NCBI GenBank assembly: GCA_017521805.1
Contig: JAFXDK010000038.1
Span: forward strand, 43,685 to 107,684
Reading direction: 5' to 3'
Origin: Ruminococcus sp.
GTDB lineage: Bacteria; Bacillota; Clostridia; Oscillospirales; Ruminococcaceae
Length of the DNA stretch: 64,000 bases
This document shows positions 1 to 64,000 of the stretch, piece by piece (position 1 is the first letter of the stretch; each line of letters begins with the position of its first letter). Position numbers and translations under genes: made by a program. Under the pieces are notes generated by a model that saw nothing but the letters and a program-made list of their open reading frames with translations, did not search any database and was not told the origin of the DNA.

Positions 1-536
1 ACGCATTTGTGGAAAATAACGTGGGATTGTTTATGTTCAAGTTCAGGGGTGAAAAGTTCGGGACTTGCTACAGCAACAATCTCAATGAACTTATGCAGGA
101 GTATGTCAGAACCCGAAGCAAAACAGATCAGCCCTTATGGAAATGTGCTGATTTGCACAGCGAAAATGACGGAAATGTGGTGTATCTCACTTCAACGGGA
201 GATTATGAAAAGCTTCTTCCTATTGAGAGAATTGCCGCTTCTGTGAAAGGTCTTGACCACGTTTTCTACGAGGATACATATACGGGAAAGCATTATCTTG
301 AAATTTTCTCGGAAAATGCTTCCAAGGCAAACGGCTTGAAATATCTTCGTGCGCAGTACGGCTTTGAGAAAATCGTAGCTTTCGGGGATAATCTCAACGA
401 TTTGAGTATGTTCAAGGAAGCTGATGTAAAAATTGCTGTTGAAAATGCCCGTGATGAGCTGAAAAATAAGGCTGATATGATAATCGGCACAAATGATGAA
501 AACGGCGTTGCTAAATATCTTTCAAAATTATTTTGA
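1..536 (+). CDS. Cof-type HAD-superfamily hydrolase, C-terminal part (5' end outside window)
   Basis: The reading frame is open from base 3, so the gene begins upstream of the window and only its C-terminal ~178 residues are present. The visible part carries the HAD motif GDNLND near residue 125 of the fragment, which binds Mg2+ in Cof/YidA-type phosphatases. A conserved Lys-Ala-x-Gly segment lies ahead of it, as in the HAD type IIB core. This family removes phosphate from sugar phosphates or cofactors in the cytosol; the substrate cannot be told from sequence. The next gene, iorA, starts 72 bp downstream. Confidence 0.85.
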   Translation, partial: AFVENNVGLFMFKFRGEKFGTCYSNNLNELMQEYVRTRSKTDQPLWKCADLHSENDGNVVYLTSTGDYEKLLPIERIAASVKGLDHVFYEDTYTGKHYLEIFSENASKANGLKYLRAQYGFEKIVAFGDNLNDLSMFKEADVKIAVENARDELKNKADMIIGTNDENGVAKYLSKLF

Positions 537-608
537 AAATTTTTAATATCGCTTAATTTAGATGTTTTCACAAACTCTTATATAATATAGAAAGGAAATG
601 TAAAAAAA

Positions 609-2339
609 ATGAAGAAACTTATGTTAGGAAACGAGGCTTTCGCAAGAGGTCTTTACGAAGCAGGCTGTAAGGTGGTTTCAAGCTACCCCGGTACTCCTTC
701 AACTGAAATTACAGAGGAAGTCGCAAAGTATGACGAAATCTACGCTGAATGGGCTCCCAACGAAAAGGTTGCTATGGAGGCAGCTCTCGGAGCTTCTATT
801 GCAGGTGCAAGAGCATTCTGCGGAATGAAGCACGTTGGACTCAATGTTGCAGCTGACCCTCTTTATACTGCGGCTTACACAGGCGTAAACGGCGGACTTG
901 TTATCGCTGTTGCTGATGACCAGGGTATGCACTCTTCTCAGAATGAGCAGGACAGCCGTCACCACGCTATTGCGGCTAAGGTGCCTATGCTTGAACCCTC
1001 TGATTCTACAGAATGCCGCGATTTCGTAAAGCTTGCTTACGAAATTTCAGAAGATTTCGATACTCCCGTTATTGTAAGAATGTCAACTCGTGTTGCTCAT
1101 TCTCAGAGCATTGTTGAAACATTTGACAGACAGGAGCTTGAATTAAAGGAATATACAAAGAATCCCCAGAAATATGTTATGATGCCTGCATTTGCAAGAG
1201 GCAGACACGTATTTGTTGAGGAGCGTACAGCAAAGCTTACAGAGTATGCTGAAACTTCACCTCTCAACCGTGTTGAAATCTCCGACAAGGCTGAATTCGG
1301 CGTAATCACAAACGGTGCGGCTTATCAGTATGTCAAGGAGGCTCTGGGCGAAAAGGCTTCTGTATTAAAGCTTGGTATGGTTAATCCTATGCCTGTACAG
1401 CTTATCCGTGACTTTGCGGCTAAGTATGACCGTATTGTTGTTGTTGAGGAGCTTGACGGTATTATCGAGGCTCACTGCCGCAACATTGGCGTTACAAATG
1501 TAGAGGGCAAGGAGATTTTCGGCTGTATCGGCGAAATCAACCAGTCCGCAATTGCTGAAAAGCTGCTTGGCGAGAAAAAAGAATTTGCAGCTCTTGATGA
1601 CGCTATTCCTGTTCGTCCTCCCGTTATGTGTGCAGGCTGTCCTCACCGTGGACTTTTCTACAACCTGAAAAAGCTTGGTGTTACAGTTTCAGGTGATATC
1701 GGCTGTTATACTCTCGGTGCGGCTGCTCCCCTTAATGCTATGGATACTACAATCTGTATGGGCGCTTCAATTTCCGCGCTCCACGGCTTCAACAAGGCAA
1801 GAGGCGCTGAAAGCGAGCACAAGAGCGTTGCTGTTATCGGAGATTCTACATTCATGCACAGCGGTATGACAGGTCTTGTAAATATTGCTTACAATAATTC
1901 AAATTCAACTGTTATCATCGTTGATAACTCTATCACAGGTATGACAGGACATCAGCAGAATCCCACAACAGGAAAGAATCTTAAGGGAGATCCTGCTGCC
2001 GCTGTTAATCTTGAAGAACTCTGCAAGGCTATCGGAATCAAGCGTGTACGCGTTGTTGACCCATACAAGCTTGCTGAAACTGAGGCTGTAATCAAGGAAG
2101 AACTGGCGGCTGATGAGGCATCTGTTATCATCTCTCGCAGACCTTGTGCACTTCTTAAATATGTTAAGCACAACGCTCCGTTCAAGGTTGAAGCTGACAA
2201 GTGTGTAGGCTGTAAGATGTGTATGAAGCTTGGATGTCCCGCAATTTCAATGAAGGACGGCAAGGCTGTTATTGACCATACTCAGTGCGTAGGCTGCGGC
2301 ATCTGCAAGGAACAGTGTAAGATTGGTGCAATAATCTGA
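609..2339 (+). CDS. iorA: Indolepyruvate:ferredoxin oxidoreductase, alpha subunit
   Basis: This 576-residue cytosolic protein is the large, thiamine-diphosphate-binding subunit of the enzyme that converts aryl-pyruvates (indolepyruvate, phenylpyruvate) and CoA to aryl-acetyl-CoA and reduced ferredoxin. The N-terminal part has the pyrimidine-domain signature SYPGTPSTEI near residue 25. The middle has the C-x-x-C segment APVMCAGCPHRG-like around residue 340 and the ThDP/Mg site GDSTF...NNS near residue 410. The C-terminus ends in a 2[4Fe-4S] ferredoxin module with two CxxCxxC clusters (about residues 533-570). Length is normal for the family. The partner iorB lies 870 bp downstream after three small genes, and paaK follows, the usual aryl-acetate fermentation set. 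Confidence 0.96.
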   Translation: MKKLMLGNEAFARGLYEAGCKVVSSYPGTPSTEITEEVAKYDEIYAEWAPNEKVAMEAALGASIAGARAFCGMKHVGLNVAADPLYTAAYTGVNGGLVIAVADDQGMHSSQNEQDSRHHAIAAKVPMLEPSDSTECRDFVKLAYEISEDFDTPVIVRMSTRVAHSQSIVETFDRQELELKEYTKNPQKYVMMPAFARGRHVFVEERTAKLTEYAETSPLNRVEISDKAEFGVITNGAAYQYVKEALGEKASVLKLGMVNPMPVQLIRDFAAKYDRIVVVEELDGIIEAHCRNIGVTNVEGKEIFGCIGEINQSAIAEKLLGEKKEFAALDDAIPVRPPVMCAGCPHRGLFYNLKKLGVTVSGDIGCYTLGAAAPLNAMDTTICMGASISALHGFNKARGAESEHKSVAVIGDSTFMHSGMTGLVNIAYNNSNSTVIIVDNSITGMTGHQQNPTTGKNLKGDPAAAVNLEELCKAIGIKRVRVVDPYKLAETEAVIKEELAADEASVIISRRPCALLKYVKHNAPFKVEADKCVGCKMCMKLGCPAISMKDGKAVIDHTQCVGCGICKEQCKIGAII

Positions 2340-2354
2340 TTGGAGATAATGATT

Positions 2355-2735
2355 ATGGATATTTACAGCGAGTTTGTCAATTGGCTTGACAATATCTTGG
2401 AAAATAACGATATGCCCGATGAAACGGTTTCTTTCTGCTTTAATCTGTACGAAGAATCCGTTGAGGACAGCGTCTATGCCGTTCAGCTTGTAGCTTGCGA
2501 GGCATTTGATGAAAATAATCCCGATTGGGCTTGCGAAGAATGTTGGTCATCGGAAGAAGATATATTCTGCGTGGAGCTTTCCGACGAGGCTGAAAAGGAT
2601 TGGAAAGCCGCACAGAAGCTTATAACGAGCTGGGTTGAGGAATATCTCGGAAACGGTAAATATGCAGATATACTCACATCAAAGCCTGTAGGCATAGGAT
2701 TCGTTGACGGAGATGTGGAGATTATCCGCAGATAA
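2355..2735 (+). CDS. Small acidic hypothetical protein in the ior operon
   Basis: A 126-residue, strongly acidic soluble protein with no signal peptide or membrane segment and no family that I recognise. It contains a Trp-Ala-Cys-Glu-Glu-Cys-Trp cluster near residue 55. The ATG at 2355 is preferred because GGAG at 2342-2345 lies 9 bases upstream; an in-frame TTG at 2340 directly abuts the iorA stop and is less likely. It sits 15 bases after iorA on the same strand and is presumably co-transcribed with it. Confidence 0.7.
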   Translation: MDIYSEFVNWLDNILENNDMPDETVSFCFNLYEESVEDSVYAVQLVACEAFDENNPDWACEECWSSEEDIFCVELSDEAEKDWKAAQKLITSWVEEYLGNGKYADILTSKPVGIGFVDGDVEIIRR

Positions 2736-2753
2736 GAAAAGCCGGTGATTATT

Positions 2754-2969
2754 ATGAAGCTAAAAATATTATATTTTATATACAGATTAATTCAGCTTTT
2801 CACCATTATATTTATTACAGACAGACTTGAAATGAATTTCTGGGCAAAATTCGGTATACTTCTTTTGTTGCTTCTCATATTTGATGAAACAGAAGAATAC
2901 GTTCAGCGTTTTTTCAACATTGATTCGGATTTGTCTGAAAATGAACTGTCTGATAATCAAGGGGAATAA
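2754..2969 (+). CDS. Small membrane protein, first of a tandem paralogous pair
   Basis: A 71-residue protein with two hydrophobic stretches (about residues 5-22 and 30-44) and a charged C-terminus. It aligns over its whole length with the next gene (2972-3193). Shared positions include K-x-K-I-L, F-x-Y, Arg-x-Glu, Trp-x-Lys-x-Gly and a final Glu-x-x-Val. A GTG at 2745 is an alternative start. The family was not recognised. It lies between iorA and iorB and so is probably part of that transcript. Confidence 0.65.
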   Translation: MKLKILYFIYRLIQLFTIIFITDRLEMNFWAKFGILLLLLLIFDETEEYVQRFFNIDSDLSENELSDNQGE

Positions 2970-2971
2970 TA

Positions 2972-3193
2972 ATGAAATCAAAAATTTTGAGTTTTTTATA
3001 TGAAGTATTCAGATTTTTTGTTGCGTTCAATATAAGCGAAAGGTTTGAATTCGGTTTATGGGGAAAAATAGGCGTTATAGCTGTGGTAGTAGCTGTATTC
3101 GGCATTATCGAAGCCTTTGTCGAAAAAATCTCGGTAAAGAAAACTGCACAAGATGCCTTGGAGCAGAAATATACGTCAAATGAAAATAATTAA
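2972..3193 (+). CDS. Small membrane protein, second of a tandem paralogous pair
   Basis: A 73-residue protein starting 2 bases after the stop of its paralogue; GGGG at 2960-2963 within the end of the previous gene can serve as ribosome site. It has hydrophobic segments at about residues 7-20 and 30-47 and a hydrophilic tail. The two neighbours look like a duplication that has since diverged. It ends 15 bases before iorB. No function can be assigned beyond likely membrane location. Confidence 0.68.
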   Translation: MKSKILSFLYEVFRFFVAFNISERFEFGLWGKIGVIAVVVAVFGIIEAFVEKISVKKTAQDALEQKYTSNENN

Positions 3194-3208
3194 GGAGAAA
3201 ATTTAAAT

Positions 3209-3790
3209 ATGGAAACTAAATCAATTATGATAGTCGGTGTTGGCGGACAGGGTTCTCTGCTTGCTTCAAGACTTCTGGGAAATGTGCTTCTTGCACAGGG
3301 ATATGATGTAAAAGTAAGCGAAGTTCACGGAATGAGCCAGCGCGGCGGTTCTGTTGTTACATACGTAAAATACGGCGATAAGGTATACTCCCCTGTTGTT
3401 GAAAAGGGCGAGGCTGACGCTGTAATTTCCTTTGAGCTTCTCGAAGCGGCACGCTGTCTGCCATATCTGAAAAAGGGCGGTACTCTTATCACTTCCACAC
3501 AGCAGATTGACCCCATGCCTGTTATTACAGGTGCTATGGAATATCCTGCTGACCTCGTAAGCAAGCTTGCTGAGGCAGGTGCTGATATTACAGCTGTTGA
3601 CGCTCTTTCTCTTGCAGAAGAAGCAGGTACAGCCAAAGCTTCAAACGTTGTTCTTATGGGCGTACTCTCCGCAAAAACAGATTTCCCTGAGGAGCTCTGG
3701 CAGAATGCTCTTGAACAGTGCGTACCTCCAAAATTCCTTGAACTTAACAAAAAGGCATTTGAACTTGGCAGAAATGCTGCTGTAAAGTAA
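3209..3790 (+). CDS. iorB: Indolepyruvate:ferredoxin oxidoreductase, beta subunit
   Basis: A 193-residue gamma-type pyruvate/ketoisovalerate oxidoreductase subunit that completes the IorAB complex. The N-terminus has the signature GVGGQGSLLASRLLG (about residues 10-24). Near residue 45 is the SEVHGMSQRGG segment, which is strongly conserved in IorB proteins. Start ATG follows AAGGAG with 10-base spacing. IorB normally follows iorA directly; here they are separated by three small genes. The same substrate logic (aryl-pyruvate to aryl-acetyl-CoA) is supported by paaK downstream. Confidence 0.95.
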   Translation: METKSIMIVGVGGQGSLLASRLLGNVLLAQGYDVKVSEVHGMSQRGGSVVTYVKYGDKVYSPVVEKGEADAVISFELLEAARCLPYLKKGGTLITSTQQIDPMPVITGAMEYPADLVSKLAEAGADITAVDALSLAEEAGTAKASNVVLMGVLSAKTDFPEELWQNALEQCVPPKFLELNKKAFELGRNAAVK

Positions 3791-3824
3791 AAATAGATTA
3801 CATTTTTGAACGGGAGGGATAACT

Positions 3825-5327
3825 TTGAAAAAGCTTTTAGCGGCGCTTACCCTTTTATCCATGGCAATTTCCTGCACTTCCTGCGGTTTGTATTCAACCT
3901 ACGAAGCAGATGTGGAATTATCTGAAATATCAGGTACTGACGCTCCGACTTCTGACGCTTCAATTTCTACGGAAGCGGAAACGGAAAAGCTTACCGAAGC
4001 TGACCCTACCCGTCAGGAGTGCCACAAAACCATACATAATGAGGAAAAGCCCGAAGTCGTGAAAATATCCTTTGAGGGTGTCTGCTCAGGTGATATCCGC
4101 AGACATGCTAAAGTTGAGGATTTGTATAATATTGATATACTCCACAGCGGAGTTGTGGGACTTGTGGGTATTCCTGTTGAACTGGAATACGATGAAGAAG
4201 TAAAAAATCCTCGTCTGACTTTTACTTATGATACATCTGAGCTGAGAGGTATTCCCGAAAAGAATCTCATAATGCTTCATTATTCCGTGCAAGATGCTTT
4301 TTATAATACCGTTGAGAATTTCAAGCTTGATACGGATAATTGTACTGTATCTGCTGATATTGAGGAGCAGGGAGTATATCTTCTTGCTGACGCTTATCAG
4401 TGGTACGATTGTTGGGGCATTGATGTATCTGAATACGCCTATGAAAGAGATTTAACCCAATACAAGACAGACTGGGAGCGCGAGGAAGATACAGGAAGCA
4501 TTATGGCTCTTGCAAACAAGCAATGGGCTATGGAAAATGCTCCCGATTTCCATGTATCTAACGCGGAACAGCTTGCTTCTGTGGTCTGGTATGTCAACGG
4601 TATAGACGGTAATGCAAATGTAACTCTTGAAAAGGATATTGACCTTTCCGACTACGATTGGAAGCCTATGGGCTGGGGAAAAGGCATGGGCGGCGGATTC
4701 TCGGGAACTGTGGACGGTCAGGGACATACTATCTATGGTATGACCATTATGGAGGATTATCTCCAATCAGGCTTCATCGGCTATGGACTTGGCGTTTCTG
4801 TGAAAAATATCAATTTTGAGGACGCTTATGTTTCATCTACACACTGCACAGGCATTGTAGGCGGTGAACTGTATATGTCCGGTGCATGGGAGAATATTTA
4901 CGTGCAGGGCACTGTTCGCGGCGGAGATGACGACTACGCGGCTATAGTGGGCAGAGAGACTGATATAAATTTCAAGAACTGTTCTGCTGATGTTACTGTA
5001 AACGGTGAGCCTTTCGAGTATCTTTCCTATCGTCAGAAGCGTGAGGCTGAGGTCGAAATCGTTGAAACTTTTACCCTTACCCTGAATGATGATTACACAA
5101 TTACCCGTGATGAACACGAGGGATTTCACAACCTTGGCTGGATGATATTGATGAACGATGAACAGGTTCTCCATAGAAATGCAGAAAACGAACTCGTTCT
5201 CGATACTCATAACTGGGTTAGCGATTCCCCTGCAAAGTATACTATTTATCTTGTGGCTTATATAAACGGCACGTATATCCGTGTAAGCAATGTTATTGAA
5301 TATACGCTGACGGAAAACAACGACTAA
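3825..5327 (+). CDS. Secreted lipoprotein with GLUG-like repeats
   Basis: A 500-residue protein with a lipoprotein signal peptide: Lys-Lys, a hydrophobic stretch, then Thr-Ser-Cys-Gly, with Cys20 as the probable lipidated residue. A Thr/Ser/Glu-rich spacer follows. The middle region (about residues 245-385) contains the pattern GTVDGQGHTIYGM and repeated Gly-Ile-Val-Gly turns, as in GLUG-motif right-handed beta-helix proteins on Gram-positive surfaces. The last ~100 residues look like a separate beta domain. No catalytic site is seen. It lies between iorB and paaK on the same strand (34 and 43 bp gaps), an odd position for a surface protein. Confidence 0.75.
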   Translation: MKKLLAALTLLSMAISCTSCGLYSTYEADVELSEISGTDAPTSDASISTEAETEKLTEADPTRQECHKTIHNEEKPEVVKISFEGVCSGDIRRHAKVEDLYNIDILHSGVVGLVGIPVELEYDEEVKNPRLTFTYDTSELRGIPEKNLIMLHYSVQDAFYNTVENFKLDTDNCTVSADIEEQGVYLLADAYQWYDCWGIDVSEYAYERDLTQYKTDWEREEDTGSIMALANKQWAMENAPDFHVSNAEQLASVVWYVNGIDGNANVTLEKDIDLSDYDWKPMGWGKGMGGGFSGTVDGQGHTIYGMTIMEDYLQSGFIGYGLGVSVKNINFEDAYVSSTHCTGIVGGELYMSGAWENIYVQGTVRGGDDDYAAIVGRETDINFKNCSADVTVNGEPFEYLSYRQKREAEVEIVETFTLTLNDDYTITRDEHEGFHNLGWMILMNDEQVLHRNAENELVLDTHNWVSDSPAKYTIYLVAYINGTYIRVSNVIEYTLTENND

Positions 5328-5370
5328 AATTGACGAAAGTCAATAATTTATAAATAAGGAGATAAAGCCA

Positions 5371-6678
5371 ATGGCAAATTATTGGAATCAGGAAATTGAA
5401 TGTATGTCCTATGAGGATATGAAAAAGCTTCAGAGTGAGCGTCTTGTTGCTCAGGTGAAGCACGTTTACGAAAATGTTGAATATTATCGTAACCTCATGG
5501 ACGAAAAGGGAGTAAAGCCCGAAGATATTCAGTCTGTTGACGACCTTCACAAGCTCCCATTTCTCTCTAAGGCTGACCTCCGTGATGCATACCCCTATGG
5601 ACTTCTTGCTAAGCCCCTCAATGAATGTGTCCGTATTCATTCAACAAGCGGCACTACAGGTAAGCGTGTAGTTGCATTTTATACACAGAATGATATCGAC
5701 CTCTGGGATGACTGCTGTGCAAGAGCTATTGTTGCGGCTGGCGGCACAAAAGACGATGTATGTCAGGTAGCTTACGGCTTCGGACTTTTCACAGGCGGTG
5801 CAGGTCTCAACGGCGGCTCACATAAAGTCGGCTGTCTTACGCTTCCCATGTCAAGCGGAAATACAGACCGTCAGATTGAATTTATGCGCGACCTTGGCTC
5901 AACTATTCTCTGCTGTACTCCCTCATATGCCGCATATATCGGCGAGACACTTCACGAAATGGGACTTACTTCCGATGATATCAGCCTTAAAGCAGGTATT
6001 TTCGGCGCTGAGCCATGGACTGAGGAAATGAGAAAGTCCATTGAAGCTTCTCTCGGTATCAAGGCTTATGATATCTATGGTCTTACAGAAACAAGCGGCC
6101 CCGGTGTTGCTTTTGAGTGCTGTGAGCAGACAGGTATGCATATTAACGAGGATAACTTTATCCCTGAGATTATAAATCCCGATACAGGAGAAGTTCTCCC
6201 TGAGGGCGAAGTGGGCGAGCTTGTATTCACAAGCATCACTAAGGAGGCATTCCCCCTGCTCCGCTACAGAACAAGAGATTTATGCGTACTCAGCCGCAAA
6301 AAGTGCTCCTGCGGACGTACACTCATCAAGATGAGAAAACCCATGGGAAGAAGCGACGACATGCTTATTATCCGCGGTGTAAACGTATTCCCCTCACAGA
6401 TTGAAACTGTACTTATCGAGCAGGGATATTCACCAAACTATCTCATTGAGGTTGACAGAAAGAACAATACAGATACTCTTGATATCAGCGTTGAGATGAA
6501 TCCCGACCAGTTCTCTGATAAGATGAAGGTAATGCAGGAGCAGGAAAAGGCTCTGGCACTTGCTATAAAGACAATGCTGGGAATCAATCCCAAGGTACAC
6601 CTTGTAAGCCCCAAGTCCATTACAAGAAGCGAGGGCAAGGCTGTACGAGTTATCGACAGAAGAAAGCTTCACGATTAA
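5371..6678 (+). CDS. paaK: Phenylacetate-CoA ligase
   Basis: A 435-residue adenylate-forming enzyme that interconverts aryl-acetate plus CoA plus ATP and aryl-acetyl-CoA. It has the AMP-binding signature STSGTTGKRV (about residue 91), YGLTETSGPG near residue 232, and a conserved Cys cluster (Cys-Ser-Cys-Gly) near residue 311 typical of PaaK-like ligases. In anaerobes running IorAB it probably works toward aryl-acetate with ATP gain; that direction is inference. Start ATG has AAGGAG 9 bases upstream. It is followed 15 bp later by an ACT-domain gene, the common iorA-iorB-paaK-ACT order. Confidence 0.95.
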   Translation: MANYWNQEIECMSYEDMKKLQSERLVAQVKHVYENVEYYRNLMDEKGVKPEDIQSVDDLHKLPFLSKADLRDAYPYGLLAKPLNECVRIHSTSGTTGKRVVAFYTQNDIDLWDDCCARAIVAAGGTKDDVCQVAYGFGLFTGGAGLNGGSHKVGCLTLPMSSGNTDRQIEFMRDLGSTILCCTPSYAAYIGETLHEMGLTSDDISLKAGIFGAEPWTEEMRKSIEASLGIKAYDIYGLTETSGPGVAFECCEQTGMHINEDNFIPEIINPDTGEVLPEGEVGELVFTSITKEAFPLLRYRTRDLCVLSRKKCSCGRTLIKMRKPMGRSDDMLIIRGVNVFPSQIETVLIEQGYSPNYLIEVDRKNNTDTLDISVEMNPDQFSDKMKVMQEQEKALALAIKTMLGINPKVHLVSPKSITRSEGKAVRVIDRRKLHD

Positions 6679-6693
6679 AAGGAGGAAAGAACT

Positions 6694-7125
6694 ATGGCAA
6701 ACGCAAAACAGATTTCAGTATTCGTTGACAACAAGCCCAATCAGCTTACAGGCGTTATGGCTCTGCTTAAAGAAAGCAATATCAATGTACGCGCTCTCAG
6801 CCTTGCTGATACGTCCGATTTCGGTATTCTCCGTATGGTTGTAAATGATACGGATAAAGCTGAAAAGGTGCTGAAAAACGCTTCATATGCCGTTACAGTA
6901 ACGGAAATTGTGGCAATTACTATCCCCGATTCCCCTGGACAGCTCAGCCGAGTTCTTGACATCCTCGGCGCTGAAAATGTAAATCTGGAGTATCTCTACG
7001 CATTTACAGGAGCTTCCGACAGGTCTGTTTCCTTTGTTATCCGCGTGGACGATATAAAGCTCGCTTCCGATGCGCTTACAAAGGGCGGTATTATTCAGCT
7101 TACGGAGCAGGACCTTTCGGAATAA
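6694..7125 (+). CDS. Double ACT-domain amino-acid-binding protein
   Basis: A 143-residue cytosolic protein made of two ACT domains (about residues 5-70 and 72-140), each with the beta-alpha-beta start and a Gly-Gln/Gln-Leu loop (NKPNQLTGV and DSPGQLSRV). Such free-standing ACT proteins follow iorAB-paaK in many Clostridia and are thought to sense aromatic amino acids or modulate the enzymes; the ligand is not known from sequence. AGGAGG lies 10 bases before the start. It is the last gene of the operon. Confidence 0.88.
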   Translation: MANAKQISVFVDNKPNQLTGVMALLKESNINVRALSLADTSDFGILRMVVNDTDKAEKVLKNASYAVTVTEIVAITIPDSPGQLSRVLDILGAENVNLEYLYAFTGASDRSVSFVIRVDDIKLASDALTKGGIIQLTEQDLSE

Positions 7126-7288
7126 TGCGTAATGCGTAATGCGTAATGCGTAATTATTTAAAGAGCTGTTAGCTTTTTGGAACGGCAATTTTATCGGGTA
7201 ATGCTAATTTGTGTAGGGGCTGTCTTGGCAGTCCCTATGACAGAATGTCGTGAGAAGCTAACAGCTAATGGCTAATAGCTAAAAGCTT
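7123..7288 (+). repeat. Dispersed repeat: TAATGCG tandem plus MITE-like unit
   Basis: 7123-7155 is a tandem of the 7-mer TAATGCG (four copies and a partial). Then AGCTGTTAGCTT at 7164-7175 is repeated in perfect inverted form at 7255-7266, enclosing a GTAGGGGCTG...CAGTCCC hairpin at 7214-7235. The 7290-7353 stretch after it has no recognisable feature. Related modules recur at 9290, 11297, 16240, 17997, 49944, 54169 and 58868. Confidence 0.8.
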
Positions 7289-7353
7289 GATTTACACAGC
7301 AAAGCATTGCCAAAGGCTATAAAAGTAATTTATTGGATTATTTTCAAATGGTC

Positions 7354-7382
7354 TTGACAAATTGTACAAAAAATTGTATAAT
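7354..7382 (+). promoter_or_regulatory. Sigma-A promoter for the zinc-ribbon gene
   Basis: TTGACA at 7354-7359 and TATAAT at 7377-7382 with a 17-base spacer, a full consensus match. The start codon of the next gene is 94 bases downstream of the -10 box. Confidence 0.85.
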
Positions 7383-7475
7383 ATAAGTACTGTATAATGG
7401 TTGCAGGCGAAGTGTGTCATTTTGGGATGATGAAGCTTTACTGCAATACGCAATATGAAAATGGAGTTGATAGGA

Positions 7476-7910
7476 ATGGGTATTCTCGATAAAATCGGCG
7501 ATGTCTCCAAGGGCGTTTCCGACAAAACCAAGAGTATGTCCGAGGCTAATAACCTCAAAAGAAAAATCCTCTACGAGGAGGAAAGAATCATTGAAATCTT
7601 CACCGATCTCGGTAAGAAGTATTACAAGAATCCTAACGAGGATCCTGCAAGTCTCAAGGTTCTCTGCGATGATATCGATACTCGCCGCAGACGTATCAAG
7701 AAGATGAGATTTGAGCTCAACGGTATTAGAGGCTATAAGATTTGCCCCAAGTGCGACGCTGAGGTAAACGACCGTTTCCAGTTCTGCGGACGCTGTGGTG
7801 CAAGACTTCCTGAAATGGAAGACGACGATTTTATGTCTCTTGAGCCCAACGACTACTACACAGAGAGCAGCAATCAGTTCTTCAACGCTGATTCCAACAA
7901 GAACTATTAA
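7476..7910 (+). CDS. Zinc-ribbon domain protein
   Basis: A 144-residue protein with an N-terminal helical/coiled-coil part (about residues 1-85) and a zinc ribbon CPKC...CGRCG at about residues 89-109, followed by an acidic tail. Proteins beginning Met-Gly-(Ile/Leu)-Leu-Asp-Lys with this layout are common in Firmicutes; their role is unknown. ATG at 7476 is chosen because GGAG (7463-7466) is 9 bases upstream and the sequence from Met-Gly-Ile-Leu fits homologues; an ATG at 7455 is in frame. It has its own strong promoter and terminator and is therefore monocistronic. Confidence 0.85.
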   Translation: MGILDKIGDVSKGVSDKTKSMSEANNLKRKILYEEERIIEIFTDLGKKYYKNPNEDPASLKVLCDDIDTRRRRIKKMRFELNGIRGYKICPKCDAEVNDRFQFCGRCGARLPEMEDDDFMSLEPNDYYTESSNQFFNADSNKNY

Positions 7911-7920
7911 TCATTAAATG

Positions 7921-7955
7921 CAAGGGCGGCGTTTTGTCGCTCTTGTTTTGTTTTT
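7921..7955 (+). terminator. Rho-independent terminator
   Basis: CAAGGGCG (7921-7928) pairs with CGCTCTTG (7938-7945) and is followed by TTTTGTTTTT, 11 bases after the zinc-ribbon stop codon. Confidence 0.75.
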
Positions 7956-7972
7956 AAAAAGAAGTATACTAT

Positions 7973-9289
7973 ATGAAAATATTTGAATTAATTTTACTAA
8001 TCGTTTTTTGTAATATTGTCCCCCTTTGGACTGAAACGGCTTTCCCTACAGCTGTAAAGATAATCGCCACTATCGTGCTATCTGTTGCTTTTCTCTGTGT
8101 CCTCATTCATGGTGAGAAAACATCTGTAAAAAGCCGCCGCCTCAGCTCGCTTAAACGTGGGACAACACTGCTGTGGCTGTCGGGAATGGCGATAATTCCC
8201 GAAATAATCATAATAGTCTTGTATTTTATAAAATCCGACGCAGGTGTTATGCCGCGGATATTTTCAATTGTTATGCCACTGCTTGCTGTGGGAATCACCT
8301 TTCTGGACGGCTTTATCCGCACTGCTGTAGGCTCAAAGCAGATTAAGGCATCAAACTATATTCTACTGCTGATTTTCTGGTGGATTCCCATTGTGAATGT
8401 TGTGCTTATCCGCAGATTCTACAAAACCGCAAAGCGTGAATATTTCTTTGAGCTTTCAAAAGCTGAGCTTGAATCCGCACGAGCCGAAAGTGAGATATGC
8501 AAAACGAAATATCCCATTGTTATGGTTCACGGCATTTTCTTCCGCGACTGGCAGTATATGAACTACTGGGGGCGCGTTCCTGCTACGCTTATACGCAATG
8601 GAGCAGCTGTATACTACGGCAATCAGCAGTCTGCAAAATCTATCCCCGAAAGCGCCGCAGAGGTGAAAAAACAAATTGAAGCAGTTCTTGCGGAAACAGG
8701 AGCGGAAAAGGTAAATATTATCGCCCATTCCAAAGGCGGACTTGACAGCCGCTATGCTATAAGCAGTCTCGGACTTGGTGACCGTGTGGCAACGCTTACA
8801 ACCATAAATACGCCCCACATGGGCTGTGATATGGTTGACTATCTGCTTGAAAAAATCCCCGACGGCATGGTTAAATGGATTGCTGATAAATACAACTCCA
8901 TTTTCCGCAAATTAGGCGATAAAGAGCCCGATTTCCTTGCAGGAGTAAAAGACCTTAGCCCTGCTCGCCTGAAAGAACTTGCACCTGATATGGAGGACTG
9001 CCCCGATGTCTCCTATAGAAGCTGTATGTCGGTGATGAAAAATGTGTTTTCCGCAGGTATTCCCCTTAATATCGGCTATCTGCTTATAAAAAAGCTCAAC
9101 GGCAGAAGTGACGGTCTTGTATGGGAGAAAGCCGCTGAACACGGTGAGTTCCGCATGGTGACTGCAAGCGGTGTACGCGGTATCAGCCACGGTGATACTA
9201 TCGACCTTTTCCGTGAAAATATTGAGGGATACGACGTAAGAGAGTTCTATGCAGGACTTGTGGCTGATTTGAAAAATCAGGGGTTCTGA
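7973..9289 (+). CDS. Membrane-anchored alpha/beta-hydrolase (lipase-like)
   Basis: A 438-residue protein with about four N-terminal membrane segments (first ~155 residues) and a C-terminal alpha/beta-hydrolase domain. The hydrolase starts with a His-Gly oxyanion-hole motif (PIVMVHGIF, about residue 182). It contains the nucleophile elbow AHSKGG with Ser about residue 254, and INTPHMG, typical of triacylglycerol-lipase/PGAP1-like folds. A C-terminal His in GISHGD (about residue 405) could complete the triad. Substrate is likely an ester lipid, but this is inference. It begins 62 bp after the zinc-ribbon gene beyond a terminator. Confidence 0.82.
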   Translation: MKIFELILLIVFCNIVPLWTETAFPTAVKIIATIVLSVAFLCVLIHGEKTSVKSRRLSSLKRGTTLLWLSGMAIIPEIIIIVLYFIKSDAGVMPRIFSIVMPLLAVGITFLDGFIRTAVGSKQIKASNYILLLIFWWIPIVNVVLIRRFYKTAKREYFFELSKAELESARAESEICKTKYPIVMVHGIFFRDWQYMNYWGRVPATLIRNGAAVYYGNQQSAKSIPESAAEVKKQIEAVLAETGAEKVNIIAHSKGGLDSRYAISSLGLGDRVATLTTINTPHMGCDMVDYLLEKIPDGMVKWIADKYNSIFRKLGDKEPDFLAGVKDLSPARLKELAPDMEDCPDVSYRSCMSVMKNVFSAGIPLNIGYLLIKKLNGRSDGLVWEKAAEHGEFRMVTASGVRGISHGDTIDLFRENIEGYDVREFYAGLVADLKNQGF

Positions 9290-9371
9290 TTAATGCGTAA
9301 TTCGTAATGCGTAATGCGTAATTAAAAAAACTGTTAGCTTTTAATAGTTCAAAAGCTGAAAGCTAACGGCT
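9290..9371 (+). repeat. Dispersed repeat: TAATGCG tandem and GTTAGC hairpin
   Basis: Starts directly at the hydrolase stop codon. 9290-9323 holds three or four TAATGCG-like units. CTGTTAGCTTTT (9331-9342) then pairs with AAAAGCT...AAGCTAAC (to 9368). It overlaps the 3' end of the convergent gene 9363-9761 and may act as a bidirectional 3' hairpin. Confidence 0.7.
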
Positions 9372-9761
9372 GCAATTCAGAGAATTGTCAAATCTTTGTC
9401 TGATAATACGGCACAAATAAAATGCAGGTATGCAGAGTATGCCCCATAATATGCTGAAAAGTGGGCATATCTGCCCCATTATGTTGAACGGTCTGTCGGA
9501 ATAATCCCAGACCTGCCAGCCCATTATAATATTGTCGAATATTCCCACCGCAAATTCTATTGCGGTAATTATCACTGCGCCCATGACACAGCAGCGAATC
9601 AGCGTTATTGCAGGTCGGCTGCTTATAATGTAGATAACTGTAAGGACAGTGCCGCCTGTCAGACACATTGTCCAGTGAGTATATCCCCTGCCTGCCACCT
9701 CTACAAAGGCATACAGGAAATATCCCATGAGAAATGTAAAAATATACTGATAAAATTTCAT
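9363..9761 (-). CDS. CmpB-type putative ABC-transporter membrane protein
   Basis: A 132-residue integral membrane protein with about four helices. The segment GWQVWDYSDRPFN...GQICP...LWG near the C-terminus is the signature of the ABC_trans_CmpB (PF06541) family found across Clostridia. No ATP-binding partner is next to it, so the ABC link is only by family name. The start is set at 9761 because GAGG at 9770-9773 is 8 bases upstream. A longer frame to 9860 would overlap malQ on the opposite strand. Divergent from malQ with a 65-bp shared upstream region. Confidence 0.75.
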   Translation of the reverse strand: MKFYQYIFTFLMGYFLYAFVEVAGRGYTHWTMCLTGGTVLTVIYIISSRPAITLIRCCVMGAVIITAIEFAVGIFDNIIMGWQVWDYSDRPFNIMGQICPLFSILWGILCIPAFYLCRIIRQRFDNSLNCSR

Positions 9762-9826
9762 CTTCATCACCTCATATTTATTATGGTACGAAGATATAAA
9801 AATATACAGGAATGGAGTTGTGACAT

Positions 9827-11299
9827 ATGCGTAAAAGCTGCATAATTTTTCATATTTCAAGCCTGCCCTCTGAATACGGTATCGGCAAAATGGGCAGACA
9901 CGCTTTTGAGTTCGTGGATTTCCTTGTGAAATCAGGCGTTAAATGCTGGCAGATTCTTCCCCTGTCCCCCACAAGCTACGGCGATTCCCCTTATCAGTCC
10001 TTTTCTGTCAATGCAGGGAATCCCTACTTCATCGACTTTGAGATTTTAGAGGGTGACGGACTTCTTGAATCTGCTGAATATAAGGACATAGTGTGGGAAA
10101 GCTCTCCCGATAAAGTTGACTATAGTATAATATACGACAAATGCTTTGACATTCTCCGTGTCGCATATTCCCGCTTCAAGCCCTCAAAATTCCCTGCATA
10201 TAAGCAATTCTGCGAGGATAATAAATCATGGCTTGATGAATACGCTTTGTTTATGGCGCTGAAATTCAAGAACAACGGCAAGCCTTGGTATGAGTGGGAA
10301 AAGGATATCTCAATGCATCGTCCTAAGGCTGTTTCTTCCTGCAAAAAAGAGCTGAAAAAGGATATCGGATTCTATAAATTTTTGCAGTTTCAGTTCAGCA
10401 GACAGTGGGCTGAACTGAAAAAATATGCCAATGACAAGGGCATTGAAATTATAGGAGATATCCCGATATACTGCGCTTTAGACAGCGTTGAAGCTTGGGC
10501 GGATTACCGCCTTTTCTGGTTCGACCGCAAACGCCGTCCCATATGCGTTGCCGGCTGTCCTCCCGATGAATTTTCACCTACGGGACAGCTTTGGGGAAAT
10601 CCCCTGTACGATTGGGAATACCACGCAAAAACAGGCTATAAATGGTGGATTGACCGCATATCTGCCGCTACAAAGCTTTATGATATTGTGCGTATCGACC
10701 ATTTCCGCGGATTTGAAAGTTATTACACTATCTCCTATGGCAACGAGGACGCTACAATCGGCGAATGGAAAAAGGGACCCAATTGTCCGCTGTTTTACGC
10801 CGCAGAGGAAAAGCTGGGCAGACTTAATATCATTGCTGAGGATTTGGGATTTATTACTCACGAGGTCCGCGAAATGCTGGATTTATGCGGCTATCCCGGC
10901 ATGAAAGTGTTGCAGTTCGGATTCAGCGGAGGAGATAATGAGCATCTGCCCCATAATTTCACGACTACAAATTGCTTTGCATATACAGGTACTCACGATA
11001 ACGAAACTCTCAACGGCTGGGTTGCGGCTATGGATAAGAATACCCTGAAATTCGCTAAAAAATATCTCAATGTAAAGAGAAAAAGCGAAATCCCCATGGC
11101 TGTTATACGTGCCGCATGGGGAAGCGTTGCGGAGGTTGCGGCGGCGCAGATGCAGGATTTCCTTGACAGTCCTAAAGAGGCAAGAATGAATACTCCCTCC
11201 ACTTTAGGCTGTAACTGGCAGTTCAGAGCAAAATCAGAGCAGTTTACTCCTGAACTGGCAAAGAAGATAAAGAAATTAAATAAAATTTATAACAGATGA
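9827..11299 (+). CDS. malQ: 4-alpha-glucanotransferase
   Basis: A 490-residue GH77 amylomaltase that transfers alpha-1,4-glucan segments, used in cytosolic maltodextrin and glycogen handling. Diagnostic segments are the N-terminal WQILPLSPT...GDSPYQS, the nucleophile region RIDHFRGFESYY (Asp about residue 290), the acid/base region IAEDLGFIT (Glu about 341) and the transition-state Asp in YTGTHDNETLNGW (about residue 390). Length is normal for bacterial MalQ. Start has GGAG 10 bases upstream. It is monocistronic. Confidence 0.97.
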   Translation: MRKSCIIFHISSLPSEYGIGKMGRHAFEFVDFLVKSGVKCWQILPLSPTSYGDSPYQSFSVNAGNPYFIDFEILEGDGLLESAEYKDIVWESSPDKVDYSIIYDKCFDILRVAYSRFKPSKFPAYKQFCEDNKSWLDEYALFMALKFKNNGKPWYEWEKDISMHRPKAVSSCKKELKKDIGFYKFLQFQFSRQWAELKKYANDKGIEIIGDIPIYCALDSVEAWADYRLFWFDRKRRPICVAGCPPDEFSPTGQLWGNPLYDWEYHAKTGYKWWIDRISAATKLYDIVRIDHFRGFESYYTISYGNEDATIGEWKKGPNCPLFYAAEEKLGRLNIIAEDLGFITHEVREMLDLCGYPGMKVLQFGFSGGDNEHLPHNFTTTNCFAYTGTHDNETLNGWVAAMDKNTLKFAKKYLNVKRKSEIPMAVIRAAWGSVAEVAAAQMQDFLDSPKEARMNTPSTLGCNWQFRAKSEQFTPELAKKIKKLNKIYNR

Positions 11300-11436
11300 T
11301 AGCTGTTAGCTGTAGAAAAAGGCACGTTTTAATTAAGGGCGAGCAATGCTCGCCCCTACAAATCGGCTATATATCGTTGCTTGGTGTAGGGGCGGATATT
11401 TTCCGCCCGCAATTTCGGAACTAAATTTGTTACAAA
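11297..11436 (-). repeat. Dispersed repeat element, GAACGAAATT/AGTCTGTAGAAAAA type
   Basis: Reading the plus strand, the unit runs from CTGTAGAAAAA (11310-11320) through hairpin GGGCGAGCAATGCTCGCCC (11337-11355), the module GTAGGGGCGGATATTTTCCG (about 11385-11404) and GCAATTTCGGAACTAAATTT. The same left and right parts bound the copies at 49944, 54169 and 58936. Confidence 0.75.
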
Positions 11437-11440
11437 ATTC

Positions 11441-11476
11441 GGGCGGTCATTTTGAATTGACCGCCCTTGCTTTATT
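11441..11476 (+). terminator. Hairpin terminator after malQ
   Basis: GGGCGGTCA (11441-11449) pairs with TGACCGCCC (11458-11466), followed by the T-rich TTGCTTTATTTT. It lies 142 bp after malQ because the repeat element intervenes. Confidence 0.55.
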
Positions 11477-11498
11477 TTATGACATGTTTAATTACGCA

Positions 11499-13559
11499 TT
11501 ATTTAAGTCCGCCTACTGCCGCAAATGCATTTTCTATGGCTTCTTCCTCTGTCAGTGCGTTTCTTGGATTGATTACAAAATTATACACGCCTATTTTTGC
11601 TCTCTTGGATGTGTTGAGATTTGTGACGTACAATTCAGCTGTAAAGTGATTTGTATTAGCTGTGAGCATTGTTATAACTTTACTTACATCAGCACTGTCA
11701 ATAACAGATGTTGTAACCAGCCTCTTATTGCCGTTTGCATCTGTAATGAAATAATCGAAAATAAACAATCCGTTTGCGTTTGCAGGGAATGGTGTAAGGA
11801 ATGCAATTTCCTTTGCTGTGGACTTTCCGGGAGCTATCTGGCTGAATGTATATACAGGAGGCTCAACAGGCTCATCTGTTACTGTAACCTTGATTTCGGC
11901 CTTTACATTGTGGTTGTCCATGCTGTATACAGTTACGATACATTCACCCTTGCCTACGCCGTATACCCAGCCCATTTCATCAACAGTTGCAACAGATATA
12001 TCTGATGATGTCCAGAATTCTTCTTTGTTTTCAGCGTCAACGGGAAGCATTGTTACAATTGAGATATCAGATGAACCGACAGAAAGCTTCATTTCATACT
12101 TTGAAAGCTTGATTTCAGTAACAGTGCTTGTACTGTTAGTAACGTTTATGATTGCAACTGCCATTACAGCAGGATTTGAAGCACTTGAAACTGTAACATA
12201 GCAGGTACCCTCTCCAACAGCTGTAATAACGCCTTTTTCGCTTACAGTAGCCACAGAATTGTTTGAACTTGCCCACACGAGAGTCTTATTTGTAGCATTT
12301 AAAGGAGATATTGCAAGAATGGGAACATAGCTTGTGCCGGCTTCAAGAGTAACTTCGGAATCACCGAATTTGATTTCCTCAACATCAATAGAAGATGTAG
12401 TAGTTGTAGTTACAGGGGGAACTGTTGTTGTGGTTGTAGTCGCTGTAGTTGTTACTGTTGTTACTGCATCATCTGTAACTGTTACAAGAATTACACCGAA
12501 TACAGCAGGGTTATCCTCGCTCTTTACGGTAATGATTGTATTGCCTGCCTTGTGACCGACTACCCAGCCCTCATCGTCAACTGATGCAACATCGGGCTGT
12601 GAGCTTGTCCATATCTCTTTTTTATTTACAGCTGTATCGGGAAGCATTGTTACTCTTGCGGCTAAATCCCCTGTGCCGACCTTAAGCGTCATAGATTCTC
12701 TTGAAAGTCTTATATCACGGACGCTTCTTGTATTCTTTACAGTAACCTTGATTTCAGCGAATACTTGGGGATTATCAGCACTCTTTACTGTGACAGTACA
12801 TTCACCCTCGCTTACACCGATTACCCAGCCCTCATTATCAACAACGGCAATGGATTCATCGGAGCTCGACCATATTTCGCTCTTATTGAGAGCGTTTGCA
12901 GGGAGCATTGTAACGTATGCGGACAAATCGCCCTCGCCTACGTTGACAATCATTTCATTTCTTGTTACACGGATTGAAGAAACCTTTGCATTCGTTACTG
13001 TAGTGGTGGTTGTTGTTATCATTGTTGTTGTAGTTGTTGTCTGTGTTGTTGAAGGCTTTTTTGTTGTAGTTGCAAGGTCTGTAATTACAGTTGTTTTCTT
13101 TGCTGTAGTTGTAGTAGTCTTTTTCTTGGTTGTAGTAACTTTTGCAGTAGTAGTTGTTGTAACAGGCTGTGCATATCCCATGTATTCCTCCATGGTTTTG
13201 CTTCCGCCTGTGGAAAGATATGCATAGTATGCAAGGATATATGAGGCATCGGAAGAATCAATAGCGCCGTCCTTGTTTACATCTGCGCTTTTCTTCTGTG
13301 CAGCGGTGAATTTTGATGTACCGCCTGTGGAGAGAATCGAATACTCTCCAAGAACTACGGAAGCGTCTGCTGCATCTACTGTACTGCTGCTGTCAACGTC
13401 GCCAAGTCCTGCAGCGTTATCCGCAATAACAGGAATACTGCCGATATTTTCTGTATTTACGGCAAGTACCCTCACATCTGAATAGCCTGTTGGTGAAACG
13501 GCATATGTAAAGCAAATTGCTGATGCAAGTACAGCAGAAATTAATTTCTTTGTATTCAT
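11499..13559 (-). CDS. Secreted dockerin protein with four Big2 domains
   Basis: A 686-residue secreted protein. After the signal peptide (about residues 1-35) comes an unusual N-terminal dockerin: two Ca2+-binding repeats beginning DVDSSSTVDAADAS and DVNKDGAIDSSDAS (about residues 53-115), each ending in LSTGG. A Thr/Lys linker follows (about 130-190), then bacterial Ig-like group 2 domains near residues 192, 283, 390 and 480, with the recurring W(S/T)SS...(V/I)A(S/V)V(D/S) pattern. A ~110-residue beta-type C-terminal domain ends it. The dockerin should plug it into a cohesin scaffold on the cell surface. Start 13559 has GGAG 6 bases upstream and its own promoter. Confidence 0.87.
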   Translation of the reverse strand: MNTKKLISAVLASAICFTYAVSPTGYSDVRVLAVNTENIGSIPVIADNAAGLGDVDSSSTVDAADASVVLGEYSILSTGGTSKFTAAQKKSADVNKDGAIDSSDASYILAYYAYLSTGGSKTMEEYMGYAQPVTTTTTAKVTTTKKKTTTTTAKKTTVITDLATTTKKPSTTQTTTTTTMITTTTTTVTNAKVSSIRVTRNEMIVNVGEGDLSAYVTMLPANALNKSEIWSSSDESIAVVDNEGWVIGVSEGECTVTVKSADNPQVFAEIKVTVKNTRSVRDIRLSRESMTLKVGTGDLAARVTMLPDTAVNKKEIWTSSQPDVASVDDEGWVVGHKAGNTIITVKSEDNPAVFGVILVTVTDDAVTTVTTTATTTTTTVPPVTTTTTSSIDVEEIKFGDSEVTLEAGTSYVPILAISPLNATNKTLVWASSNNSVATVSEKGVITAVGEGTCYVTVSSASNPAVMAVAIINVTNSTSTVTEIKLSKYEMKLSVGSSDISIVTMLPVDAENKEEFWTSSDISVATVDEMGWVYGVGKGECIVTVYSMDNHNVKAEIKVTVTDEPVEPPVYTFSQIAPGKSTAKEIAFLTPFPANANGLFIFDYFITDANGNKRLVTTSVIDSADVSKVITMLTANTNHFTAELYVTNLNTSKRAKIGVYNFVINPRNALTEEEAIENAFAAVGGLK

Positions 13560-13689
13560 AATAATCTCCCTCAAAATTCAGACAACATCGTATAAAGCTG
13601 CCATCAGCCCTGTATGAAATGTGCTTAAATCTTTCGTACAAGCTTTATGCGGTATTGCCCTAAATAAACAGTATGTATTTTATACATTT

Positions 13690-13718
13690 ATTATACACCC
13701 TTTTATTTTAAATTGCAA
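13690..13718 (-). promoter_or_regulatory. Sigma-A promoter for the Big2 dockerin gene
   Basis: On the minus strand TTGCAA (13718-13713) and TATAAT (13695-13690) are spaced by 17 bases; about 130 bases of leader separate it from the start codon. Confidence 0.65.
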
Positions 13719-13803
13719 TATAAACCAGTGCATTTTGTAAAATCATACAAAAAAATGCCGATTCCTGTCATTCCTTTCATATGCAATTCCGTAAAAAATG
13801 GCA

Positions 13804-13838
13804 AAACACCGCACAAAATCAAGCTTTGTGCGGTGTTT
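13804..13838 (-). terminator. Terminator of the cdaA-cdaR operon
   Basis: AAACACCGCACAAA (13804-13817) and TTTGTGCGGTGTTT (13825-13838) form a 14-bp perfect stem with a 7-base loop, followed on the minus strand by a short T run. It lies 20 bp after the cdaR stop. Confidence 0.85.
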
Positions 13839-13857
13839 ATTCACTCCTTATTCATAC

Positions 13858-15186
13858 TTATGGGGTGCTGTTCTGTTCCTTTGTTGTGACAGTTCTGGGC
13901 TTTTCTGCCTTTGTACGCTGAATTGCTACCTTTGCATTTGTGGCAATCCATACGTTATCAAATGAGGGGCATGAGAATATTACACTCTGGCTGAACTGGT
14001 CCTCTGTAATGGTGGTATTGAGAAGATTTACCTCTCCGATTATATCCTCTGCGGTAATCTCCGCAAGGGCTTCCTCGGGGCCTACAACTGTTACATCAAG
14101 CTGTTGTGTCAGGATTGAATAATCATAGGTGTTATCAGGGGGATTGCTTATCTGGATATGGTCGCTGTATATAGTCATTGGCTTTTCTTTAAGGTCCTTA
14201 TCATCAATTGTCACAACGACAGATTCAAGGTCTGAGACATTTATAAGCTCTGTGCCCTCAAGCCGCTTACTGATTGGGAAAGTACGTGAAAATCCGGGTT
14301 TCAGCTCATATAGCGGTATAAGTCCTAAATCTATTGAATCGGGAATTTCAACCTGACTGTTGTTGCAGGCAAGGGTTATGGAATCCGATGAAAAATTAAA
14401 CTTGATTGTCTCAGGATTGAAATTTGCAGGGGCACTGGCTATAGCCGCTGAAAGCTTCACTTTTTTCTGTGTGCGGACGGCTATGTTGATATCAAAGCTT
14501 GTGTTGCTGCTTGTAAGTGAGGACTGGTCAATGAGAACGTTATCCTTGGTGTACAGCTGGAGCTCTGCGCCGCTTAAAACATATGATGTATCAAGGCTCA
14601 TTTCCTTGTTTGAAACGGCATAGCACTTGTCTATACTGTCAAGCTTTGTTGAGGGTCCTGTAATGCGGATTTCAGAGGGTATGCATACATACTCGCTTGG
14701 AACCTTTCCCTTTCCCTCAACAATGTCAACATTGGGGGTAAGGGGTACAACGTCGAAATCCCTTGTATCCATTTTGTCGAAAACTACAGTTGCCTTTGAG
14801 GGAGATATGGATTTCACCTCGTAATTCACACCGTTACTGCTCTTTATTTTCAGAGAAAGCTTCTTTGTGCCTGTATTGCTTACGGAATCTGCGTCAAAGT
14901 AGGCTGTAAGGCTTTCATTGTTCAGATATCCTATCTGTGTACGGCTTCCCAGCAGCTCCACCTTGACCTCCTTGACATCGCAGGAGATAACGCTGAGCCC
15001 GTTCTGGCTGGCTACAGAACCCGATATATCGATATTTACAGGGATATTCTCAACAGTTTTCTGAACTGAGGGATACTGTGTAAGGGATATGACAAGCCAC
15101 AGAATTACTGCAATTATTACTGCAAGTATTCCAAGAAAAAAGTTGCTTGACATATATTTTTCTCTTAATTTTTTGAAATAGCTCAC
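13858..15186 (-). CDS. cdaR: YbbR-domain regulator of c-di-AMP synthase
   Basis: A 442-residue protein with one N-terminal membrane helix (about residues 16-35) and about four extracytoplasmic YbbR domains, the architecture of CdaR, which binds and modulates the cyclase CdaA. Repeats of the pattern P-x-x-V-x-(I/V)-x-G-P/S are visible through residues 50-420. The start codon overlaps the cdaA stop by 4 bases, so translation is coupled. In many Firmicutes glmM follows; here a terminator does. Confidence 0.9.
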   Translation of the reverse strand: MSYFKKLREKYMSSNFFLGILAVIIAVILWLVISLTQYPSVQKTVENIPVNIDISGSVASQNGLSVISCDVKEVKVELLGSRTQIGYLNNESLTAYFDADSVSNTGTKKLSLKIKSSNGVNYEVKSISPSKATVVFDKMDTRDFDVVPLTPNVDIVEGKGKVPSEYVCIPSEIRITGPSTKLDSIDKCYAVSNKEMSLDTSYVLSGAELQLYTKDNVLIDQSSLTSSNTSFDINIAVRTQKKVKLSAAIASAPANFNPETIKFNFSSDSITLACNNSQVEIPDSIDLGLIPLYELKPGFSRTFPISKRLEGTELINVSDLESVVVTIDDKDLKEKPMTIYSDHIQISNPPDNTYDYSILTQQLDVTVVGPEEALAEITAEDIIGEVNLLNTTITEDQFSQSVIFSCPSFDNVWIATNAKVAIQRTKAEKPRTVTTKEQNSTP

Positions 15187-16064
15187 TTTTTCTTCCTCCT
15201 TCCAAGTATAGAGGAGATAACTTTTTTGTTTGTATTGTCATCGTCGGGAGATTCGTTGAATATTTCCTTTTCAAGAACATATCTCAGCTTTGTACGGGTA
15301 TAATCACGGGTGAGAACGCCGTTAATGGCAATTGATATCTGTCCTGTTTCCTCGGAGACAACAATTACAACTGCATCGGAATTCTCGCTCATACCGATAG
15401 CGGCACGATGTCTTGAACCGAGATTTTTCGCAATTGCCACATCGCTTTTCGGGCGGGGCAGGAAGCAGGCGGCGGCAAGAATCAGACCGTCGCGCATAAT
15501 AACTGCGCCGTCGTGGAGGGGTGTTTTGGGATAGAATATATTCCCGAATACCTCCTTGCTTGGTATGGCATTCATAACTGTACCTGTTTCAATCTGTTCG
15601 CCGAGGGGCGTTTTCCTCTCGATGACAATGAGCGCGCCTGTACAGCTTGCAGAAAGCTCCACGCAGGAATCGCATATAGCGTCTATGGCGGTATTCCAAC
15701 GGTATTTTATATCGTTGGAGGAGTTTCCTATACCGATGAGGTTAATGCCGAATTTAGTCTGTCCGAACTGCTCCAGAGCTCGTCGTATCTCAGGCTGAAA
15801 GAGTATCAGCATGGCAAGAAGTCCTACATCGAGGGCATTGCCGAGGATATATTCCATTACATCAAGCTTGAAAATCATGCTTACGAGGTAAGCCGCCACA
15901 AGCAGCAGAACTCCCTTGATAAGCTGTCCTGCACGGGTTTCACGCATGAGTTTAAGCAGCAGATATACTATGTAAGAAAGCGCCAGAAGGTCTATTATAT
16001 CGTTGAATTCGATAGTAGACATCAGGCTGAAAAAAGCGTATTTTATATCCTGAAATGAAGGCAT
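15183..16064 (-). CDS. cdaA: Diadenylate cyclase (c-di-AMP synthase)
   Basis: A 293-residue membrane enzyme that makes cyclic di-AMP from two ATP. It has three N-terminal membrane segments (about residues 20-100) and a DisA_N catalytic domain with the motifs Asp-Gly-Ala (TPLHDGAV, about residue 185) and Arg-His-Arg (GSRHRAAIG, about residue 217). c-di-AMP controls potassium and wall homeostasis. First gene of the cdaA-cdaR operon. The ribosome site is weak (AGG only). Confidence 0.95.
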   Translation of the reverse strand: MPSFQDIKYAFFSLMSTIEFNDIIDLLALSYIVYLLLKLMRETRAGQLIKGVLLLVAAYLVSMIFKLDVMEYILGNALDVGLLAMLILFQPEIRRALEQFGQTKFGINLIGIGNSSNDIKYRWNTAIDAICDSCVELSASCTGALIVIERKTPLGEQIETGTVMNAIPSKEVFGNIFYPKTPLHDGAVIMRDGLILAAACFLPRPKSDVAIAKNLGSRHRAAIGMSENSDAVVIVVSEETGQISIAINGVLTRDYTRTKLRYVLEKEIFNESPDDDNTNKKVISSILGRRKKK

Positions 16065-16117
16065 ATTATATCACAACCTGTTTGTTAGTCGGGGAAACAC
16101 ATAATCCCCTATATTAT

Positions 16118-16145
16118 ATTGTACCACAATTTCAGATAATTTCAA
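16118..16145 (-). promoter_or_regulatory. Probable promoter of cdaA-cdaR
   Basis: Minus strand TTGAAA (16145-16140), 16-base spacer, TACAAT (16123-16118), immediately followed by a second TATAAT-like stretch. Start codon lies 54 bases downstream. Confidence 0.5.
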
Positions 16146-16239
16146 TAGCTTTTTATTAATTTCCTGAAAATTTTATATTTTTACTTCTAAATTTTCACAT
16201 TTGGATAATTTTGTGAAAGATTATGTCGAATTTTTTTAA

Positions 16240-16550
16240 AGCTAACAGCTAACGGCTGATAATAATTTCAAGAAGTCCAAGAAGTACGCTTTGCACACAC
16301 ATGTACTCTTGAACCTCTTGAACCTCTTGCTTTAATTGGCTAAAGTAAAGCCTTTAGCCATTAGCTTGTAGGAGCGGATATCCGCCCGTAATTTTGGAAC
16401 GAATTAAACCGACGTACCGTCGGCGGACTGCCAAAGGCAGCCCCTACAAAAAATAATAGACAATTTCAAGAAGTCCAAGAAGTCCGCTTTGCACACACAT
16501 GTACTCTTGAACCTCTTGAACCTCTTGCTTTAATTGACTAAAGCAAAATT
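16240..16550 (-). repeat. Left inverted arm of a repeat-bounded two-gene cassette
   Basis: Holds two copies of a 67-73 bp unit with triple GTTCAAGAG (as its complement) and a CAAGAAGTCC pair (16266-16333 and 16462-16534). Between them are GTAGGAGCGGATATCCGCCC and a GGCTGCC/GGCAGCC hairpin. The whole arm recurs in opposite orientation at 17997-18436. No gene is seen in the remaining 16146-16648 stretch. Confidence 0.85.
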
Positions 16551-16648
16551 TCCTGCTTTATCTAAAAAAAGAAAATCAGCATATTATAATACATCAGCAT
16601 TTATGCTGTAATATATAAAGGGTAAACTCCTAAAAGGAATGATTTTCT

Positions 16649-16852
16649 ATGAAATATATTTTACAAATGCCGTCGTATACCTACGCCCAGAAAGCTGTGA
16701 GGCTTCTTGTGGCTTTCGGCTTCAAGTGTGAGCTGAAACGACGGGAGGGGGAGTGCGGCTACGATTTGTATACCGACAAAAGCCCCGATATACCGCGGCT
16801 TCTCAATAAATACAAGATACCATACACCTTGCATGAGGAGGGATATTCTTGA
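16649..16852 (+). CDS. DUF3343 putative Se/S carrier-like protein
   Basis: A 67-residue cytosolic protein of the DUF3343 type (PF11823), which in other Firmicutes sits next to cysteine-desulfurase-like and selenium-related genes and is proposed to bind or carry Se/S. The family match rests on the N-terminal pattern Met-x-x-Tyr-x-x-Ala-xx-Ala and the C-terminal Pro-Tyr/Leu motif. This copy has a single Cys (Cys30). Its stop codon overlaps the TTG start of the next gene by 3 bases, so the two are translationally coupled. Confidence 0.75.
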   Translation: MKYILQMPSYTYAQKAVRLLVAFGFKCELKRREGECGYDLYTDKSPDIPRLLNKYKIPYTLHEEGYS

Positions 16853-17967
16853 TTGTGAATTTTGACAATGCCGCCACTACATTTCCAAAGCCGATTTCAG
16901 TTAAAAGAGCAGTCGCAGAGGCTATGGAATCTCTGACAAGTCCCGGCAGAGGCGGTCATCCACTGGGGTTAAAAACCTCCGAGGCGGTATATTCCGCCCG
17001 TGAAACAGCCGCAGAATTCTTCGGCGCAGAGCCTGAAAACGTGGTATTTACCCAGAACTGCACCCACGCTCTAAATATGGCGATTCAGGGAATCATGAAA
17101 AAGGGCGGACATCTCATCATCAGCGGAATGGAGCACAACTCCGTAGCAAGACCAGCCGCAAAGCTTGCAGAATCGGGAAAAATAAGCCTTTCCATTGCGG
17201 AGGTATACCCCGAAAAAGAGCGCACCGTTGAAAGCTTTCGCCGCCTTATCCGCAGAGATACAAGGGCTATAGTATGCACCATAGCAAGCAACGTCACAGG
17301 TCAGATTATGCCTGTTGAAGAACTGGGAAAGCTCTGTAAATCGCAAAATATAGCCCTTATTGCCGACGGAGCGCAGGGCGTTGGCGTTATGGATATAAAG
17401 CTTTCGCAGGGGATTAATATTCTCTGCACCGCAGGGCACAAAGGCTTGTACGGCATAACTGGTACGGGTATGCTTATCAGCGACGGAAAATTCCCAATTG
17501 AACCGATTATGCAGGGCGGTACAGGCAGCGGCTCGCGGAATCTGGAACAGCCTGTATTGCTCCCCGAGGCACTGGAAAGCGGAACTGTAGGCGCTGTGGG
17601 GATTATGTCCATGAAAGCAGGTATGGAATTTATTAAAAAAGTAGGCATAAATAAAATTTTTGCCCATGAGAACAGAATATGCCGCCGATTTATAGCGGAG
17701 CTGTCAAATAATCCGAAAGTGACGGTATATCGTTCCGAAAAGGCGGAGTATGTACCCATAGTATCCTTTAATATAGAGGGTATTGCTTCGGAATCAGCGG
17801 CGGCGGCTCTTGCAAAGGAGGGCTTTTGCCTCCGTGCAGGGTATCACTGTGCCGCCCTTGCACATCGTTCACTTGGCACAGAAAAGGGAACTGTTCGCTT
17901 TTCTCCCTCTGTTTTCAGCAAGGAGGAGGACGCAGTAAGGCTGGCAAGGATAATTAATAATGCGTAA
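16849..17967 (+). CDS. Cysteine-desulfurase-like class V aminotransferase
   Basis: A 372-residue PLP enzyme of the NifS/SufS-like class V group, closest in layout to the EF2568-type family. It begins FDNAATTFPKP, has the PLP-lysine motif AGHKGLYG (Lys about residue 201), the Asp-Gly-Ala-Gln cofactor motif (about residue 176), and the catalytic-Cys loop RAGYHCA (about residue 339) followed by RFS. The TTG start at 16849 is chosen because GAGGAGGG ends 6 bases upstream; a GTG at 16855 is the alternative. Paired with a DUF3343 gene; no selD, suf or moco genes are near. Flanked by inverted repeat arms. Confidence 0.87.
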   Translation: MIVNFDNAATTFPKPISVKRAVAEAMESLTSPGRGGHPLGLKTSEAVYSARETAAEFFGAEPENVVFTQNCTHALNMAIQGIMKKGGHLIISGMEHNSVARPAAKLAESGKISLSIAEVYPEKERTVESFRRLIRRDTRAIVCTIASNVTGQIMPVEELGKLCKSQNIALIADGAQGVGVMDIKLSQGINILCTAGHKGLYGITGTGMLISDGKFPIEPIMQGGTGSGSRNLEQPVLLPEALESGTVGAVGIMSMKAGMEFIKKVGINKIFAHENRICRRFIAELSNNPKVTVYRSEKAEYVPIVSFNIEGIASESAAAALAKEGFCLRAGYHCAALAHRSLGTEKGTVRFSPSVFSKEEDAVRLARIINNA

Positions 17968-17996
17968 TTATTCAGCCGTTATCCATTAGCTGAAAT

Positions 17997-18436
17997 TATA
18001 CGTAGGGGCTGCCTTTGGCAGTCCGCCGACGGTACGTCGGTTTAATTCGTTCCAAAATTACGGGCGGATATCCGCTCTTACAAGTTAATGGCTAAAGGCT
18101 TCACTTTAGCCAACTAAAGCAAGAGGTTCAAGAGGTTCAAGAGTACATGTGTGTGCAAAGCGGACTTCTTGGACTTCTTGAAATTGTCTATTATTTTTTT
18201 GTAGGGGCTGCCTTTGGCAGTCCTTCAGTCTGTAGAAAAAGTCGTTATTTCAATGCGGACCGCCAAAGGCGGTCCCTACGAATCGACTATTTTACGTCAT
18301 TTCGTGTAGAGGCAGATATCATCCGCTCCTACAAGCTAATGGCTAAAGGCTTCACTTTAGCCAACTAAAGCAAGAGGTTCAAGAGGTTCAAGGGTACATG
18401 TGTGTGCAAAGCGGACTTCTTGGACTTCTTGAATTA
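17997..18436 (+). repeat. Right inverted arm of the repeat-bounded cassette
   Basis: Contains GTAGGGGCTGCC...GGCAGTCC hairpins at about 18002 and 18201, CAGTCTGTAGAAAAA at about 18226, a GACCGCC/GGCGGTC hairpin at 18258-18280, and two copies of the GTTCAAGAG/CTTCTTGGA unit (18116-18183 and 18367-18433). Roughly 125 bp at its outer end is near identical to the reverse complement of 16266-16391. Confidence 0.85.
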
Positions 18437-18454
18437 TTTGATTATATATATAAC

Positions 18455-18482
18455 AAAAGAGGGCGGATAATATCCACCCTCT
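18455..18482 (-). terminator. Terminator of the Ca2+-ATPase gene
   Basis: GAGGGCGGATA (18459-18469) and TATCCACCCTC (18471-18481) form a hairpin; on the minus strand TTTTGTTATA follows. It lies 22 bp beyond the ATPase stop. Confidence 0.7.
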
Positions 18483-18503
18483 CAAAATAATTATGCATTA
18501 ATT

Positions 18504-21125
18504 CTACTTCTCATGATGCTTGATAAGTCCCACTGCTTTTGTAATCTCCATGACAAGTACAGGGAAAAGGAAAAGTCCCACACAGATGAGATAATAGGTA
18601 ACAGGAAGTGTAACAAGTCCGAAGATTGTGCGAAGAGGTGTGAACAGTACAAGAACTACAACGAGACTTGAAGCAAGTACCGCCTTATTCAGCGCCTTGT
18701 TTGTGAAGATTCCTGTCTTGAAAAGTGAACGGTCACTTCTCATATTAAATGACTGAACAATCTGTGACATAGCAAGAACGAAGAATGTCATTGTCTGACC
18801 GATTTTTAATGTTTCTTCTGTGCCGTTGTAACCGATTTTAAATGCAACAAGTGAGAGAATACCGAACATAAAGCCCTGTAAAATTATACGCACACCGAAA
18901 CCGTTTGCGAAAAGTCCCTCATTCTTAGGCTTTGGCTTGCGTGTCATGATGTCCTTGTCAACATCTTCCATACCCAGCGCAATTGCAGGGAGTGAATCGG
19001 TTACAAGGTTAATCATAAGAAGCTGCATTGAAAGCAAAGGTGTCTTGTGCCAGAGAAGCATTGCGAAGAATACAAGTATAACTTCACCGATGTTTGTACC
19101 GAGGAGGAATCCAACAACCTTTTTGATGTTTGCGTAGATTCCGCGTCCCTCTCTTACAGCGTCAACGATTGTAGCAAAGTTATCGTCTGTAAGCGTCATA
19201 TCAGATGCGCCCTTTGCAACGTCTGTACCTGTGATACCCATAGCACAGCCGATATCAGCGGCTTTAAGTGCTGGAGCGTCGTTTACACCGTCGCCTGTCA
19301 TGGAAACAACCTGATCCTTTTTCTGCCATGCCTTGACGATACGGATTTTATTTTCAGGTGAAACTCGCGCGTATACGCTTATGGATTCAACCTGCTTGTC
19401 GAGTTCTTCCTCTGACATTGCGTCAAGCTCTGCGCCTGTGATAGCTCTGTCACCCTCAACAAGAATACCTAAATCCTTAGCGATAGCGGCAGCAGTTATA
19501 ACGTGGTCGCCTGTAATCATAACGGGACGGATACCTGCCTGACGGCATACTGCAACAGCATCTCTTGCCTCTGGACGAGGAGGGTCAATCATACCCACAA
19601 GACCTGCAAGAGTAAGTCCGTTTTCGATTTCCTCAGATGTAAGCTCAGCAGGGATTGTGTCAATTTCCTTGTAGCCGATAGCGAGAACACGGAGAGCGTC
19701 AGCGCTCATCTTCTCTGTGATTTCCTTAGCCTTAGCGATATTTCCGCCTGTACAGCGCTCAGCCATCATATCGAAAGCACCCTTTACAATAACGATGTTC
19801 TTATCGCCGAACTTGTTGATAGATGTCATAAGCTTTCTGTCGGAATCGAAAGGAATTTCACCTACACGGTTATGCTGTGCATTGATTTCGTCCTTTGGCA
19901 TACCATTTTTGTGAGCCGCAAGAACAATAGCTGTCTCTGTAGGGTCGCCGATGTGCTGTTCCTCGCCGTTTTCAAAGGAAACACTGCCGTCACAGCAGAG
20001 CGTGCCAATCATAAGGAGCTTTTTGATATCCTCAGGGCAGTTTTCGTCAACGAGAACAACATCGTCAGCATTATCAATGTATGCCTTAACAACTGTCATT
20101 TTGTTCTGTGTAAGAGTACCTGTCTTATCGGAGCAGATAACAGAAGCACTTCCGAGAGTTTCAACAGCGGGAAGTCGTCTGATAAGAGCGTTTTTCTTAA
20201 CCATACGCTGAACGCCGATAGAAAGCACGATTGTAACGATTGCAGGAAGTCCCTCAGGGATAGCTGAAACAGCAAGAGAAATAGCTGTCATGAAGATTTC
20301 GAGGGCAGGAATACCGTTGAGCATACCAACAACGAAGATGATAGCACAAGCGGCAAGAGCCATAATTCCGAGATATTTACCAAGCTGTGCAAGCTTCTGC
20401 TGGAGAGGTGTCTGGGAATCTTCCTCATTGTCAAGGAGATTTGCAATCTTACCCATTTCGGTATTCATTCCCGTAGCTGTTACAACAGCCGTAGCAGTAC
20501 CATATGTAACGGAACAGCCTGAGAATACCATATTAGTTCTGTCACCGATAGGAGCATTTTCCTCAACAGCGGCAGCAGCGTCCTTATCGCTGGGAACGGA
20601 TTCACCTGTAAGGGCGGATTCCTCGGATTTAACGCTTACGCTGTGGATAAGTCTGGAATCGGCAGGTACGAAATCACCTGCTTCAAGGTGGATAACGTCG
20701 CCGGGAACGAGTTCAGCCGCATCAATAACCTTTTCAACGCCGTTTCTGATAACACGGGCATGGGGAGCTGATAAATTCTGGAGAGCATCGAGAGCCTTTT
20801 CAGCCTTGCTCTCCTGCACAACGCCCATGATAGCGTTAAGAACAACGATAAGCAGGATAAGTACAGGCTCGAAGAACTCCTTGGGATTTCCCTCGATAAT
20901 GGCAACGACGAAAGAAATTACTGCCGCAATAAGCAGAATAATAATCATAACGTCCTTAAACTGCTCCAGAAAGCGCTGGAAAGTAGTTTTCTTCTTCTTT
21001 TCGCGGAGCTTGTTTTCGCCGTATTTCTCACGGTTTGCCGTAACCTCCGCATCTGATAACCCCTGTTCGACACTCACGTTATATTCTTTGAGTATCTCCT
21101 CGTTTGATTTGCTGTGTGCTGACAT
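18504..21125 (-). CDS. P-type Ca2+-transporting ATPase
   Basis: An 873-residue P2-type cation ATPase of the plasma membrane, SERCA/YloB-like. Visible motifs in order: an N-terminal cation-ATPase domain, LTGES (about residue 175), the phosphorylated Asp in DKTGTLT (about residue 334), KGA of the nucleotide pocket (about residue 455), and MTGDGVNDAPALK (about residue 610). Membrane segment four contains PEGLPAIV, the Pro-Glu-Gly-Leu-Pro calcium-site pattern, and helix six holds NLVTDSLPA. About ten membrane helices. It probably exports Ca2+. Its own promoter and terminator make it monocistronic. Confidence 0.94.
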   Translation of the reverse strand: MSAHSKSNEEILKEYNVSVEQGLSDAEVTANREKYGENKLREKKKKTTFQRFLEQFKDVMIIILLIAAVISFVVAIIEGNPKEFFEPVLILLIVVLNAIMGVVQESKAEKALDALQNLSAPHARVIRNGVEKVIDAAELVPGDVIHLEAGDFVPADSRLIHSVSVKSEESALTGESVPSDKDAAAAVEENAPIGDRTNMVFSGCSVTYGTATAVVTATGMNTEMGKIANLLDNEEDSQTPLQQKLAQLGKYLGIMALAACAIIFVVGMLNGIPALEIFMTAISLAVSAIPEGLPAIVTIVLSIGVQRMVKKNALIRRLPAVETLGSASVICSDKTGTLTQNKMTVVKAYIDNADDVVLVDENCPEDIKKLLMIGTLCCDGSVSFENGEEQHIGDPTETAIVLAAHKNGMPKDEINAQHNRVGEIPFDSDRKLMTSINKFGDKNIVIVKGAFDMMAERCTGGNIAKAKEITEKMSADALRVLAIGYKEIDTIPAELTSEEIENGLTLAGLVGMIDPPRPEARDAVAVCRQAGIRPVMITGDHVITAAAIAKDLGILVEGDRAITGAELDAMSEEELDKQVESISVYARVSPENKIRIVKAWQKKDQVVSMTGDGVNDAPALKAADIGCAMGITGTDVAKGASDMTLTDDNFATIVDAVREGRGIYANIKKVVGFLLGTNIGEVILVFFAMLLWHKTPLLSMQLLMINLVTDSLPAIALGMEDVDKDIMTRKPKPKNEGLFANGFGVRIILQGFMFGILSLVAFKIGYNGTEETLKIGQTMTFFVLAMSQIVQSFNMRSDRSLFKTGIFTNKALNKAVLASSLVVVLVLFTPLRTIFGLVTLPVTYYLICVGLFLFPVLVMEITKAVGLIKHHEK

Positions 21126-21185
21126 AATTTACCTCCTCATATCATGTGTTATGTTGCACTAACATATGTAAATGTTTACTATAAT

Positions 21186-21214
21186 ATTATAATATGTTTT
21201 GTCTAAATTGTCAA
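21186..21214 (-). promoter_or_regulatory. Sigma-A promoter of the Ca2+-ATPase gene
   Basis: Minus strand TTGACA (21214-21209), 17-base spacer, TATAAT (21191-21186). About 60 bases of leader before the start codon. Confidence 0.75.
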
Positions 21215-21288
21215 TGGGAATTTTGTCGTTTCGGGAGTTTTTACAAATAGCGGTTTACTGCGATGAAATTATTGGTGAAGATAATAAT

Positions 21289-21316
21289 ACCCCCACAGTG
21301 CAAAGGCTGTGGGGGT
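21289..21316 (-). terminator. Hairpin after the LRR dockerin gene
   Basis: ACCCCCACAG (21289-21298) and CTGTGGGGGT (21307-21316) form a perfect 10-bp stem. On the minus strand ATTATTATC follows, so the T tract is weak, but the position 59 bp after the stop fits a terminator. Confidence 0.65.
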
Positions 21317-21374
21317 ACTGATTTGTCCCTTATTTGTAATAAAACCCTTTTTTCTCCCAGTGCAGAGTGGAGAA

Positions 21375-23402
21375 TCAAGCTTTGGTAATTTTTTCTTTAA
21401 GCAGGCAAAGGTCGAACACATCAAGTCGTCCGTCTTTGCACATATCTGCCGCCTGCCAGTCATTCAATACCGCTTCGGAATCTGCAAGCAGCCATTTCTG
21501 TAATGCAACAGCATCAGCAACAGTAACTTTTCCGTCTTTGTTGCAGTCGCCATTTGGGATAATTCCCTTTGTTTTTATATCCACAAAGTTTCTGTTGTAT
21601 TCTTTGGCATATTGCTGTGCTGTAGAATCAACATGACCATATATAACAGTCTTTTCTGGAATTGTAAATTCATCAAGTGCAATCGCAGCTGCATCATTAT
21701 TAATGTAAATATTTTTAAGATTTCCGCATTCATCAAAAGCACACGCGCCAATATTTACAACACTTTCAGGCAGGTCAATTTCTGTCAGTGCACCGCACCC
21801 CTCAAAAGCGCGTTCGTTTATACTGCTGACACCCTCAGGAATTGTAACATTTTTAAGACTCGAACAGCCTGCAAATGCCCAACCGCCAATTGTAGCAACG
21901 CTTTCAGGGATTACAATTTCTTCAATATTTTCACAGTATGAAAAAGTTTCACTTCCCAGAACAAGCAGTGTAGAGGGCAATGTAACCTTTTTAAGCGCTT
22001 TACATCCTGTAAACGCACCTTCATACTGCCCACCGTCTTTAATAGTTAAAACTCCCTCTGGAATATTTATTTCCGGAAGCGAACTACACAACGCAAAAGC
22101 ACTTGCACAAATAGTGGTAACGGTATCAGGTATTGTCACCTTTGTAAGACTTTCACAATATTGAAAAGTTTTATCATTAATTATAGTAACTCCGCTTGGT
22201 ATAACAATAGATTCAAGCTTCTTACAACCTTCAAAGGCATATTCCCCGATTGATGTAACCGTATCGGGTATATCTATGCTGACAATAGCTCTACATTCTG
22301 CAAATGCTCCATTTCCGATTGAAGTTATAGAATCAGGTATTGTAACACTGCTTAAAGCCGAACACTGATAAAACATTTCATCTTCAATAGTTTTAAGTGT
22401 ACTTGGCAGAACTATTTCTGGCAAGCTTTCACACCATGCAAAAGCATTTCTTTCAAGCGTTTTCAGTTTCTTTGGAAGTGTAACAGAAGATAACGACGTA
22501 CATCCATTAAAAGCTTCTTCACCAATACGTTCAACCTTTTCGGGTACTGTTATTTTCTTAAGCTTAGCGCAATCTGCAAACGCCGCCGCACTTATATCAG
22601 TTACGCTGTCTGGAATAGTAATTGATGTCATATTTGAACAGCCTCTGAAACATCCGTCGCCTATACTTTTAAGAGTTGACGGCAATGTAACTTTGGTCAA
22701 ACTTGAACAGTCAGTAAATGGACCGACATAACCGGCACCCATTTCAGAAATTCCGGCTAAAGTTACAACACCCTCTGGAATAACAACACTGGGCAGAGCA
22801 GTACAACTTCCAAAAGCCAATTCCTTAATAGTTGTAACTGAATCAGGAATAGTTACACTAACCAGACTGGAACAACCATTGAGAACACGTCCCTCAATGG
22901 TTTTGAGCCCATTAGGGAAAGTAAATTTACTTATACTTGAACACAACTGAAAAGCGCCGCTTCCAATATAATTAACATTATCCGTAAGCTTTACAGACAC
23001 AAGAGATGAACAACCATCGAAAGCATATTCATGAATTTCTTCAAGATTCTCTGATACAGTAAGAGTAACGATATCTGTATTTCCCTCAAAAGCCAATGCT
23101 CCAATAGCTTTGACTTTTAATTTGTTAATTGTAGCAGGTATGGAAATGGTTGTAGAATCACCGTTGTAGCCTGTAATCACTGCATATTCCTGCGTTAAAA
23201 TCTTATCATTTTCCCAATCATACGTACCATAAATATCGTATGTATAACCGCTGTCGGTCTCGCCGCTTTTCACAACCTCCAAATCAACCGCCGATGCAGT
23301 AATGGAAGTTACAATGCTGGTTCCGGAATAATCTGCCAATGGAACACCTCCGCATATAACGCTCAGTGCAACAATCCACGAGGCAATACTTTTAAATTTC
23401 AT
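21375..23402 (-). CDS. Secreted leucine-rich-repeat (BspA-type) protein with C-terminal dockerin
   Basis: A 675-residue secreted protein: signal peptide (about 1-30), a short N-terminal region, then about twenty BspA/LRR_5 repeats of ~23 residues with the pattern IGxxAFxxCxxLxxVxIPxxVxxI (about residues 85-605). A dockerin follows, with GDCNKDGKVTVADAVALQK and DMCKDGRLDVFDLCLLK as the two Ca2+ loops (about 615-672). The repeat domain should give a curved binding surface; no catalytic residues are seen. The dockerin predicts display on the cellulosome. ATG at 23402 is chosen, 9 bases after GGAG, over an in-frame GTG at 23411. Confidence 0.9.
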   Translation of the reverse strand: MKFKSIASWIVALSVICGGVPLADYSGTSIVTSITASAVDLEVVKSGETDSGYTYDIYGTYDWENDKILTQEYAVITGYNGDSTTISIPATINKLKVKAIGALAFEGNTDIVTLTVSENLEEIHEYAFDGCSSLVSVKLTDNVNYIGSGAFQLCSSISKFTFPNGLKTIEGRVLNGCSSLVSVTIPDSVTTIKELAFGSCTALPSVVIPEGVVTLAGISEMGAGYVGPFTDCSSLTKVTLPSTLKSIGDGCFRGCSNMTSITIPDSVTDISAAAFADCAKLKKITVPEKVERIGEEAFNGCTSLSSVTLPKKLKTLERNAFAWCESLPEIVLPSTLKTIEDEMFYQCSALSSVTIPDSITSIGNGAFAECRAIVSIDIPDTVTSIGEYAFEGCKKLESIVIPSGVTIINDKTFQYCESLTKVTIPDTVTTICASAFALCSSLPEINIPEGVLTIKDGGQYEGAFTGCKALKKVTLPSTLLVLGSETFSYCENIEEIVIPESVATIGGWAFAGCSSLKNVTIPEGVSSINERAFEGCGALTEIDLPESVVNIGACAFDECGNLKNIYINNDAAAIALDEFTIPEKTVIYGHVDSTAQQYAKEYNRNFVDIKTKGIIPNGDCNKDGKVTVADAVALQKWLLADSEAVLNDWQAADMCKDGRLDVFDLCLLKEKITKA

Positions 23403-23450
23403 TAATTTCACTCCTTTCTAATAATACAATCTATAAGATTGACTATAATA

Positions 23451-23480
23451 ATTATACACTATGTCGAAAGTTATTGTCAA
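23451..23480 (-). promoter_or_regulatory. Sigma-A promoter of the LRR dockerin gene
   Basis: Minus strand TTGACA (23480-23475), 18-base spacer, TATAAT (23456-23451). Confidence 0.7.
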
Positions 23481-23512
23481 TAGTACATAGCGGTTTTTAA
23501 CATATTATTCAT

Positions 23513-23551
23513 AAAAAAATCCCCCAAACCGACAAAGAATCGGCATGGGGG
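23513..23551 (-). terminator. Terminator of the EKP-rich protein gene
   Basis: On the minus strand CCCCCATGCCGA pairs with TCGGTTTGGGGG and is followed by ATTTTTTT. It lies about 107 bp after the stop; the bases between (23552-23657) hold no other recognisable feature. Confidence 0.8.
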
Positions 23552-23657
23552 CAATAGGGGAGCTTATAGTATAGGGGTTTATTGCCGCCGAAGCGGACTT
23601 ACGGAATTTGCGCACTGCCCCACTATTGCGGAGCAGCGCTTTACGTATGCATAGAAA

Positions 23658-24596
23658 TTATTCAGCAGCTTCCTCAGAAACAGCCTCGTCTGTAGTTTCC
23701 TCAGATGCCTCAGAATCCTCAACTACTTCATCGGAATCCTCAGCAGCTTCGTCCTTGTGGTGACCATGAGGACCCTTGTGAGCAGGCTTCTCGGGAGGTG
23801 TAGGAGGTGTAGGAGGTGCAGGCTTCTCGCCCTCTTCAACAACGGGAGGAGCAGGCTTCTCACCCTCTTCAACAGCAGGAGGAGCAGGCTTCTCACCCTC
23901 CTCAACTACAGGAGGAACGGGCTTTTCAGGCTTTGTGAAGTTGCTTACGCAGAACTCAAACCATGCAGCCTTTGTATCATCGCTGATAAAGCTTGCAGCT
24001 TCAAGGTCAAATGTATCGTTAATCATTGCGATAATCTCAGCCTTATCTGCCTTTTTAGCAGGCTTTACAGCATCATCAGCAACGGGAGGAACAGGCTTCT
24101 CGGGCTCAGCCTCTGTCTCTGTGAGATTTGCAAGGCAGAATTCAAACCATGCAGCCTTAGCGTCGTCACTGATGAAATCAGCAGCCTCAAAATCAAAAGT
24201 GCTGATAATCATTTTTTCAAGCTCAGGCTTGCCGATTTTCTTAGCGGGCTTCTCAGGCTTTTCAGGCTTCTCAGGCTTTTCGGAATCTTCTTCCTCAGTC
24301 TCGCCCTCTTCGCCCTCTGTAGTATTCTCTTCAACCTCAGGCTTCTCGATTTCAGCAGGAGGAACAGGCTTAGCAGGCTTTTCAGCCTCTTCGGAACCCT
24401 CACCCTCAACGATTTCGTCCTCAGCGGATTCGTCATCTGTAGATTCTTCTGTTGTCTCCTCGGTTGTTTCCTCAACAACTACGCTGTCCTCAGCCTTTTC
24501 TTCCTTTGCCTGATTAGCGGCAAATGCTGTAGCGCCTGTAGCAATGGAAAACATGGAAATAGCTGTGATTGCGGCAACGATTTTCTTCTGGTTCAT
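23658..24596 (-). CDS. Secreted EKP-rich protein with two duplicated 45-residue modules
   Basis: A 312-residue secreted, acidic, proline-rich protein of no family that I recognise. A signal peptide ends near Ala-Asn-Gln (about residue 28). An acidic Glu/Thr region leads to EKP repeats. Then come two copies of a module (about residues 137-175 and 190-228) sharing Met-Ile-xx-Thr-Phe-Asp, Glu-Ala-Ala, Phe-Ile-Ser-Asp-Asp and Lys-Ala-Ala-Trp-Phe-Glu-Phe-Cys, each with one Cys. Several (V/A)EEGEKPAPP repeats and a Pro/His/Lys then acidic tail follow. There is no sortase or dockerin signal. Start 24596 has GGAG 9 bases upstream. It has a SigI-like promoter (24658-24689). Confidence 0.85.
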   Translation of the reverse strand: MNQKKIVAAITAISMFSIATGATAFAANQAKEEKAEDSVVVEETTEETTEESTDDESAEDEIVEGEGSEEAEKPAKPVPPAEIEKPEVEENTTEGEEGETEEEDSEKPEKPEKPEKPAKKIGKPELEKMIISTFDFEAADFISDDAKAAWFEFCLANLTETEAEPEKPVPPVADDAVKPAKKADKAEIIAMINDTFDLEAASFISDDTKAAWFEFCVSNFTKPEKPVPPVVEEGEKPAPPAVEEGEKPAPPVVEEGEKPAPPTPPTPPEKPAHKGPHGHHKDEAAEDSDEVVEDSEASEETTDEAVSEEAAE

Positions 24597-24657
24597 AATA
24601 AACACTCCTTAAAAATATTTTTCGTATTCGGGCTGTCGTTCAACCCTTATGTTTATA

Positions 24658-24689
24658 GTTTACGAAAGCAGATTTTCAAAAACGGGGTA
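24658..24689 (-). promoter_or_regulatory. Candidate SigI-type promoter of the EKP-rich protein gene
   Basis: Minus strand TACCCCG (24689-24683), 18-base spacer, CGTAAAC (24664-24658), 61 bases before the start codon. The same elements and spacing occur before sigI at 28059-28090. SigI promoters in Bacillus and Clostridium have a C-rich -35 and a CGAA/CGTA-like -10. An overlapping TTGAAA-N16-TATAAA could instead be a sigma-A promoter. Confidence 0.55.
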
Positions 24690-24851
24690 TTTCAAAAATT
24701 TTTTTGGTATTTTTTGAAAAAAGTTTTTGATTTTCCAATCAGGGAATACGAATTATTCACAGCAACCTGTGATATTATACAAAGCGATATTGCCGAATTT
24801 TCCATATCTTACAAAATTTACGTTGCATATACTATGCATTGCAATATACGC

Positions 24852-24880
24852 TTGACATATAACTATAGTTGGTATATAAT
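24852..24880 (+). promoter_or_regulatory. Sigma-A promoter of the novel dockerin gene
   Basis: TTGACA (24852-24857), 17-base spacer, TATAAT (24875-24880), a consensus promoter 98 bases before the start codon. The leader (about 24887-24978) contains an SD-like GGAAAGGTGAG followed by a three-codon ATG-AAT-CGT-TAA, possibly accidental. Confidence 0.75.
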
Positions 24881-24978
24881 GTAATTAAGAAAGTATGTAA
24901 TTCCAATTAAGGAAAGGTGAGACCGATGAATCGTTAAATGTGCATATATGATAAAAAATATTAAAAGGAGGACTTCCT

Positions 24979-26208
24979 ATGAAAAAAACAAAAAGATTTT
25001 TAACAGCATTAACTGCCTCCGTTCTTTCGGTTTCTGCGTTAAGTTCTTTTACAGCTTCTGCGGAAAATGAAACACCTGTTTCAAATAATGATTACATAGC
25101 AGAGCAATTGATAAAGGAATTAGACGAATACATGGCAGAAAAAGGCTATGTAAAAGCAAACGAAAAATTTTACCCCCTTTATTTCGAAAGACCTTATTTC
25201 TCACGACTGTATAATCCAAATTCATATCAACTTGCATATTTTGAAGATTATGAAAATCGCCCCGATTGTCCGGGAGTATGGGGGGTTAATGTAGATTCTG
25301 CCTATATTGATTTGTATTGTGAATTTTCTGAGGGAATTTCCACCGACGATATCAACAACTACATCAAGGAAAAACATCCTGAATTTGAAGATAACAAATT
25401 TAACGGTAAAATTTTCCATATAAGAGATTATCGAATACCCGCAAATGATAAAATTGATATTAAAGGTTTAATTGATGAACTTAAAGAAAACAATATGATT
25501 GAAACAGCTGAGTTAAGATATGGAGATATTCAGGAGCGTAGTGGTTATGCAGGTCATCACATGGAACCAATGTCATGGTTCCGACCAACCGAAGTATTTT
25601 CTTCAATTGCAGATGAATTTATTACAACAAAGCAGGATATACTTGATTATTATGCCGCAGGAAATATTGACTGTGAATTTGGTATAATTGTAATTACTGA
25701 AAAATTGCCTGAGGGTGTAGAATATATACCTTTTGGAGATATGTATAATATTGATTACTATAACAAAACAGCAGATTATCATGGATATATACCAATTACT
25801 CCGGAAGAAGCGGCTGAACTTGACAAAGAAATATTTGATGCTATAGAGTTCTTTTCCGCTGTACCACACGAAAACACACTGGAAAATCAGATAGATTTGC
25901 TTTATGAGATAAATAATGATGTTTATATTTATTCCAATGATATTGGTTATGCAGACGGTGGAGGTAGAAACTTGCCCTTGATGACTATTGAAGTTGATGT
26001 TACTAACGCAATCAACGGCGACGCAAACTGCGATAAAAAATTTACAATTGCCGATTCTACAGCAATTCTCCAATCAATAGGCAATCCCGATAAATACGGT
26101 CTCTCTTTAGAGGGCGAATATAATGCCGACTGCTCAGGCACATTTGACGGTGTAACGGCTGCTGATGCTGTTTTCATTCAGAGAAAGCTTGCAAAGGGGA
26201 TAGAATAA
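24979..26208 (+). CDS. Secreted dockerin protein with an unrecognised N-terminal module
   Basis: A 409-residue secreted protein: signal peptide (about residues 1-28, ending Thr-Ala-Ser-Ala-Glu), a ~310-residue Tyr/Asp/Glu-rich module that I cannot match to any glycosidase, CBM or peptidase family, and a C-terminal dockerin. The dockerin begins GDANCDKKFTIADSTAILQS (about residue 345) and has a second loop NADCSGTFDGVTAADAV. It is nearly the same type as the dockerins on the GH48 and GH26 enzymes in this window, so all three should bind the same cohesin class. AAGGAGG is 10 bases upstream. Convergent with rsgI, sharing its terminator. Confidence 0.87.
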   Translation: MKKTKRFLTALTASVLSVSALSSFTASAENETPVSNNDYIAEQLIKELDEYMAEKGYVKANEKFYPLYFERPYFSRLYNPNSYQLAYFEDYENRPDCPGVWGVNVDSAYIDLYCEFSEGISTDDINNYIKEKHPEFEDNKFNGKIFHIRDYRIPANDKIDIKGLIDELKENNMIETAELRYGDIQERSGYAGHHMEPMSWFRPTEVFSSIADEFITTKQDILDYYAAGNIDCEFGIIVITEKLPEGVEYIPFGDMYNIDYYNKTADYHGYIPITPEEAAELDKEIFDAIEFFSAVPHENTLENQIDLLYEINNDVYIYSNDIGYADGGGRNLPLMTIEVDVTNAINGDANCDKKFTIADSTAILQSIGNPDKYGLSLEGEYNADCSGTFDGVTAADAVFIQRKLAKGIE

Positions 26209-26221
26209 ATAAGAATAATAC

Positions 26222-26247
26222 TAAAGGGAGCGAAATCGCTCCCTTTA
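26222..26247. terminator. Bidirectional terminator between dockerin gene and rsgI
   Basis: AAAGGGAGCG (26223-26232) and CGCTCCCTTT (26237-26246) form a stem flanked by A- and T-rich bases, serving both converging genes. Confidence 0.75.
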
Positions 26248-26249
26248 TA

Positions 26250-27317
26250 TTATATATCCTCTTTTTTCACAAAATCTGTTTTCGGTAATTCTTTATGTAC
26301 CTGCTCCTTCAGCGGAACTTCCGCATTCCCCTCAGCAGCTTCCCTGTTATGATGAGGCAAAACAGGCTTTTCATTACCTGTATCATCCTTATCATGCTTT
26401 GCAGGTTTTTCATTCATATCGGGAGCTTGCGGCGGTACAGGCTTCTCTCCCTCAATTAAAGGAATATCAGCAACGGGCGGAACAACTTCATCAGGAACAG
26501 GATTTCCCTGAGGTTCCTTTTTATCATTCAGAGATTCCTTATCTGCATTAACCGGAGGAACAGGAGCAGCCGCCGGCTCGCTTACCGCAGGCTTGACCTC
26601 ATCATGCTTATGGGCAGGTGCAGTCGCTGTTGTCACAGGTGGTGCAGGAGCCTTATCATTTTTATTATCCTTGATATTCTCTGCTTTATTTTTTTCATGC
26701 AAAGGTATGTCCTTATCCTTTTCGGGAGTTTTCACCTTATCGTGTTTTCCAGCCTTGCCGTCGTGGATATTAACTTTTAAATCAAGCTTAGGCAGTTCAT
26801 TTTCAAGCTCCGTGCGCAGAGAATCTGTTTTTGCAGTGTCACTGCCGGAGACGTAAACATCAACGGTATCACCATTTGAAATATGCCCGTCAGAAATTTC
26901 CGTCTGCAAAATCTCATTGGCGGCAGTCAGCTTATCCATACCCTTTATATCGGTTTTTTCAATAATTTCCTTGCCGTAGTCGGTATCGCTTGTAAGGCGA
27001 ATAACCTTGCCTGTCTTGTTCAGCTCCATACTTATAGCCGAATCAGAAGTAATCGTCACAACAGAGTATGTTTTCAGATTCTGAGCATAATAAGAATATC
27101 CCATACCTGTAATAATCGCAACACAAGCCGCCGCTGCTGCTATAACCTTTATAACGGCAGTAATATTTCTGTTATCATTTCTGTCATTAGTCATAATAAC
27201 AGGATTAATAATTATCTGACCGACTTCAAATCCTTGATTTGCCGCAAATACAAATTTTGATTCCTCGTCCATAAGAACCGCATAGCCCTTACAACATTGC
27301 ATAACGACGTATTTCAA
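26250..27317 (-). CDS. rsgI: RsgI-type anti-sigma-I factor
   Basis: A 355-residue single-pass membrane protein. The N-terminal ~45 residues (KGYAVLMDEESKFVFA...FEVGQII) match the RsgI anti-sigma domain. A membrane helix spans about residues 52-76. A ~110-residue extracytoplasmic domain (TYSVVTITSDSAISMELN onward) is followed by ~150 residues of Lys/Pro/Asp-rich, probably disordered ectodomain with EKPVPP and EKPVLP motifs. RsgI holds SigI at the membrane until an outside signal triggers proteolysis. The usual Asn-Pro cleavage pair seems replaced by Asp-Ser. No CBM or GH module is present. The TTG start overlaps the sigI stop (TTGA), implying coupling; ATG at 27302 is the alternative. Confidence 0.85.
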   Translation of the reverse strand: MKYVVMQCCKGYAVLMDEESKFVFAANQGFEVGQIIINPVIMTNDRNDNRNITAVIKVIAAAAACVAIITGMGYSYYAQNLKTYSVVTITSDSAISMELNKTGKVIRLTSDTDYGKEIIEKTDIKGMDKLTAANEILQTEISDGHISNGDTVDVYVSGSDTAKTDSLRTELENELPKLDLKVNIHDGKAGKHDKVKTPEKDKDIPLHEKNKAENIKDNKNDKAPAPPVTTATAPAHKHDEVKPAVSEPAAAPVPPVNADKESLNDKKEPQGNPVPDEVVPPVADIPLIEGEKPVPPQAPDMNEKPAKHDKDDTGNEKPVLPHHNREAAEGNAEVPLKEQVHKELPKTDFVKKEDI

Positions 27318-28036
27318 TTATTTTCACCGCCTTTCAATACCTGCATAATATGTCCTCTCATAATCTCGTAGCCGTTTGTACAGATAAGCAGCATAGCCAC
27401 AAGATATTTTCTGTGCCGTTCAAGAGTTTTTCTTTCAGCTCCTGTGCCCTCCGCAAGAGCCGCAATGGGAACTCTCTTAGTGCGCAAAAAATCCTCCAGT
27501 ATCGTTGGATTATTTCTTGCATAGCGTACAGCCCGTCCGCATATTTCAAGAGTTCTCTGCTGTTTTGGGGAATTATCAGCTATATCTGTAAATGACACGC
27601 CGAAATCCGCCATTTGAACAGAAAGCTCAGCAATTTCCTGCTTTGTGGCTTCACGGGCTTCTATTTCGCCGTAGTCATCACGGGTATCGCTGATAGAATC
27701 TATAAGTTCAGTTTTTTCATCATCTGATGTATATAAAGAAACGTTTCCGCTGTTTCTTTTTTCCCTGCGATAATTATCTATGAGGCGATTTTTTATATGC
27801 ATTGCTGCAAATTTCAGAAATGAGCCCCGCAGCTTTGAATAATTTCGTATAGCCTCATAAAAGGCAAACATAGCAATACTCAGTTCATCATCGCTCTTAT
27901 CAGGGGAACGATTAAGAAACTTCGCCGTTTCTGCCTTTATAAATGGCATATAATCCGATATAAGCTTATCGGCTTCACCGCTGTCAGTTTTTGCCAGATT
28001 AACTCTGGAAATAATCTCATGAGTTTCGGAGTTCAT
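27314..28036 (-). CDS. sigI: RNA polymerase sigma-I factor
   Basis: A 240-residue sigma factor. The sigma region 2 is visible as DELSIAMFAFYEAIRNY...GSFLKFAAMHIKNRLIDNYRREKR (about residues 53-100), the characteristic SigI version. A C-terminal SigI-specific helical region with RKTLERHRKYLVAMLLI near residue 210 replaces region 4. In Clostridium thermocellum, SigI factors drive cellulosome and polysaccharide-related genes under RsgI control. The start at 28036 follows GGAGG by 7 bases; a longer frame to 28132 would overlap its own promoters. Co-translated with rsgI. Confidence 0.9.
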   Translation of the reverse strand: MNSETHEIISRVNLAKTDSGEADKLISDYMPFIKAETAKFLNRSPDKSDDELSIAMFAFYEAIRNYSKLRGSFLKFAAMHIKNRLIDNYRREKRNSGNVSLYTSDDEKTELIDSISDTRDDYGEIEAREATKQEIAELSVQMADFGVSFTDIADNSPKQQRTLEICGRAVRYARNNPTILEDFLRTKRVPIAALAEGTGAERKTLERHRKYLVAMLLICTNGYEIMRGHIMQVLKGGENN

Positions 28037-28058
28037 TTCACACCTCCTCTTATATATA

Positions 28059-28090
28059 GTATACGCAGAAAATTTTGAATTTTCGGGGTA
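28059..28090 (-). promoter_or_regulatory. Candidate SigI-type autoregulatory promoter of sigI-rsgI
   Basis: Minus strand TACCCCG (28090-28084), 18-base spacer, CGTATAC (28065-28059), 22 bases before the sigI start codon. Same layout as at 24658-24689. SigI autoregulation is established in Bacillus and C. thermocellum; here it is inferred. Confidence 0.6.
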
Positions 28091-28102
28091 TCTACTATAC
28101 AT

Positions 28103-28132
28103 ATTATATAATACTTTCTCAACCTTTGTCAA
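28103..28132 (-). promoter_or_regulatory. Sigma-A promoter of sigI-rsgI
   Basis: Minus strand TTGACA (28132-28127), 18-base spacer, TATAAT (28108-28103), just upstream of the SigI-type element, giving a tandem basal plus inducible arrangement. Confidence 0.65.
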
Positions 28133-28170
28133 GGCATTTTGTGCGTTTTCTCTCTTGGATTTACAAAATA

Positions 28171-28199
28171 TTGCGAATTCTGCTCAGGTAACATATTAT
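28171..28199 (+). promoter_or_regulatory. Possible promoter of the 39-residue membrane protein
   Basis: TTGCGA (28171-28176), 17-base spacer, TATTAT (28194-28199), 71 bases before the ATG at 28271. Confidence 0.45.
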
Positions 28200-28270
28200 T
28201 TCCTCACATAAAACAGCTTAAAAATCACATCATATTTCAGATTAAAATTTAATACAAAGGAGGCACCCTA

Positions 28271-28390
28271 ATGAATACAATAAAAAATTTTCTCATTGAA
28301 ACTGTTGTCCTCACCGCCGCAGTTGTCGGCTGGGGAATTCTCATAACACTCCGATTTGTTAAAAGCATTAGCAGTCAGTACAGGAAATAA
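28271..28390 (+). CDS. 39-residue single-span membrane protein
   Basis: A very short gene with a strong ribosome site, AAAGGAGG at 28256-28263, 7 bases before ATG. The product has a short N-terminus (MNTIKNF), one hydrophobic helix (about residues 8-29, ending Ile-Leu-Ile-Thr-Leu-Arg-Phe) and a basic C-terminus ending Gln-Tyr-Arg-Lys. It is divergent from sigI with its own possible promoter. No family was recognised; it could be a small regulator or structural membrane peptide. Confidence 0.6.
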   Translation: MNTIKNFLIETVVLTAAVVGWGILITLRFVKSISSQYRK

Positions 28391-28432
28391 TTAAAGGCTT
28401 CCGCACTAAGCAGAAACCTTTTAATTAAGCAC

Positions 28433-29851
28433 TTATCTATCACCTTTCGGATTCACCATACAAGCACCTGCAAGCATCCAGAAAATCGGAGTAAAAGCAG
28501 TACTGCTGCAGCATATCAGGAACAGGAGCGCTCCTATAGCTGTCAAAAGAGTCATGGAAAGGGTAATAGTATTTTTTCCTTTTTTATAATTCCCGAATCC
28601 AATTGCAAGAACGCCGAGAATCGTCACAACAAAAGCTATAGCAGAGGGAATGCCTCTTGTTGCCGCCGTATTGAGATACTCGTTATATACTCTGTCAAAT
28701 GAACCCTTATTGAATATTGCCACATCTTCAATCAAGGCAGTCTCAGGATTTTCCGTTCCGTAATTGTAAATCTGCGGATACACCAGCTGGTCAGGACCTG
28801 TACCCGTCAGACCGTTTGCGCTTATAATATTCATCGCTTTGCGGTTGAGTGTATAATAAACATCATAGGTATCGTCGATATCAACTAAATCAGAATCATA
28901 ACCTCCGCTTGCATTGATTCGCATATAGCTGTCAGCAAACCAGAGAATACGCCCGTCGTACAGACGATAGCTGTCTATATTTCCGATTAATCCGCAATTA
29001 ACTATAACTACGGAAACTGCCGCAGGAATAATCGCACCGAATACAGCCAATAGATTTTTTTTCGGAGCTTTTACTGTGATAATCATAGAAATTCCCACAA
29101 CAATGGCAAGTACAAAACCGCAAATACCCACAAATGAGTATGTAAACATTATTACAAATGATGAAAGACACACTGTAATTATGCAGAATATCTTTGATTT
29201 CTTACCTTCAAAAATTGCAAATCCCATAAATGCTGTTGCTATTGAGATGCTCAGCACCATTGCAAGAAACATTGGAGACTGCGATAATCCAGAAGCCGCA
29301 TTTACCTCAATTGTTATGGATGCTCTGGAATAATCGCTGAATTCTCCCATGAATATCTGAACAAGAGAGACAATACTGTTAAGCAAACCATTTCCCAGTA
29401 TTCCATACAAAAGTAATTTTCTCGCCTTATCCCCTTTTATAGCGACGGCAGTGATAAAAAACGAAGCGTAGAAAAGCAGAGCCAGTAAACCCTCGTTTCT
29501 GCCCGGGAATCCATTAAGAGCAACATACATATCATATGAATCAAGCATTGAAATAACCGCCCATAACAGCCCGAATCCTACCACACATACAGGAAAAAGA
29601 ACAGCTTTGCTTATGTATTTCTTCATAGCGCCGATAAGAACAAGAACTATGCAGAAAACGCCGCCCAACGTCATTCCCACAGAAGTAAGAACATACACCT
29701 TTTCTCCTGTGGCAAGAGGTATTGCCGCGGACAGCGATGTAAGAAACACCGTAAGCACGAGAACCCATGAAGCAAGCTTTGAATATTTTTCCTCTGTCAT
29801 ATTTACAATAAAATTTGATTTTTCAGATGAATTAAAAAGCTGTTTTGCCAT
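28433..29851 (-). CDS. O-antigen-ligase-like polytopic membrane protein
   Basis: A 472-residue protein with about ten to twelve membrane helices and a large extracytoplasmic loop (about residues 300-400) containing GRILWF, NGLTGTGPDQL and VYNEYLNTAATRGIPS. The latter resembles the Wzy_C/O-antigen ligase signature (His/Tyr-Asn-Glu...Gly-Ile-Pro). Such proteins link or polymerise lipid-carried glycans at the outer face of the membrane. It stands alone, without glycosyltransferases nearby. The start follows GGAGG. The rny terminator lies just upstream, so it needs its own promoter. Confidence 0.75.
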   Translation of the reverse strand: MAKQLFNSSEKSNFIVNMTEEKYSKLASWVLVLTVFLTSLSAAIPLATGEKVYVLTSVGMTLGGVFCIVLVLIGAMKKYISKAVLFPVCVVGFGLLWAVISMLDSYDMYVALNGFPGRNEGLLALLFYASFFITAVAIKGDKARKLLLYGILGNGLLNSIVSLVQIFMGEFSDYSRASITIEVNAASGLSQSPMFLAMVLSISIATAFMGFAIFEGKKSKIFCIITVCLSSFVIMFTYSFVGICGFVLAIVVGISMIITVKAPKKNLLAVFGAIIPAAVSVVIVNCGLIGNIDSYRLYDGRILWFADSYMRINASGGYDSDLVDIDDTYDVYYTLNRKAMNIISANGLTGTGPDQLVYPQIYNYGTENPETALIEDVAIFNKGSFDRVYNEYLNTAATRGIPSAIAFVVTILGVLAIGFGNYKKGKNTITLSMTLLTAIGALLFLICCSSTAFTPIFWMLAGACMVNPKGDR

Positions 29852-29872
29852 ATCTCATCATTCCTCCTTTAC

Positions 29873-29902
29873 AAAAAAACTGCGGACGTTGCCATCCGCA
29901 GT
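29873..29902 (-). terminator. Terminator of rny
   Basis: ACTGCGGA (29879-29886) and TCCGCAGT (29895-29902); on the minus strand seven T residues follow. Eight bases after the rny stop. Confidence 0.85.
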
Positions 29903-29909
29903 AATTCGC

Positions 29910-31487
29910 TTATTTTGCGTAATCAGTAACCCTGCTCTCTCTGATGAGGTTGACCTTAATCTGTCCGGGATATTCCATTTCAGCTTCGATCTGCTGTGCA
30001 ATCTGTCTTGCAACAAGCACCATTTTCTCATCGTTGATAATTTCGGGAACAACCATAATTCTGACTTCACGTCCTGCCTGTACAGCAAAGCATTTTTCAA
30101 CGCCGTTATAAGAAGTTGCAATTTCTTCAAGCTTCTGAAGTCTCTTGATATAGCTCTCGTAATTCTCACTTCTTGCGGCAGGTCGTGCAGCGGATATTGC
30201 ATCAGCTGCCTGTACAATACAAGCAATAACAGTTTTTGGGTCAACATCGTTATGATGAGCCTCAACGGCGTGAATAACAACGGCATTTTCATTGTACTTC
30301 TTACAAACGTCAACACCTATCTGAACGTGTGAGCCCTCGATTTCGGAAGTAAGAGCCTTACCGATATCGTGGAGAAGTCCTGCACGCCTTGCCATATTCG
30401 CATCAACACCCAGTTCAGCCGCCAGAACTCCGCAAAGCTTTGCAACCTCAATAGAGTGGTCGAGAACGTTCTGTCTGTAGCTTGTACGGAACTTGAGTCT
30501 TCCGAGGAGCTTTATAAGCTCATGGTTAATTCCGTGAACATTTGTTTCGATTACTGCACGTTCACCCTCCTGCTTGATACGGTACTCAACCTCACGGCGA
30601 GCCTTATCAACCATTTCTTCGATACGTGCGGGGTGGATTCTTCCGTCAGCTATAAGCTTTTCAAGAGCGATTCTTGCAACCTCACGGCGAATCTGGTCAA
30701 AACATGAAAGCGTAATAGCCTCCGGTGTATCGTCAATAATAAGGTCAACTCCCGTAAGAGTTTCGAGGGTTCTGATATTTCTTCCCTCACGACCGATAAT
30801 ACGTCCCTTCATTTCGTCGTTGGGCAGGGGAACAACGGAAACTGCCGCCTCCGAAACCTGATCTGCCGCAACCTTTGCGATAGCAAGAGATATCTGATTT
30901 CTTGCCTTCTCGTTGCATTCATCCTTGAGCTGCTGCTCATAAGCTGCGATCTTGACAGCCTTTTCGTGCACAAGATCGTCCTCCAGCTTGGAAAGTATGT
31001 ATTCCTTAGCCTGATCCTTAGTAAATTCCGAAATACGTTCCAGAACGTCCATTTCGGATTTCTTGATCTGTTCTGCTTCCTTGAGTTTTTCATCGGCACT
31101 CTTTATCTTCTGATTAAGAGTTTCTTCTTTTTTCTCAAGGTTATCTGTTTTCTTGTCGAGATTCTCCTCTTTTTGCTGCATACGTCTTTCCTGACGGGAC
31201 AGCTCAGCTCTGCGGTCTTTGATTTCCTTATCCGCTTCACTGCGAAGCTTGTGAATCTCATCCTTTGCCTCTACGAGAGCGCTTTTCTTCTTAGCGTCAG
31301 CGTCCTTTTCAGCGTCAGCAACGATACGCTCTGCCTGCTTTTCGGCAGAACCAACCACAGCCTCCGCCTCACGCTTACGCTGTTCAACGCCTGCTGCAAC
31401 ACCTTTTTTGTAAGCCATAAATCCGCCTACAGCCGCACCTGCAATTAAAGCGACAAGTATAAGCACAATAGCAATAATAGGATCCAT
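29910..31487 (-). CDS. rny: Ribonuclease Y
   Basis: A 525-residue membrane-tethered endoribonuclease that starts decay of many mRNAs. It has an N-terminal membrane helix (about residues 3-24), a long charged coiled coil (about 30-190), a KH RNA-binding domain with [12 protein letters not shown] (about residue 227), and an HD metal-dependent phosphodiesterase domain with LLHDIGKA (His-Asp about residue 366). Length matches the family. ATG at 31487 is preferred because GGAGG (31503-31499) is 11 bases upstream; the ATG at 31496 is only 2 bases from it. Monocistronic. Confidence 0.96.
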
Positions 31488-31919
31488 ACAGTGCATTACC
31501 TCCTTAGCAATATTTTAGTTTGTATAATTAACGTATACTGCTTCGGGCGGTAAATGCCGCATTATTTTATTCATTTGTAGTATATATTGACAGGGCAAAC
31601 TCCCTGAAAAAGCCGGACATTCCGTCCGTATTTGTTTATATATCCTATTCGGAATATTTATCTTTCTCCGAAATGATTTAAAACAAAGCTGCATTACTGC
31701 CTGAAAGCAATACTTCTGCAAAATACAACATAATTATTATACACTTTTTTCAGACATATGTCAATAGATTTTCAGCCGAATTATTACAAAACAGTAAAAT
31801 TTAATTTTGTTAATTATCAATACAGCCTTTTTAATTTATTCGCATTTATCAATTTAAGCCTATAAATAACAAATAATTGTGCAAATTAACGGTTATTCAC
31901 TTTAATTTGCTAAAAAAGG

Positions 31920-31948
31920 TTGAATTTTTCGACTTACTGTGATATAAT
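31920..31948 (+). promoter_or_regulatory. Sigma-A promoter of the leader and proBA-containing operon
   Basis: TTGAAT (31920-31925), 17-base spacer, TATAAT (31943-31948). Predicted transcription start near 31955, directly ahead of the structured leader. The rest of 31488-31919 is AT-rich and shows nothing else. Confidence 0.75.
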
Positions 31949-31954
31949 TTATTT

Positions 31955-32047
31955 AATAGGCTTTTTTGCGTTCTGTGGGAAAAAAGCCGCTAATCTTGGC
32001 ACGACTGTATGCCGGAAATACAGTCTCCCCTGCGGATAGGAGTAACC
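31955..32047 (+). ncRNA. Structured 5' leader, possible riboswitch of unknown class
   Basis: About 93 bases between the promoter and the ATG at 32048. Stem 1 pairs GGCTTTTTT (31959-31967) with AAAAAAGCC (31980-31988). Stem 2 pairs GACTGTAT (32003-32010) with ATACAGTC (32018-32025). CCGC (31987-31990) can pair with GCGG (32032-32035) to close a larger helix. CTCC (32025-32028) can pair with GGAG of the ribosome site. I could not match it to glycine, THF, ZTP, fluoride, preQ1, SAM, guanidine or T-box leaders from memory. Confidence 0.5.
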
Positions 32048-32413
32048 ATGTTTCTTCCAGATTTTTTCACAACAATCAACCTTACAAGCGTTGAAAATCC
32101 AAATCTTTTTCCATTTCCATTCAAGCTTCATCTCATATTCTCTATCGTATCTTTTTTCTTTTTCATAATCAGATTTATATATGACAAAAAGCCATATCAG
32201 GCTATCTTAGCCCTTGCAATCCCCTTTTCCATGACAATCTGGCTGTCGGAAAACAGAGTGTGGTTCTATATCGTCGGCATTATTGAGCTTGTGCTTATTC
32301 TCGCCGCTTGTATATCCACTATTGTTTACAATATCAAGCACCCACAGCCTAAGGAAGCCGAAAAAAAAGCAGACGACGAAAACACCTCAGACAGCAAAAA
32401 TGAGGCTGAATAA
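32048..32413 (+). CDS. Small polytopic membrane protein
   Basis: A 121-residue protein with three or four hydrophobic segments (about residues 26-42, 50-64, 72-98) and a Lys/Glu/Asp-rich cytosolic tail of about 22 residues. The family was not recognised. ATG at 32048 has AGGAG 5 bases upstream inside the structured leader, so its translation could be controlled by that RNA. First gene of the likely operon with the hydroxyacid dehydrogenase, proB and proA (gaps of 2, 18 and 19 bp). Confidence 0.7.
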   Translation: MFLPDFFTTINLTSVENPNLFPFPFKLHLIFSIVSFFFFIIRFIYDKKPYQAILALAIPFSMTIWLSENRVWFYIVGIIELVLILAACISTIVYNIKHPQPKEAEKKADDENTSDSKNEAE

Positions 32414-32415
32414 TC

Positions 32416-33366
32416 ATGAATATTGTTATTCTTGACTGGTCTACCATGTGCGCAAGCAACGACCTTTCTTCCGATATTTTCAAGGAATACGGTGATGTAA
32501 AGGCATATTCCCTGACCGCCCCCGACGAAGTAATTTCCCGAATCGGCGATGCTGAAATCGTTCTCTGCAACAAAGTGCTTATCACAAGGGAAATTATAGA
32601 TAATTGCCCGAACCTGCGATATATCGGGCTTTTTGCCACAGGCTTCAATAATATCGATGTTGAATATGCCGCTAAAAAGGGCATAACCGTATGCAATGCA
32701 GGACAGTATTCCACAAATGCCGTTGCACAGCAGGTTTTTGCCTATATTCTCGACTATTGCAGCCGTATCCGCGACTACGACAGCGTCGTAAAAGAGGGCA
32801 AATGGGAAAGCTCCCCATGCTTTTCATATTTCCCCATTCCAACAGCCGAAATGCAGGGTAAAGCCCTGTCTATCGTGGGATTCGGCTCAATCGGCAAAAG
32901 GGTTGCAGAGCTTGGAACAGCTTTCGGTATGAATATTCTTGTCAACACAAGAACTGCTCGCGAAAATTGCCCCTATGAAGTGTCTGATTTAGACACAGCA
33001 GTAAAAAATGCCGATTTTCTTACATTTCACTGTCCCCTTACAGATAAGACAAATGGCATGATAAATGCCGATTTACTGGGAAAGATGAAGAAATCAGCCG
33101 TACTTATCAACACATCAAGAGGACCTGTTGTTAATGAAGCGGATTTAGCGGAAGCGCTCAAAAACGGCACAATTTCTGCCGCCTATCTGGACGTTCTTGA
33201 AAAAGAGCCCATGTCTCCCGATACTCCGCTGAAAAATGCACCAAACTGCGTAATTACGCCACATACAGCATGGGCGGCATATGAAACAAGAGTTCGCCTG
33301 CTTAACATAGTAAGCGAAAATATAAAATGCTGGCTTGAGGGTAAGCCGCAGAATAAAGTTAATTAA
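32416..33366 (+). CDS. D-isomer-specific 2-hydroxyacid dehydrogenase (glycerate/hydroxypyruvate type)
   Basis: A 316-residue NAD(P)-dependent dehydrogenase. It has the Rossmann motif GFGSIGKRVAELG (about residues 155-167), the catalytic Arg region NTSRGPVVNEADL (about 232), the Glu in EKEP (about 262) and the catalytic His in PHTAWA (about 282). It resembles glycerate dehydrogenase (HprA) among this family and would reduce hydroxypyruvate or a similar 2-oxoacid; the exact substrate is inference. The gene starts 2 bp after the membrane-protein stop and precedes proB by 18 bp. Confidence 0.87.
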   Translation: MNIVILDWSTMCASNDLSSDIFKEYGDVKAYSLTAPDEVISRIGDAEIVLCNKVLITREIIDNCPNLRYIGLFATGFNNIDVEYAAKKGITVCNAGQYSTNAVAQQVFAYILDYCSRIRDYDSVVKEGKWESSPCFSYFPIPTAEMQGKALSIVGFGSIGKRVAELGTAFGMNILVNTRTARENCPYEVSDLDTAVKNADFLTFHCPLTDKTNGMINADLLGKMKKSAVLINTSRGPVVNEADLAEALKNGTISAAYLDVLEKEPMSPDTPLKNAPNCVITPHTAWAAYETRVRLLNIVSENIKCWLEGKPQNKVN

Positions 33367-33384
33367 TATAAGGAAATGATATAA

Positions 33385-34176
33385 ATGAGAAACAATTCCG
33401 ATAAAAAAAGAATCGTTATCAAGCTCGGTACTTCAACCCTTGCCCATAGCACAGGCAAGCTGAATATCCGACGCATGACAAATCTTGTCCGCGTTATCTC
33501 CGACCTCCACAACTCCGGTAAAGAAATAATTCTCGTATCTTCGGGCGCTGTGGGACTTGGCTCAGGCAAGCTGGGACTTTCCTCAAAGCCAAAGGAAACC
33601 AAAATGAAACAGGCTGTAGCCGCAGTAGGACAGTGTGAGCTCATGCATATCTATGACGATATGTTTGAAAAATACAGCGTTACAGTTGCGCAGATTCTGC
33701 TGACCAAGACGATTATCAACAATCCCAACCACTGCGAAAACTTCAAGAATACCGTGGAAACTCTTGTAAGTATGGGCGTTATCCCCATTGTAAACGAAAA
33801 CGACTCCATTTCAATCGATGAGCTGGAGCTTGAAATCGGCGAGAACGATTCCCTTTCGGCTCTTGTTGCATCACTTTCGGGCGCAGATTTACTGCTTATA
33901 CTTTCAGATATTGACGGTTTGTACACCTGCGATCCCCGTACAAATCCCGATGCACAGCCAATTACATACGTTGAGGAAATCACTCCGGAAATTGAAAATT
34001 CCGCAGGAGGCGCAGGCTCAAAGCTTGGCACAGGCGGTATGTCAACAAAGATAAATGCCGCTAAAATTGCCACAGAAGCAGGAATTGATATGGTAATTAT
34101 GAACGGCAAAAACCCCGAACTTTTGTACGATTTGTTTGAAAACAAGGAAATCGGCACACTATTCAAAGCAAAATAA
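33385..34176 (+). CDS. proB: Glutamate 5-kinase
   Basis: A 263-residue amino-acid kinase that phosphorylates glutamate in the first step of proline synthesis. Motifs: VIKLGTSTL (residues ~11-19), LVSSGAVGLG (~50), NENDSISI (~138) and the ATP-site loop GLYTCDPR (~176) with GTGGMSTK (~215). It lacks the C-terminal PUA domain found in E. coli and B. subtilis ProB (~367 residues), so it belongs to the short form. It lies directly ahead of proA, which uses its product. Confidence 0.96.
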   Translation: MRNNSDKKRIVIKLGTSTLAHSTGKLNIRRMTNLVRVISDLHNSGKEIILVSSGAVGLGSGKLGLSSKPKETKMKQAVAAVGQCELMHIYDDMFEKYSVTVAQILLTKTIINNPNHCENFKNTVETLVSMGVIPIVNENDSISIDELELEIGENDSLSALVASLSGADLLLILSDIDGLYTCDPRTNPDAQPITYVEEITPEIENSAGGAGSKLGTGGMSTKINAAKIATEAGIDMVIMNGKNPELLYDLFENKEIGTLFKAK

Positions 34177-34195
34177 TCAACAAGAGGTGAATAAT

Positions 34196-35443
34196 ATGAG
34201 CTACACGCTTGAACTCGGAAAAAAGGCAAAGACAGCCGAACCTGTTATCGCAGGTGCTTCCACAAATCAGAAAAATGAGGCTCTTGCGGCTATTTCAAAG
34301 GCACTTATCGCAAATACAGCCCTTATCATAGCTGAAAATGAAAAAGACCTCATCGCCGCAAAGGAAAACAATATGTCTGCTGCTATGCAGGATCGCCTTA
34401 AACTCGACGAAAACCGTATTGCAGGCATTGCAAAGGGTGTTGACGAAATCATCGCACTCAACGACCCAATCGGTCAGGTAATTGACGGCTTTAACCGTCC
34501 CAATGGTCTGCGCATCACAAAAACACGCGTTCCCATGGGCGTTATCGGTATAATTTTTGAATCCCGTCCAAATGTTACCGTAGACGCGGCGGCACTGTGC
34601 CTCAAAGCAGGAAACTGCGTTATCCTCAAAGGCGGCAAGGAAGCTATAAACTCCAATATCTGCCTTGGTAAGATTATGCGTGAGGCTCTTGAATCCTGCG
34701 GTCTCCCTGCCGATATTATTCAGGTTGTTGAAAATACATCACGTGAGACTACAAACGAGCTTATGAAGCTCAACGGATATGTTGATGTGCTTATCCCCAG
34801 AGGAAGCGCAAGACTTATTCAGGCTGTTGTGACTACCGCAACTGTGCCCGTTATTGAGACAGGCGCAGGTAACTGCCACGTATACATTGATGATTCCGCT
34901 GATATGGATATGGCGGTGGATATTACGGACAATGCTAAAACTCAGCGTCCCTCCGTGTGCAACGCTATCGAATCACTTCTTGTCCACAAAAACGTTGCGG
35001 AGATTTTCCTCCCTCTTATTGAAGAGCGTTTTAAATCCCACAGTGTAAAAATCTATGGATGTGACAAGACTATAGATATTCTTGGTGATTCTGTTGAAAA
35101 AGCAACAGAAACTGAGTATGCTACAGAATTTAACGATTTTACAATTGCTGTAAAGGTTGTAGATTCAATCGACGAAGCAATCGCCCATATCCGCAAGTAC
35201 AGCACACGCCATTCCGAGTGCATTGTTACAAAATCCCTTGAATCTGCACGCAAATTCCAGAACGAAGTTGACGCGGCAGCTGTTTATGTAAATGCCTCCA
35301 CACGTTTCACAGACGGCGGAGAATTCGGATTCGGCGCAGAAATCGGAATATCCACACAAAAGCTCCATGCAAGAGGTCCTATGGGACTTACAGAGCTTAC
35401 AACAGTTAAGTATCTTATTGACGGAAACGGTCAGATTAGATAA
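34196..35443 (+). CDS. proA: Glutamate-5-semialdehyde dehydrogenase
   Basis: A 415-residue aldehyde-dehydrogenase-fold enzyme that reduces gamma-glutamyl phosphate to glutamate-5-semialdehyde with NADPH. Motifs: GVIGIIFESRPNVTVDAA (about residue 115), KGGKEA (~145), and the catalytic Cys in RPSVCNAIE (~255). ATG at 34196 is preferred (AGAGGTGA upstream, family N-terminus); a longer frame would overlap proB. Operonic with proB, 19 bp apart. Confidence 0.96.
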   Translation: MSYTLELGKKAKTAEPVIAGASTNQKNEALAAISKALIANTALIIAENEKDLIAAKENNMSAAMQDRLKLDENRIAGIAKGVDEIIALNDPIGQVIDGFNRPNGLRITKTRVPMGVIGIIFESRPNVTVDAAALCLKAGNCVILKGGKEAINSNICLGKIMREALESCGLPADIIQVVENTSRETTNELMKLNGYVDVLIPRGSARLIQAVVTTATVPVIETGAGNCHVYIDDSADMDMAVDITDNAKTQRPSVCNAIESLLVHKNVAEIFLPLIEERFKSHSVKIYGCDKTIDILGDSVEKATETEYATEFNDFTIAVKVVDSIDEAIAHIRKYSTRHSECIVTKSLESARKFQNEVDAAAVYVNASTRFTDGGEFGFGAEIGISTQKLHARGPMGLTELTTVKYLIDGNGQIR

Positions 35444-35498
35444 ATCCACGCGGTAAATACCGCAGAACTATTTTGTTTGATTTTTTAAGGAGATATAT

Positions 35499-37061
35499 AT
35501 GGCTATCAGAAAAGATATTGACGATATGCTTAATAATCTGAAAGACGGCAAACCTCTTGAACAGCCGGCACCACCCCCTAAAAAGCCAGTCCAGCCTATT
35601 GAACCTGTTCAGGAAAAAATGGATTCCGCCGCATTGGACGCATTGCTTACCTCGCTTATCGGCGACAGAAACAGTGAAATAGCTGCCGAACCCTCCACAG
35701 AGCCTGAGATAAAGCCAAAAAAGAAGAAAATCGTCATTTCACACGAACTTCCCGATTACGAGGCAATCAGAGAAGCAGAACTGAAAAAGGACGCTGAACG
35801 CGCCGAAGCCGAAAAACAGGCAGAGAGAGACCGTCTCAAAGCTGAGCGCGAGGCTGAAATGGCACGTATCAAGGCTGAACGAGAGGCAGCAGAAAAAGCC
35901 AAACTTGCACGTATCGAAGCTGAGCGCAGAGCCGCTGAAGAGGCTGAACTTGCACGTATCGAAGCTGAGCGCAGAGCCGCTGAGGAAGCTGAACTTGCTC
36001 GCATTGAGGCTGAGCGCAGAGCCGCTGAAGAGGCTGAACTTGCGCGTATCGAAGCTGAGCGCAGAGCCGCTGAGGAAGCTGAACTGGCTCACATTGAGGC
36101 TGAACGCAGAGCCGCTGAGGAAGAAGATATTCAGTCCGTTAAATCTGAAAATATTATGGCAGGCGCAATTGCCGCTGTTGCAGACGAGCAAAATTCCGAT
36201 GAAGAATACGATATTGAAGAGGAATTTGCAGAACTGCTCAACGAAGAAAAGAAATTCACATTCTTTAAGAAAAAGCCTTTTAAAACCGATTCCGCAGAAT
36301 CAGAAATGAAAAAAGAGGGAATCACAGACGTTCTCCACAATATTCTTGATGAAAATCCCAATGAGATTATAAACCAGCGAAAAAATTTAACTGAATATAA
36401 TTCGGTTCCCAGAAAAGAATCCTTAAAAAAAGGTTTTTATGCGGTTTTTGGCGTGATTTTCTCACTTCTTGCTTGTGTGGGACTTGTTACAGTAATCGCA
36501 AAGGGAATTTCATTTTTCAACAGTTATTCATCGGGGGAATCTCGCAAGGAGGGCTTTGAGGAGGTTATTTATCCAGCTGTAATCATGGATATCGAATCTT
36601 TCAACTCCCCTGCCGAGCTCCCCTCTGAGCAGATTCTCACCGCAGCTATCTGGTCTATGATTATGACCGACGGTGTTACAGAGCAGTATGAGCTGACTTT
36701 TGACGTTGTGATGATTCCCGCCGCAGATGTAGAATCCTACGCTGTAAAGCTTTTCGGCGATAATCTCCCGGAACTTACCCATACTACTGTTGGTCCCTCT
36801 GAGTCACGTTTCTACTACAACGAGGAAACAAAGTCATACAACGTTCCCGTTGCCCCTGTTACCTACACATACACTCCTGAAATCAAGGAGGCAACTAAAA
36901 ATGGCGACGAATATACAATAAAGGTTGATTATATCGACGAACTCCCTGCATGGCTTCCCAAGACATCTTCAAAATCCGTAAAATTTATTCTGACGGAAAA
37001 TAACGGCGAGTACCAGATTAAATCCATGGAAATACTTGCCACAAGTACAAATGCAGTATAA
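35499..37061 (+). CDS. Coiled-coil, single-span membrane protein with tandem 15-residue repeats
   Basis: A 520-residue protein of unknown function. A Pro/Gln-rich N-terminus leads into a long charged coiled coil (about residues 85-215) with five near-perfect copies of a 15-residue unit (EAELARIEAERRAAE), encoded by a 45-bp DNA tandem repeat at about 35890-36120. After an acidic region comes a basic stretch and one membrane helix (about residues 310-330). The final ~190 residues form an extracytoplasmic alpha/beta-looking domain. The coiled coil is predicted to lie in the cytoplasm. It follows proA by 55 bp and has its own terminator. Confidence 0.75.
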   Translation: MAIRKDIDDMLNNLKDGKPLEQPAPPPKKPVQPIEPVQEKMDSAALDALLTSLIGDRNSEIAAEPSTEPEIKPKKKKIVISHELPDYEAIREAELKKDAERAEAEKQAERDRLKAEREAEMARIKAEREAAEKAKLARIEAERRAAEEAELARIEAERRAAEEAELARIEAERRAAEEAELARIEAERRAAEEAELAHIEAERRAAEEEDIQSVKSENIMAGAIAAVADEQNSDEEYDIEEEFAELLNEEKKFTFFKKKPFKTDSAESEMKKEGITDVLHNILDENPNEIINQRKNLTEYNSVPRKESLKKGFYAVFGVIFSLLACVGLVTVIAKGISFFNSYSSGESRKEGFEEVIYPAVIMDIESFNSPAELPSEQILTAAIWSMIMTDGVTEQYELTFDVVMIPAADVESYAVKLFGDNLPELTHTTVGPSESRFYYNEETKSYNVPVAPVTYTYTPEIKEATKNGDEYTIKVDYIDELPAWLPKTSSKSVKFILTENNGEYQIKSMEILATSTNAV

Positions 37062-37072
37062 AGTAATAAGCA

Positions 37073-37110
37073 CGGCATCCGATAGAAATTCCGGATGCCG
37101 AATTTTTTTT
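37073..37110 (+). terminator. Rho-independent terminator
   Basis: CGGCATCCG (37073-37081) and CGGATGCCG (37092-37100) with a following T run (37103-37110), 12 bases after the coiled-coil gene stop. Confidence 0.9.
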
Positions 37111-37131
37111 AGAATTTTTTTGAAAAAACCC

Positions 37132-37160
37132 TTGACAAATTTAATATTATGTGGTATAAT
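37132..37160 (+). promoter_or_regulatory. Sigma-A promoter of tRNA-Leu
   Basis: TTGACA (37132-37137), 17-base spacer, TATAAT (37155-37160), 27 bases before the mature tRNA 5' end. Confidence 0.9.
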
Positions 37161-37187
37161 ATTAAAGCAGTCAGGAAATGATGCAAT

Positions 37188-37272
37188 GCGAGTGTGCTGG
37201 AATAGGCAGACAGGCACGTTTGAGGGGCGTGTGTCGAAGGACGTATGGGTTCAAGTCCCATTACTCGCACCA
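37188..37272 (+). tRNA. tRNA-Leu (anticodon GAG)
   Basis: An 85-nt tRNA with encoded CCA. Acceptor GCGAGTG pairs with TACTCGC (one G-T), D stem CTG/CAG, anticodon stem CACGT/GCGTG with loop TTGAGGG giving anticodon GAG at 34-36, a long class II variable arm (GTC/GAC), and a T arm ATGGG-TTCAAGT-CCCAT. The class II variable arm and GAG anticodon fix leucine (codons CUC/CUU). It is a lone gene between its own promoter and terminator. Confidence 0.95.
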
Positions 37273-37273
37273 G

Positions 37274-37303
37274 GTTCTCTACCGTTTGGTAGAGAACTTT
37301 TTT
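37274..37303 (+). terminator. Terminator of tRNA-Leu
   Basis: GTTCTCTACC (37274-37283) and GGTAGAGAAC (37288-37297) with a GTTT loop, then six T residues. Confidence 0.92.
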
Positions 37304-37315
37304 ATACCATAATTT

Positions 37316-37343
37316 ATCCCCGATATATTTCGGGGATATTTTT
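37316..37343 (+). terminator. Second hairpin after tRNA-Leu
   Basis: ATCCCCG (37316-37322) and CGGGGAT (37331-37337) followed by ATTTTT. It may back up the first terminator. Confidence 0.5.
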
Positions 37344-37408
37344 GTATCTATAAAGTCCTCTCCAATTATTACCAATTCCACATTGGAACAATATGGGATT
37401 TGTAAAAA

Positions 37409-37437
37409 ACACGCCCTCCCAGTCAGGAGAGCGTGTT
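37409..37437 (-). terminator. Terminator of the GH48 gene
   Basis: Minus strand AACACGC-TCTCC pairs with GGAGG-GCGTGTT and is followed by T residues, 37 bp after the GH48 stop. Confidence 0.8.
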
Positions 37438-37473
37438 GTTTAAATCGTTACAGCATTAATATAGTAATTTTAA

Positions 37474-40056
37474 TTACTTAGCAAGTGCATCGTACTCATC
37501 AGCAGTCATTGGGAACTGTGATGCCTTTACGAGACCAGCGTCAACGCCCTTGATAGCGATAGAGTCAGCAGTTGTGATACCGCCACCGTTGTCGATAACG
37601 TCACCGTTGAGCTCACCCTGAGCTGTAAGGCCGTACTTATCAGGGTTACCAAGAGCCTGGAGAATAGCTGTAGAGTCAGCAATTGTTACCTTGCCGTCAC
37701 AGTTAGCGTCACCCCAGAGGATATCACCTGTTGCTGGAGGATCTGTCTTATCGTCCTCACCAGGATCATCTTCACCAGGACCAGGACCAGGATCAGGAGG
37801 TGTGTCACCAGGATCTGTAGTTTCCATATCAATAGGATCTGGATGAGGTGTTACATCTGGGAAGAGAAGTGCCATTGTACCATATGTCATGATAGCATCG
37901 CCCATGTGCCAGAATCTGTGGAGCTTGTACTTATAATCCTCAGTTTCACCTGTAGCATCATAAACCTTCTTACACTCCTGATACATCTTATCCTCAGCAT
38001 ACTTCTCACGGATAGAGCTGAATGTAGCACCGGGCTCAAGAACAGAACCGTCAGGCATTGTTCCGCTATAATAATCAGGAATATAAACTACCTGCTCGAA
38101 GATTCTCTTAAGTGAACCGTTGCAGTCCTCAAATGCGATACCAATATCATCACGACCGAGACCCCACTGAGCTGTCATAAGTCTGTTAGCAAGTAACAGA
38201 GCCTGCTCACCACGTGAAGAACCGCCAGTCTGTGCAGCATCTGCAGATGTGTCATTAGCAGCAGCGTAGAAGATAAGTGTATTACAGAGTGAAGATACAC
38301 AACCGATATCTCCCATACCGTAGTTTCTGATTGTACATGTAAGACCACTGTTAGCATCGGGATCATACTCACCTGTCCATGTCTCAGGCTGACCCTTCCA
38401 GTCAAGAGTTGCAGGAATAGCGTATGCGAGCTCGTTACCGTCTTCAGTTACATAGTTGAACTGTGTATTCTCAATGAACCAGTCAATCCATCTGCTAAGG
38501 AGTGCTTCGAGAGCTTCCTCAAGGCTTAAGCCGCCGAATGTCTGACCGGAAGCGAGATCGCCGTTTGAGCTCTTCTTAACATAGTAGTAAAGCTCAGCAA
38601 GACGCTGTGTTGACCATACCTGGTTACCGATCCAGTGGTTAGAACCTGGGTCAGCATATACAGGGTGCTCAACGTAAACCATGTCATAGAATGTAGACTC
38701 ATCAGCATCGTACTTCTCATACTTACCGTTCTTAGAGTTTGTACATCCACCAGCGTAAGGACCATTAGCGGACTGGAGCCAGAGATACATTTCAATCTGT
38801 CTCTTGAGTGACTCCTCATAGTCAGACTGGAAGTTCTTTGTCTTGATACCGTCTCCCATGTTCTGGTCATATGCGAGAGCATAAGCAGCAAGTGGGTTCT
38901 GATAGAACTGGTGAGAGTGTGAACAACCGATCTGCCAAGCCCACTGGTAATCACCGTAGCTTGCTGTGAGAGCGCCGCCCCATGATGTATACCAAGACAT
39001 GAGGTAGTGCTGGCTCTTAAGGCCTGCTGAAGATGAAGCCATATTCTGGCAGCCGATTTCCTTATAATACTTATCGAACATGTCGTTACGGCACTGGTCA
39101 CCCATCTTACCAGCAAGGTAAGAGAGCTCGCCGCAGTCTACGCCGAAGTTGCTTGCAAAATAAACAGCCTGAATAGCACGGTCCTCAGCGTCAGGAGCGT
39201 TAGTAAATGAATACTGTGGTGGAACCTTATCCTTACCATTGAAGATAGCCTTGATACCGTTACCGTCATCTCCCTGGCCGCTGCTCTTCATACCATATGT
39301 GAGCTCTTCAAGACATGGATGAGGAACTGTTTCGAAACAAGACTCCTGCTCACCTCTCTGGAATGTATTGATGAATGTAAACTGTCCCTTGCCTCCGCCG
39401 AAGCCATACCAGTCATCAACGTCTGCGAGCCAGTGCATGAGGTAGTAACCTTTATCACCTGCATACTGAGACTTCATGTCTGAATAAATTGGGTTCAGAG
39501 CGTCTGTACCGTTCTGTGTTGCAGGATAGAGTGAAGGATCCTTTTCCTCAGTAGCTGTATCAGCCTTAAGTTTCTCCTGCTCGAAGATTGTCTCATACTT
39601 TGTGTCAGCACCGTAAGCATTCTCAGACCAACCAGGAATGATAGCCTCAAGAGTTCTCCAACCCTTTTCCATGTGCTTTGAAGAATCGCTGATAACACCC
39701 TTCTGAGCGAGAACATCGTGCATAGCTGTAACCCAAGCCATGTAGGACATAGCCTCAGAAGTTGTCTCGTGACCGTAGTCAGGAGCCTCAACTACGAGTG
39801 TTTCAACAGCGTGGTAAGGAATACCGAAAGAATCGCCGTTTGTCTGTGAGCTCATGTAGCCGTTCTCAACACCGTTTACGATAACGTCCTCATAAAGAGA
39901 CTCGAACATTGCAGCATAAGACTCGTTAGCGCTGCCTTCTTTAGCATATGAATTAGGCTCAAATGCTGCAGATGCGAAAGCAGGAACGATAGCTGTAGCT
40001 GTCATTGCAGCGGAAAGAATACCAGCTGCAAGAGCTTTGTTTTTCTTGCTTATCAT
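37474..40056 (-). CDS. GH48 cellulosomal cellulase with C-terminal dockerin
   Basis: An 860-residue secreted exoglucanase, usually the most abundant cellulosomal enzyme; it works processively on cellulose chains from the reducing end. The signal peptide covers about residues 1-30 (cleavage near Ala-Ser-Ala-Ala). The GH48 catalytic domain spans about 35-690, with general-acid Glu97 in PDYGHETTSE and the ADVDDWYGFG segment (about 211-220) that supplies the base Asp in this family. A Pro/Gly/Asp linker (about 735-775) leads to a dockerin from residue ~777 beginning WGDANCDGKVTIADSTAILQ. RBS GAGGGG precedes the start. Genomes usually carry one GH48. Monocistronic. Confidence 0.97.
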   Translation of the reverse strand: MISKKNKALAAGILSAAMTATAIVPAFASAAFEPNSYAKEGSANESYAAMFESLYEDVIVNGVENGYMSSQTNGDSFGIPYHAVETLVVEAPDYGHETTSEAMSYMAWVTAMHDVLAQKGVISDSSKHMEKGWRTLEAIIPGWSENAYGADTKYETIFEQEKLKADTATEEKDPSLYPATQNGTDALNPIYSDMKSQYAGDKGYYLMHWLADVDDWYGFGGGKGQFTFINTFQRGEQESCFETVPHPCLEELTYGMKSSGQGDDGNGIKAIFNGKDKVPPQYSFTNAPDAEDRAIQAVYFASNFGVDCGELSYLAGKMGDQCRNDMFDKYYKEIGCQNMASSSAGLKSQHYLMSWYTSWGGALTASYGDYQWAWQIGCSHSHQFYQNPLAAYALAYDQNMGDGIKTKNFQSDYEESLKRQIEMYLWLQSANGPYAGGCTNSKNGKYEKYDADESTFYDMVYVEHPVYADPGSNHWIGNQVWSTQRLAELYYYVKKSSNGDLASGQTFGGLSLEEALEALLSRWIDWFIENTQFNYVTEDGNELAYAIPATLDWKGQPETWTGEYDPDANSGLTCTIRNYGMGDIGCVSSLCNTLIFYAAANDTSADAAQTGGSSRGEQALLLANRLMTAQWGLGRDDIGIAFEDCNGSLKRIFEQVVYIPDYYSGTMPDGSVLEPGATFSSIREKYAEDKMYQECKKVYDATGETEDYKYKLHRFWHMGDAIMTYGTMALLFPDVTPHPDPIDMETTDPGDTPPDPGPGPGEDDPGEDDKTDPPATGDILWGDANCDGKVTIADSTAILQALGNPDKYGLTAQGELNGDVIDNGGGITTADSIAIKGVDAGLVKASQFPMTADEYDALAK

Positions 40057-40198
40057 TGTTTTTTAACCCCTCTCAATAGATTTTTTGGTTATAAAAATGG
40101 TTTTGTTCCGCTGATACAACGGAACGCGTATACGAAAATACTTCGTACACTGTGCAGCATGCAGGATGCGGCACAATTCGCAAACTATTTTCATTATT

Positions 40199-40227
40199 AT
40201 TATAAAGCATATTTTTCTTAAAGTCAA
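40199..40227 (-). promoter_or_regulatory. Sigma-A promoter of the GH48 gene
   Basis: Minus strand TTGACT (40227-40222), 17-base spacer, TATAAT (40204-40199). It leaves a ~135-base untranslated leader that contains the hairpin GTTCCG...CGGAAC and an ACGAA/TTCGT stem. The rest of 40228-40550 is AT-rich with nothing else recognised. Confidence 0.7.
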
Positions 40228-40555
40228 CAGCTTGGCGGATTTTAACCAATCCGTTGACAATTTTTTGTTGCAATGCACAATTCGCAAAGTCATTTTTGTG
40301 TAATTTGACCACTCCAAAAATTTTACAAAAATAATGTTTGTTGCTAAGATATGAACAAATTCTGATATTTTACTTTTAACACAAGATTCAGCATCCTTAC
40401 AGGAAGTTTTCACTGTATACTCACCAATATTATATATAATTTTTACATATTCTTAAATAGTTCTTTTTGTGCATTTTTTTGAATTTAACATTTTATACAC
40501 AATTTATTCATTTCACGTACACATAAATTTGAGATAATACTATAGATAATGAGAT

Positions 40556-40595
40556 AGTGTATTCTGTACCCCCTCCCTCAATAGTACGGTACACT
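40556..40595 (+). promoter_or_regulatory. Nested inverted repeat upstream of the ABC operon (possible operator)
   Basis: AGTGTA (40556-40561) and TACACT (40590-40595) form an outer inverted repeat, and TGTACC (40565-40570) with GGTACA (40588-40593) an inner one. Similar AGTGTA/TACACT half-sites are known for YtrA-type GntR regulators of ABC exporters, but no regulator gene is adjacent here. Confidence 0.35.
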
Positions 40596-40692
40596 GATTT
40601 CTACATTATTATTATTGTGTATATATACTTCCCTCAGTTTATACATACAAAAGCCGCTTATGCGGAAAAAACTAATTATAAGGAGGAATATC

Positions 40693-41739
40693 ATGATCAC
40701 TATTGAAAATCTGACTAAGTATTACGGCAATAACCGTGCCGTAAACAACATTAGCTTTACAATAAACGATAATGAAATTCTTGGCTTCCTCGGACCAAAC
40801 GGCGCAGGAAAGTCAACAACCATGAACATGATAGCAGGCTTTCTGCCTATGACAGCAGGTAAAGTCACTATCTGCGGAAACGATATTACCAAAGAGCCCG
40901 TAAAGGCTAAGAAAAATCTGGGATATCTCCCCGAAATCCCCCCTGTTTACCCTGATATGCGCGTCAGAGAATACCTCTCATTCTGCGCAGGTCTGAAACG
41001 TATTCCCATGACAAAAAAATCTGAGGAAATCAAGCGTGTAATGAATCTGCTGAAAATCACTGACGTAAAGGACAAGCTTATCAAGAATCTCTCGAAGGGA
41101 TATAAACAGCGTGTAGGCTTTGCTCAGGCACTTTTAGGCAACCCGAAATTCCTTATCCTTGATGAGCCCACAGTTGGTCTTGACCCCAAACAAGTTACAG
41201 AAGTAAGAAGCATTATCAAGGACCTGAAAAAAGAACATTCCGTAATTTTCAGTTCTCATATTCTTTCGGAAGTTTCCGCGGTGTGCGACAGAGTTGTTAT
41301 CATCAACAAAGGCGATATCAAGGCAATTGACACCATTGAAAACCTTGAAAAGCAGACAGGCGGAAGCCTTATTCTCCATATAAGAGTTAAAGGCAGCAGA
41401 ACTGTTGCTTCAAATATCATAGAAATGACCGACGGCGTTAAGGAAATCACCAAAATCAACGTTGAGGGCGACGATGTCTATGAATTTACTGTTCAGCTTG
41501 ATGGTGACGGCGAAGCTATCAAAAACAAAATCATGCTCGAACTTATGAACAACGGTATTCAGATTTCCGAAATCTTTACGGAAAAACCTGACCTCGAATC
41601 CGTATTTGTCAAGCTTATCAACAGCAAGTCCTCCAAATCAGGAATTGAGGAGCTGTTCGACGAAATAAAGGCTGAAAATCCCGAAACACCCGACGATGAA
41701 GCCGATTCCGACAACGCTGAAAAGGAGGATAATGAGTAA
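40693..41739 (+). CDS. ABC exporter ATP-binding protein (GldA-like)
   Basis: A 348-residue ATPase subunit with Walker A GPNGAGKST (about residue 37), the signature LSKGYKQRVG (about 131), Walker B FLILDEPT (about 151) and the switch His. A C-terminal ~100-residue extension is typical of GldA/NatA-type exporters, here ending in an acidic tail. ATG 40693 is chosen because AGGAGG (40681-40686) is 6 bases upstream; a longer frame exists to 40615. First gene of a tightly overlapping four-gene operon with a permease, a GldG-like protein and a DUF4340 protein. Confidence 0.93.
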   Translation: MITIENLTKYYGNNRAVNNISFTINDNEILGFLGPNGAGKSTTMNMIAGFLPMTAGKVTICGNDITKEPVKAKKNLGYLPEIPPVYPDMRVREYLSFCAGLKRIPMTKKSEEIKRVMNLLKITDVKDKLIKNLSKGYKQRVGFAQALLGNPKFLILDEPTVGLDPKQVTEVRSIIKDLKKEHSVIFSSHILSEVSAVCDRVVIINKGDIKAIDTIENLEKQTGGSLILHIRVKGSRTVASNIIEMTDGVKEITKINVEGDDVYEFTVQLDGDGEAIKNKIMLELMNNGIQISEIFTEKPDLESVFVKLINSKSSKSGIEELFDEIKAENPETPDDEADSDNAEKEDNE

Positions 41740-42470
41740 TGTTTTCTATTTATAAAAAAGAGCTCCAAAGCTTTTTCTTCACTCCATTTGCCTATGTTGT
41801 ATCTGCTCTTTTCCTGTTTATGTTCACCTTTGTTTTCAATGGAGGTCTTGGAAATCTGGATCAGGCAACTTATTTCTTCTCATTCCCAAACGTTTTCTAT
41901 AACGTTATTATCATGTTCATTTTCCTTATCCCCATTCTCACCATGAGAACCTTTGCAGATGAGAGAAAATTTGGCACAGAAGTCCTGCTCATGACCTCGC
42001 CGATTAATGTTGTACAGATCATAATTGGCAAGTATCTCGCAAATATAACCGTATTCATCTTCATGCTTGCAGGCTCACTTTTCTTCCCGATATATGCATC
42101 AATCAAAGGTGATGTCGTTGAGAGCCAGCTTATCTGTGCTTATCTCGGTTTTTTCCTCTGGGGTGCTATGTATATCGCAATCGGACAGCTTGTTTCCTCA
42201 TTTACGGAAAACTCAATTATAGCCGCTATACTCGGAGAAATTGTAATGTTTGTATTCCTCTTTGTCGATGACTTTGCCATGACTGAATTCATCGCACAGT
42301 ATCCCGGATTACAGGCTGCTCTCTACGCTTTTGCGGCACAGCCCAGATTCGCTTACTTCTCTCAGGGCTTTATCAGACTTTCAGATATTGTATTCTTCGT
42401 ATCCGCTATTATTGTATGTCTCGTATGGAATTATATTTCCATTGAACAGAGACGCTGGAAAAGGGGGTAA
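41739..42470 (+). CDS. ABC exporter permease (GldF-like)
   Basis: A 243-residue protein with six membrane helices of the ABC-2 type (GldF-like). The start overlaps the ATPase stop by one base (TAATG). The conserved segment MRTFADERKFGTEVLLM lies at about residue 68. It should form the membrane channel for the ATPase encoded just upstream. The substrate is unknown; homologous GldFGA sets act in gliding in Bacteroidetes, but in Firmicutes the role is open. Confidence 0.9.
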   Translation: MFSIYKKELQSFFFTPFAYVVSALFLFMFTFVFNGGLGNLDQATYFFSFPNVFYNVIIMFIFLIPILTMRTFADERKFGTEVLLMTSPINVVQIIIGKYLANITVFIFMLAGSLFFPIYASIKGDVVESQLICAYLGFFLWGAMYIAIGQLVSSFTENSIIAAILGEIVMFVFLFVDDFAMTEFIAQYPGLQAALYAFAAQPRFAYFSQGFIRLSDIVFFVSAIIVCLVWNYISIEQRRWKRG

Positions 42471-42476
42471 GCAGCC

Positions 42477-43967
42477 ATGGAAAAGAAGAAATTCAGTCTT
42501 ACGGGTATTTTTGCCTTCGTGCTTGCAATCCTCGTACTCGTTGTATTCATACCGCTTAATATGATTTTTTCATATTACGATAAAGTGTACGATATGACAC
42601 CCTCTGGAAAATACTCTCTTGACCCGATTACAGAAGAAATTCTCGATAAGACATCTGACAAGGAAATTGAGGTGTACTTCCTCAATACACTTTTCAATCT
42701 CAAAAATGAGCCTTTATGTCTCCCTCTTTATCACACATTTATGGAACTTGAAAAGAGAGACAATATCACGCTTACCTGCTTCAATCCCAACGAGGATACT
42801 GCTCTTGCAAACTCCCTCAATCCTACAGGTGCTCTTGAAGTAAAAGTAAACGACGTATTTGTGAAATGCGGAGACACTATCCGCCGCATATCAGGAAATC
42901 TTTTCCAGACAGATTCAAACGGCGGTGATGTATATGCCGGCGAAAATCTCATTGCAGGTGCTATATATCAGTGTACAACAGGAAGTCTCCCCACTGTATA
43001 CTTCCTTAAAGGCTACAGCGACAAGACACTTGATGGAAACTATTCATCTCATAGAGATATTATAAAAATGGACAACTATGACATTGAGGAACTTGACCTT
43101 GCAACTGTTGACAAAGTGCCAGATGATACAGCTATTATCTGTATTGCTGCTCCTAACCGCGATATAAGCGATTCTGACTGTAAAAAACTCAGCGATTATA
43201 TCGACGAGGGCGGTAAAATTCAAATGCTTCTCTCTCCCTGCGATACAGAGGGCAGATTTGAAAATATCGAATTCCTCCTTGCTAAATTTGAAATTGGTAT
43301 GGATTATAATATAATAAAAGAAAAAAATCCTAAGTGGATGCTTGAAAATCTTAATGGAGAACAAGTAGATAACTACTTTACAGTAACTTATCCAGCAAAA
43401 GCTGAAGATTATACCGAAGACCTCACTACAGAGTTAAATACAATTATTTCAACAAATTATGCTGACGGTTGGATTCCTGGTGTTTCAAATACAAGAAGTT
43501 TTTATGAACTCACTTCATCTGGAGCTATGATTGAAAAAGCCTCAATTATTGAGAATCTTCCCACGGATATGGACAGCGAGGAATATACCTGCATAAGCGA
43601 GCCCATGGGCGGTGACGCAATTACAGCGGCTGAGGCAAAGGAAAAGTCAAATCAGCCTCTGGTTATGGGTTATTACTCCTACAATAAGCAGACAAACGCT
43701 AAACTTATTGTTATCGGTTGTGATGAGCCTATAGACGATAATCTTACTATTAACACATGGGGAACACGTAACTTAATTAAGTTCTCAAACACATGGCTTT
43801 ATTCCAGCGATATCGACCTTGGTATCGAGAATAAGTCCAATTCATACGATACAATGGTATTTGCTGACGGTAACGAAGCTTCAAGAACAATCAGAATGTT
43901 CTTCATAGTTCCTGCTGTATTTGCAGTATTAGGTCTGCTTGTATGGCTGAAAAGGAGATATGCTTGA
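42477..43967 (+). CDS. GldG-like ABC auxiliary protein
   Basis: A 496-residue protein with an N-terminal membrane helix (about residues 10-30), a large extracytoplasmic GldG-type (ABC_transp_aux) domain, and a C-terminal membrane helix (about residues 470-490) followed by a basic end. It begins 6 bp after the permease and probably forms part of the exporter. The conserved SVEDPITxExL-like segment appears as SLDPITEEILDK near residue 46. Confidence 0.85.
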   Translation: MEKKKFSLTGIFAFVLAILVLVVFIPLNMIFSYYDKVYDMTPSGKYSLDPITEEILDKTSDKEIEVYFLNTLFNLKNEPLCLPLYHTFMELEKRDNITLTCFNPNEDTALANSLNPTGALEVKVNDVFVKCGDTIRRISGNLFQTDSNGGDVYAGENLIAGAIYQCTTGSLPTVYFLKGYSDKTLDGNYSSHRDIIKMDNYDIEELDLATVDKVPDDTAIICIAAPNRDISDSDCKKLSDYIDEGGKIQMLLSPCDTEGRFENIEFLLAKFEIGMDYNIIKEKNPKWMLENLNGEQVDNYFTVTYPAKAEDYTEDLTTELNTIISTNYADGWIPGVSNTRSFYELTSSGAMIEKASIIENLPTDMDSEEYTCISEPMGGDAITAAEAKEKSNQPLVMGYYSYNKQTNAKLIVIGCDEPIDDNLTINTWGTRNLIKFSNTWLYSSDIDLGIENKSNSYDTMVFADGNEASRTIRMFFIVPAVFAVLGLLVWLKRRYA

Positions 43968-45361
43968 TGAAAAAAGCGATTATTGCAATTGTTGCTCTTT
44001 TAGTCGCAGCGGGAGTATCTATCGGAGTTTTCGCCGCTGTAAAATCTAAAAGCGAAAAAGAAACAAAACAAGAGGAAACGGCTCTGGCAGATAAAACCCT
44101 CTTTGATTTTGACGCTAACGTCATAACAAATATTGATATATCCTGTACTGACGGAGATTATTCCTTTGAATATTCTAATGATGAATGGGTTCTCACAGAA
44201 CACAGCGGTACTGCATTCGACACAAATCAGACCGCAGTACAGGGTATAGTTACTTTTATGTCCAGTTTGCAGGCAGTTGAAAGCTATGGTGAAGTAAATG
44301 ACGAAAGCAAGGTGACATATGGTCTTGAAAATCCCTATGTTGTTACATTATCAGGAGATACCGAGCCATATACACTCTATCTTGGAAACGAGAGCCCTAC
44401 GGGTGATTTCTACTACGGCTACACCGACAAAAAGAATACTGTTTACGGTATTCCCTCATCTATTATAAGTAATATTCTTAAAACAAGATTGGAACTTAAA
44501 AACAGCGATTTCATTCCCTATGGAACAGATGATATCATAGGTCTTGAACTTGTCCGCAATGGTGAGACAATATACACTCTCGACTATAACGCAGAAGAAA
44601 ACTCATGGAAGCTCCCCGATAAATACGATATGCTATCGGTTGACCAGACAAAAGTAAGCAGTCTCCTTGCCGTAATAACACGACTTACAGCTGAACTTAT
44701 GCTCCCTGAGGACGAAAATGATATCACAACCTACGGCTTCGATAAGCCCATTGCCGAATTTATTGTAAAAGCCAATGACGGAACTGAGAAAACCCTGCTT
44801 TTCAGCAAATACGGTCAGCAGGCTGATATATACACATATGTTTACAATCAGGAGGCAAAACAGGTTGAAACTTTCTATGCAGGCGACCTGGATTTCATTG
44901 AAAAATCCCCTGTTGATTTCATAATGAAGAAGATTGAATGTGCAAATCTTCATGCTACTTCTGAATTTGAAATAATTAGTGATGACTTAAATGTTGAAAT
45001 CTCACTCAATGCCAACGAAGACTGGGCAAAGTATAAGGATAACGACATTGACCTTTCAAATGCCAATATACTGAGCTATTTCGAAAATTTCTTCAATAGC
45101 TTTGCTTATATAGCACTTGAGGAAATTGATGTTGACGCTTCCCCTGAACTTGAAAATCCCATTTTCACATCAAAATTCACAGATGTAAACGAAAAATTTA
45201 CACAGGTTGATTTTGTAACAGCTGACAACGAGGATTTCTGCTATATCTTTGTAAATGAGGAATACACAGGAACTCTTGCAAGCACTGAATTCATAAATGG
45301 TGACGATTCAGTATCAGCGGCATTTGAGCTTTTCTGCAAACAGGCAGGTATTGAAAAATAA
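43967..45361 (+). CDS. DUF4340 membrane-anchored extracytoplasmic protein
   Basis: A 464-residue protein with an N-terminal signal/anchor (about residues 2-24) and a large beta-rich outer domain matching DUF4340, which usually accompanies GldG-type ABC exporters. Duplicated segments of the pattern TYGLENP/TYGFDKP are seen near residues 117 and 253. The start at 43967 overlaps the upstream stop by one base (TGATG) with GGAG 10 bases upstream. Last gene of the operon, followed by a terminator. Confidence 0.85.
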   Translation: MKKAIIAIVALLVAAGVSIGVFAAVKSKSEKETKQEETALADKTLFDFDANVITNIDISCTDGDYSFEYSNDEWVLTEHSGTAFDTNQTAVQGIVTFMSSLQAVESYGEVNDESKVTYGLENPYVVTLSGDTEPYTLYLGNESPTGDFYYGYTDKKNTVYGIPSSIISNILKTRLELKNSDFIPYGTDDIIGLELVRNGETIYTLDYNAEENSWKLPDKYDMLSVDQTKVSSLLAVITRLTAELMLPEDENDITTYGFDKPIAEFIVKANDGTEKTLLFSKYGQQADIYTYVYNQEAKQVETFYAGDLDFIEKSPVDFIMKKIECANLHATSEFEIISDDLNVEISLNANEDWAKYKDNDIDLSNANILSYFENFFNSFAYIALEEIDVDASPELENPIFTSKFTDVNEKFTQVDFVTADNEDFCYIFVNEEYTGTLASTEFINGDDSVSAAFELFCKQAGIEK

Positions 45362-45368
45362 TATAATT

Positions 45369-45398
45369 ATGCTCTCCGAAATAGGAGAGCATTTTTTT
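45369..45398 (+). terminator. Terminator of the Gld-type ABC operon
   Basis: ATGCTCTCC (45369-45377) and GGAGAGCAT (45384-45392) followed by T residues, 8 bp after the operon stop. Confidence 0.92.
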
Positions 45399-45418
45399 GT
45401 TAAATCACGAATTTCCCC

Positions 45419-45447
45419 TTGCTTTTTTTCTGATTTTGCTATATAAT
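45419..45447 (+). promoter_or_regulatory. Sigma-A promoter of the DUF1846 gene
   Basis: TTGCTT (45419-45424), 17-base spacer, TATAAT (45442-45447), 31 bases before the start codon. Confidence 0.7.
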
Positions 45448-45478
45448 AATAATAGCGTAATTTATGGAGGGAATATCT

Positions 45479-46945
45479 ATGAACAGTAAAATCGGTTTTG
45501 ATAACGAAAAATATCTTAAATTGCAGTCAGAGCATATCCGTGAGCGTATTGACCAATTCGGAGACAAGCTTTATCTGGAATTCGGCGGCAAGCTCTTTGA
45601 CGATTTTCACGCCTCCCGCGTACTCCCGGGATTCAAACCTGACAGCAAATTGCAGCTGCTTCTGGAGCTGAAAGATGATTCAGAAATTGTTATCGTAATC
45701 AACTCCGACGATATAGAAAAAAATAAAATCCGTGGAGATTTGGGAATTACATACGATGTGGACGTTATACGTCTGCTGAATGTTTTCAGAAAAATCGGAC
45801 TTCTTGTAAGTTCCGTAGTCCTTACACGCTACGACAATCAGCCTACTGCGGACGCTTTTGCTGCACGACTTGAGGCTCTCGGGGTTAAGGTGTATCACCA
45901 CTACAATATCAAGGGCTACCCCTCTGATTTGAACAAAATTATCAGCGAGGACGGCTTCGGTAAAAACGAATATATCGAAACTTCAAGAAAACTTGTTATT
46001 GTAACAGCTCCCGGTCCCGGAAGCGGCAAAATGGCTACCTGTCTTTCTCAGCTTTACCACGAGCATAAACGCGGACTAAATGCAGGCTATGCTAAATTTG
46101 AAACATTCCCAATATGGAATCTTCCCCTCCGTCACCCTGTAAATATCGCGTATGAAGCGGCAACCTCCGACCTCAACGATGTGAATATGATTGACCCATT
46201 CCACCTTGAAGCGTACGGCGAAACTACAGTAAACTACAACAGAGATGTTGAAATATTCCCCGTTCTCAACGCTATGTTTGAAAATATTTTAGGGGAATCC
46301 CCATACAAATCCCCCACTGATATGGGCGTAAATATGGCTGGAAACTGCATAATTGACGATGAAATCACCTGCAAGGCGGCATCTGATGAGATTATCCGCC
46401 GCTACTATGTGGGACTTTGTGACCGCCGTAAGGGACTTATTTCCGACGATGAAGTAACAAAGCTGTCACTTCTTATGAAACAGGCAAATATCAATCCCGA
46501 AAGCAGAAAAACCGTTGAAGTTGCATTGAAAAAAGAGGCTGAAACAGGTGCTCCTGCCGCTGCTATGGAACTTCCCGACGGAACACTTCTCACAGGCAGA
46601 ACTTCTGACCTTTTAGGTGCGGCATCGGGACTTCTTCTCAATGCCTTAAAGCATATGGCTGGACTGGACGACAGTATTCTCCTTATGTCGCCCCACGTTA
46701 TTGAGCCGATTATGGATTTAAAGGTAAATCACTTGGGTAATAACAATCCCCGTATACATACTGACGAAACTCTCCTTGCGCTTTCAATCTGTGCAACTAC
46801 CGATGACAACGCAAAACGCGCTATGGAGCAGATTTCAAATCTCCGTGGCTGTGAGGTTCATTCCACCGTTATTCTCTCTCCTGTTGATGAACGTATTTTC
46901 AAGAGATTGGGAATTAATCTCACTTGTGAGCCGAAGTATAATTGA
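45479..46945 (+). CDS. DUF1846 family protein
   Basis: A 488-residue cytosolic protein of the DUF1846 family. Signature segments are SRVLPGFKPD (about residue 43), VTAPGPGSGKMATCLSQLYHE (about 180), KFETFPIWNLPL (about 206) and DMGVNMAGNCI (about 283). The PGPGSGK loop looks like a nucleotide-binding P-loop variant. The family is widespread in Firmicutes and structurally known, but its biological role is not settled. ATG 45479 has GGAGGG 7 bases upstream. Monocistronic. Confidence 0.9.
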   Translation: MNSKIGFDNEKYLKLQSEHIRERIDQFGDKLYLEFGGKLFDDFHASRVLPGFKPDSKLQLLLELKDDSEIVIVINSDDIEKNKIRGDLGITYDVDVIRLLNVFRKIGLLVSSVVLTRYDNQPTADAFAARLEALGVKVYHHYNIKGYPSDLNKIISEDGFGKNEYIETSRKLVIVTAPGPGSGKMATCLSQLYHEHKRGLNAGYAKFETFPIWNLPLRHPVNIAYEAATSDLNDVNMIDPFHLEAYGETTVNYNRDVEIFPVLNAMFENILGESPYKSPTDMGVNMAGNCIIDDEITCKAASDEIIRRYYVGLCDRRKGLISDDEVTKLSLLMKQANINPESRKTVEVALKKEAETGAPAAAMELPDGTLLTGRTSDLLGAASGLLLNALKHMAGLDDSILLMSPHVIEPIMDLKVNHLGNNNPRIHTDETLLALSICATTDDNAKRAMEQISNLRGCEVHSTVILSPVDERIFKRLGINLTCEPKYN

Positions 46946-46988
46946 AAAAACCGCATAAAGCCAACTTGACGGCTTTATGCGGTTTTTT
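46945..46988 (+). terminator. Strong terminator after the DUF1846 gene
   Basis: AAAAAACCGCATAAAGCC (46945-46962) and GGCTTTATGCGGTTTTTT (46971-46988) form an 18-bp perfect stem; symmetric A and T runs allow use in both directions. Confidence 0.93.
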
Positions 46989-47149
46989 AGTTATATCTAT
47001 ACATATCCAATTGTTTGATTTGCACAATCTCGATGTGCTTAAATTGTGTATTCATACAAATTCGTTTTTTACTGCAACAAAATGGCTCTAAAAAGGCACT
47101 ATATTATCAGAGGGCAAAAAATATGGTAGCCTACTGTCCGTCTTAGATT

Positions 47150-48340
47150 TTACATAATATCCTTAATCTTCGTCAGAATAACATTTGCCGCGTCGAATTT
47201 ACTCATAAGCTCCAGTTCTTCGTCGCAATCGGCTGTTATCATTGTAATAATATTTGTATCCGTGCCAAAGCCTGCTCCGTCTTTTTTAAGAGAATTAGCG
47301 CATATCATATCGCAGTTTTTAGAAATCAGCTTTTTACGTGAGTTTTCAATCACGTTGTCCGTTTCCATAGAAAATCCGCAGACAATCTGTCCCTCGCGTC
47401 TGTTTTCACCGATATATTTCAGAATATCCGTAGTCCGTTTCAGCGATATGCTCATATCGCCGTCTGATTTCTTTATTTTATGGTCGGCAGTTGAAACAGG
47501 GGTATAATCTGCCACAGCTGCCGCTTTTATGATAATATCCATATCATCCATACAACTCTTTACAGCGTTGAACATATCTTCCGCAGATTTGACTTTTACC
47601 ACATCCACAAACATAGGAGGCTCAACATCTGTATGCGCCGCTACCACAGTTACCTCAGCGCCGCGGAGCATTGCCGCTTTTGCCATAGCAAAGCCCATTT
47701 TTCCGCTGGAATGATTTGTGATAAATCGCACAGGGTCAATGCTTTCCCGTGTTGCACCTGCTGTTACAAGCACCTTTTTGCCCGTTAAATCCTTTTCAAA
47801 GGCAATTTCACGGAGGATATATTCCACCAGTGTATCTTCATCGGGGAGCTTTCCGTCACCAATATCGCGGTTTGCAAGCATACCTCTTACAGAATCAATT
47901 ATTTTGTAGCCGTGACGTTTCAGCTTTTCAATATTCTCCTGTACTATGGAATTGTGCAGCATATTGTGATTCATAGCAGGCGAAACAAGTATAGGGCATG
48001 TGCAAGCCATTACTGTTGTAGTCAGCATATCGTCGGCTATACCGTTTGCGATTTTGCCGATTACATTAGCCGTTGCAGGAGCGATAAGCACCAAATCAGC
48101 CTTTTTTGCAATTGCTACGTGCTCCACGCTGTACTGGAAATTGCGGTCAAATGTATCTATAAGGCACTTATTCTGTGTAAGGGTTTCAAATGTGAGAGGA
48201 TGTACGAAATTAGTGGCGTTTGCCGTCATTGATACGTGTACCTCAGCGCCAAGCTTCGTCAGCATACGTGCCACGTTGCACATTTTATAAGCGGCTATGG
48301 AGCTTGAAACTCCAAGCAGTATTGTTTTTCCTTTGAGCAT
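47150..48340 (-). CDS. coaBC: Bifunctional phosphopantothenoylcysteine decarboxylase / phosphopantothenate-cysteine ligase
   Basis: A 396-residue enzyme catalysing two steps of coenzyme A synthesis. The N-terminal flavoprotein CoaC domain (about 1-185) begins KTILLGVSSSIAAYK and holds His in ETLTQN...VEHVAIAK and the PAMNHNM active-site motif (about residue 120). The C-terminal CoaB domain (about 190-396) starts KKVLVTAGATRESIDPVRFITNHSSGKMG. The start at 48340 follows GGAG by 8 bases. coaX, the first enzyme of the pathway, lies 0.8 kb away on the opposite strand. Confidence 0.95.
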   Translation of the reverse strand: MLKGKTILLGVSSSIAAYKMCNVARMLTKLGAEVHVSMTANATNFVHPLTFETLTQNKCLIDTFDRNFQYSVEHVAIAKKADLVLIAPATANVIGKIANGIADDMLTTTVMACTCPILVSPAMNHNMLHNSIVQENIEKLKRHGYKIIDSVRGMLANRDIGDGKLPDEDTLVEYILREIAFEKDLTGKKVLVTAGATRESIDPVRFITNHSSGKMGFAMAKAAMLRGAEVTVVAAHTDVEPPMFVDVVKVKSAEDMFNAVKSCMDDMDIIIKAAAVADYTPVSTADHKIKKSDGDMSISLKRTTDILKYIGENRREGQIVCGFSMETDNVIENSRKKLISKNCDMICANSLKKDGAGFGTDTNIITMITADCDEELELMSKFDAANVILTKIKDIM

Positions 48341-48362
48341 TTTTATTCTCCTTGAAAAAGTT

Positions 48363-48659
48363 TTATGCCGCACTAAGAGGGTCTGAAACAGCCTCACACT
48401 CGGCAACAGTAAATGGGTCAATATCTATACAGTTTGCAGGGTCAAAGCAGCCTGACAAATCCCATGCCACCGTATCATTCATAACAGTCAGGGCATTTCT
48501 GAAAAAATCATAGTCTTTCAACCTATCCCATACACCGCCTTGTTCCACAAGATGCTTTACAGATACTTTTCTGATTGTTCCGTCAAGCATATAGGCATAT
48601 ACGGTATAATCTTCGCCTGCAACAGTCTGAATAACAACAGGAAATATATCGTTCTGCAT
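48363..48659 (-). CDS. DUF2442 family protein
   Basis: A 98-residue protein of the DUF2442 type, recognised from the Leu-Asp-Gly-Thr/Ile (LDGTIRKVSV) and WD motifs (VAWDLSG near residue 65). DUF2442 proteins are commonly paired with DUF4160 proteins, as here, and have been considered possible toxin-antitoxin-like or regulatory pairs without proof. ATG at 48659 has GGAG upstream, 19 bp after the DUF4160 stop codon. It ends 23 bp before coaBC, so coaBC may be read from the same transcript. Confidence 0.8.
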   Translation of the reverse strand: MQNDIFPVVIQTVAGEDYTVYAYMLDGTIRKVSVKHLVEQGGVWDRLKDYDFFRNALTVMNDTVAWDLSGCFDPANCIDIDPFTVAECEAVSDPLSAA

Positions 48660-48677
48660 AATTACTCTCCTTTCCAT

Positions 48678-48938
48678 TTAAATCAATGGATTTATTCTGT
48701 TCAACGGTTGATTCTGTTTTGAAAGTTCCCAGTTCTGCATAAGCTCATCACGATGTATTTCACACCATGCAAGTATCAATTTTATTTGTTTATTAGGCAG
48801 ACTGCCACGCATTACATAACCGTTCAATATATCAATCATCGCCTTCATTCCTGCATATTCAACGTGAAAATGAGGTGGATTATGGTCTGTATAGTACATT
48901 GTTACTCTTATTCCATAAAATAAACTTATTTCAGGCAT
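48678..48938 (-). CDS. DUF4160 family protein
   Basis: An 86-residue protein with the DUF4160 hallmark: MPEISLFYGIRVTMYY followed by Asp-His-Asn-Pro-Pro-His-Phe-His-Val-Glu-Tyr. The His-rich turn suggests metal or nucleic-acid contact, but function is unknown. GGAGG lies 8 bases upstream of the ATG. It is paired with a DUF2442 gene, the usual order. Confidence 0.87.
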   Translation of the reverse strand: MPEISLFYGIRVTMYYTDHNPPHFHVEYAGMKAMIDILNGYVMRGSLPNKQIKLILAWCEIHRDELMQNWELSKQNQPLNRINPLI

Positions 48939-49145
48939 TATAATTTCCTCCTCTGTCAGCACAACTTCTTACCTTAATTATAACATATTATCAGGATTCC
49001 CACAATGTACACATTGCACAATAAATCCTGTGTAAAATCGTCAATAATATTATACTGCCATAACTCAAAATAATTTCAAAATCTATAGATTTTAGGGTAA
49101 AAATATGGTATAATGTAGTTATACTCAAAATGGGAGGTATAAATT

Positions 49146-49916
49146 ATGCTTTTAGCTGCTGATATTGGCAATACAAATATTGTTTTCGGTTGTGTAAACG
49201 ATGACGATGAAATCGTGGTGTTTGAGAGAATTTCCACAAATCACAATGCAACTGCCGCGGAATATGCAGTTCTTATTAAGACGCTTCTGGAGATGAACAA
49301 CTTCCGCTGCGAAGAAATAACTGATGCTGTTATGTCCTCGGTTGTTCCCTCTGTGACAAATACTGTAAAAGAGGCTATCCGCAAGCTTTTCACGGTCGAT
49401 GTTATGGTTGCGGGGCCCGGAGTGAAAACAGGTCTGAACATACTTATTGATAACCCTAAACAGCTTGGATGCGATCAGGCTGTTGACGCTGTTGCAGCTA
49501 TAAATTCTTATCCCGTTCCTCTGATTATCATTGATATGGGAACTGCCACAACCATTTCTGTTGTTGACAGCAACAAAAACTATCTCGGCGGGCTTATTAT
49601 GACAGGTATGGGCGTTGCCGCTGACGCTCTCATTAACCGTACTGCTCAGCTGCCGAAAATTGATTTCGAGATGCCGCCTAATATTATCGGACGAAACACT
49701 ATCGATTGCATGAAAAGCGGTGCGCTGTTTTCAAATGCCTGTGCTATTGACGGCATAATCGAGCGTATTGAGGAAGAACTTGGCGAGCCATGCACCGCAG
49801 TTGCTACAGGCGGACTTGCTTCAACTGTTATTCCGCTCTGCAAAAAGACTGTACATATTGACAATAATCTCCTTATCCGCGGACTTACTATTATTTATAG
49901 GAAAAATAAAAAATAA
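49146..49916 (+). CDS. coaX: Type III pantothenate kinase
   Basis: A 256-residue cytosolic kinase that phosphorylates pantothenate, first step to CoA. ASKHA-fold motifs: DIGNTNIVFG (residues 6-15), GPGVKTGL (about 95), the catalytic Asp region LGCDQAVDAVAA (about 113-121), and IIDMGTATTI (about 130). Most CoaX have Asp-Arg at the catalytic position; here it reads Asp-Gln. TGGLAS near residue 218 completes the phosphate site. Length is normal. GGGAGG is 7 bases upstream. The terminator behind it is interrupted by a repeat insertion. Confidence 0.94.
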   Translation: MLLAADIGNTNIVFGCVNDDDEIVVFERISTNHNATAAEYAVLIKTLLEMNNFRCEEITDAVMSSVVPSVTNTVKEAIRKLFTVDVMVAGPGVKTGLNILIDNPKQLGCDQAVDAVAAINSYPVPLIIIDMGTATTISVVDSNKNYLGGLIMTGMGVAADALINRTAQLPKIDFEMPPNIIGRNTIDCMKSGALFSNACAIDGIIERIEEELGEPCTAVATGGLASTVIPLCKKTVHIDNNLLIRGLTIIYRKNKK

Positions 49917-49923
49917 TAAAAAT

Positions 49924-50048
49924 GAGCCTGATTTCTCAGGCTCAGAGCGTGTGGAAAAACGTAAATTTCGTTCCGAAATTGCGGACTGCCAAAGGCAGCC
50001 CCTACGACATACTTTTTCGACAGACTGCGAGCCTGATTTCTCAGGCTC
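49924..50048 (+). repeat. Repeat element inserted in a terminator, with 21-bp flanking duplication
   Basis: GAGCCTGATTTCTCAGGCTC (a hairpin) occurs at 49924-49943 and again at 50029-50048; the next base A is also shared. Between lie 84 bp of the dispersed family, with TTTCGTTCCGAAATTGCGG, the GGACTGCC/GGCAGCCCC hairpin and TTTTTCGACAGACTG. Only the second hairpin is followed by a T run (ATTTTTATT), so the original coaX terminator seems split. Confidence 0.8.
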
Positions 50049-50076
50049 ATTTTTATTATATAGGGGGTATTATGAA

Positions 50077-52383
50077 TTATGCTGTTTTTTCAGGAAGCTT
50101 ATCAATAAGCTTAGCATCAAGTCTCTTGATTGAAAGAGCATCAGCAGGTGTGATTCCGTCTCCAGGATTGCAGCAGTCTGCATTAGCAGCACCCTCTGCT
50201 GTAAGTCCATACTTATCAGGATTTCCTATAGCCTGAAGAATTGCTGTAGAATCGGCAATTGTTACCTTGCCGTCGCAGTTTGCATCACCAATGAGTGTTG
50301 CTTCTGCACCGGGTTCGGAAGGAGTTGTGGTTGTTGTAGAAGAACCACCCTTTAAGAGATATGCATCAAGAATCTGGATTCCTGATAAATCAGTGAGAGC
50401 ATCGCCGTTCTGGTCAGCGTACCATACCTGACCCTCATATGTGTCAGATTTGCCAAGCTCAGCCTTAATCTTCTCGATAAGAGCCTCGTCCTCGATAACC
50501 TCTGTTCCAAGTGAGCAGTTGAGGAAGTTATCCTCTACATTAACCTTGATAGAACCGCTGCTCTTAGCTTCCCACTGGAGATTTACCCAATAGTATTCGC
50601 CGTCGAGGGGAATTGATACACCCATACCGCCGTTAGCATATGTAACGCCCTTTGGAAGCTCTACATTGATATAGAATTCCTCAGCAGCCTTAGGAAGTGT
50701 AATCTTGAAGTTCTTTGTTGTCTTGTCGTACTTGACTGTACCGTAATCCTTGTTAGGATCAGCCTCTGTTGTAGCACGGGTTGTAGTTGTAGTAGGCTTT
50801 GTTGTAGGTCTTGTTGTTGTCTTTGAAGGATCTACAGGTGCTATATCCTGTGAATAGAGGTCTGTGGGGAGCTCATCAAGAGTAATGCAGTATTCGCTCT
50901 GGTACATCTCGATTGTGTCTTCCTTTGTATTGAATACAGGGTTGGAAAGGAAGTTTGTATCATCACTTCCGCCGTCATACCATGTACAGAAATAGAGCCA
51001 GCCAGCCTTTTCGTCGATAAGGTTATCAACAGTTGAGAAGCTGTCGTTCTCTGTCATAGCAACCATTTTAACGCTGTCGTATCTGTCCATGATTCCGTAG
51101 AATGTTGAACCGATAGCGCTGTCATTGTGCTTCAAAACAGCAGAACCTGTGGACCAGTCTGTGCAGTTGTACTTATCGTAACCGATAATGTCAACGTATG
51201 CATCACCGGGGTACCAATCCTGTGAATATTCATAGTTATAGCTGTTCCACTCCCAGATAAGATTGTGGCAGTCGAACTCGTTTGTAAGTGTTTCATATGT
51301 GTAAATCCAGAGCTTCTTGTAAGCTTCTGAACCCTCTCTGCCCCACCAGAACCAAGAACCAGACTCGCCGCCTGAGCCCTCTGCTTCGTGGAGAGGTCTC
51401 CAGAGAACAGGGATTCCCTGAGCTTCAAGCTCCTTGAACTCCTTAGCAAGAGTAGTAAGTCCCTGCATATAGTACTCGTTTTCCTTTGTGCCGGGTGTAG
51501 CAGCCTTTGAAGGTGAGAAGTCTGTATCCTTAGCTGTGTAGGTTGTCTTAGCCCAGTCAATCTTCTGACCGATTTCATAGCTTGCGAAATCCTTAGGAAC
51601 ATTATAGTGGAAAGAAGCTGTAGCAATACCCTTTCTTTCCTTTACCCACTCAATGATACGGTCTGTTGAGCCGTCATCGCTTCCGAAAGCGGGACAGCAG
51701 AAGTTACCGTAGTCAAAGCCTCTGATAGCAGGAAGCTCACCTGTAAGATTTTCAAGGTATTCGAACTCAGTTTCAAGACCGTGAGGGCCGCCTGAGTAGA
51801 TTTCCTGCTGACCTGAAATGATATTCTTTCCGTATACGCTTGCAAGATAAGCCATGAGAGAACGTGTCTCAGCTGTAGCATTGATATCGCAAGGAGTTGT
51901 TTCAAGTGCCTTTATGGGAGAAAGTGTAGCTTCCTCAACTGTCATGTAGTCAAATTTTGTCCAGCCCCATGATTTGCTGATAGTAATTGTGTTCTTACCT
52001 GCGCTGAGCTTTGCAGTTGTAGAAATAGGTGCAAAATCGCCCTCAGGAATACTGATCTGTGCCTGGTCAACGCCGTTGATAGCAAGATTCTGAACCTTAG
52101 AACCGCCTACACCGTAAGCGTAGATTGTAAGCTTGTACATACCTGCGGAAGCTACTTCCACATCAACTGAAACAGTACCGTCGTCCTGCATATAAGCAAC
52201 CTTATCGCCGCTTGCTCCTGATTCTGTAACAGCTTCAACAGTTTCGGTCAGAGTTCCGTTTTCAAACTCGTACTTTTCTGAGCCTGCGGCATTAACAGAA
52301 ACAGCAGTAATAACCGCGCTGTTTAATGCCATAGCAGCAGCCATAACAGCAGCTCCTGCCTTTTTCATAAATAATTTGTGCAT
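50077..52383 (-). CDS. GH26 (mannanase-type) cellulosomal enzyme with CBM35-like module and dockerin
   Basis: A 768-residue secreted enzyme. Signal peptide about 1-32; a CBM35-like carbohydrate-binding module (about 38-149, YEFENG...FDYMTVE); a GH26 catalytic domain (about 167-512) with acid/base Glu333 in WRPLHEAEG and a nucleophile Glu probably in AMTENDSF. Then a Thr/Pro linker; a ~130-residue beta module (DYGTVKYDK...LDAYLL) resembling carbohydrate-binding or X modules of Ruminococcus; and a dockerin (697-768) beginning GDANCDGKVTIADSTAILQA. GH26 enzymes mostly cut beta-mannan. ATG 52383 has GGAGGG 7 bases upstream. Confidence 0.93.
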   Translation of the reverse strand: MHKLFMKKAGAAVMAAAMALNSAVITAVSVNAAGSEKYEFENGTLTETVEAVTESGASGDKVAYMQDDGTVSVDVEVASAGMYKLTIYAYGVGGSKVQNLAINGVDQAQISIPEGDFAPISTTAKLSAGKNTITISKSWGWTKFDYMTVEEATLSPIKALETTPCDINATAETRSLMAYLASVYGKNIISGQQEIYSGGPHGLETEFEYLENLTGELPAIRGFDYGNFCCPAFGSDDGSTDRIIEWVKERKGIATASFHYNVPKDFASYEIGQKIDWAKTTYTAKDTDFSPSKAATPGTKENEYYMQGLTTLAKEFKELEAQGIPVLWRPLHEAEGSGGESGSWFWWGREGSEAYKKLWIYTYETLTNEFDCHNLIWEWNSYNYEYSQDWYPGDAYVDIIGYDKYNCTDWSTGSAVLKHNDSAIGSTFYGIMDRYDSVKMVAMTENDSFSTVDNLIDEKAGWLYFCTWYDGGSDDTNFLSNPVFNTKEDTIEMYQSEYCITLDELPTDLYSQDIAPVDPSKTTTRPTTKPTTTTTRATTEADPNKDYGTVKYDKTTKNFKITLPKAAEEFYINVELPKGVTYANGGMGVSIPLDGEYYWVNLQWEAKSSGSIKVNVEDNFLNCSLGTEVIEDEALIEKIKAELGKSDTYEGQVWYADQNGDALTDLSGIQILDAYLLKGGSSTTTTTPSEPGAEATLIGDANCDGKVTIADSTAILQAIGNPDKYGLTAEGAANADCCNPGDGITPADALSIKRLDAKLIDKLPEKTA

Positions 52384-52487
52384 GTTAATTCCCTCCATAA
52401 GTTGATAGTAACGCCGCTTGATATTTATGCAGCTGTTCCTACATTCGAACATTGTATCCCAATCAATGTTCTTTACTTCCTGCTTTA

Positions 52488-52516
52488 ATTATACTCTTAA
52501 TTTAGGTAAAAATCAA
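52488..52516 (-). promoter_or_regulatory. Sigma-A promoter of the GH26 gene
   Basis: Minus strand TTGATT (52516-52511), 17-base spacer, TATAAT (52493-52488), ~105 bases before the start. The remaining 52517-52714 is AT-rich and shows nothing else. Confidence 0.7.
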
Positions 52517-52714
52517 GTTATTTCAACTTAATTTTTATTTTAAAGTAAAACTTTGTATAACTACACAAATAAAAAGCTGTCCTTTTGGCAATTTTTGCAG
52601 AAAAACAGCTTAAACTCAACTTAAATTCCTTTTAAATTAATAGATATATCTGTTAAGCAGTTTAGAGTATTTTAATTTTATGTTACGGTGTTATATTGCT
52701 TAACTAATAATCTG

Positions 52715-53104
52715 TTACATAATCTTTACATAAAATTTACGGTTACGCGGTCCGTCAAACTCGCAGAAATATATATCCTGCCATGTGCCAAGAAGAAGAT
52801 TTCCGCCTGTTATTATAATTGTTTCACTCACCCCTACTGCTGAGGATTTGATATGTGCGTCGGAATTTCCCTCGCAGTGCTGAAATTCGTTTAAATCGGG
52901 GAAAAATTTGTCCATTCCCTTAATGAAATCGGATTTTACATCGGGGTCGGCGTTTTCATTTATAGTTATTGCCGCAGTGGTATGAGGACAGAATACCACG
53001 CATATTCCCTCCAGCACGCCGCTTTCCTTGATTGCCTCCCTTATTTCAGGAGTAATGTTTATAAGTCCCTGTGCGGGAGTTTTAAGCTGAAATGTAAAAA
53101 GCAT
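52715..53104 (-). CDS. YjbQ/UPF0047 family protein
   Basis: A 129-residue protein of the YjbQ family (weak thiamine-phosphate synthase activity reported in homologues, true role unclear). Conserved motifs are FCPHTTAAITINENADPDV (about residues 38-56), HCEGNSDAHIK (about 76), and GTWQDIYFCEFDGPRNR (about 105). His residues in these motifs form the metal site of the family. The start overlaps the nth stop by one base, so the two are co-translated. Confidence 0.93.
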   Translation of the reverse strand: MLFTFQLKTPAQGLINITPEIREAIKESGVLEGICVVFCPHTTAAITINENADPDVKSDFIKGMDKFFPDLNEFQHCEGNSDAHIKSSAVGVSETIIITGGNLLLGTWQDIYFCEFDGPRNRKFYVKIM

Positions 53105-53742
53105 TATTTTTTACCTCCATTATAATATTTGCAGAAATAGTTTAACGGACATTTATCGCATTTGGGGTTTCTCGCACTGCATATATCCCTGCCGAATTCT
53201 ACAATCTGATGACAGAAATGGCTTGAATTTTCGGGAGGAATCAGCTTAATCAAGTCAGCCTCAACCTTTGCAGGCTCTTTGTTTTTTGTAAGTCCAAGTC
53301 GCCCTGTTATGCGTATGCAGTGGGTATCTGTTACAATCGCAGGCTTGCCGAAGATATCCCCAAGCATAAGATTTGCCGTTTTTCTGCCAATTCCCGAAAG
53401 CGTCAGCAGTTCCTCCATAGTGTCGGGAACTTCGCCGCCGAAGTTGTTTATAAGCTGACTCGCCATTTCTTTAATGCTCTTTGCTTTAGTGTGATAAAAT
53501 CCGCAGGGTTTTACGTCCTGTTCGAGTTCTTCAAGGTCTGCATCGGCAAAGGATTGCAAATCGGGATATTTCTTAAAAAGCGTTTTAGTAACGATATTCA
53601 CCCTTGCGTCAGTGCACTGTGCCGCAAGCCTCGCCCCTATCATAAGCTCATAGGGCTTTGTGTAGTCAAGGGAGCATTTCACATCGGGGTAAATCTTCTG
53701 TAACTCCTCACAAGCAAGCCGTGCTATTTCCTTTTTCGTCAT
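53104..53742 (-). CDS. nth: Endonuclease III
   Basis: A 212-residue base-excision DNA glycosylase/AP lyase acting on oxidised pyrimidines. It has the helix-hairpin-helix LSGIGRKTANLML with catalytic Lys (about residue 117), the catalytic Asp in VTDTHC (about 136), and a C-terminal [4Fe-4S] site C-x6-C-x2-C-x5-C (CSARNPKC...C, about 187-203). GGAGG precedes the start. It overlaps the preceding membrane-protein gene by 35 bp. Confidence 0.95.
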   Translation of the reverse strand: MTKKEIARLACEELQKIYPDVKCSLDYTKPYELMIGARLAAQCTDARVNIVTKTLFKKYPDLQSFADADLEELEQDVKPCGFYHTKAKSIKEMASQLINNFGGEVPDTMEELLTLSGIGRKTANLMLGDIFGKPAIVTDTHCIRITGRLGLTKNKEPAKVEADLIKLIPPENSSHFCHQIVEFGRDICSARNPKCDKCPLNYFCKYYNGGKK

Positions 53743-54094
53743 TGCTGTCAGCCTCCTTTTTGCGCAGAATCAGCATTTTATCGTATATTTTATACATCTC
53801 CTGAACGGTGTTTTCAAGGAAATAATAATGCTTTATGTAGAATCCTAACAGCACCATAATTATCACCACAAGGAGCATAAGCGCAGGATTTTCGGTAAAT
53901 AAAAAGGCACATACGAATATTGCAAGGATTATGGCAAACATCATCGTCACAAGAAAATGGACAATTCTTTCATGCTGCATGAAAGCTATCTTGTCTTTAT
54001 GCTCCTGAAATATTTCCTCCAGTTCGGCTTTGTCTGCATATCCTTCAAGCCGCCGCTGTAATTCTTCCATGTATTTTTTCAGATATGCTGTCAT
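53708..54094 (-). CDS. Small membrane protein upstream of nth
   Basis: A 128-residue protein with a helical charged N-terminus (residues 1-45), two adjacent membrane helices (about 45-66 and 70-88) and a charged helical C-terminus. It fits no family that I can name. Its last 35 bp overlap nth in another frame, so this gene, nth and yjbQ form one operon. Confidence 0.75.
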   Translation of the reverse strand: MTAYLKKYMEELQRRLEGYADKAELEEIFQEHKDKIAFMQHERIVHFLVTMMFAIILAIFVCAFLFTENPALMLLVVIIMVLLGFYIKHYYFLENTVQEMYKIYDKMLILRKKEADSNDEKGNSTACL

Positions 54095-54146
54095 TTTATC
54101 ACCGCCCTTGTAATTACATTATACATCATTTAACCGAAAATGTAAA

Positions 54147-54330
54147 GAGGACGGATAAAATCCGCCCCGAGATTGTCCAAAAACCTGAATTTCGTTCCGA
54201 AATTGCGGGCGACCAATGGTCGCCCCTACACAAAATAACGCAATATAGCCAATTGTAGGGGCGAGCATTGCTCGCCCTTAATTAAAACATACCTTTTTTC
54301 TACAGACTGAGGACGGATAAAATCCGCCCC
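54147..54330 (+). repeat. Repeat element flanked by a 22-bp hairpin duplication
   Basis: A 22-bp sequence containing GGACGGATAAAATCCGCCCC occurs at 54147-54168 and 54309-54330. The 140 bp between start with the same AATTTCGTTCCGAAATTGCGG and end with the same TTTTTTCTACAGACTG as the element at 49944-50028. They also carry GCGACC/GGTCGC and GGGGCGAGCATTGCTCGCCC hairpins. Confidence 0.75.
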
Positions 54331-54348
54331 CAATATCATAATATCCAT

Positions 54349-55107
54349 TTATCTGACAGGCATCATAAGAACCTTGCCTGTGCCGCGATATACGTTTACA
54401 AGTCCCTCGCCAGAAGCAGCAGAACCGATAAGGCTCTTTCCTGAACGCTCAACTGTGAAATTCAGCGTATTGCTCCATGCGATAACGAAATTTCCGTCAA
54501 CCTTGAGCACGTCATTCTGGAGAGTAATTTCAATAAGCTCTTCTCTGGGACAAGCGGATTCGATACAGAAAATTCCCGAACCGTTGAGGCTGAGGTTGAA
54601 AAGTCCCTCGCCGCCTGCAACAGCAGATGAAAGATTTGTTCTCATAACAGCTTTGTGCTGCAATGCGGAATCACATGCAAGGAAAAGACCGTCATCAAGA
54701 ACAACTGAGCCGTTCCATTCTGCCGCATCAAGAAGAATGGGATAGCGGTAGGTAGGCTCTAAAACGAGCACACCGTTACCCGTGTACTCGGGCTTGATTG
54801 CGGATTCACCAGTCATTTTTCCACGCACAGCTTTGCCCAAGAGGTCTCCAACGCCCTTAATGCCTGTAGTTGCGTTTACATCGCCAAGCATCCACTGCAT
54901 AGCGCCTGACTGAGTTGTGATATTTGCTTTTTTGAGGTCACATATAACCTGACGCTTGCGCACGTTCATATGAGCGCTGAAAAAGGCTGTAGCCGCTGTC
55001 TGAGGTGTTACGCTGAGGTCACGCTTATACTCAATAACTGTGAAAGCTCCTGCCTGCGCGATAATATTAATATCGTCATTGTCTGTGAAATTTTTGATTG
55101 TGTACAT
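54349..55107 (-). CDS. AIM24 family protein
   Basis: A 252-residue protein of the AIM24/TIGR00266-like family, with a double beta-barrel fold. Recognisable segments are Gly-Ala-Met-Gln-Trp-Met (SGAMQWMLGDV, about residue 68), GEGLFNLSLNGSG (about 168) and GEGLVNVYRGTGKVL at the C-terminus. Family members are cytosolic and of unsettled function. GGGAG lies 6 bases upstream of the ATG. It is a lone gene; its terminator region contains the repeat element above. Confidence 0.88.
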   Translation of the reverse strand: MYTIKNFTDNDDINIIAQAGAFTVIEYKRDLSVTPQTAATAFFSAHMNVRKRQVICDLKKANITTQSGAMQWMLGDVNATTGIKGVGDLLGKAVRGKMTGESAIKPEYTGNGVLVLEPTYRYPILLDAAEWNGSVVLDDGLFLACDSALQHKAVMRTNLSSAVAGGEGLFNLSLNGSGIFCIESACPREELIEITLQNDVLKVDGNFVIAWSNTLNFTVERSGKSLIGSAASGEGLVNVYRGTGKVLMMPVR

Positions 55108-55335
55108 AATTTACTCCCTATATCTTAAATATTTTTCGGATTCAGTCAATCCGATACGATTATTATACACTATTCCTTTGAATTTGTAAAGAGATTTTTT
55201 AAATTTTTCACAGAATTTTCTTCTACACAAAGAATTTACTGTGTTTTCGTTGTATTTTCACGAAACTGTCATAAATGCAATGTAAAATAAAATTATAGAA
55301 AAAGGAATTGGGAAACCGTTTAAAAGGGTGATAAA

Positions 55336-57609
55336 ATGAAATATTCAGAAAAATCAAAAAAATCCATTGGTTTCCTTACAGCAGCTCTGATTTCTGCATC
55401 TCTTGCAGGATGCAGCGGAGAAAAAGCAACTTTACAGCCAACAGCTCCCACGGAAAATATTGTCACTGAAAGCACTAAGGCGGAACCTACCGAAGCTGTG
55501 ACAGTTCCCGAAGAAAAAGCAGTTTCAGCATCTACTGTCAGAAAGCCCTACAATGAACTTTTCTCCGATAGGGATAAATCTGCGGAATACGGCGATTTCA
55601 CCGCTGAAATTACACTTAATGGCACTTCTGCCAAGGCTGAGGGCGACGGTGTATCTGTTGACGGGTCTGCTGTTACTATTTCTAAAGAGGGTATATATCG
55701 TATCTCGGGAAAGCTCGACGACGGGCAGATTATTGTCAATGCTAATAAGGCTAAAGTTCAGCTTGTTCTCGACAATGCAGATATTACCTGCAAAACCTCC
55801 TCGGCAATATACGGGGCGGATTCTGACAAAATATTTGTTACTCTTGCCGAAAACAGCGTAAATTCGCTGACAGACGGCAGTAATTACTCCTTTGCAGACG
55901 AGCAGAACAGCGAGCCCGATGCCTGCATTTTCAGCAGTGACAGCATTACCATAAACGGCAAAGGCTCTCTCAACATAAATGCTAATTTTGCAGACGGTAT
56001 TCACTCCAAGGACGATATTGTCATTACAGGCGGAAATATCACAATAAATTCTGCCGCTGACGGTATCAAGGGTAAGGATTATACTGCAATTTGTGGCGGA
56101 AAAATTGACATAAAAAGCGGCGAGGACGGCATAAAATCAACCGAGGCTGACGATACTGCTTTAGGATTTGTTTACATCGAGGGCGGCGATATTTCAATAG
56201 ATGCCGCAAATGACGGAATACAGGCAGAAACCGATGTTGTTATTGCTGAGGGCAATATAAATATCGTAAGTGGCGGCGGTTCTGAAAATGCCGCACCTCA
56301 GCAGAACGATATGGGCTTTGAAGGCAGAGATTTCGGCGGATTCCGCGGAGATTTTACTCCACCTGACAACTTTGAAAATATGACACCACCCGACGGATTC
56401 GGCGGCGGTATGACACCACCAGAGGATTTCGGTGGATTCGGCGGTATGACACCCCCTGCGCCTGAACAGACAGCAGCTCTCACTACAGCTGAGGACACTG
56501 AAAACACTGTATCTGACAGTATGAAAGGGCTAAAAGGCGGTAATTCTGTTGAAATTACAGGCGGAAATATAACTGTAGATTCCGCAGACGACGCGCTTCA
56601 TTCCAACAGCAATGTGATAATAAGCGGCGGCACAGCCATTCTGACCGCAGGTGATGACGGAATTCATGCCGACAGTACAATTGATATCACAGGCGGCTCA
56701 ATTACGATTTCCAAATCTTATGAGGGAATCGAGGGCGCTGTTATAAATATCAGCGGCGGCGAAACTGCTCTCACATCTTCTGACGACGGCTTTAATGCTA
56801 CCGACGGAACAACCCAGCAGGGCGGCATGGGTACATACTCTCAGGGTGTGGAGCTTAATATAAGCGGCGGTCTGGTGTATGTTGACGCTGACGGAGACGG
56901 TCTGGATTCCAATGGAAATATGACCGTAAGCGGCGGTACAGTTCTTGTAAACGGTCCTACAAACAGCGGAAACGGCGCTCTTGACGGAAACGGTGAAATG
57001 ACTGTCAATGGCGGTCTGCTTATTGCGGCAGGCAGTTCAGGAATGGCAGAAGCTCCCTCCGCAAATTCAGCGCAGAATTGCGTTTCAGCGGCTATTGGCT
57101 CAGCTCAGCAGCCCGATACTCTTGTTACTCTTGCCGATGAAAATGGCAACGAGATAATCAGCTTTGCTCCGACAAAAACTTTTGACCATATAGTTATCAG
57201 TTCTCCCGAAATTGAAAAGGGAAAGACATATAGCATCAAAGTCGGCGGCGGTTCTTCCTCCAAAAATAAATTCGGATTATACGAAATAGGCGGCTATGAC
57301 GGAAAAGGCTCGGAAATCGGCAGTTTTACCGCTGAAAATACCATAAGCTATATCGGAGAACAGTCCATTATGGGCGGCGGCTTCGGAGGCGGCGGTCGCG
57401 GAAATAAAGGTCAATTTGGCGGACACGGTCACGGCATGGAGGATTTCCAGCCAACTACGGACGAAAACGGAAATATGATAATGCCTGAAAAGCCGGATAT
57501 GCCTTTTAACAAGGGCGATTTTCAGCCAACAACTGACGAAAGCGGTAATTTTGTAATTCCAGAAAGACCTGAATTCTCATTCGGAAGTGACAGAGAAATG
57601 CCGCAATAA
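55336..57609 (+). CDS. Cthe_2159-type carbohydrate-binding lipoprotein
   Basis: A 757-residue lipoprotein (lipobox Leu-Ala-Gly-Cys, Cys26) with a Thr/Glu spacer and a long right-handed beta-helix region (about residues 100-600). The helix has many turns of the pattern ITGGNITI, DDGI(K/H), and SADDALHSN. This matches the Cthe_2159 family, whose founder from C. thermocellum binds cellulose and pectic acids. An inserted Phe-Gly-Gly/Pro-Pro-rich segment (about 320-390) interrupts it. The C-terminus has Gly-rich and two DFQPTTDE(N/S)GN repeats. No catalytic site. GGGTGAT precedes the start. Confidence 0.87.
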   Translation: MKYSEKSKKSIGFLTAALISASLAGCSGEKATLQPTAPTENIVTESTKAEPTEAVTVPEEKAVSASTVRKPYNELFSDRDKSAEYGDFTAEITLNGTSAKAEGDGVSVDGSAVTISKEGIYRISGKLDDGQIIVNANKAKVQLVLDNADITCKTSSAIYGADSDKIFVTLAENSVNSLTDGSNYSFADEQNSEPDACIFSSDSITINGKGSLNINANFADGIHSKDDIVITGGNITINSAADGIKGKDYTAICGGKIDIKSGEDGIKSTEADDTALGFVYIEGGDISIDAANDGIQAETDVVIAEGNINIVSGGGSENAAPQQNDMGFEGRDFGGFRGDFTPPDNFENMTPPDGFGGGMTPPEDFGGFGGMTPPAPEQTAALTTAEDTENTVSDSMKGLKGGNSVEITGGNITVDSADDALHSNSNVIISGGTAILTAGDDGIHADSTIDITGGSITISKSYEGIEGAVINISGGETALTSSDDGFNATDGTTQQGGMGTYSQGVELNISGGLVYVDADGDGLDSNGNMTVSGGTVLVNGPTNSGNGALDGNGEMTVNGGLLIAAGSSGMAEAPSANSAQNCVSAAIGSAQQPDTLVTLADENGNEIISFAPTKTFDHIVISSPEIEKGKTYSIKVGGGSSSKNKFGLYEIGGYDGKGSEIGSFTAENTISYIGEQSIMGGGFGGGGRGNKGQFGGHGHGMEDFQPTTDENGNMIMPEKPDMPFNKGDFQPTTDESGNFVIPERPEFSFGSDREMPQ

Positions 57610-57653
57610 TTAATGACATCCTCAAATTTCATATAAACCACCTAATGCGGAGG

Positions 57654-57683
57654 CAGCCGAACTTTTTAACAGTTCGGCTGTTT
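57654..57683 (+). terminator. Hairpin between the lipoprotein and chromate-transporter genes
   Basis: CAGCCGAAC (57654-57662) and GTTCGGCTG (57672-57680) followed by TTT. The T run is short; it may be a weak terminator or attenuator 33 bases before the next start. Confidence 0.5.
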
Positions 57684-57715
57684 CCGTGCATGTAAAATTC
57701 AAAAAGGAGATACTT

Positions 57716-58285
57716 ATGGAGAAAAAAGAAAACAAAAAACTGGAATTATTCCTCACGTTTCTGAAAATCGGAGCGTTTACCTTCGGCGGCGGATATGCCA
57801 TGATTCCGCTGATTCAGAAAGAGGTATGCGAAAATAAGAAATGGCTTACGGATGACGATATTCTCGAAATCGTGGCAATCGCGGAATCCACTCCAGGACC
57901 TATTGCCATAAATTCCGCAACCTTTGTGGGATACCGCACAGCAGGCATTCTGGGAGCAATGTGCGCAACTCTGGGAGTTGTACTGCCCTCGTTTCTGATA
58001 ATCACCATAATTTCAATGGTACTCCGCGAATTCAGCAGCTACAGGGCAGTAAAATACGCATTTTTCGGCATACGTGCAGGAGTTCTTGCGCTTATTATAA
58101 AGGCGCTGATTTCCATGTACAAGAAATGCACAAAGAATATTTTCTCCTACTGCATAGCGGCAGCAGCATTTGTTTTTGCCGCTTTCACTGACATAAACGC
58201 GGTATTTATAATAATCGGCTGTGCTGTTGCTGGTCTTATCTACTTCTTTACAACTGCAAATAAGGCAAAGGAGGCAAGCAAATGA
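57716..58285 (+). CDS. Chromate transporter family protein, first half
   Basis: A 189-residue membrane protein with about five helices. The signature FTFGGGYAMIPL...V (about residues 21-35) and ESTPGPIAINSATFVGYRTAG (about 61-80) define the CHR family. Split short CHR pairs work as heterodimers in antiparallel topology, unlike fused long ChrA. Actual substrate in gut anaerobes is uncertain. ATG 57716 follows AAGGAG by 6 bases. Its stop overlaps the next gene by 4 bases. Confidence 0.9.
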   Translation: MEKKENKKLELFLTFLKIGAFTFGGGYAMIPLIQKEVCENKKWLTDDDILEIVAIAESTPGPIAINSATFVGYRTAGILGAMCATLGVVLPSFLIITIISMVLREFSSYRAVKYAFFGIRAGVLALIIKALISMYKKCTKNIFSYCIAAAAFVFAAFTDINAVFIIIGCAVAGLIYFFTTANKAKEASK

Positions 58286-58851
58286 TTTTACTTGAACTTT
58301 TTATCACCTTTTTCAGAATAGGACTTTTCACATTCGGCGGCGGTTATGCTATGCTCCCTCTGGTACAGGAGGCTGTTGTTAAGAAAGGCTGGATGACAAA
58401 TGAGCAGATAGTTGATTTTATCGCTGTCAGCGAGAGTACTCCCGGACCTTTCGCTATAAACATTTCAACATACGTGGGAAATGAAACAGGCGGAATAATC
58501 GGCGGAATCTGTGCAACCCTCGGAGTTGTTCTTCCGTCGTTTATAGTGATACTCATTGTTGCAAAATGCTTTGATAAATTCCGTAAAAGCAAGGCGGTAG
58601 AGGGCTGTATGACAGGCTTGAAACCTGCTGTTATCGGTATGATTGGTTCGGCTGTTGTGTCTATCGGACTTACGGTATTCTTTCCCTCCGGGCTCACAAC
58701 TGCGGTATTTACGGGAATTTCATTCTATGTATCTCTTGCAATATTCGCGGCGGCGCTTTTCTTCACATTAAAGAAAAAAATCAGCCCGATTATTATAATC
58801 GCTTCATCGGCGGTTATTGGAATTATTGCGGGATTTGCGCTTAATCTGTAA
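58282..58851 (+). CDS. Chromate transporter family protein, second half
   Basis: A 189-residue CHR-family protein, same length as its partner and clearly paralogous (FTFGGGYAMLPLVQEAV, SESTPGPFAINISTYVGNETGG). The ATGA overlap with the first gene means coupled translation, fitting a two-protein transporter. No chromate-resistance regulator is nearby. Confidence 0.92.
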   Translation: MILLELFITFFRIGLFTFGGGYAMLPLVQEAVVKKGWMTNEQIVDFIAVSESTPGPFAINISTYVGNETGGIIGGICATLGVVLPSFIVILIVAKCFDKFRKSKAVEGCMTGLKPAVIGMIGSAVVSIGLTVFFPSGLTTAVFTGISFYVSLAIFAAALFFTLKKKISPIIIIASSAVIGIIAGFALNL

Positions 58852-58867
58852 AACATATTGCGTTTCT

Positions 58868-59432
58868 ATTTGTGCGTTTTTTAGTAAAGCCTTTAGCCTA
58901 TAGCCGTTAGCCATTAGCTTGTAGGGGCTGCCTTTGGCAGTCCTCAGTCTGTAGAAAAAAACAATTTTACGCACGGACGCACAGGAATGCGCCCCTACGG
59001 AACGGCTATTATACGTTATTTTGTGTAGGGGCGGATATTATCCGCCCGCAATTTCGGAACGAAATTTATAATATGTTATTATAATTGAAAACTGGGCGAG
59101 CAATGCTCGCCCCTACTACGCTGTAACAATTAAAACTTGATGAAAAATGTAATCGTGTAGGGGGCGGCGCCTTCGACGCCCCGCCGATATATCGTTTAAT
59201 TAACGGGACGTCGTGGGCAACCTCCCCTACAAAATATCATTATAAAATATAAAGCTTAAGATGTTACAACATACTACAATAAATAATTATGTATTTTATA
59301 ATTTATATTAATATTTGTTATCTGTACTATCTGAATTTATAATTAAACCGACGTACCGTCGGCGGACTGCCAAAGGCAGCCCCTACAAGCTAACGGCTAT
59401 CGGCTAAAGGCTTTACTAAAAAATGCACAAAT
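58868..59432. mobile_element. 565-bp MITE-like element with ~35-68 bp imperfect terminal inverted repeats
   Basis: The left end ATTTGTGCG...TTTAGTAAAGCCTTTAGCC and a GTAGGGGCTGCC hairpin at 58868-58943 are matched in inverted form by 59362-59432, with few mismatches over the 35 bp around AGTAAAGCC. Inside are a GCAATTTCGGAACGAAATT/CAGTCTGTAGAAAAA unit (58936-59073), a GGGCGAGCAATGCTCGCCC hairpin (59094-59112), a GGGGCGTCGAAGGCGCCGCC-like hairpin (59160-59185) and an AT-rich core. No open reading frame or transposase is present. Confidence 0.7.
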
Positions 59433-59462
59433 GCAAGTATATGTTTTTGTGTAATATACAAT

Positions 59463-59515
59463 AAGGCGCCAAGATGCCAAGAATTCCTGTGTGTACTCTT
59501 GGCTTCTTAACGTAT
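59463..59515. repeat. Divergent copy of the CAAGAGGTTC/CTTCTTGG hairpin unit
   Basis: CGCCAAGATGCCAAGAA, then CTGTGTGTACT, then CTTGGCTTCTT. It has the same layout as the units at 16266, 16462, 18116 and 18367, but the stem sequence is different. Confidence 0.5.
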
Positions 59516-59671
59516 TCTCAAAAAAGTTGATTACATGATATAACAATATTTGATTTATAAAAAACATTATAAAAAATTTTCTTATAAATTACTTCTCTAC
59601 TCTTGCATTTCCCGAAAAAATGGATTATACTATTATATAGAATTCTGCAAACTACTTTTTGAGGTGAAACT

Positions 59672-60355
59672 ATGATTTATATGCTTGAAGATGAAAGCGG
59701 AATCCGCGATTTTGTCCTCTATGCGCTGAATAATTCGGGATTTGAAGCTGTCGGGTTTGAACTGCCGTCAGAATTCTATGCGGCACTTTCAGAAAATATT
59801 CCCGAATTGCTCCTGCTGGATATTATGCTTCCCGAAGAGGACGGAATTTCTATTCTGAAAAAGCTCCGTTCCAAACCTGAAACCGCAAATTTGCCTGTAA
59901 TACTTCTAACCGCAAAGGGTACGGAATTTGACAAGGTTCTGGGACTTGACAGCGGCGCTGACGATTACATATCAAAGCCATTCGGAACTATGGAGCTTAT
60001 TTCGCGTATAAAAGCACTTCTGCGGCGAGTTTCAAAGCCTGCCCAGACTGCCGCTGATACAATTTCTGTTGGAAATTTGAAAATAATACAGGATATGCAT
60101 GAGGTTTATGCCGACGGTAAAAAAGTATCCCTTACCCTTAAAGAGTACGACCTGCTGTGCCTGCTTATGAAGAAAAAGGGCAGAGTTTATACCCGCGATG
60201 AGCTGCTAAGTCTTATCTGGGGATATGATTTTTCAGGTGAAAGCCGAACCGTTGATGTTCATATCCGTACCCTCCGCTCAAAGCTTGGCTCATGGGGCGA
60301 GCTCATAGAAACGGTGCGCGGTGTGGGTTACAGGATAGGAGAAAAAAATGATTAA
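59672..60355 (+). CDS. OmpR/PhoB-family response regulator
   Basis: A 227-residue DNA-binding regulator. The receiver domain (about 1-115) has the phospho-acceptor Asp in LLLDIMLPEEDG (about residue 50), the Thr of LLTAKG (about 80) and Lys of ISKPFG (about 101). The C-terminal winged-helix domain (about 130-227) contains LTLKEYDLL and SRTVDVHIRTLRSKLG. It overlaps its partner kinase by 8 bp. The two-component target is unknown; no transport or wall operon sits immediately beside it. Confidence 0.95.
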   Translation: MIYMLEDESGIRDFVLYALNNSGFEAVGFELPSEFYAALSENIPELLLLDIMLPEEDGISILKKLRSKPETANLPVILLTAKGTEFDKVLGLDSGADDYISKPFGTMELISRIKALLRRVSKPAQTAADTISVGNLKIIQDMHEVYADGKKVSLTLKEYDLLCLLMKKKGRVYTRDELLSLIWGYDFSGESRTVDVHIRTLRSKLGSWGELIETVRGVGYRIGEKND

Positions 60356-61661
60356 AAAAATTTTTCTCAGCATATTCATCACATCGGTTATTTCGCTTAT
60401 ATCGGCTATAATCATCACTCTGCTGCTTATCGGCAAAAAGAATCTTGAGCATATCGGCTTTATCATTGCGGCGGCGGCAGTTATGATTATTGTTCTTGTG
60501 GGAATTTCCTTTTTTGCGGCGAAAAAAATCGTTCAGCCAATAAAAAACATCGACACAGCAAATCCCGATTCCAAGAAAGCGTACAACGAGCTCTCTCCTC
60601 TCATTGACCGTCTCAGAAAGCAGACAGGCAGGGTAAACCGCTATATGACAGAGCTTACCGACAGCCGCGAGCAATTCAGTCTTATAACTGAAAATATGAA
60701 AGACGGTATCGTTATTGCAGATCCTAAAACAACGATTCTATCCTGCAACTCCGCCGCATATCAGCTTCTGGGAGCTCAGCCTCTTACTGAGGGACAGAGC
60801 ATTTATGCCCTCAGCAATGCCGAGCCGTTCAGACGTTGTATTCAGGACGCTATGGGCGGTCTGCGAGCGGATATTATCATATCAACTGAAATGGGCGACA
60901 GAAAAATTATTGCAAGCCCTGCAAGTATATCCGACACTCTCAACGGAATTGTCGTGTTTATCATGGACGTAACAGAGGAACAAGCTCTGGAGAAAATGCG
61001 CCGCGAGTTCACTTCAAATGTATCACATGAGCTGAAAACGCCTCTGACTACCATTTACGGTACTGCAGATATGCTTGCAAACGGCATAGTCAAAGCAGAG
61101 AATGTTGCGGAATTCAGCAAAAACATACGCCGCGAGGCTGAACGGCTTATCTCTCTTATAAATGATATTGTATCGCTTTCAAGGCTTGACGAAAAAGACA
61201 TCCCGAGACAACCTGAAGATGTGGAGCTTTACAGCCTTGCAGAAGAAATTATCGGCAGACTTTCAAGAACAGCCGCCGATAAAAACGTTTCAGCTGAGCT
61301 TATAGGCGAACCTGTAACGATTATTGGAGACAGAACAATTCTAAGCGAGATTATATACAACCTGTGCGAAAATGCTATAAAATATAACAAAAGCGGCGGA
61401 AAATATACCGTCCGCATATCTCATATTCCTATGAAAGCGGTTATTACTGTTACTGATACGGGAGTTGGCATTCCTGAGGAGCATATTGACCGTATATTCG
61501 AACGATTTTATCGGGTAGACAAGAGCCGTTCCCGAAAAATCGAGGGAACAGGACTTGGTTTATCCATTGTAAAGCATGGCGTAAGCTATCACAACGGAAC
61601 AGTGAGAGCAGTAAATGCCGAAAACGGAACGGTGTTTATTGTGGAACTGCCTATAACATAG
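60348..61661 (+). CDS. PhoR-like sensor histidine kinase
   Basis: A 437-residue membrane kinase with two N-terminal helices separated by only a few residues (about 5-24 and 32-52), so almost no extracytoplasmic sensor domain. A PAS domain follows (about 105-205, FSLITENMKDGIVI). Then come a HisKA domain with the phospho-His in SNVSHELKTPL (about 227), and a HATPase domain with LCENAIKYN, DTGVGIPEEHIDRIFERFYR and GTGLGLSIVKH. Probably senses through the membrane or PAS domain. Co-translated with the regulator. Confidence 0.94.
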   Translation: MIKKIFLSIFITSVISLISAIIITLLLIGKKNLEHIGFIIAAAAVMIIVLVGISFFAAKKIVQPIKNIDTANPDSKKAYNELSPLIDRLRKQTGRVNRYMTELTDSREQFSLITENMKDGIVIADPKTTILSCNSAAYQLLGAQPLTEGQSIYALSNAEPFRRCIQDAMGGLRADIIISTEMGDRKIIASPASISDTLNGIVVFIMDVTEEQALEKMRREFTSNVSHELKTPLTTIYGTADMLANGIVKAENVAEFSKNIRREAERLISLINDIVSLSRLDEKDIPRQPEDVELYSLAEEIIGRLSRTAADKNVSAELIGEPVTIIGDRTILSEIIYNLCENAIKYNKSGGKYTVRISHIPMKAVITVTDTGVGIPEEHIDRIFERFYRVDKSRSRKIEGTGLGLSIVKHGVSYHNGTVRAVNAENGTVFIVELPIT

Positions 61662-61668
61662 ATTATTA

Positions 61669-61705
61669 AAAACCGAGGTCTGCCGCAATGGCAGACCTCG
61701 GTTTT
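61669..61705. terminator. Bidirectional terminator between kinase and Cna-B protein genes
   Basis: AAAACCGAGGTCTGCC (61669-61684) and GGCAGACCTCGGTTTT (61690-61705) form a perfect 16-bp stem with a GCAAT loop, serving both converging genes. Confidence 0.92.
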
Positions 61706-61736
61706 ATTATGTCTTATTCCGAGAAATTATGGAAAC

Positions 61737-64000
61737 TTATTCCTCATCCTCTCTCTTTTTTCTGAGAACGAATGCTGTAGCTGCTGCCAATGCCAGAGCT
61801 GCTGCGGGAATTGCAGTACCTGCATCGCCTGTCTTAGGAGCGTCGTCCTTCTTAGCAGTTGTCTTCTTGGTTGTTGTAACCTTTTTCGTTGTGGTCTTCT
61901 TTGTAGTAGTTGTGGTTGTATCTGTTGTATCTGTAGATTCTGTTGTAGTTGCTGTATCAGATGCTGTAGTAGTTGTTGTTGTATCAGATGTAGTAGTTGT
62001 TGTAGAAGTTGTAGTTGTAACAATCATCTCATCAATCATTGTTACTGTATCACTTGTTACGCCAACTTCGCCGCTAAGCTTGCCGTTCTCAATTGTAAAT
62101 GTAATGTCTGTTGCTACTTCGTAGCCGTTAGGAGCTGCAACCTCGTGGAGTACATATGTACCGTCAGGGAGATTCTTAACAAGTGAAGGTGCTGTTCCTG
62201 AAATCCATGTAAGTGATTCGCCGTCAGATACAAATTCTGCACCCTCGCCGAATGTTACACCGTTTCTGTTGAACTGAACCTTGTTGCCTTCGAAGTCTGT
62301 ACCTGTGAGAGTAAGTGTAGCGCCCGGAACTTCCTTGCTGAATACATCCTGCTTGCTGATATAAACATCAGTAGCTGTCATGTCATCCATCATAGTTACG
62401 GAATCACTGTCAACGCCTACGTCGCCTACAAGCTTGCCGTCCTTGATTGTGAATGTAATGTCTGTTGCTACTTCATATCCGCTTGGAGCTGCTACTTCGT
62501 GGAGTACATATGTACCGTCAGGAAGTGACTTCACAATTGAAGCTGTTGTTCCTGATACCCATGTAAGAGCGTCGCCGTCAGATACGAACTTAGCGTTTTC
62601 GCCGAGAACAAGCGCGTTCTCATTGAAGTTAATCTTGTTTCCTGCCAGATCTGTACCTGTAAGAGTGAGTGTAGCGCCTGCAATTTCCTTGCCGTAAACA
62701 TTCTGCTTACTGAGTGCAATGTCAGCAACACGCATATCATCAATCATTGTTACGGAATTGCTTTCAACGCCGATTTCACCCTTGACCTCGCCGTTCTCAA
62801 TTGTGAACTCGATGTCTGTTGATACGAGATATCCGCTTGGAGCTGCATCCTCGTGAAGTACGTATGTACCGTCGGGGAGATTCTTGATGTTTGTGCCGGA
62901 TGTGCCGGAAATCCATGTAAGATGTCTGCCGTCAGATACAAACTCTGCACCTGTACCGAGTGTAACATCTGCGCTGTCGAAGCTTACAGGTCTGCCTGTG
63001 AAGTCAACACCTGTGAGAGTGAGTGTAGCGCCTGGGATTTCCTGACTGAAGATATTTTCCTTGCTGATTGTTACATCAGTCTTAATCATATCATCCATCA
63101 TAGTAACGCTTGTGCTGTCAACGCCTACATCGCCGCTGATTTCGCCATTTTCAACAGTAAATGTCATATCTGTTGTAACTTCATAGCCGCTTGGAGCTGC
63201 TACTTCGTGGAGTACATATGTACCGTCAGGGAGATTCTTAACGTATGTAGGAGTTGAACCGCTGAGCCATGTAAGCTCTGTGCCGTCCTCTGATGTGATA
63301 AGCTCTGCATTCTGACCGGGCTTTACGTTTTCGAGTGCGAACACGATATCATTTCCGTCAGCGTCCTTACCTGTGAGAGTAAGCTCTGCACCGATGATTT
63401 CCTCACCGTATACATTCTGCTTGCTGATTTCAACTTCACCCAGCTTAGCCGCTGTCATGATAACTGTATTATCAATGTTGTTTACAACTTCACCGTTAGA
63501 GATTGCGAAGTGAATATCCTTAGAAGGCTCATAGCCCTCGGGAGTAAATACCTCCTGGAGAACATATTCACCGTCAGGGAGATTCTTGATGAATGTTGTG
63601 TCATTACCTGTTACCCACTTGAGTTCTTCGCCGTCGCCAATAAAGTCTGTACCGTCGCCGAATACAACGTCCTTCTTGTTGAATATGATAGGCTTGCCGT
63701 TTTCGTCAGTACCCTTGAGTACAAGAATTGCATCAGCAATCTCTGTACCGCTGGAATCAACCTTATTTACATAGATATCAGCCAGAACTGCTGTAGGTCT
63801 TGTTGTAGTTGTTGTGGTGGTATTAGTTGTTGTTGTGGTTGTTGTGGTAGTAGTTGTAGTTGTTGTTGTGGTGGTTGTTGTTGTAGTAGTGGTAGTAGTT
63901 GTTGTGGTGGTTGTTGTTGTAGTGGTAGTTGTAGTTGTAGTTGTGGTGGTTGTTATTGTAGTTGTTGTGGTAGTAGTTGTAGTTGTTGTTGTGGTTGTTG
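61737..64000 (-). CDS. Sortase-anchored surface protein with Cna-B/SpaA repeats (5' end outside window)
   Basis: At least 754 residues; the frame stays open to the right edge, so the start is missing. From the N-terminal side: a poly-Thr stretch of about 65 residues (63792-64000), then five Cna-B/SpaA-type beta domains of about 110-117 residues each. Each domain has ATLTLTG-like strands, (V/I)KNLPDGTYVLHE(V/D)AAP and a closing TVTM(M/I)DDM. A Thr/Lys linker follows, then the sorting signal APKTGD, a hydrophobic helix and a KKRE tail. APKTG replaces the usual LPxTG. Likely cell-wall adhesin or pilin-like protein. Confidence 0.92.
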   Translation of the reverse strand, partial: TTTTTTTTTTTTTTITTTTTTTTTTTTTTTTTTTTTTTTTTTTTTTTTTTTTTTTTTTNTTTTTTTRPTAVLADIYVNKVDSSGTEIADAILVLKGTDENGKPIIFNKKDVVFGDGTDFIGDGEELKWVTGNDTTFIKNLPDGEYVLQEVFTPEGYEPSKDIHFAISNGEVVNNIDNTVIMTAAKLGEVEISKQNVYGEEIIGAELTLTGKDADGNDIVFALENVKPGQNAELITSEDGTELTWLSGSTPTYVKNLPDGTYVLHEVAAPSGYEVTTDMTFTVENGEISGDVGVDSTSVTMMDDMIKTDVTISKENIFSQEIPGATLTLTGVDFTGRPVSFDSADVTLGTGAEFVSDGRHLTWISGTSGTNIKNLPDGTYVLHEDAAPSGYLVSTDIEFTIENGEVKGEIGVESNSVTMIDDMRVADIALSKQNVYGKEIAGATLTLTGTDLAGNKINFNENALVLGENAKFVSDGDALTWVSGTTASIVKSLPDGTYVLHEVAAPSGYEVATDITFTIKDGKLVGDVGVDSDSVTMMDDMTATDVYISKQDVFSKEVPGATLTLTGTDFEGNKVQFNRNGVTFGEGAEFVSDGESLTWISGTAPSLVKNLPDGTYVLHEVAAPNGYEVATDITFTIENGKLSGEVGVTSDTVTMIDEMIVTTTTSTTTTTSDTTTTTTASDTATTTESTDTTDTTTTTTKKTTTKKVTTTKKTTAKKDDAPKTGDAGTAIPAAALALAAATAFVLRKKREDEE

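Follow-up and report, generated by a model that had tools for sequence, protein, structure and literature searches.

Two near-identical sequence elements lie on the same strand of a 64,000-nucleotide stretch of a Ruminococcus sp. genome (hereafter the window), one ahead of the gene for a sigma-I type factor (sigI) and the other ahead of a gene for a secreted E/K/P-rich protein (EKP protein). This raises the questions of whether they are promoters of an autoregulated SigI regulon, how far such a regulon extends, and what role its second member might have. A reading made from the letters of the window alone (the sequence-only reading) had described both elements as TACCCCG and CGTAWAC boxes separated by exactly 18 bases, and this description was confirmed letter for letter on the minus strand (Table 1). 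The element precedes the ATG of sigI (28036) by 22 nt and that of the EKP gene (24596) by 61 nt.

Table 1. Features of the sigI-rsgI and EKP loci (window positions)
Feature	Position	Strand	Remarks
Sigma-A promoter	28103..28132	-	TTGACA-N18-TATAAT; 12/12 matches to consensus; probable basal promoter
Predicted SigI-type promoter of sigI-rsgI	28059..28090	-	TACCCCG-N18-CGTATAC; AAAA after C box
sigI, sigma-I type factor	27314..28036	-	240 aa
rsgI, membrane anti-sigma factor	26250..27317	-	TTG start; RsgI_M domain, then E/K/P-rich tail
Terminator-like hairpin 3' of rsgI	26222..26247	.	scored on both strands
Predicted SigI-type promoter of EKP gene	24658..24689	-	TACCCCG-TTTTT...-CGTAAAC; spacing N18
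Secreted EKP-rich protein	23658..24596	-	312 aa; signal-peptide-like start, acidic linker, E/K/P-rich repeats

Examination of the SigI protein reveals both sigma region 2 (Sigma70_r2 above cut-off) and a SigI-type C-terminal domain. It aligns with SigI6 of Clostridium thermocellum over positions 8-229 of 240, with Gln159 opposite the minor-groove histidine of SigI6. Profile comparisons recovered residues 20-242 of the SigI6 chain at E 9.4e-26 and, at E 2.9e-11, the SigI1 piece 6ivu. Its best NCBIfam matches are SigI models (NF006178, E 1.5e-52), with scores that fall below the curated NCBI cut-offs (178.5 bits vs 306 for NF006178; 158.4 vs 185 for TIGR02895). The genome encodes one strong sigI-rsgI pair. 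An rsgI homologue follows sigI at all 34 same-genus loci. At named loci, of which the 80 best out of 136 were used, a suitably sized open frame, judged by position and size rather than homology, adjoins sigI in 80/80 cases. The RsgI protein of the window contains the RsgI_M domain (PF23750; 35.8 bits vs a cut-off of 25.3), which is matched at E<=0.1 in 20/20 members of its alignment; RsgI_N is matched at the same threshold in 19 of the 20 (best E 3.4e-5), the window protein not being among them. The E/K/P-rich tail looks disordered, and searches for carbohydrate-binding families returned no match in RsgI. The N-P autocleavage motif, its position set by alignment to the N-P of chain 8t9n, is found in 0/34 RsgI proteins of the genus vs 26/26 in other genera of the family, where any N-P within residues 76-125 was scored.

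One account of the two elements, that they resemble each other by chance, draws on their loose form: at up to 3 mismatches the window has 4 matches vs a shuffle mean of 3.9, so that exactness alone is informative. The only exact matches in the window are the sigI and EKP sites, and these are also the only exact copies of TACCCCG-N18-CGTAWAC in the 2.54 Mb genome (about 91% complete), against 0.024 expected per genome from the base composition of the window. A genome scan with ACCCCG-N16-20-CGTA yielded three matches, namely the two sites and a third which was rejected as a promoter, as it lies inside a 716-codon coding frame and has a different spacing. With an extended pattern at fixed spacing, 6 matches were found at up to 3 mismatches vs 5 in the reversed control; the two sites stood at 0 and 1 mismatch and the other four at 3, with none besides the two sites at 2 or fewer. 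Given in addition that the arrangement recurs in dozens of genomes, chance is refuted by conservation and we assign it a negligible probability.

The comparison covered 60 genomes of the same genus, 34 with sigI and 26 without. The motif occurs in 28/34 of the former and 1/26 of the latter (Fisher 3e-10), and the EKP protein in 23/34 and 0/26, respectively, at E<=1e-5 (Fisher 1.4e-8), though this genus-wide association is in part confounded by ancestry, as the genomes lacking sigI possibly form separate clades. A relaxed site is present upstream of sigI at 30/34 loci. When weaker homologues and contig reading are included, a secreted counterpart preceded by a site is likewise seen in 30/34 genomes with sigI; cases on a contig other than that of sigI (G043, G038, G032 and G037, the last with a sigI contig of just 3 kb) and in divergent order (G011, G013, G042) are included. 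Among the remaining observations, G045 has an EKP gene with no recognisable site upstream, no counterpart was seen in G017 and G020, where the contig stops after rsgI, and the site of G057 is at the end of a contig. Degenerate sites also exist, for example one with an altered C box in G042. In the best 80 of 136 named loci, which overlap with the 60-genome sample, the strict site is upstream of sigI in 61 and of the EKP gene in 35; R. flavefaciens ATCC 19208, a cultured strain, is one that carries both. The strict pattern gave 52 matches in the 60 genomes vs 4 in the reversed control: 24 upstream of sigI, 18 upstream of EKP genes (including one where the contig stops and no gene is visible) and a further 10 in other places. 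These 10 are spread over nine genomes, one of them without sigI, and thus either the regulon is not always restricted to two members or part of these matches are due to chance.

Alternatively, the element might be the operator of another regulator or a piece of a sigma-A promoter, a possibility favored by the perfect sigma-A promoter that lies 12 nt upstream of the SigI-type site at sigI. Sigma-A promoters with up to 2 mismatches are also found at 18/61 sigI promoters vs 3% in shuffles. In light of this, sigI is probably served by a sigma-A and a sigma-I promoter in tandem. The caveat of the sequence-only reading, that overlapping sigma-A-like boxes could be used instead, applies only partially, as 0/36 EKP promoters have a sigma-A promoter at the same threshold. 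Against the alternative also stand the near absence of the motif from genomes without sigI and the near-fixed distance from ACCCC to CGTA, which is 19 bases in 56/62 sigI sites and 36/36 EKP sites in a search permitting 18-20. Furthermore, both window sites have the CGWA -10 and C-rich -35 boxes that the available portions of PMC6056542 and PMC10575876 describe for sigma-I promoters, in agreement with the promoter type originally suggested. We therefore consider an operator or sigma-A element improbable, and direct SigI control of both the sigI-rsgI and the EKP promoter highly likely. The proposed autoregulation of sigI is strongly supported by the conservation of its site and the co-distribution of the motif with sigI. 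The EKP gene, too, is very probably a direct target as had been supposed, given that the motif tracks sigI and that site-preceded counterparts are found in most genomes of the genus with sigI, the site being kept even where the EKP gene is remote from sigI.

The further expectation of a regulon of cellulosome or surface genes was not borne out by the genome scan, in which only the sigI and EKP places carry the site; a dockerin-like gene between the two loci lacks a SigI-type site. In these rumen Ruminococcus, one alternative sigma factor appears to activate little beyond its own sensor operon and one secreted protein. The comparisons show that both predicted promoters are conserved and almost confined to genomes that have sigI, and that the second candidate target is near-constant.

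The EKP protein itself contains two small helical units (residues about 123-158 and 185-220). It matched no Pfam family at E<=0.1, a PDB search with its profile returned nothing beyond weak matches, confined to the first 38 residues, and its AlphaFold2 model is mostly of low confidence (mean pLDDT 53). A descent of its small domains from RsgI_M received no support from profile comparisons, which detected no domain common to it and RsgI or the lipoproteins described below. Beyond the pattern that prompted this analysis, we observed a wider one, a likeness of the second target to the ectodomain of RsgI. In sister genera, a SigI-type promoter precedes a lipoprotein that has an RsgI_M domain and often also a repeat tail like that of RsgI, and the order sigI-rsgI-[site]-lipoprotein is recurrent. 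The place of this lipoprotein is taken by the EKP protein in the Ruminococcus flavefaciens group, whose RsgI lacks the N-P motif. RsgI_M lipoproteins are present in 21/21 further genomes that have this SigI branch, and in 0/167 sigI-negative genomes at E<1e-25. The family-level matches of the strict pattern were sorted by gene context, and those before sigI or RsgI_M lipoproteins were taken further; as a family-wide signal the pattern was rejected, the whole set being at background level (26 matches in 22/197 genomes vs about 30 in the reversed control).

By inference from the family, RsgI, membrane-anchored with its RsgI_M domain and long E/K/P-rich tail outside the cytoplasm, would keep SigI inactive until a signal at the outside part leads to its presumed proteolytic destruction. 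The freed SigI would then initiate at promoters of the form T-ACCCC-R-Y-TTTT-N-CGTA-WWC-T, those of its own operon, which would also have basal sigma-A transcription, and of the gene for one secreted protein. That a secreted tail resembles the outside tail of the sensor hints at a self-tuning surface-sensing circuit. We tentatively propose that this SigI branch runs a dedicated secreted mimic of its sensor (an RsgI_M, SEAL-like lipoprotein elsewhere and the E/K/P-rich tail protein in the R. flavefaciens group), which might take the site, ligand or protease of the RsgI ectodomain. Acting where the RsgI tail acts, it could possibly compete with or satisfy the sensor in a feedback, and the cell would then gauge the quantity of tail at its surface.

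That the EKP protein is instead an ordinary wall or surface effector under SigI, its likeness to the RsgI tail stemming from shared location or lineage, is slightly more likely than not; this account departs from the proposal above solely at the feedback step. The tails bear on it in both directions. Tail types of RsgI and target shift jointly between lineages, which speaks against it, and permutation tests of tail matching were significant. However, within the genus a protein's own target has a better-matching tail than that of its nearest relative in just 31/59 comparisons, so that these tests can reflect lineage; a co-evolution of tails finer than ancestry was not found at this level. BLASTN similarity in 14/38 tail pairs also makes local gene conversion possible. 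To this may be added the lack of a common domain noted above and the Bacillus subtilis sigma-I pathway, which according to the available text of PMC10128001 drives wall-growth proteins. The presence of RsgI_M in the sister-genus target speaks for the mimic, as does the distribution of E/K/P-rich windows at 41 genus loci: they are found in 46 of 474 genes, all 46 RsgI- or EKP-like by their N-termini, and the composition is thus not a general one at these loci.

The closest known systems are those of C. thermocellum, which, as far as the accessible parts of PMC6056542, PMC10575876 and PMC12203970 describe them, share a SigI related over nearly its entire length, the gene order sigI-rsgI, promoters with a CGWA -10 and a C-rich -35 box and a periplasmic RsgI_M domain; the autoregulation published for them is predicted for the Ruminococcus pair. 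They differ in comprising eight or nine named SigI/RsgI pairs rather than one, in targeting cellulosome enzymes rather than a secreted tail protein, and in that the Ruminococcus RsgI has neither a matched carbohydrate-binding family nor the N-P motif. RsgI8 of C. thermocellum has, similarly, neither the self-cleavage motif nor any distinct carbohydrate-binding domain, and the portion of PMC12203970 consulted mentions no tail-matched secreted partner for it. In B. subtilis, RsgI also has a disordered outside region, which is a proposed sensor of wall defects (PMC10128001 and PMC11175481, citing Brunet 2022). The excerpts of these two sources include the membrane protease RasP in the pathway; unlike in Ruminococcus, the targets they name are mreBH and lytE, and they mention no secreted RsgI-like partner. 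A near-constant co-regulated partner with the outside parts of the sensor would offer a direct handle on RsgI sensing without carbohydrate-binding modules and on the role of disordered sensor tails. The R. flavefaciens group offers a natural comparison in which the sensor is without its autocleavage motif and the partner, at the same time, without the folded copy. A further difference from C. thermocellum concerns the promoter itself: the -35 region ends in AAAA at the window sigI site and in TTTT at the EKP site, and the region after the C box is T-rich at most other sites compared, in contrast to the A tract reported in the available C. thermocellum texts.

Re-reading of the sequence confirmed that two TACCCCG-N18-CGTAWAC elements lie on the minus strand, ahead of sigI and of the gene for a secreted E/K/P-rich protein of 312 aa (EKP gene), with exactly the 18-base gap between the boxes that the sequence-only reading had described. 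The genome scan which that reading had proposed returns these two sites as the only good copies in 2.54 Mb (112 contigs, ~91% complete). Of the three genomic matches to ACCCCG-N16-20-CGTA, the third lies within a long coding frame and is not a good copy. An extended pattern with fixed spacing and up to 3 mismatches recovers the two sites (0 and 1 mismatch) plus four others at 3, against 5 matches for its reversed control, and the exact pattern is expected from base composition at 0.024 copies per genome. Since the loose count in the window, at 3 mismatches, is not above chance, the case stands on exactness and conservation.

Features of the sigI locus and its surroundings in the window
Feature	Positions	Strand	Remarks
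SigI-type element	28059-28090	-	ahead of sigI
sigI	27314-28036		sigma region 2 matched
rsgI	26250-27317		RsgI_M above Pfam cut-off; long E/K/P-rich tail
secreted protein gene	24979-26208	+	between rsgI and EKP gene; C-terminus dockerin-like by eye, no Pfam match; without SigI site
sigma-A promoter	24852-24880		perfect; belongs to gene 24979-26208
SigI-type element	24658-24689	-	ahead of EKP gene
EKP gene	23658-24596	-	protein start signal-peptide-like
BspA-type leucine-rich repeat protein gene	21375-23411	-	type I dockerin at C-terminus

Among 60 Ruminococcus genomes, sampled from a larger group, 34 possess a sigI orthologue, in every case followed by a homologue of rsgI, the gene for the membrane anti-sigma factor (34/34). 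Searching all 60 with TACCCC-N18-20-CGTAWWCT gave 52 matches across 29 genomes (reversed control 4), which by gene context comprise 24 before sigI, 18 before EKP genes, one of these at a contig end, and 10 elsewhere, spread over nine genomes. Both the motif (28/34 genomes with sigI, 1/26 without) and the EKP protein (23/34 and 0/26) track sigI (Fisher-tested). A relaxed site precedes sigI at 30/34 loci, one of the four misses having almost no upstream sequence, and 30 of the 34 sigI-bearing genomes encode a secreted counterpart, that is, a second gene with such a site ahead. Twenty-two counterparts lie downstream of rsgI (including that of G015, not an E/K/P-rich homologue), three are divergent, one of them with an altered C box, and five were read separately (G043, G038, G023, G032 and G037). 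In G043, G038 and G032 the counterpart is on another contig than sigI despite long sigI contigs; it is likewise off the sigI contig in G037, where that contig is just 3 kb. The counterpart was missed in G017 and G020, whose contigs end after rsgI, and in G057, whose site is placed at a contig end; in G045 an EKP gene is present with no recognisable site found upstream. Of the best 80 of 136 named loci, which overlap the 60 genomes, 61 have a strict site before sigI, namely 59 by label together with L176 and L180, and 35 have one before EKP. Uniqueness in the genome and conservation in the genus thus back the earlier proposal of an autoregulated sigI with the EKP gene as a direct target; direct SigI control of sigI-rsgI and the EKP gene appears highly probable, as firm as sequence allows.

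At the commonest spacing, 56 sigI and 36 EKP sites yield the consensus T-ACCCC-R-Y-TTTT, then T-N-CGTA-WWC-T, in which ACCCC, CGTA, WW and C are set by the search pattern, leaving the T tract and remaining letters as independent evidence. C. thermocellum sigma-I promoters carry an A tract after the -35 C box and CGAA or CGTA in the -10 (PMC6056542), given as CGWA in PMC10575876, whereas most of the Ruminococcus sites have a T tract after that box. In SigI6 a histidine enters the minor groove (PMC10575876, excerpt); the aligned residue is a glutamine (Q159), invariant in 22/22 orthologues, and the replacement of the A tract by a T tract may be linked to that of His by Gln. The sigma-A-like boxes, raised earlier as rival start signals, hold for only one of the promoters: a perfect sigma-A promoter lies immediately upstream of the SigI-type site of sigI, and one with at most two mismatches occurs at 18/61 sigI promoters (base shuffles 3%) but at 0/36 EKP promoters (shuffles 4.6%). 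This suggests that sigI transcription is probably basal plus autoregulated, while the EKP gene would depend on SigI.

The top NCBIfam matches of SigI are SigI models, with scores below curated cut-offs, and a profile of its orthologues matches the C. thermocellum SigI6 and SigI1 structures along almost the whole length. Besides one strong match each for sigI and rsgI, the genome contains two lesser matches of sigma type (E 1.4e-6 and 0.07) and, below cut-off (E 0.19), one further match to RsgI_M, the extracytoplasmic domain of RsgI. The EKP protein has no known domain, its NCBIfam matches all being far sub-cut-off; AlphaFold2 predicts two small helical units (~residues 121-160 and 181-220, block pLDDT 71-87) within a low-confidence chain. 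Alignment to chain 8t9n located the N-P pair of RsgI_M, which is found in 0/34 genus RsgIs, 26/26 RsgIs of other genera and 16/16 lipoproteins scored; C. thermocellum RsgI8 likewise is described as being without this self-cleavage motif (PMC12203970, excerpt). A site-2 protease family member is encoded in the genome, and in all 14 control genomes too, so that it lends weak support.

Across 197 genomes of the family, strict-pattern matches as a whole did not exceed the reversed control; read by gene context, they pointed to sites upstream of sigI and of lipoprotein genes. These lipoproteins contain RsgI_M (3/3 pieces over cut-off; 13/13 at E<=0.001), PepSY (10/13) and, in many, an acidic repeat tail. 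RsgI often bears repeats like those of the same-genome lipoprotein (TDYGPNNDGVTDY in locus L269, GDSLYDDGDSDYDD in L272), and the two RsgI_M versions are related (hhalign 96.6%, E 5e-10). SigI matches reach E<=1e-20 in 30/197 genomes and E<1e-74 in 22, that of the window and 21 others (next best 1.7e-42). At E<1e-25, a threshold picked after the fact, a lipoprotein profile matches exactly those 21 and 0/167 sigI-negative genomes (Fisher 1e-21); at least two sigI-negative genomes (G163, G202) show weaker matches that overlap the RsgI_M portion, and matches confined to PepSY are common. Upstream of the lipoprotein gene a relaxed site is present in 17 of these 21 genomes, the search covering all lipoprotein contigs but that of G170; G206, G139 and G134 gave none. 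Two MAGs labelled Lachnospiraceae (L220, L221) have the same arrangement.

The second target could mimic the RsgI ectodomain and act in feedback on the sensor, a reading we offer tentatively; a plain effector role at the surface has an equal or greater probability. Compared with the other genes of its locus, the target has the tail closest to that of RsgI at 30/38 loci (4.2 expected). Similarity of the last 110 residues within genomes exceeded the between-genome level across 35 RsgI-target pairs (three of 38 dropped as cut-off or doubtful), with 0/20000 permutations as high by both measures; the two measures gave 1 and 0 of 20000 for the 13 pairs outside the genus, and 9 and 25 for the 22 genus pairs, rising to 165 and 243 when L125, an odd member, is left out. 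Tail similarity is detected in 32/38 pairs by BLASTP, with generous E-values as low complexity was not corrected for, and in 14/38 by BLASTN. E/K/P-rich windows occur in 46/474 genes of 41 genus loci, all 46 RsgI- or EKP-like by their N-termini. In favour of the plain effector, the own target beats the nearest relative's in just 31/59 cases inside the genus, so that matching there is, by these comparisons, attributable to ancestry. Profile comparison aligned the EKP protein with the lipoproteins only in the signal-peptide region and with RsgI nowhere meaningfully, and the L293 and L297 pairs have no tail 3-mers in common. Among the titles and abstract openings returned by searches of open-access literature, with subscription papers mostly outside, none describes a secreted or lipoprotein partner of this kind; the papers used, in excerpt, were PMC6056542, PMC10575876, PMC11175481, PMC10128001, PMC12203970 and PMC11557425, the last of which attributes dedicated suites of RsgI solely to cellulosomes of the Acetivibrio type.

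In the divergent genus member L125 (G015), the tail of RsgI has an abundance of acidic and aromatic residues in place of E/K/P; BLASTP finds no similarity to the site-preceded target, and DWS-like stretches in common are visible by eye. Three genus genomes carry a similar site with no clear downstream gene (L127:5841, L128:5685, L129:6439); the one read, in L129, has an antisense orientation and is directed into the 3' end of a uvrC-like gene (named by eye), and SigI-driven antisense RNA from such sites is possible. In G007 a SigI-type site (L103:15502, +) precedes a 218 aa lipoprotein-like gene. In G011 two sites stand back to back in one intergenic stretch (L126:5946, -, and 6051, +) and are directed at a VTC-like gene (6167-6949) and a secreted gene that bears a dockerin (3599-5569), both named by eye; these may be additional targets of SigI with a link to the cellulosome.
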